A DNA stretch of 24,657 nucleotides. It comes from a virus. The translations under genes were made by a program, and so were the position numbers. Shown here one piece after another: positions 1 to 24,657 of this stretch. The notes under the pieces are model-generated. The model was not told where the DNA came from. It saw only the letters and a program-made list of their open reading frames with translations, and made no database searches. The stretch's first letter is position 1, and every line of letters begins with the position of its first letter. The stretch is from positions 1-24,657 of IMG/VR virus record IMGVR_UViG_3300048672_000491; one strand, written 5' to 3'.

Positions 1-41
1 ATTGCACCTTAAATATTTTGTTGTGAGTTTGCTATTTTTGC

Positions 42-58
42 GCTAGCATACGCCTAGC
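42..58. other. Small inverted repeat upstream of the first gene
   Basis: GCTAG (42-46) and CTAGC (54-58) can form a 5-bp hairpin with a 7-nt loop. It lies 24 bases before the first start codon. No convincing -35/-10 pair or T-run accompanies it, so the role is unknown. Positions 1-81 contain no gene that I can see. Confidence 0.25.
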
Positions 59-81
59 TTAAACAAAATCAAAGCATAAAA

Positions 82-807
82 ATGAAATGTTGGGTATGTG
101 AATCAGAAGAGGGTTTTAAATTATGCTCTACCAAGTTATCCGACGATAGGACTGCATACAGGCATTATTGCCCAACGTGCGGAAACCTTGTCGGAAGCCA
201 TGTCAAAAAAGATATTGCTCTCACATGTGGATATGAACTAACCGAGCAAAGCGGCGATACAAGGGCTTATGAATATCATCGTTTTATGAATGATATTTAT
301 GATTGGCAATCGACTCTACCGAAAGAAATGCAAGACTGGTATTTAGTTAGTGCTAACGCAAGTTTCTATTTATACGTTGGAAAGCATCGGTTTAGTAGGA
401 TTATCCCGCTTTGGATAGCAGACTCATGGGCGCATTGTTTTTATGAGGATGATGAACATTTTAAGGATAGTGGTTTTTATGATTTATTGAGCAAGGTAGT
501 TGACTGGGAAACATTCCATAGCGACATAAACAAGCAATTCCAGATCCCAAAGTTTAGCCACAAAATACCATCAATCCTATATAAAGATTACAACGATTAC
601 ATCCAGTCTCAAAAATGGAAACGTCAACGCGATAACAGAATGGCAATCGACAACAACGAATGTAAATTGTGCTTTTCAAAAGCAAACCTACACGTTCACC
701 ACATCACTTATGACAACTTTGGTAACGAGCCGATGAACGAGTTGATCACGGTTTGTAAAGCTTGCCACGAGAAAATACACGGACACGAAATAGGTAGCAA
801 ACAATGA
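82..807 (+). CDS. HNH endonuclease with N-terminal zinc-ribbon-like region
   Basis: A 241-residue protein. The C-terminal third (about 165-235) is an HNH nuclease: a CKLC pair, then LHVHHITYD, then CKACHEKIH, giving the paired CxxC zinc knuckles and the catalytic HH of the H-N-H fold. The N-terminus has CWVC near residue 3 and CPTC near 31, a probable second zinc site. The middle 120 residues match nothing I recognise. Phage HNH proteins are either free-standing homing nucleases or packaging cofactors. This one is far from the terminase and among small accessory genes, so a mobile or accessory nuclease is more likely. It overlaps the next gene by ATGA and shares its HNH type with the gene at 3362. 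Confidence 0.85.
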   Translation: MKCWVCESEEGFKLCSTKLSDDRTAYRHYCPTCGNLVGSHVKKDIALTCGYELTEQSGDTRAYEYHRFMNDIYDWQSTLPKEMQDWYLVSANASFYLYVGKHRFSRIIPLWIADSWAHCFYEDDEHFKDSGFYDLLSKVVDWETFHSDINKQFQIPKFSHKIPSILYKDYNDYIQSQKWKRQRDNRMAIDNNECKLCFSKANLHVHHITYDNFGNEPMNELITVCKACHEKIHGHEIGSKQ

Positions 808-1073
808 GCAAAATCGACCTAAGATCAGCAATCATCACAATCGGTCACGACAAGCGCAAAGACATCTATGATGCAATCGTAGCGGGCGGTATTAGTCACG
901 AATGTACAGGAAAGTGGAAACAGGTGCTTATGGAACAGCACGACAAAGCCACTGGCAAAACCAAGAAAGTGCTTAAGGCACTGGCAACGGTTGAGCGACA
1001 CAAAATTGAAAGAATCCTGCACGGGCTTGAACAGTCTGTGCGAAACCATAAAACCGAGGGCAATTGGCAATGA
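804..1073 (+). CDS. Hypothetical protein, 89 aa
   Basis: I do not recognise this family. The protein is small, basic and probably mainly helical, with a Lys-rich centre (residues 45-60) and no membrane segment or cysteine motif. The start is fixed by the ATGA overlap with the HNH gene, and its own TGA overlaps the next ATG in the same way, so translation of the three genes is probably coupled. It could bind nucleic acid, but that is only a guess from its charge. Confidence 0.7.
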   Translation: MSKIDLRSAIITIGHDKRKDIYDAIVAGGISHECTGKWKQVLMEQHDKATGKTKKVLKALATVERHKIERILHGLEQSVRNHKTEGNWQ

Positions 1074-1339
1074 CACAAGATAAAGTTTACGAGATAAGAG
1101 ATGTAACTGATGACGATATGTTTTATCAAGTAGCCCTATTTTTTGATAAAACTGAAGCTGAAAAATGTATAAACGAGATTGACCCAGAATCATGTCAAGC
1201 GTATCACGACGACGATGCGGATTTTGAACTTGTTGAATTCGAAGTTGGTTTACACCACGGCAGATATAACGTACTGACCAGAGTATCGTATAAAAAAATA
1301 TACGATGAAGATGACGAGTACCAATGGGAATTGCAATAA
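1070..1339 (+). CDS. Hypothetical acidic protein, 89 aa
   Basis: I do not recognise this family. The start is placed at ATG 1070 rather than the in-frame TTG at 1064, because ATG 1070 overlaps the previous TGA (ATGA) and has GAGGG (1056-1060) at a good distance. The product is strongly acidic (DDDM, DDDAD, DEDDE stretches) and has no membrane segment. Small acidic phage proteins are sometimes DNA mimics or host-enzyme inhibitors, but nothing here proves that. Its first 14 coding bases are identical to those of the next gene. Confidence 0.7.
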   Translation: MTQDKVYEIRDVTDDDMFYQVALFFDKTEAEKCINEIDPESCQAYHDDDADFELVEFEVGLHHGRYNVLTRVSYKKIYDEDDEYQWELQ

Positions 1340-1581
1340 TGACACAAGATAACCTGGCAACGCGCCACACAATCAGAGTAAACGAACCGATTGAGCTACC
1401 ATCACCAACGGCACAGCAAATCAGAAAGTATGCGGCGACTCACAAGATTTTGGTTGAGTTTTACGAGGCAGATAGTGAGCAGATGATGTTTAATCACCTG
1501 TACCACGCTTGCTTGATGAAAGGGGCGCGTGAACTAAAAGAACGCGAGCTTTACGATGCAATTATAAAATTTGAGGTGTAG
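1339..1581 (+). CDS. Hypothetical protein, 80 aa
   Basis: I do not recognise this family. The start at ATG 1339 forms a TAATG overlap with the previous gene; an earlier in-frame ATG at 1324 would lengthen the overlap. The protein starts MTQD, as its upstream neighbour does, because the first 14 coding bases (1339-1352) repeat 1070-1083 exactly. The rest differs from the neighbour. It is soluble and probably alpha/beta, with no visible motif. Confidence 0.65.
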   Translation: MTQDNLATRHTIRVNEPIELPSPTAQQIRKYAATHKILVEFYEADSEQMMFNHLYHACLMKGARELKERELYDAIIKFEV

Positions 1582-1583
1582 AG

Positions 1584-1943
1584 ATGAGCTTTCAAGTACC
1601 CGAGAAATTCAGAATAACAGGTGGTGCAATGGCTAGCACCGAAAAAGAGGGCAATAACGGCTGTTTTTTGATTAAGTCATTAAAATTAAAGCATCCATTA
1701 TTTTGCATTGCGAGTGACGGTCTTGGGTGGGAGCATGTTTCTGTCTCGCTCAATAAAAACCGTTGCCCGACGTGGGAAGAAATGAGTGTTATTAAATCGA
1801 TATTTTGGGGCGTTGATGACTGCGTGGTGCAGTATCACCCGCCTAAGTCCGACTATATCAATAATCATCCTTTTTGCTTGCACCTGTGGCGACCCATTGG
1901 GCAAACAATCGTGATGCCACCTAGTTTTTTAGTTGGAGTGTAG
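1584..1943 (+). CDS. DUF7694-type phage protein, 119 aa
   Basis: The layout matches small phage proteins I know as DUF7694: a Trp/Glu motif with a helix (WEEMSVIKSIFWG, about 64-76), a following YHPP, then LHLWRP near residues 99-104 and a PPSFLVGV ending. Function is not established for the family. It is common in early or accessory regions of proteobacterial phages. The start at ATG 1584 is two bases after the previous stop, with GAG upstream. The family name is from memory, not from a search. Confidence 0.7.
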   Translation: MSFQVPEKFRITGGAMASTEKEGNNGCFLIKSLKLKHPLFCIASDGLGWEHVSVSLNKNRCPTWEEMSVIKSIFWGVDDCVVQYHPPKSDYINNHPFCLHLWRPIGQTIVMPPSFLVGV

Positions 1944-1945
1944 CG

Positions 1946-2017
1946 ATGGAAAGTATTAACCATTTTTTTGAATTTGTAATACTTATGAGTTTAGCGGCTT
2001 TGTGGCTTTGGTGGTAA
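1946..2017 (+). CDS. Tiny membrane peptide, 23 aa
   Basis: ATG 1946 is two bases after the preceding stop, with GGAG at 1936-1939 as a ribosome site. The peptide is almost one hydrophobic helix (FFEFVILMSLAALWLWW), so it would sit in the inner membrane if made. The tight spacing on both sides supports translation. The function is unknown. Confidence 0.45.
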   Translation: MESINHFFEFVILMSLAALWLWW

Positions 2018-2019
2018 AA

Positions 2020-2181
2020 ATGGCGGACAGAAAACTACGGGTAACGACCCCGAACAAGAACTGGATGAAATGCTTTAGAGTGCAGAAAGCACGAACAGAC
2101 CTGCCGCACAGGTTAGACGGCGATCACGCACACGCGGCACATACGCAAAACATCAAATCACGAGGCGGTAACAATGGCTGA
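2020..2181 (+). CDS. Hypothetical basic protein, 53 aa
   Basis: ATG 2020 starts two bases after the tiny peptide's stop, and the frame stays open to TGA 2179-2181, overlapping the next gene's ATG (2174) by 8 bases. The product is basic and His/Asn-rich (MADRKLRVTTPNKNWMKCF start) with no domain I recognise. Its place in a chain of overlapping genes is the main support. Confidence 0.5.
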   Translation: MADRKLRVTTPNKNWMKCFRVQKARTDLPHRLDGDHAHAAHTQNIKSRGGNNG

Positions 2182-2425
2182 ACGCACAGAATTAAAACTG
2201 GTGTCATGCTCGAATTGCCAGAATTTCATCATTGGCAACGGGCAAGGATTGGGCGAATGCAAGATTATGAATAACTACCTTGCTGAAAAGCATGACCCAA
2301 TACAGAACAAATTATTCTTTGCAAAGCTTGGCAACAAGAACTTTTGGGCTGGTACTGAAAAACGAAACGATAGGTTTTGCCCTGAGTTTGCCGAAGCAGC
2401 TACTCAATTTTCCAACGGTGATTAA
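2174..2425 (+). CDS. Hypothetical cysteine-containing protein, 83 aa
   Basis: A CSNC pair (residues 12-15), a later Cys after GLGE, and a Cys in RFCPEF near residue 69 give four cysteines in a pattern that could hold one metal ion. The centre is soluble with no membrane segment. I know of similar small Cys4 proteins in phage accessory regions, with no settled function. It overlaps its upstream neighbour by 8 bases and ends one base before the next ATG. Confidence 0.65.
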   Translation: MAERTELKLVSCSNCQNFIIGNGQGLGECKIMNNYLAEKHDPIQNKLFFAKLGNKNFWAGTEKRNDRFCPEFAEAATQFSNGD

Positions 2426-2426
2426 T

Positions 2427-3092
2427 ATGAAAAAACATGGCAACCGTATTCATCAAACGCCCAAAGGCATTTGGTACTTCAAATTTAAATTCGATGGGAA
2501 CATCTACATTCAAAGCAATTTTGATACTCAAGAGCAAGCAGAGCAAGCATTGCTGCTGCAATACAAAGTCTTGAATTTAACGACTACTGGGCAAAAGCGC
2601 GGCAAATCGAAAACTAAGCGCACGAGAACGCTAAGAAAAGAGATTTTTATCGAGTGCAATATTTCGCAGATGTACAACGACAAGTACAAAGTATGCCTAA
2701 CAACACCAAAACTCGTAAAGACACTGGACACGCTTGAACAGGCGCGGGCGTTTAGAGATGAACACAAACAGCGTAAACAAAGCAAACAGTGCTCGGACAA
2801 AATTAACAAGCCTCGCAAACAGAGATCCATAAAACCATATCAACCAAAGCAACCGAATCAGCATAAAACCGCAATAGTATCGTCCTTTGCTGATAAAACA
2901 GAACGTGCAAGGCAAGCGGTTATGAGCAAGAACGCACTAAACAAATCGATTGCTGAACTTAACAACGCAACACGCACGATTGTTAAAGCAACAACACCAA
3001 CAATCGCTGAATTGTCACGGTTAGCAAAACAGCACATTAACCCGCGTCAATATTATTTACAGCAACTGAGAGATGGTGCGTATCGTGTCTGA
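2427..3092 (+). CDS. Basic AP2-like putative DNA-binding protein, 221 aa
   Basis: Start chosen at ATG 2427, one base after the previous stop, not at the ORF limit (2280), which would run far into the previous gene. Two similar segments are visible: residues about 10-45 (GIWYFKFKFDGN, then DTQEQAEQALLL) and about 80-112 (KYKVCLTTPKLVKTL, then TLEQARAFRDEH). Each looks like three beta strands and a helix, the shape of phage AP2-type domains. The centre (110-150) is very rich in Lys, Arg and Gln, and the C-terminus is probably helical. The overall charge is strongly positive. A DNA-binding role is inferred; AP2 domains often accompany HNH nucleases, two of which are encoded nearby. The AP2 call is from pattern only. 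Confidence 0.6.
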   Translation: MKKHGNRIHQTPKGIWYFKFKFDGNIYIQSNFDTQEQAEQALLLQYKVLNLTTTGQKRGKSKTKRTRTLRKEIFIECNISQMYNDKYKVCLTTPKLVKTLDTLEQARAFRDEHKQRKQSKQCSDKINKPRKQRSIKPYQPKQPNQHKTAIVSSFADKTERARQAVMSKNALNKSIAELNNATRTIVKATTPTIAELSRLAKQHINPRQYYLQQLRDGAYRV

Positions 3093-3255
3093 GGGGCAGC
3101 TTTGGGTTAACAAAATCAGCGGTGTTGTCGTAGAGATAACTTGCATTAACGGCAATATGATTTTCTTCTGCCAACACGATCAACCCAATATCGTTGGGCA
3201 TAGAGGATTAAAGCAATGGCGCGAACAATTTGAGATAAAAACAAAGAGAAAGTAA
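3073..3255 (+). CDS. Hypothetical protein, 60 aa
   Basis: A small beta-rich protein (VSEGQLWVNKISGVVVEITCINGNMIFF) that could be an SH3-like barrel, a common fold for tiny phage proteins of unknown function. It starts at ATG 3073, overlapping the previous gene by 20 bases. GTG 3076 is another possible start. The C-terminus is basic (EIKTKRK). Confidence 0.55.
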   Translation: MVRIVSEGQLWVNKISGVVVEITCINGNMIFFCQHDQPNIVGHRGLKQWREQFEIKTKRK

Positions 3256-3428
3256 GCGAGAGGCATAAATTATATAGGGATACGCATAAGGATGAATTAA
3301 GGGAAAAGCGAGCAAAAAAATATATTGAAAATAAAGAGAAGATAATTGAGAGAAATAGGTTATGCAGACAAAGGAAAAAAGAACAAAAAAATACACTGAC
3401 TACCTACTCTCAGAATCTTGGAGACTAA
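3234..3428 (+). pseudogene. Cryptic Lys/Glu-rich frame ahead of an HNH gene (possible remnant)
   Basis: A frame without ATG, GTG or TTG near its start is open from 3234 to the TAA at 3426. It reads SERHKLYRDTHKDELREKR and then KKYIENKEKIIERNRLC. This is the Lys/Glu-rich helical repeat often fused to phage HNH nucleases. It overlaps the start of the HNH gene at 3362 in another frame and has no start, so it may be the frameshifted remnant of a longer HNH protein. It also fills the gap at 3256-3361, where I see no other gene. Confidence 0.35.
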
Positions 3429-3667
3429 AACGTGGAATTGTTATCCGTGTATGCGGTTTTCAGTGCCAGCGATGCGGATCAAAGCATGATTTCAGAAACC
3501 GCTTGCAGGTTCATCATTACACATACGAGCGGCTAGGCAATGAGAATTTAGAAGACCTTGTGGCACTGTGCAAAAGTTGTCACAAAATCGCAGATAAAGA
3601 ACGAATCACTAACCCACAGAAGAGATACAAATATGAGCGACCAACAGCAACCAGAAGACCCGATTAA
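3362..3667 (+). CDS. HNH endonuclease, 101 aa
   Basis: A compact HNH nuclease. CQRC (residues 35-38) and CKSC (70-73) form the zinc knuckle, and LQVHHYTYERLGNENLEDL carries the catalytic His pair and the Asn. The start YTDYLLSESWRLKR matches the helix that leads into the HNH in the gene at 82 (YNDYIQSQKWKRQR), so the two are paralogs. HNH domains cut DNA through one metal ion bound by the beta-beta-alpha unit. This gene is not next to the terminase, so packaging is a weaker explanation than a small accessory or mobile nuclease. Its 3' end overlaps the DUF3310 gene by 35 bases. Confidence 0.85.
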   Translation: MQTKEKRTKKYTDYLLSESWRLKRGIVIRVCGFQCQRCGSKHDFRNRLQVHHYTYERLGNENLEDLVALCKSCHKIADKERITNPQKRYKYERPTATRRPD

Positions 3668-4046
3668 TCCCAATCATTACACGTCGCACCCTAGCGGGAT
3701 TCAATGTGTAGAAATTTCAAAGCACCTCAGCGGCTGTTTAGCTCAGGCTTTTCAGTATGTTTGGCGATGTGGTCAAAAAGATGACCCAATTCAGGATCTG
3801 AAAAAAGCGATTTGGTTTATTGATACGGAAATCGATATATCAACATCGGACAAACAAACGGTGACAAATATTTTGGCGATAGAAGAACCGTTAAATTTAG
3901 TGACTAAGTATGAACATGGATTGAAAAAAGATGCGTTATGTTACATAGCAAGAGCGAATATATTAAATGCTCCAAGATTTACTTTACTCTGCAAAGCTGG
4001 ACATGCGATTAATCAGCTTATTAAAGATTACGAGGCACAAAAATGA
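3633..4046 (+). CDS. DUF3310 protein (SaV-like), 137 aa
   Basis: The N-terminal motif NPNHYTSHPSGIQCVEI and the later AFQYVWRCGQKDD...DLKKAIWFID (residues 11-65) are the signature of DUF3310, a widespread phage family in nucleotide-metabolism and early regions; part of the family is related to T7 gp1.7 nucleotide kinase. The C-terminal 70 residues repeat the same kind of helix (EPLNLVTKYEHGLKKDALCYIARA). ATG 3633 is chosen because DUF3310 begins here; the longer frame back to 3558 lies inside the HNH gene. It is coupled to the next gene by ATGA. Confidence 0.85.
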   Translation: MSDQQQPEDPINPNHYTSHPSGIQCVEISKHLSGCLAQAFQYVWRCGQKDDPIQDLKKAIWFIDTEIDISTSDKQTVTNILAIEEPLNLVTKYEHGLKKDALCYIARANILNAPRFTLLCKAGHAINQLIKDYEAQK

Positions 4047-4603
4047 AAGATAAAAACGACACCAAAACGCCTGATTTATTCCCTAGTGAGTTAATTGTAA
4101 CTCGACTGTTTTGCACATCAACCGCACTCAAGCGCGGCAAAGAAGAAACCCGTGTAAACATGCGATTCGAGGGCTACACCAATGCACGTTTTGAGACCGA
4201 TTTATGCAATGATGACTACCTAAACGCCGCAGGTGAATTGCTTGTTCGGCTGTGTTGTGAAGACTCAACGATGGCGCGTAAATACTTGTCAATGATTGAA
4301 GAAAAATACACGATTGAACAACTTTGTGATGCAAACGCGGGGGCAAAGAAACCCGTGGTTAGCGGCGGCAACATCGGCATGATGTTTTCAACGGCTGTTG
4401 ATTTTGACATTGAGTGTATTATTGTCGAAAAGCCAACGCTGATTAAGCTCGTGGCGATGTGGCTGTTGATGCTGGCAAAAGGTGATAGTTATGCCGCGTC
4501 ATGTGCAATTAATACGGGTTATTTACGACTCGTTAATTCAGATGATGCTATATTTCAGGCGGGCGATGTGACTGTTAGCGCGTATCAACACGCAGCACAT
4601 TAA
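4043..4603 (+). CDS. Hypothetical protein, 186 aa
   Basis: I do not recognise this family. The protein looks soluble and alpha/beta, with a helical middle (AAGELLVRLCCEDSTMARKYL) and a hydrophobic helix near residues 132-147 (PTLIKLVAMWLLMLA) too short and mixed to be a sure membrane segment. It starts by an ATGA overlap with the DUF3310 gene and ends the first tight gene cluster. A 42-base gap follows. Confidence 0.65.
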   Translation: MKDKNDTKTPDLFPSELIVTRLFCTSTALKRGKEETRVNMRFEGYTNARFETDLCNDDYLNAAGELLVRLCCEDSTMARKYLSMIEEKYTIEQLCDANAGAKKPVVSGGNIGMMFSTAVDFDIECIIVEKPTLIKLVAMWLLMLAKGDSYAASCAINTGYLRLVNSDDAIFQAGDVTVSAYQHAAH

Positions 4604-4645
4604 ATAATTTAAACGCACATGGACGTGCATGAAATTTGATTAAAG

Positions 4646-4864
4646 ATGCAAAGCAAAAAACACTCAGTAATAGAAAGTATGGCTAATGTGGCTATTGGAT
4701 ATATGGTTGCATTACTTTCACAATTAGTAGTATTTCCAATGTTCGACATACATATTCCACTATCTAGCAATTTGGCAATAACCGCATGGTTTACTGTTAT
4801 TTCTTTAATCCGTAGTTATGTTGTTAGACGTTGGTTCAACAAAATACAAGCAAGGAATTTATGA
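4646..4864 (+). CDS. DUF7220-type membrane protein, 72 aa
   Basis: KHSVIESMANVAIGYMVALLSQ followed by FPMFDIHIPLSSNLAI, a second hydrophobic stretch and a SYVVRRWFN ending is the pattern I know as DUF7220, a small phage membrane family of unknown function. Two membrane helices are visible (about 13-32 and 42-58), and the basic C-terminus probably faces the cytoplasm. It overlaps the next tiny gene by ATGA. Confidence 0.75.
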   Translation: MQSKKHSVIESMANVAIGYMVALLSQLVVFPMFDIHIPLSSNLAITAWFTVISLIRSYVVRRWFNKIQARNL

Positions 4865-4974
4865 GCGAGTTATTTTTGATATTTGCTGGTATTGGCATTG
4901 GGTATTTCATCGGCTATCGCGTAGCATCAAGCAAAGCAGTCGATACCGTCATCAAGATGTGCAACTGGGATTAG
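4861..4974 (+). CDS. Small membrane protein, 37 aa
   Basis: ATG 4861 overlaps the DUF7220 stop (ATGA). The peptide has one glycine-patterned membrane helix (LFLIFAGIGIGYFIGY, residues 4-19) and a short polar tail ending KMCNWD. Helices with small residues every few positions often pack tightly. The function is unknown; it probably acts with the DUF7220 protein, given the coupling. Confidence 0.5.
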   Translation: MSELFLIFAGIGIGYFIGYRVASSKAVDTVIKMCNWD

Positions 4975-4987
4975 TGCAGTTTTATTC

Positions 4988-5022
4988 TGTTATGTCATAA
5001 CATTACATTAATGCGCTATAAT
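4988..5022 (+). promoter_or_regulatory. Promoter with palindromic operator ahead of the lysis region
   Basis: TGTTATG T CATAACA (4988-5002) is a perfect 7-bp-arm palindrome. A consensus -10, TATAAT (5017-5022), follows 14 bases later and is continued by CGCGCGAAAA. The palindrome covers where a -35 would lie, so a bound protein should block RNA polymerase. GGAG (5037-5040) then serves the gene at 5049. A near-identical pair of elements occurs at 12376-12408. Confidence 0.65.
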
Positions 5023-5048
5023 CGCGCGAAAACCACGGAGTAAAACCG

Positions 5049-5294
5049 ATGACCGAACAAACCGACAACGAAATAGCAAAACACAAATTCTGGCGTTCAA
5101 AGTGCGGCGGACTCTACCAAATTGAACACGTTGAACACGGTGTTGTGTATTATCGAATCGTACACACAAGCGACAATAACTTGCTGAACAAAGGTGCTGA
5201 TTTATGGCTTGCTCATAACGCGCCAGTGACAGATGAACAAACGCTAGATTTAGCTGATGAATGCTGGGCGGAAACTGGCGTGGTGATTGTATGA
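5049..5294 (+). CDS. Hypothetical protein, 81 aa
   Basis: First gene after the operator-promoter, with GGAG eight bases before its ATG. The protein is soluble, with a beta-rich middle (GGLYQIEHVEHGVVYYRIV) and an acidic C-terminal half. This resembles small phage proteins whose short beta domain reads W-X-X-K-X-GG-X-Y; the gene at 6021 has a similar beta core (GSVWQYKHVAGSKYRFL). No function is known to me. It is coupled by ATGA to the membrane protein gene. Confidence 0.6.
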   Translation: MTEQTDNEIAKHKFWRSKCGGLYQIEHVEHGVVYYRIVHTSDNNLLNKGADLWLAHNAPVTDEQTLDLADECWAETGVVIV

Positions 5295-5551
5295 CAATAC
5301 CAATTGAAATTTTATTATTCGCAACTGGCACAATAATCGCGGCTATTGCGTGGCAGTTTAAAAAGCACGATGCTCGTATTGATAATGCTGAAAACTGTAT
5401 CGACACTGTCAGGCTATCGATTGCTAACGACTATTCAAAAAAAACAGAAGTCGAACGGCTAGAACATGCAATGCTGGCAAAACTAGACCGCATTGAAAAC
5501 AAGCAAGATAATTTATTTATTGAAATTTCAAAAAAACAGGACAGACCATGA
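5291..5551 (+). CDS. Membrane-anchored coiled-coil protein, 86 aa
   Basis: ATG 5291 gives an ATGA overlap with the previous gene; the ORF's upstream ATG (5261) is unlikely. One N-terminal membrane helix (residues 5-22, EILLFATGTIIAAIAWQF) is followed by a long heptad-rich coiled coil (about 28-83: IDNAENCIDTVRLSI, then VERLEHAMLAKLDRI). This membrane-plus-coiled-coil form is common beside phage lysis genes. A spanin-like or holin-partner role is possible but unproved, since no outer-membrane lipoprotein partner is visible. Confidence 0.6.
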   Translation: MTIPIEILLFATGTIIAAIAWQFKKHDARIDNAENCIDTVRLSIANDYSKKTEVERLEHAMLAKLDRIENKQDNLFIEISKKQDRP

Positions 5552-5754
5552 GTGATTTTAAATCAAGATTAATTGAAGAAAGCGATCAATTAAATAATCG
5601 TATTGAGAAATTAAAGCTATTTGTTAGCTCAATAGCATTCGATTCTTTGGCAGAAATAGAACGAACAGCTTTAAAAGAGCAGTTACAGCACATGGATAAA
5701 TACGCAGACGTTTTAAATAAACGTGTTTCAAGACTTTGCACGGGTGATAACTAA
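5548..5754 (+). CDS. crAss001_48-related small helical protein, 68 aa
   Basis: FKSRLIEESDQLNNRIEKLKLFV, then LKEQLQHMDKYADVLNKRV, is the two-helix pattern I know as crAss001_48-related, widespread in phages. The protein is soluble and probably a helical hairpin. Its function is not established. It overlaps its neighbours by ATGA (5548) and TAATG (5754). Confidence 0.65.
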   Translation: MSDFKSRLIEESDQLNNRIEKLKLFVSSIAFDSLAEIERTALKEQLQHMDKYADVLNKRVSRLCTGDN

Positions 5755-5927
5755 TGAAAACTTGGCTTAAATCTCGTGCTTCCGAAGCGTCAACTTGGCG
5801 CGGCTTAATCATGCTAGTCTGCTCATTATCAGGTTGGCAAACATCACCTGACAGCACGGAGGCGTGGGTATTGGTAGCTACTACGCTCAGCGGCTTGGTC
5901 GGTGTTGGCTCAAGCGATAAAAAATAA
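5754..5927 (+). CDS. Small membrane protein, holin candidate, 57 aa
   Basis: Starts at the TAATG overlap at 5754. The product begins MKTWLKSRASEASTWRG and has two weakly hydrophobic stretches (about 18-28 and 39-52), ending SSDKK. Proteins with this WLKSRA(S/T) start beside phage lysozymes are often called holins or holin-like. The endolysin at 6429 has no signal peptide and so needs a holin. This is the best candidate, with 5947 and 6900 as alternatives. Confidence 0.5.
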   Translation: MKTWLKSRASEASTWRGLIMLVCSLSGWQTSPDSTEAWVLVATTLSGLVGVGSSDKK

Positions 5928-5946
5928 ATGCGCGGAGTAGCCAGAA

Positions 5947-6018
5947 ATGACACACGAAGAAATCCTAATATTGTTAATCGCCGCCGCAATTTCGGTAGCT
6001 GTGATAGCATCGAGTTAG
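5947..6018 (+). CDS. Tiny membrane peptide, 23 aa
   Basis: ATG 5947, with GGAG at 5933-5936. The peptide is MTHEEILILLIAAAISVAVIASS: a short charged start and one membrane helix, the simplest pinholin-like layout. It fills the gap before the gene at 6021 in another frame. The reading is plausible but rests only on a ribosome site and composition. Confidence 0.4.
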   Translation: MTHEEILILLIAAAISVAVIASS

Positions 6019-6020
6019 AT

Positions 6021-6212
6021 ATGGCATCACCTGTGCAGATCAACGCCGAACATGGCAGTGTATGGCAATATAAGCATGTGGCAGGATCAAAATATAGATT
6101 TTTGCATCAAATAGGACGAACTGTTTATTATGAGCCGCTAACCGATGACAGCAAAGAATTTACAACTGATGTTGATAACTGGGTGGAGCATTATGTGCAA
6201 ATCGATATTTAA
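6021..6212 (+). CDS. Hypothetical beta-rich protein, 63 aa
   Basis: The frame is open from 5928, but the first 31 codons give an Arg/Asn-rich stretch unlike the rest and overlap the tiny peptide, so ATG 6021 is preferred. The core (GSVWQYKHVAGSKYRFLHQI, then TVYYEPL) is a small beta domain, followed by an acidic tail with VDNWVEHYV. The layout is similar to the product at 5049, so the two may be distant relatives. The function is unknown. Confidence 0.5.
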   Translation: MASPVQINAEHGSVWQYKHVAGSKYRFLHQIGRTVYYEPLTDDSKEFTTDVDNWVEHYVQIDI

Positions 6213-6432
6213 TAAATTGCGATGGGTTTTATTTGGCAGTAGAACGACAGATGAACCGCGCAAGCTTGCTGAAAAACTAGCAGAGTATTTAATCGAACAC
6301 ATGGTTACTCAGATCACAATACCAGTGCAATACAGCAATAAAACTATCATTGTTACGGTCAAATACGCGGATGATATTAATCTCGCTGAAATCGATAATG
6401 CGGTTATTGAAACTAAAGGTATTTACGGATGA
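6193..6432 (+). CDS. Hypothetical protein, 79 aa
   Basis: ATG 6193 overlaps the previous gene by 20 bases and avoids the much longer overlap of the ORF's own first ATG (6145). The protein has a basic, hydrophobic start (CKSIFNKLRWVLFGS), then a helix (RKLAEKLAEYLIEHMV) and a beta hairpin. No family is recognised. It overlaps the endolysin start by ATGA, so its translation is coupled to lysis. Confidence 0.55.
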   Translation: MCKSIFNKLRWVLFGSRTTDEPRKLAEKLAEYLIEHMVTQITIPVQYSNKTIIVTVKYADDINLAEIDNAVIETKGIYG

Positions 6433-6860
6433 TTAATAAACAAACTATTGAGTTAATCAAACAATTTGAGGGATGCAAATTAACAGCTTATTTGTGTCCA
6501 GCGAATATTCCGACTATTGGTTATGGTCATACTCATGATGTTAAATTAGGAGATAGGATTACACTAGAAGAATCCGAACGTCTGTTAATTAATGACTTGA
6601 TGCAATTCGAAACTCAGGTTAAAAAATTAGTAACTGTGCCAATTACAAATAATCAACTAGGCGCATTAGTATCATTTGCGTATAACGTTGGCGTTGGTAA
6701 TTTAAAATCATCTACCTTGCTAAAGAAAGTTAATAGCAAAGACAGATTAGCCGCTGATGAGTTTTTAAAATGGGATAAATCAACTGCAAATGGTAAGAAA
6801 GTAGCTTTAGCTGGATTAACTAAAAGGCGCAAGGCAGAGCGTGAGTTATATCTGTCATGA
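6429..6860 (+). CDS. Endolysin, GH24 (T4-type) lysozyme
   Basis: A muramidase that cuts the N-acetylmuramic acid to N-acetylglucosamine bond in peptidoglycan. It is 143 residues, normal for GH24. The catalytic region is at residues 10-35: E14, then C23 and T29 at the spacing of Glu11, Asp20 and Thr26 in T4 lysozyme, inside PTIGYGHT. A QLGALVSFAYNVG helix (74-86) and a basic LAGLTKRRKAERELYL ending are typical of the family. There is no signal peptide or signal-anchor helix, so it needs a holin. The Asp20 position is Cys, a natural variant; a T4 D20C mutant is reported to stay active. Confidence 0.95.
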   Translation: MINKQTIELIKQFEGCKLTAYLCPANIPTIGYGHTHDVKLGDRITLEESERLLINDLMQFETQVKKLVTVPITNNQLGALVSFAYNVGVGNLKSSTLLKKVNSKDRLAADEFLKWDKSTANGKKVALAGLTKRRKAERELYLS

Positions 6861-6899
6861 TGATGTTAACCATTACGAGGACGAATAAATATTTGTACG

Positions 6900-7064
6900 A
6901 TGATTGATTTACTCAAGCCCGTCTGGTGGCTAATTGCGATAATCATAACACTGCTTATAGCGGTAGCGTGGCTTACTGCGATTATTCTGAGCTGGCTTGA
7001 GAATCGTACACTAAGTAAGTTTGGGCAGTTTAGACAGAAAAACGATGATGATTTTAGAAGATAA
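6900..7064 (+). CDS. Small membrane protein, 54 aa
   Basis: Starts at ATG 6900, 39 bases after the lysozyme stop, with no strong ribosome site. One long membrane helix (about 8-32, VWWLIAIIITLLIAVAWLTAII) is followed by a basic and then acidic tail (FGQFRQKNDDDFRR). It could be a holin or an inner-membrane spanin-like protein because of its place just after the endolysin. Positions 7065-7128 hold no gene and no promoter I trust. Confidence 0.5.
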   Translation: MIDLLKPVWWLIAIIITLLIAVAWLTAIILSWLENRTLSKFGQFRQKNDDDFRR

Positions 7065-7128
7065 TATGTTGATTACCGCATTTTTAATATAAATAACCAA
7101 TTAATTTAAAATAACGAGAGTATTAAAC

Positions 7129-7482
7129 ATGACAAATAATTCTCAGCCTCCAAATATGGTATCTATTTACCCAGATGATGCAATAGTGTCGTCTCAATAT
7201 CTAACGATAAACTCGGATGCGCAAATCATAGCGGTCACAGATACTAGTGCGCCGTCTAATGTTGTTGCCGAAACTACAAGCAGAGTTGTATTAATACCAA
7301 GCGTTGACTGTTGGGTAGCAATAGGCGCAGGGACAGTAATCGCCACAGCATCGGCCCCCTGTTTTAGACTTCCTGCTAATGTACCGTTTTACCCCATCAA
7401 AGTAACAGGTGGAGTTACTAAAATAGCGGCAATCAGAGCAGGGTCTACTTCTGGCACACTAAGCATAGTTGAGAGCGAATAA
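7129..7482 (+). CDS. Putative structural protein, 117 aa
   Basis: No named family. The product is rich in Ser, Thr, Val and Ala with alternating strands (VVAETTSRVVLIPSVDCWVAIG, then VTKIAAIRAGSTSG), typical of small phage decoration or fibre-associated beta proteins. GAGAG (7116-7120) precedes ATG 7129. It overlaps the LamG gene by TAATG, so the two probably work together on the virion surface. Confidence 0.6.
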   Translation: MTNNSQPPNMVSIYPDDAIVSSQYLTINSDAQIIAVTDTSAPSNVVAETTSRVVLIPSVDCWVAIGAGTVIATASAPCFRLPANVPFYPIKVTGGVTKIAAIRAGSTSGTLSIVESE

Positions 7483-8225
7483 TGAGCATAATCACCGCTA
7501 TTCCTAAAAAAGGAGCTAATGCAATAAAAGACGCACATTTTAATGATGTTGTGTTGTTACTGCATGGCAATGGAGCAAACGGTGGGGATCAATTTATCGA
7601 TAATTCGCGTTATCACCATACTCCTACCGTCGTTGGTAATACAAATACTAGCTCGGACATACCTCCCCTGATTTCAGGGGAGTCTATTGAGTTCGATGGA
7701 AACGGTGATTATTTAAGTTACGATAGTGCAGATGAGTTTAATTTCGGAAACAGAGATTTCACCATAGAATTAACTTTTATGCTTAAAGGGTATGCTGAAG
7801 CTAATCCAGTAGGGGATTATTTTGCCGCACTTATCGAAAAGTTCAGTCAAGATAATAGCGAATATCAATTTATTTTGCAGGGTACAGCTGATAGTTTTTA
7901 TCGCATACAGTTTATTAGCTGGATGGTTGGTGGAACTTATGTGTCTTTATTACAAAATATGGCTTTCTATCTAAATACAATTTATACGGTTGGCGTTAGA
8001 AGAAAAAATAATCTCTTTGAAATGTATGTTAATTATGCGCGTGTCGCTTTTGCTGAATCATACGCCACAATAGTTAAGACAAACGCACCGCTAAGGGTTG
8101 GCGCGGTTGATTTTGGTCTAGGTTATAACTATTGGCTAAACGGATATAACGATGAGATCAGAATAACAAACGGCGTTGCCCGTGATTTAACTAATCCTCA
8201 AACTGAACCATTCCCTGACTCATAA
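7482..8225 (+). CDS. LamG/concanavalin A-like jelly-roll protein, 247 aa
   Basis: Residues about 22-240 form a LamG-like jelly roll: DVVLLLHGNGANGGDQFIDNS, then SIEFDGNGDYLSY, then FTIELTFML, and near the end NGYNDEIRITNGVAR. These are the usual start, core and closing strands of this fold in phage proteins. LamG domains bind carbohydrate or protein, so a receptor-binding or virion-adhesin role is likely. It sits just ahead of the terminase genes rather than with the tail fibres. The fold is secure; the exact role is inference. Confidence 0.8.
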   Translation: MSIITAIPKKGANAIKDAHFNDVVLLLHGNGANGGDQFIDNSRYHHTPTVVGNTNTSSDIPPLISGESIEFDGNGDYLSYDSADEFNFGNRDFTIELTFMLKGYAEANPVGDYFAALIEKFSQDNSEYQFILQGTADSFYRIQFISWMVGGTYVSLLQNMAFYLNTIYTVGVRRKNNLFEMYVNYARVAFAESYATIVKTNAPLRVGAVDFGLGYNYWLNGYNDEIRITNGVARDLTNPQTEPFPDS

Positions 8226-8248
8226 TTATTTAATGCTTGCACGCAAAT

Positions 8249-8548
8249 ATGAAAAGAAAAGGTGACGGTATCACGGACGATATTTTTGATTATTTAGAGC
8301 CAACTTCTACTCAAATAGAAGAAGTCCCAGATAAAGATAAGGTAAGAGATATTTTAATATTAGGGTGGTTGAATATGTTCACGGACGAAAATAAATATAA
8401 AGCTAGTGATAGAAATAAAGCGGGTGAAATCGTAGCAAAGATTTACGGCTTAATCACAGATAAAAAGCAAATCGACCTAACTGGTGATATAAAAACAGTT
8501 CAACAAATGACAGATGACGAACTCGATAGAGTTATTAGCGGCGGCTAA
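8249..8548 (+). CDS. Putative terminase small subunit, 99 aa
   Basis: Start at ATG 8249; an in-frame TTG at 8237 would add four residues. The protein is small and charged, with a central helix region (DKVRDILILGWLNMFTDENK) and an ending (LTGDIKTVQQMTDDELDRVI) common in phage small terminase or helper proteins. It overlaps the large terminase gene by 35 bases, the usual place of the small subunit, which recognises the packaging site. No clear helix-turn-helix is visible, so the call rests on position and the C-terminal pattern. Confidence 0.65.
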   Translation: MKRKGDGITDDIFDYLEPTSTQIEEVPDKDKVRDILILGWLNMFTDENKYKASDRNKAGEIVAKIYGLITDKKQIDLTGDIKTVQQMTDDELDRVISGG

Positions 8549-9944
8549 ATACGAACAATCTTTGAGGCTAGCACGCTCAGACTTTTGGCGGTTTCGACTA
8601 TTAATGCACAAGCGTTTGAAAGTTGGTTGGTGGCAAAAGGATGCGTGTGATCATTTAATGCAATGGTATTTTGAATATAAGCAAGGGTTGAGACCTAAGT
8701 TATTAATTCAAGCACCGCCACAATTTGGTAAATCCACGATTGTTAGTGATTTTATGCTCTGGATTATTGGCAAAGATTCAGAGACCGATACTCAAGATAT
8801 TAAAATCATTTATGCCTCATTTTCAGACCGTCTTAGCGTCAGGGCTAATAAATATATTCAACGGTTTGCAAACACACAACGCTATCAGGATGTTTTTCCA
8901 AAATACAACCAAGTGTCGGCAAATCAGGAAGCGGTTCATTTTGGGCAAGATGGGTATTTTCGTAATACAACATGCGGCGGCGCGGTTACAGGGGAAAGTT
9001 TAAATATAGGTTGCTTGGATGACGTGCTTAAAGGCAGGGAAGAAGCCAATAGCGCAACGATACGAGATAAAAAATGGGAATGGCTAACCAACGACTTTTT
9101 TACTCGTTTTAGTGATGATGGCGCGTTAATCGGAATCATGACTAGGTGGCATGTTGACGATCCCTTTGGTCGATTAATTGAAGCAGACCTGAACGTAAAA
9201 GTAGTAACTTACAAGGCGATAGCAACAACAGACGAACCGCACAGGAAACAGGGAGAGTCTCTATTCCCAGAGCATAAAAGCATCGAATTCTTAAACGGTG
9301 TAAAGAAAATAATGAGCGCGGCAAACTGGGAAGCCTTGTATCAACAGAATCCAACGATTGCAGAGGGTAACTTTTTCAAGCCTGATTTTATTAATATCAT
9401 TGATGTGTTGCCTAATGTACCAAGATTGCAATATGTCAGAGCTTGGGATTTAGCAGCAACGGCGAATGGTGGCGATTACACAGTTGGGGTTAAACTAGCG
9501 TATGACAGCAGCACACACATAGCTTATGTTGTGGATATTGTACGCGGGCAATATTCTCCTGAGGATGTTGAAAAAATTATATTAACAACTGCGCAAAATG
9601 ATGGACGGGCAGTAAAAATACGATTACCTCAAGACCCGGGGCAAGCAGGTAAATCGCAGGCGCGTAATTTTGTCAGGTTATTACAAGGTTTTACAGTGAT
9701 TGCTGAGCCAGTAACTGGTGATAAGGAAGTCCGTGCTGGTGGCGTAGCGGCTCAAGCTAACATTGGCAATTTATGTATGTTGCGTTCTGCGTGGAATAGA
9801 GCATTTACTGATGAATTAAGATTATTCCCTAACGGCGTTAATGACGACCAAGTTGACGCACTAAGCGACTCTTACAATCACTTTGTCATTACCAAGACAC
9901 CTATCACCATTAGCACAGAAGCACTTAACCGAGCAAAGCGATAA
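8514..9944 (+). CDS. terL: Terminase large subunit
   Basis: The motor and nuclease that packages DNA through the portal, 476 residues. The ATPase part has a Walker A-like APPQFGKST (67-75), a Walker B-like IGCLDD (165-170) with the acidic pair, and the coupling motif IMTRWHVDD (208-216). The nuclease part has AWDLAAT with D312, QDPGQAGKSQ (373-382) and NDDQVDALS with D448, the three acidic positions of the RNase H-like fold. It is between the small subunit and the portal gene, and its TAATG end overlaps the portal start. Complete and intact. Confidence 0.97.
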   Translation: MTNSIELLAAAKYEQSLRLARSDFWRFRLLMHKRLKVGWWQKDACDHLMQWYFEYKQGLRPKLLIQAPPQFGKSTIVSDFMLWIIGKDSETDTQDIKIIYASFSDRLSVRANKYIQRFANTQRYQDVFPKYNQVSANQEAVHFGQDGYFRNTTCGGAVTGESLNIGCLDDVLKGREEANSATIRDKKWEWLTNDFFTRFSDDGALIGIMTRWHVDDPFGRLIEADLNVKVVTYKAIATTDEPHRKQGESLFPEHKSIEFLNGVKKIMSAANWEALYQQNPTIAEGNFFKPDFINIIDVLPNVPRLQYVRAWDLAATANGGDYTVGVKLAYDSSTHIAYVVDIVRGQYSPEDVEKIILTTAQNDGRAVKIRLPQDPGQAGKSQARNFVRLLQGFTVIAEPVTGDKEVRAGGVAAQANIGNLCMLRSAWNRAFTDELRLFPNGVNDDQVDALSDSYNHFVITKTPITISTEALNRAKR

Positions 9945-11497
9945 TGAAAATATTCAACTGGTTTAAAAGAGCACCAAAAACCGAACCCGAACCCGTAGAG
10001 CCTGTAAATAATCGCAGTGAGAATCTACGCAAAGCCATTGAAAAAGCGCGTAGTAAGTCCACAGAAATAACTCAATACGATCACCCAATCAGACCGCCCG
10101 ACATACTCGCTGGCGTAGTGCCAGAAAACGTAACCGCGCCCGTATTGGCTATGGATAGCAATCCAGCGTATCAACTAGCTGGCAGCATGTACCCAACTGG
10201 CGGATTTGTGGGTTTTCCGTACTTGGCGCAATTGGCAACCCGTGCAGAATATCGCGCCTTTGCCAGTGCCATATCAACAGAGATAACGCGCAAGTGGATT
10301 ACGTTCACTTCGACGCAAAGTGACGGGGATGACCACTCAGAAAAAATCAAGCTCATTGAAGCGGAATTCAAGCGGCTAAAAATTCGCTCATTAATTCAGC
10401 ATGTAGCAGAAAATGATGTGCTGTTTGGGCGTGGACACATAGCCATAAAACTAAAGGGTCATGATGACACACAGCCGTTAATTCTCGCACCGCAAACCAT
10501 CGGGCAGGGTTCGGTTGATTCGTTTTCGTCGGTAGAACCGATATGGTCAACGCCTAGCGCATACAATTCGATTGACCCGACAGCAAAGGACTTTTACAAG
10601 CCGACCTCATGGTATGTATTGGGTAAACAAATACACTCTAGCCGTTTCCTAACAATCATCACAAGACCATTGCCTGATATTCTCAAACCTGCATTTAACT
10701 TTGCGGGCATGAGTTTGTCACAGCTTGCAGAGCCGTATGTGAATAATTGGTTGCGTACCCGTCAGTCTGTATCAGACCTGATTAACAACTTTTCGCTCAA
10801 TATTCTGGCTACCTCACTCGACCAAGTTTTAAGCGGTGGTGACGGTGCCGATTTAGATAACCGTGCGCAGTTGTTTATCCTGCACAAAAGCAATAAGGGT
10901 TTGATGGTTATCGATAAAGACAGAGAATCGCTTGAGCAAATCAATACACCACTAGGCGGATTACATGAGCTACAAGCGCAAAGCCAAGAGCAGATGTGCG
11001 CTTGTTCCAAGATACCCTCAGTTGTGCTGACTGGCATTAGCCCCAACGGAATGAACGCGTCCAGTGAGGGAGAGATGCAAGCGTTTAACGACTGGATAGC
11101 GGCGCAGCAGGAAGCGTTCTATCGTGATCCCCTTGAGATTGTTTTGAAAGTCGTCCAGCTCAATTTGTTTGGTGAAATCCATCCAGAAATCAGCTTTAAA
11201 TTTAATCCACTGATGGAGATGACCGCCGAGCAACAAGCGAATATTCGCAATATCAACGCGCAAGTAGCAGTTAATTACATTAATGCGGGCGTACTAGCCC
11301 CCGAAGAAGAGCGCGACCGTTTAGCCAGTGATCCTGATAGCGGCTACCAAGGCATTGAGGTTGAGGTGATACCAGAACAGCCTGAGCAACCAGAGCAGGG
11401 AGAAGCGCAGCCAGACGACATTGAAGCGGCTTTGGATGGCTGGATCACACTAAACGGTGGTAGTGGCGAAGATGAGCATGGAGGCATTCCAATCTAG
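9944..11497 (+). CDS. Portal protein, DUF1073 type
   Basis: Forms the dodecameric ring at one head vertex through which DNA is packed. The 517 residues match the DUF1073 portal family: PTGGFVGFPYLAQLATRAEYR (about 85-105), ISTEITRKWI, then LFGRGHIAIKL (about 160-170), and a later LHELQAQSQEQMCACSKIPSVVLTG with GMNASSEGE (about 345-380), a region conserved in portal clips. The C-terminus is acidic and Pro/Glu-rich (EQPEQPEQ). It starts at the TAATG shared with the terminase. The next gene begins after a 43-base gap with its own promoter. Confidence 0.92.
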   Translation: MKIFNWFKRAPKTEPEPVEPVNNRSENLRKAIEKARSKSTEITQYDHPIRPPDILAGVVPENVTAPVLAMDSNPAYQLAGSMYPTGGFVGFPYLAQLATRAEYRAFASAISTEITRKWITFTSTQSDGDDHSEKIKLIEAEFKRLKIRSLIQHVAENDVLFGRGHIAIKLKGHDDTQPLILAPQTIGQGSVDSFSSVEPIWSTPSAYNSIDPTAKDFYKPTSWYVLGKQIHSSRFLTIITRPLPDILKPAFNFAGMSLSQLAEPYVNNWLRTRQSVSDLINNFSLNILATSLDQVLSGGDGADLDNRAQLFILHKSNKGLMVIDKDRESLEQINTPLGGLHELQAQSQEQMCACSKIPSVVLTGISPNGMNASSEGEMQAFNDWIAAQQEAFYRDPLEIVLKVVQLNLFGEIHPEISFKFNPLMEMTAEQQANIRNINAQVAVNYINAGVLAPEEERDRLASDPDSGYQGIEVEVIPEQPEQPEQGEAQPDDIEAALDGWITLNGGSGEDEHGGIPI

Positions 11498-11504
11498 GTG
11501 ATTC

Positions 11505-11513
11505 TGCTACACT
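11505..11513 (+). promoter_or_regulatory. Extended -10 promoter of the secreted-protein gene
   Basis: TGCTACACT (11505-11513) fits TGn plus a TAnnnT -10 box, 28 bases before the ATG, with GGAG (11532-11535) as ribosome site. No good -35 is visible, as is common for extended -10 promoters. A promoter here would let the gene be expressed apart from the late operon. Confidence 0.45.
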
Positions 11514-11540
11514 TTAGGATTTACTATAGAGGAGTGACCC

Positions 11541-11849
11541 ATGAAAAAGTTAATCGTTGTACTAGCCTTGATGGTTAGTTGTAATGCACAAGCCAATGAA
11601 AAAGACAATTTATGCGCAATGCTCACAACACATGCTGCACAGATTGTCGTCTATGAGCGTTATTGCGGAGTGCAGGGTTATATGCTTGGCAGAACAACGG
11701 AACGAATGACCGTAGTAGATTGTCCGAATCCAACAGAAGAAATGAGAAATGAAGCGTATAGACGTGAGCAGTTAAGCCTTGATGACTTGTTGCATGATAT
11801 GCCTAATTTTTGTAAATCAGCACTCGCCAAGGATGTTATTGGGTATTAA
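11541..11849 (+). CDS. Secreted (periplasmic) cargo protein, 102 aa
   Basis: The N-terminus MKKLIVVLALMVSCNAQA is a Sec signal peptide: KK, a hydrophobic core and an AQA cleavage site after residue 18. The Cys at 14 does not make a good lipobox. The mature 84 residues contain four cysteines (near 26, 42, 59 and 91), suggesting disulphides in the periplasm. No family is recognised. It lies between portal and head genes with its own promoter, the layout of a moron. Prophage morons of this kind often block superinfection or alter the host envelope, but that is only inference here. Confidence 0.75.
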   Translation: MKKLIVVLALMVSCNAQANEKDNLCAMLTTHAAQIVVYERYCGVQGYMLGRTTERMTVVDCPNPTEEMRNEAYRREQLSLDDLLHDMPNFCKSALAKDVIGY

Positions 11850-11866
11850 CGATAAGCATGAAATGG

Positions 11867-11960
11867 TAAAATAACAAAGGCTAGCGCGAGTCATGATCGT
11901 GTGAAAAAGGGCGGATTCTTTCCACCGCCCGCCCGCCCCATAAATGGAAAGCTTTGAGGA
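11867..11960 (+). ncRNA. Structured leader with loop complementary to the pre-SD segment
   Basis: An extended -10 TGGTAAAAT (11864-11872) would start RNA near 11879. The RNA can form CGCGA/TCGTG, then the strong stem GGGCGG (11909-11914) with CCGCCC (11925-11930). The 10-nt loop contains CTTTCCA (11918-11924), perfectly complementary to TGGAAAG (11945-11951) just before the AGGA ribosome site (11957-11960). A third small stem, GCTTT with AAAGC (11951-11965), holds GAGG in its loop. This could be a pseudoknot switch or the source of an antisense RNA for the gene at 11969. No known class is recognised. Confidence 0.5.
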
Positions 11961-11968
11961 AAGCAAAG

Positions 11969-12268
11969 ATGAGAGAAACACTAAAGCAGTTACAACACGA
12001 AGATGTTGTTTTGTTTGATAATAAAAAACAATTACAAGAATATATAAACCTTTCTGGAGACGATACTATTTTTCCTATTGAAATAAATGGAATATTCCCT
12101 CGAATACAGTCAAAGTTCTGGAGTTTTGAATGTAGCTTTAATAATGGCAGTCACTTCGACGTTAAACAAACAGCACTAACAAGATTGATCTCATGGAATG
12201 AATATAAACGTAGATTTGCGAATCATGAAAACGGAAAGGAAATTAATGGTCAGTTAATTACTGACTAA
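11969..12268 (+). CDS. Hypothetical protein, 99 aa, in head-operon cargo
   Basis: Start at ATG 11969, eight bases after AGGA; the ORF's TTG at 11954 lies inside the ribosome site and is unlikely. The product is soluble: a helical start (RETLKQLQHEDVVLFDNKKQLQEYI), a beta middle (IEINGIFPRIQSKFWSFECSF) and a charged end. I do not recognise the family. It is the second gene of the cargo block between portal and head genes, controlled by the structured leader and closed by a terminator, so it is probably not a virion gene. Confidence 0.65.
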   Translation: MRETLKQLQHEDVVLFDNKKQLQEYINLSGDDTIFPIEINGIFPRIQSKFWSFECSFNNGSHFDVKQTALTRLISWNEYKRRFANHENGKEINGQLITD

Positions 12269-12291
12269 GATAGCAACGCCTAATAAACAAT

Positions 12292-12315
12292 AGCCCTGCC
12301 AGTCGGGGCTTTTTT
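12292..12315 (+). terminator. Rho-independent terminator
   Basis: AGCCC (12292-12296) pairs with GGGCT (12306-12310) around a 9-nt loop, followed directly by six T. It closes the cargo block, separating it from the head genes, which have their own promoter just downstream. Confidence 0.8.
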
Positions 12316-12375
12316 ATGTCCGCAAGTAAAACAACTGTTTGAAACAAATGTTTTATTTTATTGGGGAATACGGTA

Positions 12376-12408
12376 TATAATCGCGCAAACCTTTGTTATG
12401 TTATAACA
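12376..12408 (+). promoter_or_regulatory. Promoter with downstream palindromic operator ahead of the head gene
   Basis: A consensus -10 TATAAT (12376-12381) is followed by CGCGCAAA, then the palindrome TGTTATG T TATAACA (12394-12408, one mismatch between arms), six bases before ATG 12415. The RNA would start near 12388, so the operator lies in the leader. No -35 close to consensus and no ribosome site are visible. The same two elements occur in the reverse order at 4988-5022. Confidence 0.6.
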
Positions 12409-12414
12409 TTACAC

Positions 12415-14160
12415 ATGATGCAAAAATTAGCAAAACCTGTCATTTCTAATCGTGGCGTAGCAATACGCTATCGAAAAGCTATTGACCGTGAAATACAGGC
12501 AATGCTGGATTCTTTGGAATATTGGTTACAAGCGGCATACCGAAAAGCACCTCCACTGATTGCGCAAGATGCAAGTCCAGTGCAAATCGTTAAAAAGATT
12601 TTCGCTCGGTTAGCTAAGTATTGGCTAGACCGCTTTAACACCAAAGCCGATGAAATCGCAAATTATCACGTTGGCAGAATGTTCCAAACATCGGATAAAT
12701 CACTACAACAATCTTTGAAAGATGCGGGCTGGGCTGTCGATTTTAAGATGACCAAAGAAATGAAGGACGCACTCAACGCAAGTATGGCGGAAAACGTGGG
12801 ATTGATTAAATCGATACCTGCTCAGCTATTGCCACAAGTTGAGGGTATCGTGATGCGGTCGTATAGCTCAGGGCGTGACCTATCAACGATGGTTGATGAC
12901 ATTAGAGCATTGCACCCAGTCTCACAAAGACGCGCCGCATTGATAGCACGCGATCAATCCAACAAAGCGAATGCTGTCGTTAATCGTACCCGCTGTTTAG
13001 AGCTTGGAATAACTGAAGCTAAATGGATGCACTCCAGCGCAGGAAAGAAACCACGCGCAAGCCACGTTAAAGCACATGGCACGGTGTTCGATATTGCTAG
13101 AGGTTGCAAGATTGATGGTGATTACATACAGCCAGGCGAACTTATTAATTGCTTGCCAGATTATTCACCAATTGAGTTCTTTCCAGACTGTAGGAAGTTT
13201 TTTAAGCGTAGTTTTACTGGTGAATTGACCAGACTTGTTACGGGCATGGGTTCGACTATCGAAGCGACTGGAAATCACCCCGTGCTTACGCAACGCGGAT
13301 GGATTGCTATTAAGGATGTTAATTTGGCTGATTATGTAGTCAAAATCAGAGACCAACAAATCAATCGACATGAATTTAACAACCAACAAAGTGTACCCAG
13401 CATTGGTAAGATATTCGAGGCGTTGTCTATAATATTCGGTATTGAGGTGATAGCTCCCGCTTCTATAGCTCAATTCCACGGCGACGCTACCAATAACGAA
13501 GTCGATATTATAACCGTGCAATGCTTTTTGCCAGATGAAATCAATATTATTGAGTTGCAACAATTCTTTAAATTCTTTTTCACCAGTGCCGATCATTTGC
13601 TCATAAGCGAGACCGAACTGGATACCATTAGCGCGTTTAATTTTTTCGTTAGCAGGTCTTGTAACGCCCCTGACAGCATCATTAGCAGCTTTACAACGTT
13701 TCTGTTTTTGGTCAAAAGGCATTTGAGCCATGCTGACGATGTTGGCAGCGGAGCTATTGCGCAACTCAACGCCCTCTTGTTTGAGTCGGTGTGTAATAAC
13801 ATTTCTAGCTACTTGGTATTTTTTGGCAAGGAACAGCACACTAAGTCCATCGATATATTCAGCAGCGATAATTTTGTTAGGAAGTTCTATTCTTGTTTTC
13901 TTTTTGCTTTTAAGCGGGATAATAAGCCCACGTTGTTTGATATAAGTGCTGATGACATTACGACCAAAACCAACAACGGCGGCGGCATCCTTGAGGGTGT
14001 ACCCATCGGTGAATATGAGCTTGACCGCGTTATCAATATCAGTAGTAGTGATTTTTCTGGACATGTTTATAATCTCGAGAATAAATTAAATTGGTATTCT
14101 GTAAACAATATTATAACACACAATTGCCGATGTACATCACGCGCCATTTTACCAATATGA
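12415..14160 (+). CDS. Mu gpF-like head morphogenesis protein, interrupted by an intein
   Basis: A minor head protein needed for procapsid assembly. The 581-residue precursor is 245 residues of N-extein, a 325-residue intein and 11 of C-extein. The N-extein has the gpF-like C-terminal region: RRAALIARDQSNKANA, KWMHSSAGKKPRASHVKAHG, then GCKIDGDYIQPGELIN. After splicing it would join to CRCTSRAILPI, restoring the family's PGE-x-INCRC motif, so the mature protein is 256 residues. Start ATG 12415 is preferred to TTG 12361, which precedes the -10 box; ATG 12418 is also possible. The stop overlaps the next start (ATGA), so ribosomes must cross the whole intein to couple to the next gene. Confidence 0.92.
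   Translation: MMQKLAKPVISNRGVAIRYRKAIDREIQAMLDSLEYWLQAAYRKAPPLIAQDASPVQIVKKIFARLAKYWLDRFNTKADEIANYHVGRMFQTSDKSLQQSLKDAGWAVDFKMTKEMKDALNASMAENVGLIKSIPAQLLPQVEGIVMRSYSSGRDLSTMVDDIRALHPVSQRRAALIARDQSNKANAVVNRTRCLELGITEAKWMHSSAGKKPRASHVKAHGTVFDIARGCKIDGDYIQPGELINCLPDYSPIEFFPDCRKFFKRSFTGELTRLVTGMGSTIEATGNHPVLTQRGWIAIKDVNLADYVVKIRDQQINRHEFNNQQSVPSIGKIFEALSIIFGIEVIAPASIAQFHGDATNNEVDIITVQCFLPDEINIIELQQFFKFFFTSADHLLISETELDTISAFNFFVSRSCNAPDSIISSFTTFLFLVKRHLSHADDVGSGAIAQLNALLFESVCNNISSYLVFFGKEQHTKSIDIFSSDNFVRKFYSCFLFAFKRDNKPTLFDISADDITTKTNNGGGILEGVPIGEYELDRVINISSSDFSGHVYNLENKLNWYSVNNIITHNCRCTSRAILPI
13165..14064 (-). CDS. Antisense Vsr/EDxHD-like putative homing endonuclease nested in the intein
   Basis: A 299-residue protein on the strand opposite the intein, in exact codon register (its residue n faces intein residue 306-n). 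Two helix-turn-helix-like repeats are visible: about 9-46 (TLKDAAAVVGFGRNVISTYI) and 63-99 (LSVLFLAKKYQVARNVITHRL). A nuclease core follows: GYNIDFVIGSVAVELSY with D188 and E197, H206, then YYRQRLEYLTNAGYTLLVVK (211-230), the layout of Vsr-like and EDxHD homing nucleases. The tail has RNKSGQF (275-281). Its ATG faces intein His305 (block F); its stop faces Ser6 (block A). The protein reads like a real one, unlike other antisense ORFs here. Function as the intein's homing enzyme is inference. Confidence 0.82.
   Translation of the reverse strand: MSRKITTTDIDNAVKLIFTDGYTLKDAAAVVGFGRNVISTYIKQRGLIIPLKSKKKTRIELPNKIIAAEYIDGLSVLFLAKKYQVARNVITHRLKQEGVELRNSSAANIVSMAQMPFDQKQKRCKAANDAVRGVTRPANEKIKRANGIQFGLAYEQMIGTGEKEFKELLQLNNIDFIWQKALHGYNIDFVIGSVAVELSYRSGSYHLNTEYYRQRLEYLTNAGYTLLVVKFMSIDLLVSDFDYIISQINILNSNPSALRKHGVISSRFDSRTHARNKSGQFTSKTTLKKLPTVWKELNW
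14110..14118 (-). promoter_or_regulatory. Putative minus-strand extended -10 promoter for the nested nuclease
   Basis: On the minus strand 14118 to 14110 reads TGTTATAAT, a perfect TGn plus TATAAT extended -10. RNA would start near 14103, about 39 bases before the nuclease ATG (14064). CGAGA lies ahead of that ATG at ribosome-site distance. No -35 close to consensus is seen. On the sense strand these bases encode the intein's last residues (I-I-T). Confidence 0.45.
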
Positions 14161-15380
14161 AACCAGAAACCTTTAACTTTGCATTAGACAAATCAGGACG
14201 CACGATTGATGCAGATGGACGTTTGCACGTTGCAAAATCTCACATCACGAAAGCCGCAATTAATCCGTACTACGGTAAAGAAATCCCGAACCATGATGAA
14301 CTCGGATTAGAACCAGACAAAATCTATCAACTTTTTCGTGATCCAGAAGAACTAAAAAAAGCAGCTTCAACATTCGCAAGATTGCCAATTCTCAGAAAGC
14401 ACATACCCGTGACTGTTGATGACCCACAACCTGATTTAGTTATCGGGGCGGTTGGTTCTGACGTGAGCTTTAACGCGCCTTATGTTGATGCTGACTTGGT
14501 GATATGGGACGCTGAAGCAATCGCGGGTATTGAGACCAAGGATGTACAGGAATTATCGTGCGGGTATCGATATGTGCCAGTGATGACAGCAGGTGAATAT
14601 CAAGGCAAACATTACGACGGCATCATGACAGAGATACGCGGCAATCACGTTGCCCTTGTTGAAGTTGGACGTGCAGGTAGTGACATAGTAGTAGGTGATG
14701 AAAACCCTTTTAAAACAGGAAAAACAATGAAAAAACGAGACAAAATTAAAAAGGTTTTGCTGGCTCAGGACGCGGACATCCCCGTTGCTGTGTTAGACAA
14801 AATACTTGATGACATCATCGGTGTTAAAGATGATGCTGTTGAAGATACCGAACACAACCCAGACCCCACAGAGCCAAACATTGGTGCAGTTGGCGATGGT
14901 TCACCAGCGGACAAAATCCGTGAATTGCTAGCTGGAAAAGTTGAAGCTGATATTATCGAGCAAATCTGCGCACTGGCTACACCTGAAGTTTCTGAGGACG
15001 AATGCCCAGATAAACAAGCCGAAGACGAAGACGACAAGGACACGCCGCCAATGAAAAAAGAAGAAGTTAAAGCGGCAATGGACGCAGCGATTAATGCGGG
15101 TATTGCTAAAGAACGAGCTAACATGAAAGCAGCAAACAAAGCGCGGTTAGATGTGCGTGCAGTGGTTGGCGATGTGTTGGCGATAGATTCTGCCGAAGAA
15201 ATCTATAGCTTTGCGCTTGACCAAATGGGTGTAAGTCACAAGGGCGTAAAAGAGCCAGCGGCATTAAAGGCAATCTTTGACGCGGCGAACATGGCACAAA
15301 CGGGTAAACCAGCGGTTATTGCGCAGGACAGCGCAGCGGCTAAACAGTTTCCAGATTTAAACAGATTCCAACGAGGTTAA
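14157..15380 (+). CDS. DUF2213 protein, probable head protease with scaffold-like tail, 407 aa
   Basis: Start at ATG 14157, overlapping the head gene's stop. The N-terminal 180 residues are DUF2213: a PETFNFALDKSGRTIDADGRL start, LRKHIPV (79-85), DVQELSCGYRYV (129-140) and GNHVALVEVGRAGSD (162-176). H82 and S134 in ELSCGY are placed like the His and Ser of prohead proteases (S78/U35 type), so a maturation protease is likely but not proved. From about 215 the protein is acidic and helical (KKEEVKAAMDAAINAGIAKERAN), like an internal scaffold. A protease-scaffold fusion just ahead of the capsid genes fits head assembly. Confidence 0.8.
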   Translation: MKPETFNFALDKSGRTIDADGRLHVAKSHITKAAINPYYGKEIPNHDELGLEPDKIYQLFRDPEELKKAASTFARLPILRKHIPVTVDDPQPDLVIGAVGSDVSFNAPYVDADLVIWDAEAIAGIETKDVQELSCGYRYVPVMTAGEYQGKHYDGIMTEIRGNHVALVEVGRAGSDIVVGDENPFKTGKTMKKRDKIKKVLLAQDADIPVAVLDKILDDIIGVKDDAVEDTEHNPDPTEPNIGAVGDGSPADKIRELLAGKVEADIIEQICALATPEVSEDECPDKQAEDEDDKDTPPMKKEEVKAAMDAAINAGIAKERANMKAANKARLDVRAVVGDVLAIDSAEEIYSFALDQMGVSHKGVKEPAALKAIFDAANMAQTGKPAVIAQDSAAAKQFPDLNRFQRG

Positions 15381-15384
15381 TAAG

Positions 15385-16509
15385 ATGGGATTTCAAACGC
15401 AAGTAAATTTACAGCAAGCTCCAGCGGTAGAAGGTGATTTTTCCTCAGCAAATCCCCGCGCGGTTGTCTTGTCTCCAGAAGCGGGTTTTGTTGCCGGATT
15501 TGATGGTGCAACTATTGGTCGTTTTGGCTGGATTGGCGTTGACGGCGTAACCGTTGAAAACGTGGGTATTGCTCCAGCAGCCCCGAACGGGTTTATCCAT
15601 CGTGAACAACAAGGCTTGATTACTCAATATTTGGGCGAAAGCTCTATGGTCATTCCGCAAGGATTACCCGTCATTTTGCACAATCAAGGCGATTTTTGGG
15701 TAAAGAATGCGGGTTCAGGTACTACAGCAATTGGCGAGAGTGTTTACGCTGATTACGGTACAGGTCAAGCGGCTAACGCGATTCAATCAGGCGCAAGTGT
15801 TACCGCGTCAATGGGTTCGACGAATACGGCGGCTTTAGGTGCGACTTTTACGGCATCCGCTGATACTGATGCAACGCGGTTGGTTGTTACAGCGGTTACA
15901 GGCTTAATCAGTGTTGGTGATTTTGTCAGTGGTACTGGTATTACGGCGGGTACGACCATCACTAGCCAAGTGAGCGGTACTACAGGTGGCGCAGGGACTT
16001 ATCAATTAAGCGCAAGCAACACCGCAAGCACCGCAACTGTTACCGCGTTTGGTAAAGTCGTAAAAACCACATCAACCACTGGCTTAATTAGTATTGGTGA
16101 AACTATTAGTGGCGGCGCAGGTTTTCCAGTTGGCGCGACCGTAGTTAGCCAAACAAGTGGTACAACAGGCGGTGCTGGTGTTTATGTACTTAGCGCTGCG
16201 GGTTCTGCTTATACGGCTTCGACTACAGGCGTGACCACTTTTGGTAACGTGCTAAACGTAACGGCTATTGGTTCAGGCGAGTTAGAAGTCGGTGATCCAG
16301 TTAGCGGTTCAGGCGTTACCGCAAATTCCGCTATTGCTTCACAAGTTAGTGGTACGGTTGGCGGCATCGGTGTTTATACACTGACATTGCCAGCCACGGC
16401 TTACGCGGCATCTACAACTGTTACAGCGGTTGGCGGGGTAGTTACATCTTGGAAATTCGCTTCTGTTGCTGCAACTGGCGAATTAGCAAAAATCACATCA
16501 TGGGGTTAA
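15385..16509 (+). CDS. Head decoration/structural cement-like protein with three repeated modules, 374 aa
   Basis: The first 130 residues (PAVEGDFSSANPRAVVLSPE, GATIGRFGWIG, then VILHNQGDFWVKNAGSGTTAIGE) match small capsid decoration proteins that sit just before the major capsid gene. From about 166 to 348 come three copies of a 55-60-residue module with the pattern G-x-(I/L)-x-V/I-G-x-x-(V/I)-S-G, then T-x-I-x-S-Q-x-S-G-T-x-G-G-x-G-x-Y-x-L. GAGG (15373-15376) is the ribosome site. The modules would project from the head surface. The decoration call is inferred from position and pattern. Confidence 0.8.
   Translation: MGFQTQVNLQQAPAVEGDFSSANPRAVVLSPEAGFVAGFDGATIGRFGWIGVDGVTVENVGIAPAAPNGFIHREQQGLITQYLGESSMVIPQGLPVILHNQGDFWVKNAGSGTTAIGESVYADYGTGQAANAIQSGASVTASMGSTNTAALGATFTASADTDATRLVVTAVTGLISVGDFVSGTGITAGTTITSQVSGTTGGAGTYQLSASNTASTATVTAFGKVVKTTSTTGLISIGETISGGAGFPVGATVVSQTSGTTGGAGVYVLSAAGSAYTASTTGVTTFGNVLNVTAIGSGELEVGDPVSGSGVTANSAIASQVSGTVGGIGVYTLTLPATAYAASTTVTAVGGVVTSWKFASVAATGELAKITSWG
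15880..16428 (+). repeat. Three tandem copies of a Gly/Ser/Thr-rich surface module
   Basis: Copies at residues about 166-222, 228-285 and 289-348 of the decoration protein. They share SGTTGGAGTYQLSAS, SGTTGGAGVYVLSAA and SGTVGGIGVYTLTLP. DNA identity between copies is only partial, so the duplications are not recent. A fourth, diverged copy is in the neck protein (19321-19473). Confidence 0.75.
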
Positions 16510-17555
16510 TGATGAATCCACAATTTAGAAATCTAGCAGATAGAGCTGGCATTCATTTCATGGGTGTACAACCAGACTTTCAGCAAAAAGGCGTAATGTT
16601 ACGTCACGACCACAAAGGCGGTTTCGCGTGTGACGCACAGCCTACTTTGATTACACAATCGAACAGTGGCATCCCCGCGTTTTTATCAACCTACATTGAC
16701 CCTGCATTAATTGAAGTGCTTGTCGCACCGATGAAAGCGGCTGAAATCGTAGGCAGTGAAACCAAAAAAGGCGATTGGACAACCAAAACGGCAATGTTTC
16801 CTATCGTTGAATCAACTGGTGAAACAACCGCTTATGGTGATTACAGTGAAAATGGCAATGCAGGTGCAAACGTCAACTTTCCGCAACGCCAATCTTTCCA
16901 CTACCAAGTCATGACCCAATGGGGTGAATTGGAATTGGAAAACGCAGGTTTAGCGCGTATTGACTGGGCGAACCGCTTGAATATTGCCAGTGCTTTAACA
17001 CTCAGCAAGTACCAAAACAAAACCTACTTTTTTGGTGTTGAGAACCTTGAAAACTACGGTCTATTAAACGACCCTGCTTTAAGTGCGGCGATTACCCCGA
17101 CTACTAAAACAGCGGGCGGTACAGGTTGGGAAAATGCAACGGCAGCCGAAGTTATCAAAGACATCAATAAGCTGTTTAAACAGGTGCAAACGCAAGCCAA
17201 AGGTGTAGTTGATAGAAGCTCAAAATTAACCTTGGCAATGTCTCCATTGAGTGACGCGACAGGTTTAACCAAAGTGTCTGATTTCAATGTATCAGTGGGC
17301 GACCAGATTAAAAAACTGTATCCAAACCTGACGGTTGAAGTCGCGCCTGAATACACAACAGCAGCGGGTGAATTTGTACAGATGATTGCAGAAGCGGGCG
17401 ACGGTCAACAAACAGCGACTACTGCGTTCACTGAAAAGTTACGCGCTCATGCAATTGTGGTTGGTGCATCTTCTTTTAAACAGAAGAAATCGCAAGGCAC
17501 ATGGGGAAGTATCATATTTCGCCCGTGGGCAATTTCGTCAATGTTGGGAATTTAG
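16509..17555 (+). CDS. Major capsid protein, DUF2184 type, 348 aa
   Basis: Main shell protein, HK97 fold. ATG 16509 gives a TAATG overlap with the decoration gene; ATG 16500 and 16512 are also in frame. Residues about 50-120 (TQSNSGIPAFLSTYIDPALIEV, then AAEIVGSETKKGDWTTKTAMFPIVE) and QSFHYQVMTQWGELELENAG are the DUF2184 N-terminal and E-loop region. The ending (TWGSIIFRPWAISSMLGI) is typical. Its place after DUF2213 and a decoration protein and before connectors is standard. Complete. Confidence 0.92.
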   Translation: MMNPQFRNLADRAGIHFMGVQPDFQQKGVMLRHDHKGGFACDAQPTLITQSNSGIPAFLSTYIDPALIEVLVAPMKAAEIVGSETKKGDWTTKTAMFPIVESTGETTAYGDYSENGNAGANVNFPQRQSFHYQVMTQWGELELENAGLARIDWANRLNIASALTLSKYQNKTYFFGVENLENYGLLNDPALSAAITPTTKTAGGTGWENATAAEVIKDINKLFKQVQTQAKGVVDRSSKLTLAMSPLSDATGLTKVSDFNVSVGDQIKKLYPNLTVEVAPEYTTAAGEFVQMIAEAGDGQQTATTAFTEKLRAHAIVVGASSFKQKKSQGTWGSIIFRPWAISSMLGI

Positions 17556-17605
17556 TCCGTTCTTGATTGGATGGATAACATATTTAACTTAACTGGATAT
17601 ATAAC

Positions 17606-17917
17606 ATGGCAAAAACTGTAACGATTGGCTGTAAATTGCCGAACGGCATTGTGTTAGAAATTGGTGAACAGCAGGTAGAAATCGATGGACTGAATAAATC
17701 TGTTATCATCGGCGCAACACATGTAACAACCGTTGTTGATGCGGATTTTTGGGCGGCTTGGAAAGCTAAAAACGCTACGTTTTCGGCATTAAAAAGCGGT
17801 GCAATCTTTGAAGCATCTAATGCGAATGAAGCGGCGGCAATTGTAAAAGATACGGGTAAAACTGGGCTTGAGCCTATGCCGCAAAAAACCAAAGATATTG
17901 AAAAGGCGGTTGCGTAA
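17606..17917 (+). CDS. Conserved phage protein after the capsid gene, 103 aa
   Basis: No named function that I know. The N-terminal half is beta-rich (TVTIGCKLPNGIVLEIGEQQVEIDG), then ADFWAAWKAKNATFSALKSGAIFE, a pattern I have seen in small proteins between capsid and connector genes of phages with this layout. The C-terminus is helical and acidic. It starts after a 50-base gap and ends directly against the DUF4054 gene (TAA, ATG). A minor head role is likely from its position. Confidence 0.65.
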   Translation: MAKTVTIGCKLPNGIVLEIGEQQVEIDGLNKSVIIGATHVTTVVDADFWAAWKAKNATFSALKSGAIFEASNANEAAAIVKDTGKTGLEPMPQKTKDIEKAVA

Positions 17918-18313
17918 ATGACAGCCGTTGTTTTTTCTCCAAGTGCTTTTAAAGTCAGATACCCTGAGTTCTCAGCGGTTGATGATGTACGGTTATCAGC
18001 ATTTTTTGATGAAGCGACGCTGTATTTATCTAACACTGACAAACCAGTGAAAGACGTTGTTAAACGAGCAATGCTTTTTAATATGCTAGTAGCGCACATT
18101 GCAACGCTTGGCGGTGTATTGGCTAGCAATAGCCCTGCACCTGTCGGGCGTGTCGCTTCGGCTGGGCAAGGTTCTGTAAACGTATCGACTGAGTATATGC
18201 AACCAGGTTCTTATGCGTGGTTTGTACAAACTCAGTATGGCGCGGCTTTCTGGCAGGCTACGGTGAAATATCGTAGCTTTCGTTATTACCCATGCCCTAC
18301 GGTGGTTACATGA
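17918..18313 (+). CDS. DUF4054 head-tail connector protein, 131 aa
   Basis: The start (FSPSAFKVRYPEFSAVDDVRL, then FFDEATLYLSN) and the helix VKRAMLFNMLVAHIATLGG, followed by PVGRVASAGQGSVNVSTEY and YGAAFWQATVKYRSFRYYP, are the DUF4054 signature. The family is an adaptor between portal and neck, similar in role to HK97 gp6. ATGA overlap with the next gene. Complete. Confidence 0.88.
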   Translation: MTAVVFSPSAFKVRYPEFSAVDDVRLSAFFDEATLYLSNTDKPVKDVVKRAMLFNMLVAHIATLGGVLASNSPAPVGRVASAGQGSVNVSTEYMQPGSYAWFVQTQYGAAFWQATVKYRSFRYYPCPTVVT

Positions 18314-18735
18314 GCGGTCTATCAGCACGGTTAGAAGAGATCATGAAACGGCTAGAAAGCAAAACGCTAGTTGTGGGATTCATGAGTAATGCGACCTATC
18401 CAGACGGTACGAGCGTTGCAGTCGTAGCTGCTAATAATGAGTACGGCAATCAGAAACAGGTTGCCCGTCCTTTTTTTCGGCAAATGGTAGCAAAAGAATC
18501 ACCCACATGGGCTGGTAAGATTGGCAATGCTTTGATAGCCTCGAATTATGATTCTGACAGAGCATTAGGCATGGTCGGTGAAGACGTGAAAGGCGCGTTA
18601 CAGGAAAGCATCACAGAATTTATGCAACCAGAATTAATGCCGTCAACGATAGCACAAAAGGGTTTTAGTAAACCGCTGATTGATACAGGTCACATGCTCA
18701 ACTCCGTAGCCTACGAGATCCGCGAACATGATTGA
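18310..18735 (+). CDS. HK97 gp10-like tail completion protein, 141 aa
   Basis: ATG 18310 is chosen for the ATGA overlap; ATG 18292 is possible. KTLVVGFMSNATYPDGTSVA, NNEYGNQKQVARPFFRQMV, then a long helix region and GFSKPLIDTGHMLNSVAYEI are the pattern of gp10-like neck proteins: start strand, P-x-R-P-F-F-R helix and the L-I-D-T-G-x-M ending. The protein sits at the head-tail junction. It overlaps the next gene by 8 bases. Confidence 0.82.
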   Translation: MSGLSARLEEIMKRLESKTLVVGFMSNATYPDGTSVAVVAANNEYGNQKQVARPFFRQMVAKESPTWAGKIGNALIASNYDSDRALGMVGEDVKGALQESITEFMQPELMPSTIAQKGFSKPLIDTGHMLNSVAYEIREHD

Positions 18736-19099
18736 CTTGTTTAACGTAGCGCGTAGCCAAGCATCTGTCATTAATGCCCCTGTGCTGGTAACAATAAAAC
18801 GGTCTACAGGTTACACAACTAATGGCGATGGTTCACGCGTACCAAGTTATACGACTATCACAGGCATAAAAGCCGATGTACAGCCAATGACTAATCAAGA
18901 CTTGCATCAAGTCGAGGGTTTGAATATGGGGGGCGAAAAGTCTGCTATGTATTTAAGCGGTGAATTGTTGGGCGTGTTGCGTGCAGATCAAACAGGTGGC
19001 GATATTGTTGAGTTTCCAGACGGTAAAAAGTATCTGGTCGTTTTGGTGCTTGAGCAATGGAATAATTGGGTAAAAGTCGCAGTGGTTAGGCAATTATGA
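18728..19099 (+). CDS. Head-closure (stopper) protein, 123 aa
   Basis: A beta-barrel-like protein: VLVTIKRSTGYTTNGDGSRVP, then ITGIKADVQPMTNQDLHQVEG, YLSGELLGVLRADQTGGDIVEF and DGKKYLVVLVLEQWNNWVKV. This matches the small head-completion proteins encoded between gp10-like and neck-terminator genes. It should close the portal channel until the tail binds. Identification comes from pattern and position. Confidence 0.72.
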   Translation: MIDLFNVARSQASVINAPVLVTIKRSTGYTTNGDGSRVPSYTTITGIKADVQPMTNQDLHQVEGLNMGGEKSAMYLSGELLGVLRADQTGGDIVEFPDGKKYLVVLVLEQWNNWVKVAVVRQL

Positions 19100-19797
19100 T
19101 ACCTTCAATCGATTTACTAGAATCTGATGTGTTTGCCGTATTGCGTGCGTTTCTGTTGTCATGCGTGGTCAATGCCGAAGTAGTACGAGGACAAGATAAT
19201 AGAGTACCTGAGCCGCTAGTGAATGACTTTATTGTTATGACCCCGATACTCAGGGAACGCATACACAACAACCTGCATGATTATGTAGACTCGTTGTTTT
19301 TCGGCTCTATTACCGATACCACACTAACGATCACTGAAACATTATTAGGCAGTCTGTTCGTAGGGGTGAATATTTACGGTGTTGATGTACTACCAGATAC
19401 TATTATTACGGCGGTTTTAGGTGGTGGACAATACACGGTTTCACGGTCTCAAACGGTTTCTAGTCGGACAATAGCGGGAGGCGTTAAAACCATGCTCAAC
19501 CCTGTGAAAATGACTATTCAGTGTGACGTTCACGGTGTGCGTAGTTGCGACAATGCGCACATCATTACAACTGCTTTTCGTGATGTTTACGCCTGCGATA
19601 AGTTTGCAGAATCGAATAAACACGTTTACCCGCTGTTTTCCAGTGATCCTAAACAAATGCCTTTCAATAATTCAGAACAGCAAGTCGAAGAACGCTGGGT
19701 TGTGGATTTGACCGTACAAGTCAATCCGATAGTAACCATTTCTCAACAGTTCTTTGACGATTTAACAATAACCGCGATTAATGCGCAAAAGGTTTAA
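19096..19797 (+). CDS. Neck terminator protein, LIC_12616 type, with inserted surface module, 233 aa
   Basis: The N-terminal (IDLLESDVFAVLRAFL) and C-terminal parts (MTIQCDVHGVRSCDNAHIITTAFRD, then EQQVEERWVVDLTVQVNP) match the LIC_12616 or gp12-like neck terminator family, which joins the tail tube to the neck. Between them, residues about 76-126 (TLTITETLLGSLFVGVNIYG, then GGGQYTVSRSQTVSS) are the same type of module that occurs three times in the decoration protein. The insert probably sits in a loop on the outside. ATGA overlap upstream; three bases to the sheath gene. Confidence 0.8.
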   Translation: MIPSIDLLESDVFAVLRAFLLSCVVNAEVVRGQDNRVPEPLVNDFIVMTPILRERIHNNLHDYVDSLFFGSITDTTLTITETLLGSLFVGVNIYGVDVLPDTIITAVLGGGQYTVSRSQTVSSRTIAGGVKTMLNPVKMTIQCDVHGVRSCDNAHIITTAFRDVYACDKFAESNKHVYPLFSSDPKQMPFNNSEQQVEERWVVDLTVQVNPIVTISQQFFDDLTITAINAQKV

Positions 19798-19800
19798 CCT

Positions 19801-21330
19801 ATGACAATTTCGACACAATTTTTGGTTTCCACAGTGCCGGGCGTGGTCTCTGGCATGGGTCAATCAATCCAGTTCAACGGGATGATTTTGACCGATGATA
19901 CCAGCATTCCCATTGGCTCTATTCAACCATTCACCAACCTAGCAGCAGTGCTGGCTTATTTTGGTTCGGCATCCGCTGAATACGATATGGCTCAGTATTA
20001 TTTCAAAGGCTTCAATGGCTCAACCCAAAAGCCTGGTATGCTTTATTTCTTCCAATTCAACACATCGGCTGTTGGTGCTTATTTGCGTGGTGGTGCTTAC
20101 ACTGGCACATTAGACCAGTTAAAAGCGATCACTACAGGCACACTTGCGCTTGATATTGACGGTACTACTCAATCAGTATCAGCTATCGATTTATCAGCAG
20201 CTACATCATTCAGTAATGCAGCAGCGTTAATTGATACGGCAGCGGGCTTGAAATTCAACTGTAGCTATGACACACAATTGCAATCGTTTGTGATTAGCTC
20301 ACCGACGACAGGTGCAACCTCAACTATCGACTTTCCTGCTACTTCTGCATTAGCCTCATTGATAAATGTGGTACAGGCAGACGGTGCGGTATTGTCACAA
20401 GGTGCGGCTATCGCTGACGTTGCTACCTACATGACAGCTTTAGATGCTGCTAACCGTAACTGGGTTTCTTTCTCGACCACGTTTGAACCTGATTTAGCGA
20501 CTAAATTAGAATTTGCTCAATGGGTGAATGGTAGCGAAAACTATACCTATGTTGCATGGGATACCGAAGAAGCATTGCCACTGTCTAGCGACACAACCAG
20601 CTTTGCTTATCTCATTAACGGCGTAACAACTGTTGATGCAAACGGCAACACTACCGTAGTTGTTGCTCCGACATACGACTATGACAACACGATAGTTGTG
20701 TACAACACAGCGGCAATCGCAGCGGCATTGCAGGGCTTTATGGCATCGGTCAATCTTAACCAACCTCAAGGCTGGGTGGATTATGCCTACCTACAACAAT
20801 CTGGTTTAGCGTCTAGCGTGTCGAATCGTTCAACCGCCGAAATTCTGGAAAGCAAGCGCACCTACTTTTTAGGTGATTTCGCTTCACCAACCACAGCTTA
20901 TAAAATGGGTTGGGCGGGTGCAATTTCTGGCATATTCGACTGGCTAAATGATTTTCTGGGGAATCGATACATACGCGCTCAGCTTGAACAGGCATGGATG
21001 GATTTCAGAACTCAACGCAAAAACCTACCATTTAACGATGCGTCATACAGTGCGATCAAACAAGTGTTTGCCAATAATGTGTTAGAACCAGCTATCGTAT
21101 TAGGTGCGGTCAATTCTGGTGTCATTTTGGATGAAATTCAACAAATCGCCATTAATACCCTAGCTAATGTTGACGACGCTGCAAAGCTCATTGAGCAAAA
21201 CGGCTACTACATTAAAATCATTCCAGCGACAGTTGCACAGCGTAACGCGCGGGTACTTGATGTGAATGTCTGGTACTGCTCGGGGGGAAGCATTTCACGC
21301 GTCAATATTTCCGTGTTCTTGGTTCAATAA
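19801..21330 (+). CDS. DUF3383 tail sheath-like protein, 509 aa
   Basis: A long protein of the DUF3383 family, thought to be the contractile tail sheath in phages of this type. Recognised from the start (PGVVSGMGQSIQFNGMILTDD), AVLAYFGSASAEYDMAQYYFKG, the middle KRTYFLGDFASPTTAYKMGW, and the ending region FNDASYSAIKQVFANNVLEPA with YYIKIIPATVAQRNARVLDV. Its place just before the tube protein agrees. A contractile tail is therefore inferred; no baseplate genes are in the window to confirm it. Confidence 0.87.
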   Translation: MTISTQFLVSTVPGVVSGMGQSIQFNGMILTDDTSIPIGSIQPFTNLAAVLAYFGSASAEYDMAQYYFKGFNGSTQKPGMLYFFQFNTSAVGAYLRGGAYTGTLDQLKAITTGTLALDIDGTTQSVSAIDLSAATSFSNAAALIDTAAGLKFNCSYDTQLQSFVISSPTTGATSTIDFPATSALASLINVVQADGAVLSQGAAIADVATYMTALDAANRNWVSFSTTFEPDLATKLEFAQWVNGSENYTYVAWDTEEALPLSSDTTSFAYLINGVTTVDANGNTTVVVAPTYDYDNTIVVYNTAAIAAALQGFMASVNLNQPQGWVDYAYLQQSGLASSVSNRSTAEILESKRTYFLGDFASPTTAYKMGWAGAISGIFDWLNDFLGNRYIRAQLEQAWMDFRTQRKNLPFNDASYSAIKQVFANNVLEPAIVLGAVNSGVILDEIQQIAINTLANVDDAAKLIEQNGYYIKIIPATVAQRNARVLDVNVWYCSGGSISRVNISVFLVQ

Positions 21331-21343
21331 GGAGTAAATAGTC

Positions 21344-21796
21344 ATGGCAGTATTATCAGAATCAAATGCTTTAACAGCTACCAATGCAACCGCCGTTATT
21401 TTTGTTGCGGCAATCGCTCCCGCTGGTCATACCATACAAGGCGAATTTTTAGACAACGCTTATGGTATCGGTGACGTGACAAACAAAGAGCTAAAAATGA
21501 CGCTGCAAAGTATCATCAAAGGTGGTCATATACCACAAATGAAAGAGGTCACAATCACGCTGTTACCTAATACCCCATCATGGCGTTTTTTCACTGACTG
21601 GTATCAAGCCGAAGAAGCGGGTCGTGAAGTGTTGGAATGTCAAAGTTTAATTATTACTTTGCCGTCAATCGGTCAAGTCGTGACTTACACTAACGGTTTC
21701 TTGACCACTGCAAAAGTCATGCCAGACGTTAAAAAAATCCTACAAGAGGGCAGCTTTAAGCTCACCTTTGGTAAAGTAGTTACAGCGTCTTTGTAG
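21344..21796 (+). CDS. Tail tube protein (DUF3277-like), 150 aa
   Basis: Inner tube subunit through which DNA passes. GGAG (21331-21334) precedes ATG 21344. The protein is beta-rich with NALTATNATAVIFVAAIAPA, KMTLQSIIKGGHIPQMKEVTI, SWRFFTDWYQAEEAGREV and a final FKLTFGKVVTA strand, close to other tube proteins encoded after DUF3383 sheaths. The family number is from memory. In such operons the next gene is usually the tail chaperone, but here it is the C4-antirepressor block. Confidence 0.82.
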   Translation: MAVLSESNALTATNATAVIFVAAIAPAGHTIQGEFLDNAYGIGDVTNKELKMTLQSIIKGGHIPQMKEVTITLLPNTPSWRFFTDWYQAEEAGREVLECQSLIITLPSIGQVVTYTNGFLTTAKVMPDVKKILQEGSFKLTFGKVVTASL

Positions 21797-21802
21797 TAAA
21801 AT
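21797..21802 (+). promoter_or_regulatory. -10 box of the C4-like RNA
   Basis: TAAAAT (21797-21802) ends six bases before 21809, where the first stem of the folded RNA begins, so the transcript would start exactly with the structure. No good -35 is visible; the box overlaps the end of the tail tube gene. Confidence 0.4.
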
Positions 21803-21808
21803 AGTTAT

Positions 21809-21863
21809 GCGGGCAGGTGTTGCAACACCGAACGGCTTACCACGTTCAGCCCGCGTCCTTTTT
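21809..21863 (+). ncRNA. c4: C4-like antisense RNA of the antirepressor
   Basis: A three-way junction: outer stem GCGGGC (21809-21814) with GCCCGC (21849-21854); inner hairpin GGTGTTGCAACACC (21816-21829); inner hairpin GAACG/CGTTC (21830-21847) with loop GCTTACCA. GCTTACC in the loop is perfectly complementary to GGTAAGC (21865-21871) just upstream of the antirepressor start. The outer stem is followed by CTTTTT, a probable terminator. The C4 RNAs of phages P1 and P7 repress ant in this way: they come from the same operon and block the ribosome site. The class call is by structure, context and memory. Confidence 0.75.
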
Positions 21864-21884
21864 CGGTAAGCTCACAGGGTAAAG

Positions 21885-22523
21885 ATGATGAAAGATTTAA
21901 TTGATGTAAAAAATGTTGTTATTGGTGCGGGTTCTGTTCAGGCGGTTTCAGCTCGTGAGCTTTATCTTGATTTAGGTCATGACTACAAAAAGTGGAACAG
22001 GTGGCATAAGCGTAATATTGGCAATAACGAGTGGTTTATTGAAGGGAGAGATTGGGTTAAGGTAGCCACAATTGGTGACCTTTCAAGAACTGGTCAGACT
22101 CCAGATGACTTTGCTATTACTCTTGAATTTGCAAAACACATTGCAATGCAATCAAGAACATTAAAAGGTCATGAGTACAGAAACTATTTAATTCGCTGTG
22201 AAAAGTCATTAGCCAAGTTATCAGCCGATGATGAACGAATGCTGAAGATTACCCGCATTAATCCACAATGCCTAAAAGCAATCACTGGCAGCCGTAATAA
22301 TAACGAAGTTGGCAAATGCTACGAAGCGTTAGAGTTGGCGGGGATTATGGAAAGCGTCATCGAGTGGAAAAGTTTTAAGCGGTGGCGATTTACTGCTGAC
22401 GGCTTGAACTACTGCAACGGCTACCATAACGACATACCCAGATTTAAAGACGAAAGCCACGACAAAGTTATGGCAATGATTGAACAAGTTAAGCAAGATA
22501 ATCCGCAACTAAGTATTTTTTGA
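21885..22523 (+). CDS. antA: AntA/AntB-family antirepressor, 212 aa
   Basis: Residues about 15-95 are the AntA/AntB domain: VQAVSARELYLDLGHDYKKW, then NNEWFIEGRDW, FAITLEFAKHIAMQS and GHEYRNYLIRCEKS. AntA proteins interfere with phage repressors and favour lytic growth. The C-terminal 120 residues contain a probable winged-helix part (KCYEALELAGIMESV, then WRFTADGLNY). Start at ATG 21885 or 21888; AGGG at 21876-21879 is the ribosome site, within the zone targeted by the C4-like RNA. Unusually, the gene is inside the tail operon. I see no phage repressor gene in the window for it to act on. Confidence 0.85.
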   Translation: MMKDLIDVKNVVIGAGSVQAVSARELYLDLGHDYKKWNRWHKRNIGNNEWFIEGRDWVKVATIGDLSRTGQTPDDFAITLEFAKHIAMQSRTLKGHEYRNYLIRCEKSLAKLSADDERMLKITRINPQCLKAITGSRNNNEVGKCYEALELAGIMESVIEWKSFKRWRFTADGLNYCNGYHNDIPRFKDESHDKVMAMIEQVKQDNPQLSIF

Positions 22524-22573
22524 GCATAAGCCACTCCCATAGCGACTAAACGCAAGTGAACCGCTGACGGCTA

Positions 22574-22612
22574 GGGTACTGGTTAGGTCAGTACCCGAAC
22601 TTTTAACCTAAC
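22574..22612 (+). promoter_or_regulatory. Hairpin/pseudoknot leader of the gene at 22629
   Basis: GGGTACTG (22574-22581) pairs perfectly with CAGTACCC (22589-22596). The 7-nt loop GTTAGGT (22582-22588) is entirely complementary to ACCTAAC (22606-22612), so an H-type pseudoknot could form just ahead of the ribosome site (AAAGAG, about 22615-22620). The stem is followed by GAACTTTT, so it may also be a weak terminator for the antirepressor. No promoter is evident in the gap 22524-22573. Confidence 0.5.
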
Positions 22613-22628
22613 TAAAAGAGATTATGAA

Positions 22629-22835
22629 ATGTCAATTTTTCACATTATAAAACAAAGTAGAAAGTACGAAGGGAGCGGTTATTGTGGGGCGGCTAGTAAT
22701 CACAATTTATTAGAGTTCGACTCTTTAGATGATGCAATCAATATGATTGATAAATTACAAACCATAAATAAAGTTGGTTGGCTAATATTTAACGCTATTA
22801 CTAAAGAGCAAGTCTATCCAGTGGGTAACGTGTAA
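22629..22835 (+). CDS. Hypothetical protein, 68 aa, in tail-operon cargo
   Basis: I do not recognise the family. The protein is soluble and small: IFHIIKQSRKYEGSGYCG, then a helix (SLDDAINMIDKLQTI) and a short beta end (VGWLIFNAITKEQVYPVG). This resembles small domains that read a substrate or partner with a beta sheet and one helix. Its stop overlaps the tail chaperone start (TAATG), so cargo and tail genes are translationally joined here. Confidence 0.6.
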   Translation: MSIFHIIKQSRKYEGSGYCGAASNHNLLEFDSLDDAINMIDKLQTINKVGWLIFNAITKEQVYPVGNV

Positions 22836-23242
22836 TGCCAAAAGAAGTTATTAACTGGTCAGGCGCAAGCGGTAGAGACGCTGGCAAGACCTACGTTATC
22901 AGCGAGACAGATCCATTCTATTCATTTCAATGGGGACTTAGAGCCGCAAAGGCTTTAAACGGTTTATTGCCAGAACACTATGCGCGATCCATCGACGGCA
23001 TTGCAATGTGGGCGGCAGAGTCTGGCATTGATAAAGTCTTGGAAGCAAATCCAGATGACCTGTTACCTTTGCTAGATGAGCTTTTTTACAAATGCGTCAA
23101 GTATCAATCACCGCAAAATGAAAAGGTTACACTAGACATCACGCCAGACTACAACGCTGGCAGAATTGAAGAACGTGGAACGATAGCAGAGCTGTACTTG
23201 GAAATATTTAAGGTGCATACAAATTTTTACGCGGCAGAGTAG
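22835..23242 (+). CDS. Tail assembly chaperone, short form (G-like), 135 aa
   Basis: ASGRDAGKTYVISETDPFYSFQWGLRAAKAL (about 10-41, here in two parts: GRDAGKTYVISE and WGLRAAKAL) is the start of the common phage tail chaperone family; helices follow with IDKVLEANPDDLLPLLDELF. It coats the tape measure protein during tail assembly. Like lambda gpG, it can be extended by frameshifting, giving a second product (see 23221-23227). It precedes the tape measure gene, as expected. Confidence 0.82.
   Translation: MPKEVINWSGASGRDAGKTYVISETDPFYSFQWGLRAAKALNGLLPEHYARSIDGIAMWAAESGIDKVLEANPDDLLPLLDELFYKCVKYQSPQNEKVTLDITPDYNAGRIEERGTIAELYLEIFKVHTNFYAAE
23221..23227 (+). other. -1 programmed frameshift site A AAT TTT
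   Basis: The in-frame heptamer A AAT TTT (23221-23227) fits X XXY YYZ with AAA and TTT. Slipping back one base leads to TTA CGC and so on in the downstream frame, which is open from 23212 to 23457 and has no ATG of its own. The zero frame stops at 23240-23242, 13 bases after the site. The fusion would be 131 plus 76, or 207 residues. Confidence 0.78.
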
Positions 23243-23457
23243 CGTTTCCTGCGTTGCGTTACCCTGCCAACACAGACGCACCAAAGCCTTACGCAGAATG
23301 TACAAACATACCGCCCATGATAGCCGCAATAGTTAGTAAAGGCATGGCAACACTCAAGGATATTCGAGACTACTACGGTATGGGTGATATATGGGATATT
23401 TGGGAAGTGCTAGCCGTGACCAATTACAATGAATACGTAGCCAACGCGAGAGATTAA
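23227..23457 (+). CDS. Tail assembly chaperone extension (T-like part, DUF6889-like), reached by -1 frameshift
   Basis: The frame is open from 23212 and is entered at 23227 by slipping. A TTG at 23254 could start it separately but has no ribosome site. The 76 residues contain IPPMIAAIVSKGMATLKDIRDYYG and a helix with WEVLAVTNYNEY, the small helical domain I know from second tail-chaperone ORFs (DUF6889-like). In lambda the extended form binds the tape measure and tube protein. The next gene starts three bases after the stop. Confidence 0.78.
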   Translation, partial: LRGRVAFPALRYPANTDAPKPYAECTNIPPMIAAIVSKGMATLKDIRDYYGMGDIWDIWEVLAVTNYNEYVANARD

Positions 23458-23460
23458 TTA

Positions 23461-24657
23461 ATGTCAATTATCGATGAATTAGTCGTAAAACTTAAACTAG
23501 ACCTAGGGCGGTTTAGAAGCGATGCACAGAACGCGGAAACCGAACTAAACCGTGTCGGTGATGCGTCGCGCCGTACTGCTCGCAACATGGAAAGCGACGG
23601 CAATTTTATGGCTAGCGGATTCGGCAAAGTCCGTAATCAGTTACTATCCATACTTGGCTTGTTCACGGCTGGCATGGGTGTCAAGAATTTCACCCAGTCC
23701 ACCATTAAACAAGCTGACGCGTTCGGCTTTATGTCCGACAGTATCGGTATGTCTACGACCAGACTACGCGCCTATTCAGATGCAGCCGAACGTGCAGGTG
23801 GTTCTGGCGAGGCGATGACCGATGCGTTGAAAAAATCAGCGCAAGATGTAGCTAACCTGAAGATGGGCATCAAGACCTTGGCAGAAGTAGACCAAGGCAA
23901 CCTATTAACACGTTGGGCAGGTGCGGCAGGTTTAGACCCGTCAAAGATATTCGAATCTGGCGAATCGCTCATGCAAGCGCGGTTAAAAGTCTTTGAGACT
24001 ATCCGCAAAACCGATAAAAACAATCCTCTATTACATGGTATTGATCCCGCTGTATTGGCAGCAACCGTACTCGAGCAAGGCGGTATTGGCGCGGGCGTTA
24101 CTAATGCACTAAAGAATAAAGGCGGTTTAGAGGGATTCAATACCAGCGTTTCGAGACAAGAAAAGGTTAATTCAGTCCTTGAGGGTTCGGAGGAGTTAGC
24201 ACGGAAAGCGCGTGAATCATGGTTTGATTTAACCAAGCAATTTGAAATCATCGGGCAAAAGATTGTTATCAGTCTAACTCCTGCATTAATCAAACTGACT
24301 GAATATTTACACGGTATCAAGCTACCAAGCCCCGAAGTCATCGGCAAAACTATCGATATTTGGATTAAAAAGTTTGGTGATTTATGGGATAAAACCCAAA
24401 AGACCATCGATTATATTTCTGAGAAATGGGGCGTATTTTCTGAGACCGTAAAAAAGGTAACTAACAACGGGATTGATTTAACCGACGGGTTTACGGTCGT
24501 TGCGGCTGTCATAGGCGGATTGGTTGCTATCAATGTCGTCGGCTGGATAACTGGAATTGTTGCTGCACTTGGTACGCTGGTTTTAGCGGCTGGTAGCGCA
24601 GCGACGGCTTTAGCTCCATTGGCAGCAGTGGCGGCAGCTGGCGCGGCTGGGGCTTAT
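23461..24657 (+). CDS. Tape measure protein, N-terminal part
   Basis: The frame is open from ATG 23461 through the window's end (399 codons), so the gene is partial. The start DELVVKLKLDLGRFRSDAQNAE is the usual tape measure N-terminus, followed by helices (FGFMSDSIGMSTTRLRAYSDAAERA, here split by GM). From about 345 a hydrophobic Ala/Gly/Val-rich part begins (VVAAVIGGLVAINVVGWITG), a probable membrane-insertion region for DNA entry. It sets tail length and follows the chaperones directly. Confidence 0.9.
   Translation, partial: MSIIDELVVKLKLDLGRFRSDAQNAETELNRVGDASRRTARNMESDGNFMASGFGKVRNQLLSILGLFTAGMGVKNFTQSTIKQADAFGFMSDSIGMSTTRLRAYSDAAERAGGSGEAMTDALKKSAQDVANLKMGIKTLAEVDQGNLLTRWAGAAGLDPSKIFESGESLMQARLKVFETIRKTDKNNPLLHGIDPAVLAATVLEQGGIGAGVTNALKNKGGLEGFNTSVSRQEKVNSVLEGSEELARKARESWFDLTKQFEIIGQKIVISLTPALIKLTEYLHGIKLPSPEVIGKTIDIWIKKFGDLWDKTQKTIDYISEKWGVFSETVKKVTNNGIDLTDGFTVVAAVIGGLVAINVVGWITGIVAALGTLVLAAGSAATALAPLAAVAAAGAAGAY

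Follow-up and report, generated by a model that had tools for sequence, protein, structure and literature searches.

Putative C4-like leader RNAs upstream of an antirepressor gene and other cargo genes in a group of related phages

Gene content of the window

The stretch of DNA analyzed here (the window, 24,657 bases) is a virus record which encodes a terminase, a portal-like protein, a MuF head protein, a tail sheath protein, a tail assembly chaperone and an antirepressor. Given the terminase, portal-like, MuF, sheath and tail chaperone genes, the window was therefore assigned to a contractile-tail phage. Searches of phage and plasmid DNA with the window gave no result, as did a search of genome contigs with its sheath. 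Phages sharing modules with the window were read in pieces, where L015 corresponds to G002, L116 to G006, L191 to G008 and L002 to G003.

Hairpins with loop-complementary targets

The sequence-only reading had described three hairpins, each with a loop complementary over 7 nt to a segment ahead of a start codon, and all three were present as claimed: loop CTTTCCA with target TGGAAAG at 11945 (element 1), loop GCTTACC with target GGTAAGC at 21865 (element 2) and loop GTTAGGT with target ACCTAAC at 22606 (element 3). The window was scanned for hairpins with a 7-nt match within 60 nt. A stem of at least 6 returned two plus-strand loci, namely elements 1 and 3, and none on the minus strand, while 40 shuffles scanned under this rule averaged 0.8 loci per strand, the maximum being 3. 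When the stem was set to at least 5, the three elements were returned together with two more plus-strand loci (15177 and 22076) and one minus-strand locus; such 7-nt matches therefore also occur elsewhere in the window. Adding an SD and a 40-codon ORF to the rule left exactly the three elements, all on the plus strand. The same combination of hairpin, SD and ORF, applied irrespective of coding to 80 portal-related loci, produced 25 matches in 1.29 Mb (both strands), or approximately 0.96 per window length.

An interleaved-helix statistic was equalled by shuffles in 21 of 300 cases for element 1, 1 of 300 for element 2 and 13 of 300 for element 3. In this shuffling control, which had been proposed as a way to refute the claim, the matches were only moderately above chance within the window (combined p 0.0016 for the three elements), a result which held well for element 2 and was marginal for element 1. 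Before relatives were considered, element 2 was clear, element 3 suggestive and element 1 marginal.

Element 2 and the AntA gene

Element 2 (21807-21856, plus strand, as are all features of the three elements) was predicted to fold as a C4-like RNA in which an outer stem of 8 bp encloses hairpin A with a tetraloop (21816-21829) and hairpin B (21830-21847) with the loop GCTTACCA at 21835-21842; in the fold of the RNA 21807-21856 the second hairpin carries the loop GCUUACCA. The fold of 21800-21855 was more stable than those of all 200 shuffles. A candidate -10 box, TAAAAT, was read by eye at 21797-21802, and no full sigma-70 promoter was found in 21650-22700. The target GGTAAGC, identified by complementarity scan at 21865-21871, starts at nt 9 past the RNA and ends 13 nt 5' of the start codon of an AntA-type antirepressor gene (21885-22523, 212 aa; Pfam AntA E 5.8e-15, PHROG anti-repressor E 3.5e-18). 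A second complementary site of 5 nt, GGTAA, lies beside this start codon at 21878-21882.

C4-type RNAs are guards of antirepressors, and the middle element had been said to look like one. The C4 RNA of P1, taken from its annotated record and folded likewise, is 77 nt long and comprises an outer stem, a tetraloop hairpin, a hairpin with the b' loop and then a'. Its a2 target starts at nt 4 past the RNA and its b2 target stops 10 nt short of the icd start codon. Like C4 of P1 and P7 (RF01695), element 2 has an outer stem around a tetraloop hairpin and an antisense-loop hairpin, with an antirepressor gene 3' on the same strand; like P1 C4 it has one target shortly past the RNA and one near the RBS, and its 7-nt match makes the loop complementary to the RBS region of the AntA gene. 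Unlike C4, which has separate antisense segments a' and b', element 2 uses a single loop for both sites. The Rfam C4 model gave no match at gathering, none up to E 5 in 21700-22700 and none up to E 10 in seven records. The resemblance thus stood in part order, RBS complementarity and the antirepressor gene, and failed in the Rfam model match and the separate a' and b' segments; judged by the Rfam model, element 2 would lie outside RF01695 despite being like C4 in build. With respect to the other two elements, the two-hairpin arrangement with an antisense loop was found in element 1 under an outer stem of 3 bp and not found in element 3, and neither is followed by an antirepressor gene.

Element 1

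The predicted fold of element 1 (11879-11933) consists of two hairpins under a 3-bp outer stem. A candidate -10 box, again TAAAAT and again identified by eye, lies at 11867-11872; a sigma-70 scan which included the -35 box returned no promoter in 11700-12000. Hairpin B (11909-11930) has the loop segment CTTTCCA at 11918-11924, complementary to the target TGGAAAG at 11945-11951 and to a second site of 6 nt, GGAAAG, positioned over the SD at 11958-11963. The 99-aa gene which follows (11969-12268) has no profile assignment, with no Pfam match over the cut-off and no PHROG, NCBIfam or PADLOC match, and no relatives of it were found among viral contigs and phages. The region 11850-11940 folded equally well in 86 of 200 shuffles, so its stability is unexceptional, and the leader had a p of 0.055 in the comparison of 95 leaders described below. 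As a matter of judgement, we rate the chance that element 1 is of the same C4-like kind as element 2 as slightly better than even.

C4-like leaders in related phages

A promoter motif applied with no complementarity rule gave 21 matches, behind which five C4-like leaders were found outside the window. Two precede GIY-YIG genes (Pfam GIY-YIG; NCBIfam group I intron endonuclease, E 6.9e-20 and 2.3e-20), two precede Rha-family genes and one precedes a 62-aa orphan gene. Three of the five had first surfaced in a scan which required complementarity; all five are also in the complementarity-free motif list. A broader descriptor produced many matches in coding sequence, so it was replaced by stricter ones. 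In four of the outside leaders, as in elements 1 and 2, a single loop matches both a site 7-12 nt past the RNA and a site near the start codon, the latter match being 5 nt in length, or 6 nt in element 1. The fifth, in L002, is longer and has two matches at the target. Leaders of the window type measure 50-57 nt (79 in L002) versus the 77 nt of C4 and, unlike C4, they also precede genes which do not encode antirepressors. The earlier proposal that one control logic is reused on cargo genes therefore stood for the C4-like leaders before AntA, Rha, GIY-YIG and orphan genes and did not extend to element 3, as discussed below.

One of the GIY-YIG genes with a C4-like leader (L176, 7618-8220, minus strand) is encoded against the late-gene direction of its record piece, as expected for an inserted mobile gene. 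The leaders in L176, L175, L199 and L204 have in common a GTTATAATGTAAC-like sequence around the -10 box which is partly an inverted repeat; from its sequence, this repeat is perhaps also an operator. A second type of leader, in which a stem and CCCGTG are followed by another stem, CACGGG and a T run, was observed before Rha, KilA-N and other genes (L199, 9315-9417, plus strand; upstream of L206, 17146-17775, minus strand; also L201 and L205, minus strand). These leaders look like attenuators, in which pairing of CCCGTG with CACGGG would form a terminator.

Co-divergence of loops and targets

Nine loops were paired in all combinations with nine downstream segments, taken from elements 1-3, the five outside leaders and the L191 copy of element 3. 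The loops were picked by hand from folds, and the three window loops had been preselected in the sequence-only reading for their matches. The longest runs of the own pairs were 7, 7, 7, 6, 5, 6, 6, 7 and, in the L191 copy, 4 nt, with a mean of 6.11 nt compared to 3.76 nt for swapped pairs (permutation p 1e-5, nine leaders). Duplex energies of own versus swapped pairs gave p 2e-5 for the nine leaders. The five outside leaders alone had a permutation p of 0.008, which is the floor for five. When the segments were cut down to the 20 nt directly upstream of the start codon, p was 0.0004 for the nine leaders, a value inflated by the main target of element 2 falling inside this stretch, and 0.058 for the five outside leaders. 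Joint change of loop and target, which had been named as the sign to look for in relatives, was thus observed as co-divergence between C4-like leaders, where own pairs outperformed swapped ones.

Interleaved helices in eight leaders from the motif list had a combined p of 1.6e-6; these comprised five C4-like leaders, one element 3 copy (L116) and two attenuator-like leaders, and the best interleaved helix was often not the named loop/target pair (for example, in part in the two GIY-YIG leaders, and in L002). The eight were drawn from the 21 motif matches; G002a+8487, one of the 21, was not among them, and the other 12 were left out by eye for lying in coding sequence, for lack of an ORF at a fitting distance, for a short leader or as a duplicate at a unit already used. 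Simple ORF rules applied to the window and related phages defined 95 leaders. Among the ten containing known units, three had p<=0.05 and the median was 0.11, compared to six of 85 and a median of 0.82 for the others; the tube-chaperone leader of the L191 phage is one of these six. A descriptor combining promoter, stem and match gave 7 matches in 0.41 Mb of strand from the phage group, of which 5 are named leaders, versus an expectation of 1.1 from shuffles (9 in 3.28 Mb). On 170 other loci it gave 11 matches versus 7 in one shuffle of each. This descriptor misses elements 1 and 3 and the L002 leader.

Element 3 at the tail chaperone position

Element 3 has as its 5' anchor a 15-mer, GAGCATAAGCCACTC (22522-22536), which is identical in L015, L116 and L191 and different in L014. 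It is followed by the hairpin with loop GTTAGGT (22574-22596) and by a second predicted hairpin (22600-22618), the loop of which (22606-22612) is the target ACCTAAC; CTTTTAACCTAACTAA in this hairpin is identical in four of five phages. Downstream lie a 68-aa gene (22629-22835) matching phrog_23075, a family without assigned function, and the tail assembly chaperone gene (22835-23242; phrog_1932, E 1.9e-13). In L014 and L015 the 68-aa gene is absent and element 3 stands immediately 5' of the tail assembly chaperone gene; by comparison with these two, the insertion point of the 68-aa gene of the window is the chaperone start. In L116 the tube-position gene and the gene after it flank element 3, and neither shows similarity to the genes of the window. 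A fifth copy, located in L191 by means of the 15-mer, precedes a small ORF amid other tail genes. Element 3 had been proposed to guard a cargo gene; the copies in L014, L015 and L116 are directly before the tail chaperone gene or its replacement, and four of the five phages place the element between the tube gene and the chaperone-position gene. It is therefore not a cargo-gene element, and this assignment was rejected. The leader is not universal, as the tube and chaperone genes of L016 abut and have none between them.

The hairpin was fully paired in all five sequences, and compensatory stem changes were observed across the five phages: counting from the loop, pairs three, four and five have changed on both sides, and there is one G-U pair. 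The loop is GTTAGGT in three of the five phages, and three of the five keep the 7-nt loop/target match. In L015 one change disrupts a loop/target pair, and the L191 copy has a different loop and no target, the longest run being 4 nt. Compensatory change of loop and target, which had been proposed as the check in relatives, was accordingly not found for element 3, the match being broken or absent in two of four relatives. The hairpin of element 3 is real but lacks the hallmark of the C4 logic, a loop and target that co-vary. Kissing of the two hairpins in cis was rejected by reasoning, because a linker of approximately 3 nt is unable to span stacked helices.

Searches for further copies gave the stem in three of 64 viral stretches matching the element 3 pattern, one of them new (L116), while the other 61 had 0-2 stem pairs. 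The 15-mer anchor occurred in 11 stretches, three with element 3 and eight without, as judged by eye. In genome contigs the pattern had two matches, both in Firmicutes and both with the hairpin missing. For the 68-aa gene no relatives were found in viral contigs, while a search of phages gave 39 distant records; a search with the chaperone alignment returned only two already known contigs. In the phage of L191 a distinct C4-like leader occupies the gap between tube and chaperone genes (L204, minus strand, before position 7309), the place where L116 has element 3. Its outer stem is 9 bp long, and CGTCTA is matched by TAGACG (p 0.015); the chaperone-position genes of these two phages are related (E 1e-21).

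Proposed mode of action

On this evidence we think it fairly probable that element 2 is a C4-like leader RNA and element 1 probably another, that related phages reuse the same layout and that element 3 is a separate, conserved leader. By analogy with C4, transcription from after the -10-like box would produce a compact RNA in which an outer stem encloses two hairpins. The 3' hairpin would pair through its loop, chiefly with the target starting 7-12 nt past the RNA and less strongly with the SD region, and this pairing would prevent ribosomes from reaching the cargo gene. Such an RNA could act in trans like P1 C4; in cis the pairing would amount to a pseudoknot. Related phages have this layout too, with different loops and targets, ahead of Rha-family genes, GIY-YIG endonuclease genes and an orphan gene. 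The most likely outcome, again by analogy, is that C4-like leaders prevent translation of the cargo for as long as their promoter is active, for instance in the lysogen. In element 3, a pseudoknot between loop and target could cover the SD region and thereby tune translation.

The sar RNA of P22 is transcribed from the opposite strand, unlike the window RNAs, which lie upstream of the gene and on the same strand. As phage RNAs blocking translation of an antirepressor, the proposed leaders would resemble sar as it is described in a recent review (PMC12197685). The same review has P1 C4 acting on the ant mRNA in trans, and transcription, processing and direction of effect are here modelled on C4 from this source and the P1 annotation. 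C4 antisense RNA is listed for Proteobacteria and phages in an extract of Weinberg 2010 (PMC2864571). In an excerpt on IsrK of Gifsy-1 (PMC4825925), a structured RNA upstream of, and on the same strand as, an anti-repressor-like gene pairs in cis and in trans, and in trans activates translation via an upstream ORF; activation in trans of the IsrK kind may, by analogy, also apply to the leaders. The CI RNA of satellite phage P4, as presented in that excerpt, is a further likeness in that an antisense RNA pairs near its own gene.

It is also possible, at somewhat less than an even chance, that the leaders act exclusively in cis, with an H-type pseudoknot hiding the SD on the same mRNA and no separate RNA or trans action. 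Loop and target are on one transcript, the target beginning 7-12 nt past the end of the RNA, and element 3 retains one loop/target pair across several phages, as would be expected of a fixed fold in cis; the part order and separate outer stem, however, are as in P1 C4, which the review describes as acting in trans on the ant mRNA (PMC12197685). Rather unlikely in our view is that element 2 alone is regulatory and that the matches of elements 1 and 3 are due to chance, the hairpin of element 3 serving, for example, the stability of the tube-chaperone mRNA. This would accord with the 0.8 such loci per strand in shuffles, the 21 of 300 shuffles equalling element 1, the lack of loop/target co-variation in element 3 and the L191 copy without target, but the 7-nt match of element 3 is kept in three of five phages, including L116 with its dissimilar tube and chaperone-position genes, and the loop of element 1 has two sites, one of them over the SD. 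Transcription attenuation, in which loop/target pairing would end transcription by the premature termination proposed for P4 CI RNA, has a precedent in the CCCGTG/CACGGG leaders with T runs before Rha and KilA-N genes of related phages but is very improbable for elements 1-3, which have no plus-strand terminator-like site and no T run after their targets.

Extending the reading of C4-like leaders beyond the window, a device for silencing antirepressors appears to be a reusable lock on unrelated accessory genes. More specifically, and with a confidence that stays below evens, we suggest a modular RNA lock in apparently temperate phages, in which a promoter and a C4-like RNA with a private loop/target pair would be placed on genes silent in the prophage. 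Its targets would be antirepressors, homing endonucleases and orphan genes, with a variant form on the tail assembly chaperone; the pairs would have co-diverged so that none cross-reacts within a phage, a suggestion of the same tentative weight. Among the papers listed by the literature searches, none dealt with C4-like leaders before homing endonuclease or tail chaperone genes, and a compact form on endonuclease and orphan genes was likewise not encountered there. If true, silencing of homing endonucleases and inserted genes in this manner would explain how cargo is tolerated in the lysogen, would provide a sequence-only route to finding cargo genes and would make available a naturally occurring collection of RNA switches insulated from one another.

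Other features of the window

Three further observations concern the proteins encoded in the window. The MuF head gene (12361-14160, plus strand) matched the Pfam intein-splicing model slightly below the cut-off, and within it an antisense 299-aa ORF (13165-14064, minus strand) has a weak DUF559 match, with TGTTATAAT at 14110-14118 (minus strand) 45 nt 5' of its ATG; the gene perhaps contains an intein with its endonuclease on the opposite strand. In the region 22835-23457 the ORF after the chaperone matches longer tail chaperone profiles over their C-terminal portion, hinting at a programmed frameshift. Between the AntA protein encoded in the window and the Rha-family protein of L002 the C-terminal domains (window 22209-22520 and L002 2998-3309) are 89% identical, and the N-terminal domains are unrelated.

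Follow-up and report, generated by a model that had tools for sequence, protein, structure and literature searches.

A probable homing endonuclease gene nested antisense, in exact codon register, within an intein of a phage head gene

Can an intein that has no endonuclease in its own frame carry one on the opposite strand of its own DNA? The question is raised by the virus contig IMGVR_UViG_3300048672_000491, of which positions 1-24,657 (the window) were analysed. Its gene content is that of a phage structural region (terminase, portal, DUF2213 protein, capsid cement and major capsid protein), and a plus-strand ORF at 12361-14160 encodes a head-morphogenesis protein of 599 aa that is interrupted in frame by an intein at 13150-14124. 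Nearly the whole of this intein faces a long open frame on the minus strand (Table 1). The two frames are in exact codon register, every nuclease codon being read from the complement of one sense codon; the nuclease stop TGA lies opposite intein Ser6 (TCA) and the nuclease ATG opposite intein His305 (CAT). A preliminary description had given these ORF coordinates, strands, register and pairings, and all of them were found as claimed. We conclude that this is very probably a mobile intein with its putative homing endonuclease encoded entirely on the other strand of the intein DNA and in exact register with the intein codons.

Table 1 Features of the interrupted head gene and of the gene on its opposite strand
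Feature	Position in the window	Strand	Evidence or remark
N-extein, Mu-F / SPP1 gp7-like head morphogenesis (minor head) protein	12361..13149	+	PF04233, E 1.7e-7; phrog_324 head morphogenesis, E 4e-66; start codon approximate
Intein, 325 aa, Cys1 ... His-Asn, +1 Cys	13150..14124	+	PF14890, E 1.9e-9; profile match 2jmz, 1.8e-10; exact empty alleles in homologs
Intein block B, TGNHPVLT	13267..13290	+	Sequence; T40 and H43 invariant, n = 46 inteins
Sense motif FHGD, opposite nuclease V194-A195-V196-E197	13474..13485	+	Wobble bases nearly fixed
Intein block F, GHVYNLEN; His codon CAT is the nuclease ATG on the opposite strand	14059..14082	+	
Intein C-terminal block G, ITHN	14113..14124	+	Sequence; terminal Asn invariant among 46 inteins
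C-extein, CRCTSRAILPI and stop	14125..14160	+	Agrees with intein-less homologs
Antisense gene, 299 aa, two HTH units and a Vsr/EDxHD-like probable homing endonuclease	13165..14064	-	ATG start; profile and fold matches
HTH unit 1, nuclease residues 7-48	13921..14046	-	AlphaFold helices; 2lvs profile match
HTH unit 2, nuclease residues 63-100	13765..13878	-	AlphaFold helices; 2lvs profile match
Nuclease domain, residues 160-253, with E162, D188 and E197	13306..13587	-	3r3p, E 1.8e-7; Foldseek prob 1.00
Shine-Dalgarno-like GAGAT, 8-12 nt before the nuclease ATG, written by the block F Asn-Leu codons	14072..14076	-	Weak version

On the sense strand, the marks of a class 1 intein are present: C1, T40, H43 and N325 are invariant (46 relatives), the +1 residue is Cys, and block F was identified. 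The window intein starts with Cys1 and ends HN/C, and its profile matched solved inteins, 2jmz among them. Without the intein, the head protein reads CKIDGDYIQPGELIN/CRCTSRAILPI followed by the stop, and this sequence matches 77 intein-less homologs. AlphaFold modelled the HINT fold, with most pLDDT values over 90 for residues 1-65 and 290-325, and Foldseek matched the model to the RecA and DnaB inteins (prob 1.00, modest E-values). The splicing fold comprises intein residues 1-70 and 289-325; residues ~83-125, including FHGD, were predicted with intermediate to confident scores and are constrained, and residues ~146-280 are largely unstructured in the model. The sense middle therefore appears to be mostly tolerated read-through of the nuclease gene, and most of it (~146-280) would mainly have to stay open. 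No Pfam endonuclease was found on the sense strand of the intein, and the sense frame is open throughout, not broken between N- and C-inteins as in a split intein. The intact splicing blocks and the lack of a nuclease on the intein strand, both asserted in the preliminary description, are thus upheld. The head precursor is presumably processed by protein splicing.

The minus-strand protein of the window, used as a single query, gave weak matches to DUF559 (E 8e-4) and to 3r3p, which is I-Bth0305I (E 0.09). With a profile of 50 nuclease family members the matches were 2lvs (tandem HTH, E 1.8e-7), 3r3p (E 1.8e-7) and 3hrl (2e-5); the top-scoring chain was the repeat protein 8vd6, which aligns with the HTH part only. 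PF18741 (REase_MTES_1575) was detected in 20 of the 50 members and HTH_7 in 30. The AlphaFold model of the antisense protein had a mean pLDDT of 89.2, and its top PDB match in Foldseek was the catalytic domain of I-Bth0305I (prob 1.00, TM 0.60 on target, E 1.3e-3), the E-value being modest because the match is limited to the nuclease domain. In the comparison with Vsr and I-Bth0305I that had been proposed as a check, I-Bth0305I was thus the best of the nuclease matches from the PDB, in the profile search as well as in the fold search. The two HTH-like repeats that had been described were recovered as extra DNA-binding modules (2lvs, HTH_7, AlphaFold helices). The proposed core of D188, E197 and H206 stood in part: D188 and E197 do not vary among 50 relatives, the window included, but the H206 column varies, and the best-supported third acidic residue is E162, which is nearly invariant; a WH, a candidate for the conserved His of EDxHD, is common in the relatives. 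PHROGs and NCBIfam contained no family for the antisense protein, apart from weak DNA-binding matches. The antisense nuclease is predicted to cleave the uninterrupted allele site-specifically. Among the nested records, the feature tables that we examined annotate only the head protein, with the exception of Salmonella phage PK1 (L405, 1402-2211), where the antisense ORF is entered as a hypothetical protein (XRA40086.1), the sole such case among the records inspected.

The arrangement is widespread. A match to the nuclease family was found at 164 loci (partly redundant, 129 non-redundant, and not fully independent, since family queries were used), 162 of which are nested and open in both registers; the exceptions are two free-standing Acinetobacter genes. 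Nested copies occur in the IMG/VR contig L001, in phages of Klebsiella, Edwardsiella, Vibrio, Aggregatibacter, Salmonella, Escherichia, Pseudomonas, Gordonia and Helicobacter, and on a Chloroflexota plasmid. Plasmid III of Candidatus Promineifilum breve (NZ_LN890657, L013) carries terminase, head and capsid genes besides this intein and is probably a phage-plasmid. When genome contigs were scanned, the window protein as query found no relatives and an alignment as query found three.

Selection of loci by the intein gave the same picture. With the whole intein as query, the nuclease frame was open through the nuclease in 79 of 80 loci, and with the N-terminal block as query the nuclease was present in all of the 80 best loci; all 160 loci thus carry the nuclease opposite the intein, one of them broken by an indel. 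An antisense frame commonly broken in homologous inteins, which would have spoken against the preliminary description, was accordingly not observed. More than 540 relatives were among the matches listed, and no mini-intein of this clade without the nuclease was among the best 80 loci of the N-block query, whose top matches favour this clade. Of the 80 sense-selected loci, 22 were scored as containing stops; apart from L168, these stops are natural C-terminal ends or lie before a later start. In L168, a single indel disrupts both the intein and the nuclease frame, which may be an assembly error or a dead copy.

The host gene of the element is nearly always a Mu-F-like head gene. In L074 (IMGVR_UViG_3300043607_000009), an intein with the antisense nuclease lies in a long ORF for a uracil-DNA glycosylase (PF03167), and in L149 and L158 such inteins lie in host ORFs that match no Pfam family and are apparently not Mu-F. 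The head-gene ORF of L076 (IMGVR_UViG_3300007640_001881) apparently holds tandem inteins, the first ending ..VHN/SQTCQGLHGKKF and followed by the antisense-nuclease intein.

A comparison of intein-plus and intein-minus alleles, also proposed earlier, revealed exact empty sites. Among the informative homologs of the head gene (~50-63% identical to that of the window), 77 of 78 lack the intein and one, L380, has it together with the antisense nuclease; L333, with the uninterrupted site NCSC, and L400, whose sequence stops short of the site, were scored as "other" and stand outside the 78. In Jersey-like phages, the head gene was found in 377 records and the intein in 70. The head gene of the intein-plus Salmonella phage VSe103 (1860 nt) differs from that of the intein-minus phage Ent2 (1044 nt) by exactly the 816-nt intein. 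The two are 99% identical around the intein, but only 62% in a tract from -97 to +16, and this tract of VSe103 is 94% identical to that of the intein-plus Escherichia phage Snoke. Upstream of the tract, the head genes of Snoke and VSe103 are 67% identical; their nuclease-region DNA is 95.6% identical and their N-exteins 68.5%. This comparison was made without the intein-less Salmonella loci L408 and L409, whose insertion sites were not located by the script. To judge by these identities, the tract is a classic homing or co-conversion footprint, as left by double-strand-break repair; it comes from Salmonella and Escherichia relatives, not from the window phage, and a conversion tract alone does not identify which nuclease cut. 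The element thus has the properties of a mobile intein, namely plus and minus alleles at one exact site and, in the Salmonella relatives, horizontal transfer with co-conversion of the flanks.

The same observations bear on the possibility that the antisense gene encodes a genuine DNA-binding nuclease with another job, such as phage exclusion or regulation of the late operon, while the intein is moved by ordinary recombination. Its action on a target is a prediction from sequence, its two HTH units could serve a regulator, and some phage homing nucleases function in exclusion too. We nevertheless regard this as unlikely, given the strict coupling of the nuclease to the intein, the sporadic occupancy with exact empty sites (one intein in the 78 informative homologs), the short conversion tract at the insertion site and the fact that the nearest solved nuclease is a homing enzyme.

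We sorted the differences in 20 independent pairs into four classes by their effect on each strand, and obtained rates of 0.129 for changes nonsynonymous in both strands, 0.337 for those nonsynonymous in the sense strand only, 0.237 in the antisense strand only, and 0.759 for changes synonymous in both. In the intein/nuclease region, w_anti was 0.38 (0.32-0.44) and w_sense 0.54 (0.49-0.59), compared with a w_anti of 0.82 (0.75-0.90) in the single-coded N-extein, a control that calibrates neutrality. These rates, a test proposed in the preliminary description, indicate that purifying selection acts on both strands. By segment, w_sense was 0.36 in blocks A-B, 0.49 in the nuclease segment and 0.81, about neutral, opposite nuclease residues 106-160. 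Two-strand selection covers blocks A-B, intein residues ~83-125, where FHGD lies, and block F as far as His305. At nuclease residues 194-197, the codons were GTC in 67, GCC in 63, GTG in 67 and GAA in 63 of 68 sequences, with codon backgrounds of 0.43, 0.44, 0.20 and 0.45, respectively; these near-fixed wobble bases produce FHGD on the sense strand, and the motif is conserved in the intein beyond the need of the opposite nuclease codons.

Many inteins contain decayed endonucleases, as in the homing cycle, and the antisense gene might likewise be a relic, a former homing nuclease that is now inactive and retained only through the need for an open sense frame. This is very improbable, since w_anti in the nuclease segment is 0.28, against 0.82 in the control, and sense constraint alone would not preserve antisense residues; the invariance of D188 and E197 and the footprint of recent transfer in relatives also speak against it. 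The reading as a fully nested, opposite-strand homing gene is instead supported by the Vsr/EDxHD match and the kept antisense frame, with the modification that most of the sense middle mainly stays open.

The in-register stops of one strand are the TTA, CTA and TCA codons of the other, and their expected number was taken from the codon usage of the window phage. Given the nuclease protein, 18.4 stops were expected in the sense strand and none was observed (log10 P -10.4); given the sense protein, 16.9 were expected in the nuclease strand and none was observed (log10 P -9.3). The longest open in-register antisense run opposite 13 other genes or gene parts of the window was 94 codons, and in 127 non-redundant nested loci 756 in-register TTA, CTA and TCA codons were expected and none was found. 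With ~18 in-register stops expected and none present, chance is excluded.

A natural control is provided by the Acinetobacter phages IME285, BUCT629 and P1068. They carry one free-standing nuclease homolog with 33-37% identity to the protein of the window, and inspection of IME285 and BUCT629 placed it tail-to-tail behind an uninterrupted head gene that ends MCKCRAKL.... In the register opposite the free-standing gene of L008 (455-1345; L008 and L009 are Acinetobacter Obolenskvirus phages), 12 stops were observed and 10.4 expected, and the active-site wobble bases of the free-standing homolog do not give FHGD. Having stops opposite, this homolog shows that the nuclease family is a real protein by itself, and the L008 control argues that the open sense register elsewhere is maintained by selection. 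It is possible that the Acinetobacter form is the ancestor of the nested orientation, or else a derived escape form.

The idea that the antisense ORF is an artefact of chance or composition, a conserved intein read backwards in register, can draw on the exact register, which lets the conservation of one strand leak into the other, and on the long antisense ORFs of GC-rich genomes (seen in L010-L013), but it has practically no chance of being correct, as stops are avoided in AT-rich loci too, purifying selection is evident relative to the extein control, the nuclease fold is recognisable with invariant catalytic residues, and the free-standing homolog without an intein opposite, together with the selection test, refutes it. 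The related worry that sense conservation leaks into antisense tblastn matches is countered by the four-class rates with the extein control, by the Acinetobacter homolog and by the active-site codon choice.

We also looked at signals for expression of the nested nuclease. A Shine-Dalgarno-like motif is present at the right distance in 77% of 116 nested genes with an ATG start, versus 14% of internal ATGs. The block F codons for Asn and Leu spell this motif, and the Leu is encoded by CTC in 55 of 71 cases, against an extein background of 0.20. A promoter scan of the window gave nothing above shuffles. The nuclease is presumably expressed and translated from an antisense message; we speculate that a separate antisense gene would uncouple nuclease production from late head-gene expression.

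What rests on sequence here is the anatomy, the homology, the two-strand selection, the exact empty alleles and, in relatives, the conversion footprint, and the following mechanism can be proposed. Translation of the head gene would run through the intein, which would excise itself to leave an intact head protein, and the antisense message, starting at the ATG complementary to the block F His codon, would give the two-HTH nuclease of the Vsr/EDxHD type. When two phages are present in one cell, this nuclease would cut the intein-less head-gene allele in or close to the INCRC codons. The intein, the nuclease and short flanks would then be copied from the intein-plus allele during repair, so that mixed infection would lead to homing.

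Canonical mobile inteins, which have a LAGLIDADG or HNH enzyme in frame, share with this element the class 1 splicing domain, exact empty alleles and horizontal spread, but here the endonuclease is outside the precursor, in a separate antisense gene that spans nearly the whole intein and uses the same codons. I-Bth0305I is encoded in a group I intron, and the related genes of Dassa 2009 reportedly lie between split-intein halves; unlike both, the present nuclease is antisense within a contiguous intein. Its catalytic domain fold, D/E core and extra DNA-binding domains are shared with I-Bth0305I and the EDxHD homing enzymes, a known family (PMC3943268). Antisense His-Cys homing endonuclease genes have been described in nuclear group I introns (Didymium squamulosum L2066; PMC9548176). 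There too the homing gene is on the strand opposite the splicing element, but that element is an RNA and the gene lies in a peripheral loop, whereas here both strands code for protein with the same codons. Free-standing homing endonucleases that adjoin their target gene represent collaborative or intronless homing; the Acinetobacter homolog, tail-to-tail beside an uninterrupted head gene, resembles them, but almost all of the relatives found have the gene inside the intein. A full-text literature search, with most subscription papers beyond its reach, found no homing gene antisense in an intein; an earlier mention is possible.

To summarize, these loci probably represent a large and widespread class of mobile inteins with splicing and homing overprinted on opposite strands: the His codon of block F would serve as the nuclease start, its neighbours as the ribosome-binding site, and the active-site codons as FHGD. 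The class may have originated when a free-standing, tail-to-tail nuclease gene invaded an intein at its cut site, and nuclease expression would thereby have been freed from late head-gene expression. Two full protein functions, splicing and homing, would thus be encoded on opposite strands by the same codons, with strong comparative evidence of selection on both, which includes a natural single-coded control, and a nuclease family is revealed that almost always goes unannotated. Common phages of Salmonella and Klebsiella now allow direct tests of how overprinted genes originate, of the cycle in which homing genes decay and of when homing takes place in phages, and the class is predicted to be a source of new inteins and site-specific nucleases.

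Follow-up and report, generated by a model that had tools for sequence, protein, structure and literature searches.

The viral record IMGVR_UViG_3300048672_000491 of IMG/VR, whose positions 1 to 24,657 (24,657 nucleotides in all) form the window analysed here, very probably carries a mobile intein with the gene for its homing endonuclease on the other strand. This reading, drawn from sequence comparison and structure prediction, is strongly supported by both the anatomy of the locus and its evolution. The intein lies in a Phage_Mu_F head gene, and a 299-codon antisense open reading frame (ORF) spans most of it, in the following arrangement:

12361-14160, + strand: Phage_Mu_F-like minor head gene with the intein in frame (Pfam, PHROG head proteins)
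13150-14124, + strand: intein of 325 amino acids, with Cys1 (CLPDYSPI), block B (TGNHPVLT), block F (GHVYNLE), a C-terminal HN and a +1 Cys
13165-14064, - strand: antisense gene for a likely Vsr/I-Bth0305I-type nuclease of 299 amino acids with HTH domains at its N-terminus; its codons are in register with those of the sense frame
13165-13167, - strand: antisense stop codon TGA, facing sense Ser, intein residue 6
13474-13503, both strands: double-read motif FHGDATNNEV / DFVIGSVAVE (with antisense Asp188 and Glu197)
13525-13989, + strand: sense reading of the insert (intein residues ~126-280), predicted to be largely disordered and probably a passenger of the antisense gene
14062-14064, both readings: block F His (CAT), which is also the antisense ATG start
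14074-14079, - strand: weak, putative Shine-Dalgarno-like CTCGAG, with its GAG 9 nt upstream of the antisense ATG and facing sense Leu-Glu of block F

Judged by sequence and predicted structure, the sense strand is a Hint-type intein placed before a conserved Cys of a MuF-like head protein. In Pfam, the head-gene ORF matches PF04233 (Phage_Mu_F) at 32.4 bits (cut-off 29.6) and PF14890 (Intein_splicing) at 35.5 bits, just under the cut-off of 35.8. The window's intein shows Cys1 of block A, T..NH of block B, a block F and a C-terminal HN before Cys. In an alignment of 45 inteins, all selected for having Cys1 and the block F His, C1, T40, N42, H43 and H305 are invariant. The AlphaFold2 model of the sense protein (pLDDT 66 overall) is confident only in the splicing halves (85-98) and at residues ~82-104, and residues 126-280 are mostly below 50. 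Foldseek matches of this model are mostly inteins (best E 2.3e-3, probability up to 1.00), none of them at E<=1e-3.

The N-exteins examined (40) match mainly Phage_Mu_F (25/40), with VG15 (3/40) and Phage_min_cap2 (2/40) also found. The 43 listed insertion sites are alike, the intein Cys mostly following N, Q, R or H, and the +1 Cys follows wherever the intein end is called correctly; some C-terminal ends in this listing were set too early, and Cys was part of the search expression. Intein-free head-gene alleles occur in Aeromonas phage 4_D05, where the uninterrupted site of the head protein reads PGEEIN/CRC (the slash marks the insertion point), and in Acinetobacter phage IME285. The C-extein of the window (14125-14160) is only 11 codons long and overlaps the likely ATG (~14130) of a downstream head maturation protease gene. 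Several alike segments (VSGTTGGAGTYQLSASN-like) recur in the protein predicted from 15385-16509 (+ strand), which suggests a structural gene with internal repeats.

LAGLIDADG-type inteins carry their homing endonuclease domain in frame within the Hint splicing domain. The present intein has in common with them the Hint domain, a homing-type nuclease and an insert between blocks B and F. It differs from them in that the nuclease gene runs along the other strand and shares DNA even with the splicing blocks, and in that the nuclease is a separate protein rather than a domain of the intein polypeptide.

The structural model and distant matches indicate that the antisense protein is likely a Vsr/I-Bth0305I-type nuclease with N-terminal HTH domains. 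The AlphaFold2 model built from this protein and 61 relatives has a pLDDT of 90.2 and a pTM of 0.65, and places Asp188 and Glu197 on neighbouring strands. The sole Foldseek match against the PDB at E<=1e-3 is the I-Bth0305I catalytic domain (3r3p, E 9.3e-4, TM 0.63 on the target, 25% identity). The top VIA-align matches are Vsr (1cw0, Z 9.1), I-Bth0305I (3r3p, Z 8.9) and an endonuclease-like protein (3hrl, Z 8.8), scores just above the value of 8 under which a match may mean a common arrangement only. Profile searches recovered 3hrl (E 2e-6) and 3r3p (E 1e-4), and D188 and E197 are paired with a D and an E of 3hrl in the HMM alignment; E162 is conserved in at least 90% of sequences. The window protein scores 19.6 bits against DUF559 (PF04480), under the cut-off of 20.6. 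Among 62 family members, weak Pfam matches at E<=1e-3 are to MTES_1575 (14/62) and DUF559 (7/62), and the HTH families found are HTH_23 (20/62) and HTH_7 (19/62).

The core fold is common to Vsr and the DUF559/MTES_1575 nucleases, from which the antisense nuclease differs by its extra HTH domains and its intein setting, and against which its scores are mostly weak. The catalytic fold is also that of I-Bth0305I, an EDxHD homing endonuclease (3r3p); in the antisense protein the invariant D188 and E197 and the conserved E162 are candidates for residues of the EDxHD set. I-Bth0305I is recorded as a 'mobile intron protein', whereas the gene described here sits opposite an intein, and I-Bth0305I is not known as encoded opposite an intein. 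PMC3943268 describes I-Bth0305I as a phage homing enzyme with a separate DNA-binding region, as the antisense protein would also be.

The antisense protein matches 115 of 50,697 phage records (tblastn, best E 2e-42). We inspected the feature tables of 16 phage loci, 15 of which are nested opposite a head-gene CDS with the aligned sense frame open through the intein. None of these 15 records has an annotated antisense CDS over the intein, nor do the nested records of Snoke and vB_VaM_H2. This bears out the suggestion of the initial annotation that such nesting may characterise an entire family of which just one strand has been annotated. In the 16th locus, that of IME285, the homologue is an annotated free-standing gene beside an uninterrupted head gene, and 9 stops interrupt the aligned opposite frame across the match. 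The second free-standing copy is in locus L139. In IME285 (vB_AbaM_IME285, locus L001, 455-1348) the free-standing nuclease is convergent with the intein-free head gene. The starts of the L001 and L139 copies face HVHSLM or HVYSRM, resembling a relic of block F; escape of both copies from a nested intein is suggested.

Further searches extend the family. The nuclease HMM matches 235 loci, with 235 matches where the opposite frame is open versus 2 with stops, although many of these loci overlap or are near-identical, hence not independent, and L145 and L146 are each represented by two pieces. Selecting IMG/VR contigs by the sense motif alone returned at least 119, and in 119 of 119 the motif lies in a sense ORF with the aligned antisense frame open, the antisense stop mostly lying ~90-115 codons from the motif. 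Antisense stops in motif-bearing inteins, which would have spoken against a conserved antisense gene, are rare. Two of the motif-picked loci (L091 and L093) have short, truncated-looking frames, and some others are incomplete at a contig end. Applied to bacterial genomes, the motif pattern gave 14 matches, comprising 5 nested inteins and 9 chance matches. Finally, all 80 IMG/VR loci kept in a selection by the N-terminal splicing domain of the intein (the best 80 of 517 confirmed candidates) carry the nested nuclease; the motif played no part in this choice, which is not fully independent in that the DNA of the splicing domain partly overlaps the nuclease C-terminus. The matched-control search for ordinary inteins returned only those of the window and of Aggregatibacter, and the comparisons made here are among inteins with a nested gene.

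A few loci depart from the common arrangement. In L145 and L146 a single antisense stop interrupts the nuclease ahead of its catalytic core, yet the intein reading remains open, likely an early stage of endonuclease decay. In L148 (2-1006) the nuclease frame continues, open, from an upstream stretch unlike the family N-terminus and located at the contig end, which is either a fusion or an assembly join. The antisense stops of L006 in the pair analysis probably reflect a pattern match begun before the intein (364 codons), and the ORF is open when checked on its own locus.

Codon comparisons across the family show selection that appears split between the strands along the intein. In 90 representatives, antisense residues such as G73, L94, A127, A145 and L169 are kept and antisense position 3, which is sense position 1, varies freely; the pattern is reversed opposite the splicing blocks; this set is mostly motif-picked, so its motif columns are biased. 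Differences are more frequent at antisense position 3 than at position 1 in 29 of 33 independent pairs. Over antisense codons 61-183, 60% of single differences are antisense-synonymous and sense-nonsynonymous versus 13.5% for the reverse, and opposite the splicing blocks this bias flips (25% versus 56%). Among 64 representatives from motif-independent selections, every window of antisense codons 71-190 is antisense-constrained, while the window 191-200 is sense-constrained. In the comparison of codon positions proposed at the outset, most of the insert is under selection in the antisense reading, and the splicing blocks are under selection in the sense reading.

The motif itself lies at 13474-13503. 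The sense codons TTC CAC GGC GAC GCT ACC AAT AAC GAA GTC encode FHGDATNNEV, followed by Asp, and their complement, GAC TTC GTT ATT GGT AGC GTC GCC GTG GAA, encodes DFVIGSVAVE in the antisense ORF. Numbering the intein from Cys1 at 13150, Phe109 is opposite antisense Glu197 (GAA) and Val118 (GTC) is opposite antisense Asp188 (GAC), so that the coordinates, codons and exact register of the initial annotation are confirmed. It had further described the FHGD motif as common in phage head-gene inteins and proposed a conserved antisense nuclease with a D-x(8)-E pair. Both statements agree with the 64 motif-independent sequences, in which the sense residues F, H, G and D are found in 62, 58, 60 and 63, and Asp188 and Glu197 are invariant (64/64). 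The 80 splicing-domain loci yielded 57 distinct motifs, the remainder being repeats or outside the search expression.

The same annotation proposed that the whole sense motif would be a shadow of the antisense nuclease. This stands for E-V-D-V-V, which behaves as such a shadow, and not for F-H-G-D, which is also sense-constrained, antisense-synonymous codons being available yet unused. We consider it unlikely that the intein makes no use of FHGD...EVDV and that the motif is kept only through the nuclease, although several observations agree with that explanation. At its wobble positions the sense motif uses the codons that the antisense reading requires: in nested loci F is TTC in 119/119, G is GGC in 119/119 and the Val opposite Asp188 is GTC/ATC in 119/119 (of at least 119, these being the matches listed), under a search pattern that allowed other codons for F, G and V. 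The 5 bacterial nested inteins likewise use TTC, GGC and GTC/ATC, and the 9 chance matches are mixed. Sense-synonymous changes that destroy the antisense Asp or Glu, named beforehand as evidence against a shadow, were not seen, as the wobble choice always preserves both. The rare sense variants FDGD, FNGD and FHRD retain antisense Val/Ile or Ala, and L147, which reads LDEN in sense, keeps the antisense Asp and Glu. Moreover, the free-standing copies in IME285 and L139, which give no sense product, drop FHGD (sense FQRH...stop) and retain the antisense D and VALE with other codons.

Against this explanation stand the sense constraint on antisense window 191-200 and the frozen wobble positions of antisense codons 194-197 in the 64 motif-independent representatives. 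In a binomial comparison with the usage of this ORF, in which kinship was handled by 90% clustering only, Glu197 is GAA in 62/64 (background 0.55, P 3e-14), Val196 is GTG in 56/58 (0.16, P 5e-42), Ala195 is GCC in 59/60 (0.38, P 4e-24) and Val194 is GTC in 42/42 (0.43), whereas the codons for Tyr185, Asn186 and Asp188 are near background usage. Because the wobble of codons 194-197 is frozen, sense F-H-G-D appears to be selected in its own right, which is the simplest explanation of these codon choices, and a reading of FHGD purely as a shadow was rejected. The 12 bases encoding sense F-H-G-D and antisense V-A-V-E would then be selected in both readings, FHGD probably contributing to structure at the margin of the splicing domain. 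A conserved DNA-level element at the motif is not favoured, as the third base of the sense Asp varies (antisense GTC in 42, ATC in 21).

The antisense gene starts in block F, where codon choice is also biased. The block F His is CAT in 61 of the 64 motif-independent representatives, nearly all of which were chosen with this His (30.3 expected, z 8.1), and the block F Leu is CTC, giving GAG in the antisense leader, in 39/59 (12.1 expected, z 9.2); expected counts derive from the flanking sense-strand frames. GGAG or GAGG occurs in 38/64 antisense leaders. An earlier, mostly motif-picked set gave 60/71 and 57/74 in the start and Shine-Dalgarno test. Seven of the 80 splicing-domain loci extend past the contig end; 9 of the other 73 do not match the expected His of block F, so that an overlap with the start codon is not found in every locus. 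Seven loci with a nested nuclease (L174, L184, L206, L208, L212, L224 and L236) have a block F without the usual His (for example GLVYNFE or GWVYNFE), and the antisense start must therefore lie elsewhere in them. A promoter scan near the antisense start found 4 sites versus 2.0 expected, nothing clearly above chance.

The conserved nuclease could have a job other than homing, such as attack on rival phages or DNA repair, and its fold is indeed common to the Vsr repair enzymes. We regard this as very unlikely, since the nuclease is found within the intein at a like insertion site across loci, its best solved-structure match by Foldseek is a homing endonuclease, related phages have an empty site, and nuclease similarity exceeds extein similarity in many pairs (for example identities of 0.57 versus 0.28). 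Over 780 pairs, nuclease and extein identities are loosely correlated (Spearman 0.32), which fits horizontal transfer, although homing is not proved by it.

Openness of the antisense frame is in itself weak evidence because GC-rich genes often have open antisense frames by chance. The 299 codons contain 0 antisense stops versus 17.6 predicted from local codon usage, a comparison that is overstated since the stretch is bounded by the ORF itself. With the ends set by sense anatomy instead, 106/108 loci are without antisense stops, and 111 of 230 flanking genes of >=280 aa in these GC-rich genomes are likewise open for 230 antisense codons. That the window holds an ordinary intein with an extra in-frame domain, its antisense ORF a coincidence of codon usage, is nonetheless hardly credible and was rejected: such chance openness and the order kept in the sense insert at residues ~82-104 agree with it, but it is contradicted by the antisense homologues, by the two free-standing copies, whose aligned opposite frames hold 12 and 13 stops, by substitutions biased to antisense-synonymous changes, and by a nuclease fold that is confidently modelled while the sense insert is mostly disordered.

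For an intein with an antisense homing endonuclease, the steps would be as follows. The antisense protein would be made during infection and would cut intein-free head genes at the insertion site, and repair would copy the intein into the cut gene. The spliced-out intein would carry the shadow reading as a passenger.

We did not find an intein with an antisense endonuclease in the literature searched, two works being outside its reach (Gorbalenya 1998, Non-canonical inteins, and the preprint 2025.01.02.630785). PMC11855218 already describes a homing nuclease that is hidden out of frame, on the same strand: the ShiLan domain resembles the present case in that a phage insertion, itself in frame, conceals a nuclease of homing type in a different frame. 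It lies in the third frame of the same strand, is of HNH type, and has no detectable splicing domain or RBS. The present nuclease differs from it in its opposite strand and Vsr-like fold. Overlapping reading frames are described as frequent in actinobacteriophages in PMC11855218, citing Gosselin, Arsenault and Gogarten (bioRxiv 2025.01.02.630785). This 2025 preprint on the 'non-canonical architecture' of actinobacteriophage inteins may already describe part or all of the arrangement; as cited there, its phages are actinobacteriophages, and Gordonia phages are also in the present set.

Our results indicate that annotation can overlook a conserved nuclease family in well-studied phages (Klebsiella, Salmonella, Pseudomonas, Vibrio, Gordonia and Aggregatibacter) because only one strand is called. 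Few natural experiments in two-way coding are as clean as this antisense overlap of ~300 codons, in which dozens of separate phage lineages show selection at the protein level on each strand. An intein and its homing endonuclease can normally be separated, and the endonuclease tends to decay after fixation of the intein. Here, the splicing blocks carry the start codon, the Shine-Dalgarno-like site and the C-terminus of the nuclease, so that the two functions are interlocked and the parts cannot easily separate. We think it probable that this is a large, phage-borne family, in which the same 300 codons serve a splicing domain and an endonuclease, the 12 bases of the intein motif FHGD and of VAVE, the catalytic strand of the nuclease, are selected at the protein level in both readings, and block F doubles as the RBS and start of the nuclease. 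If so, loss of either function would be hindered by the other, and the usual decay of endonucleases inside inteins may be slowed.
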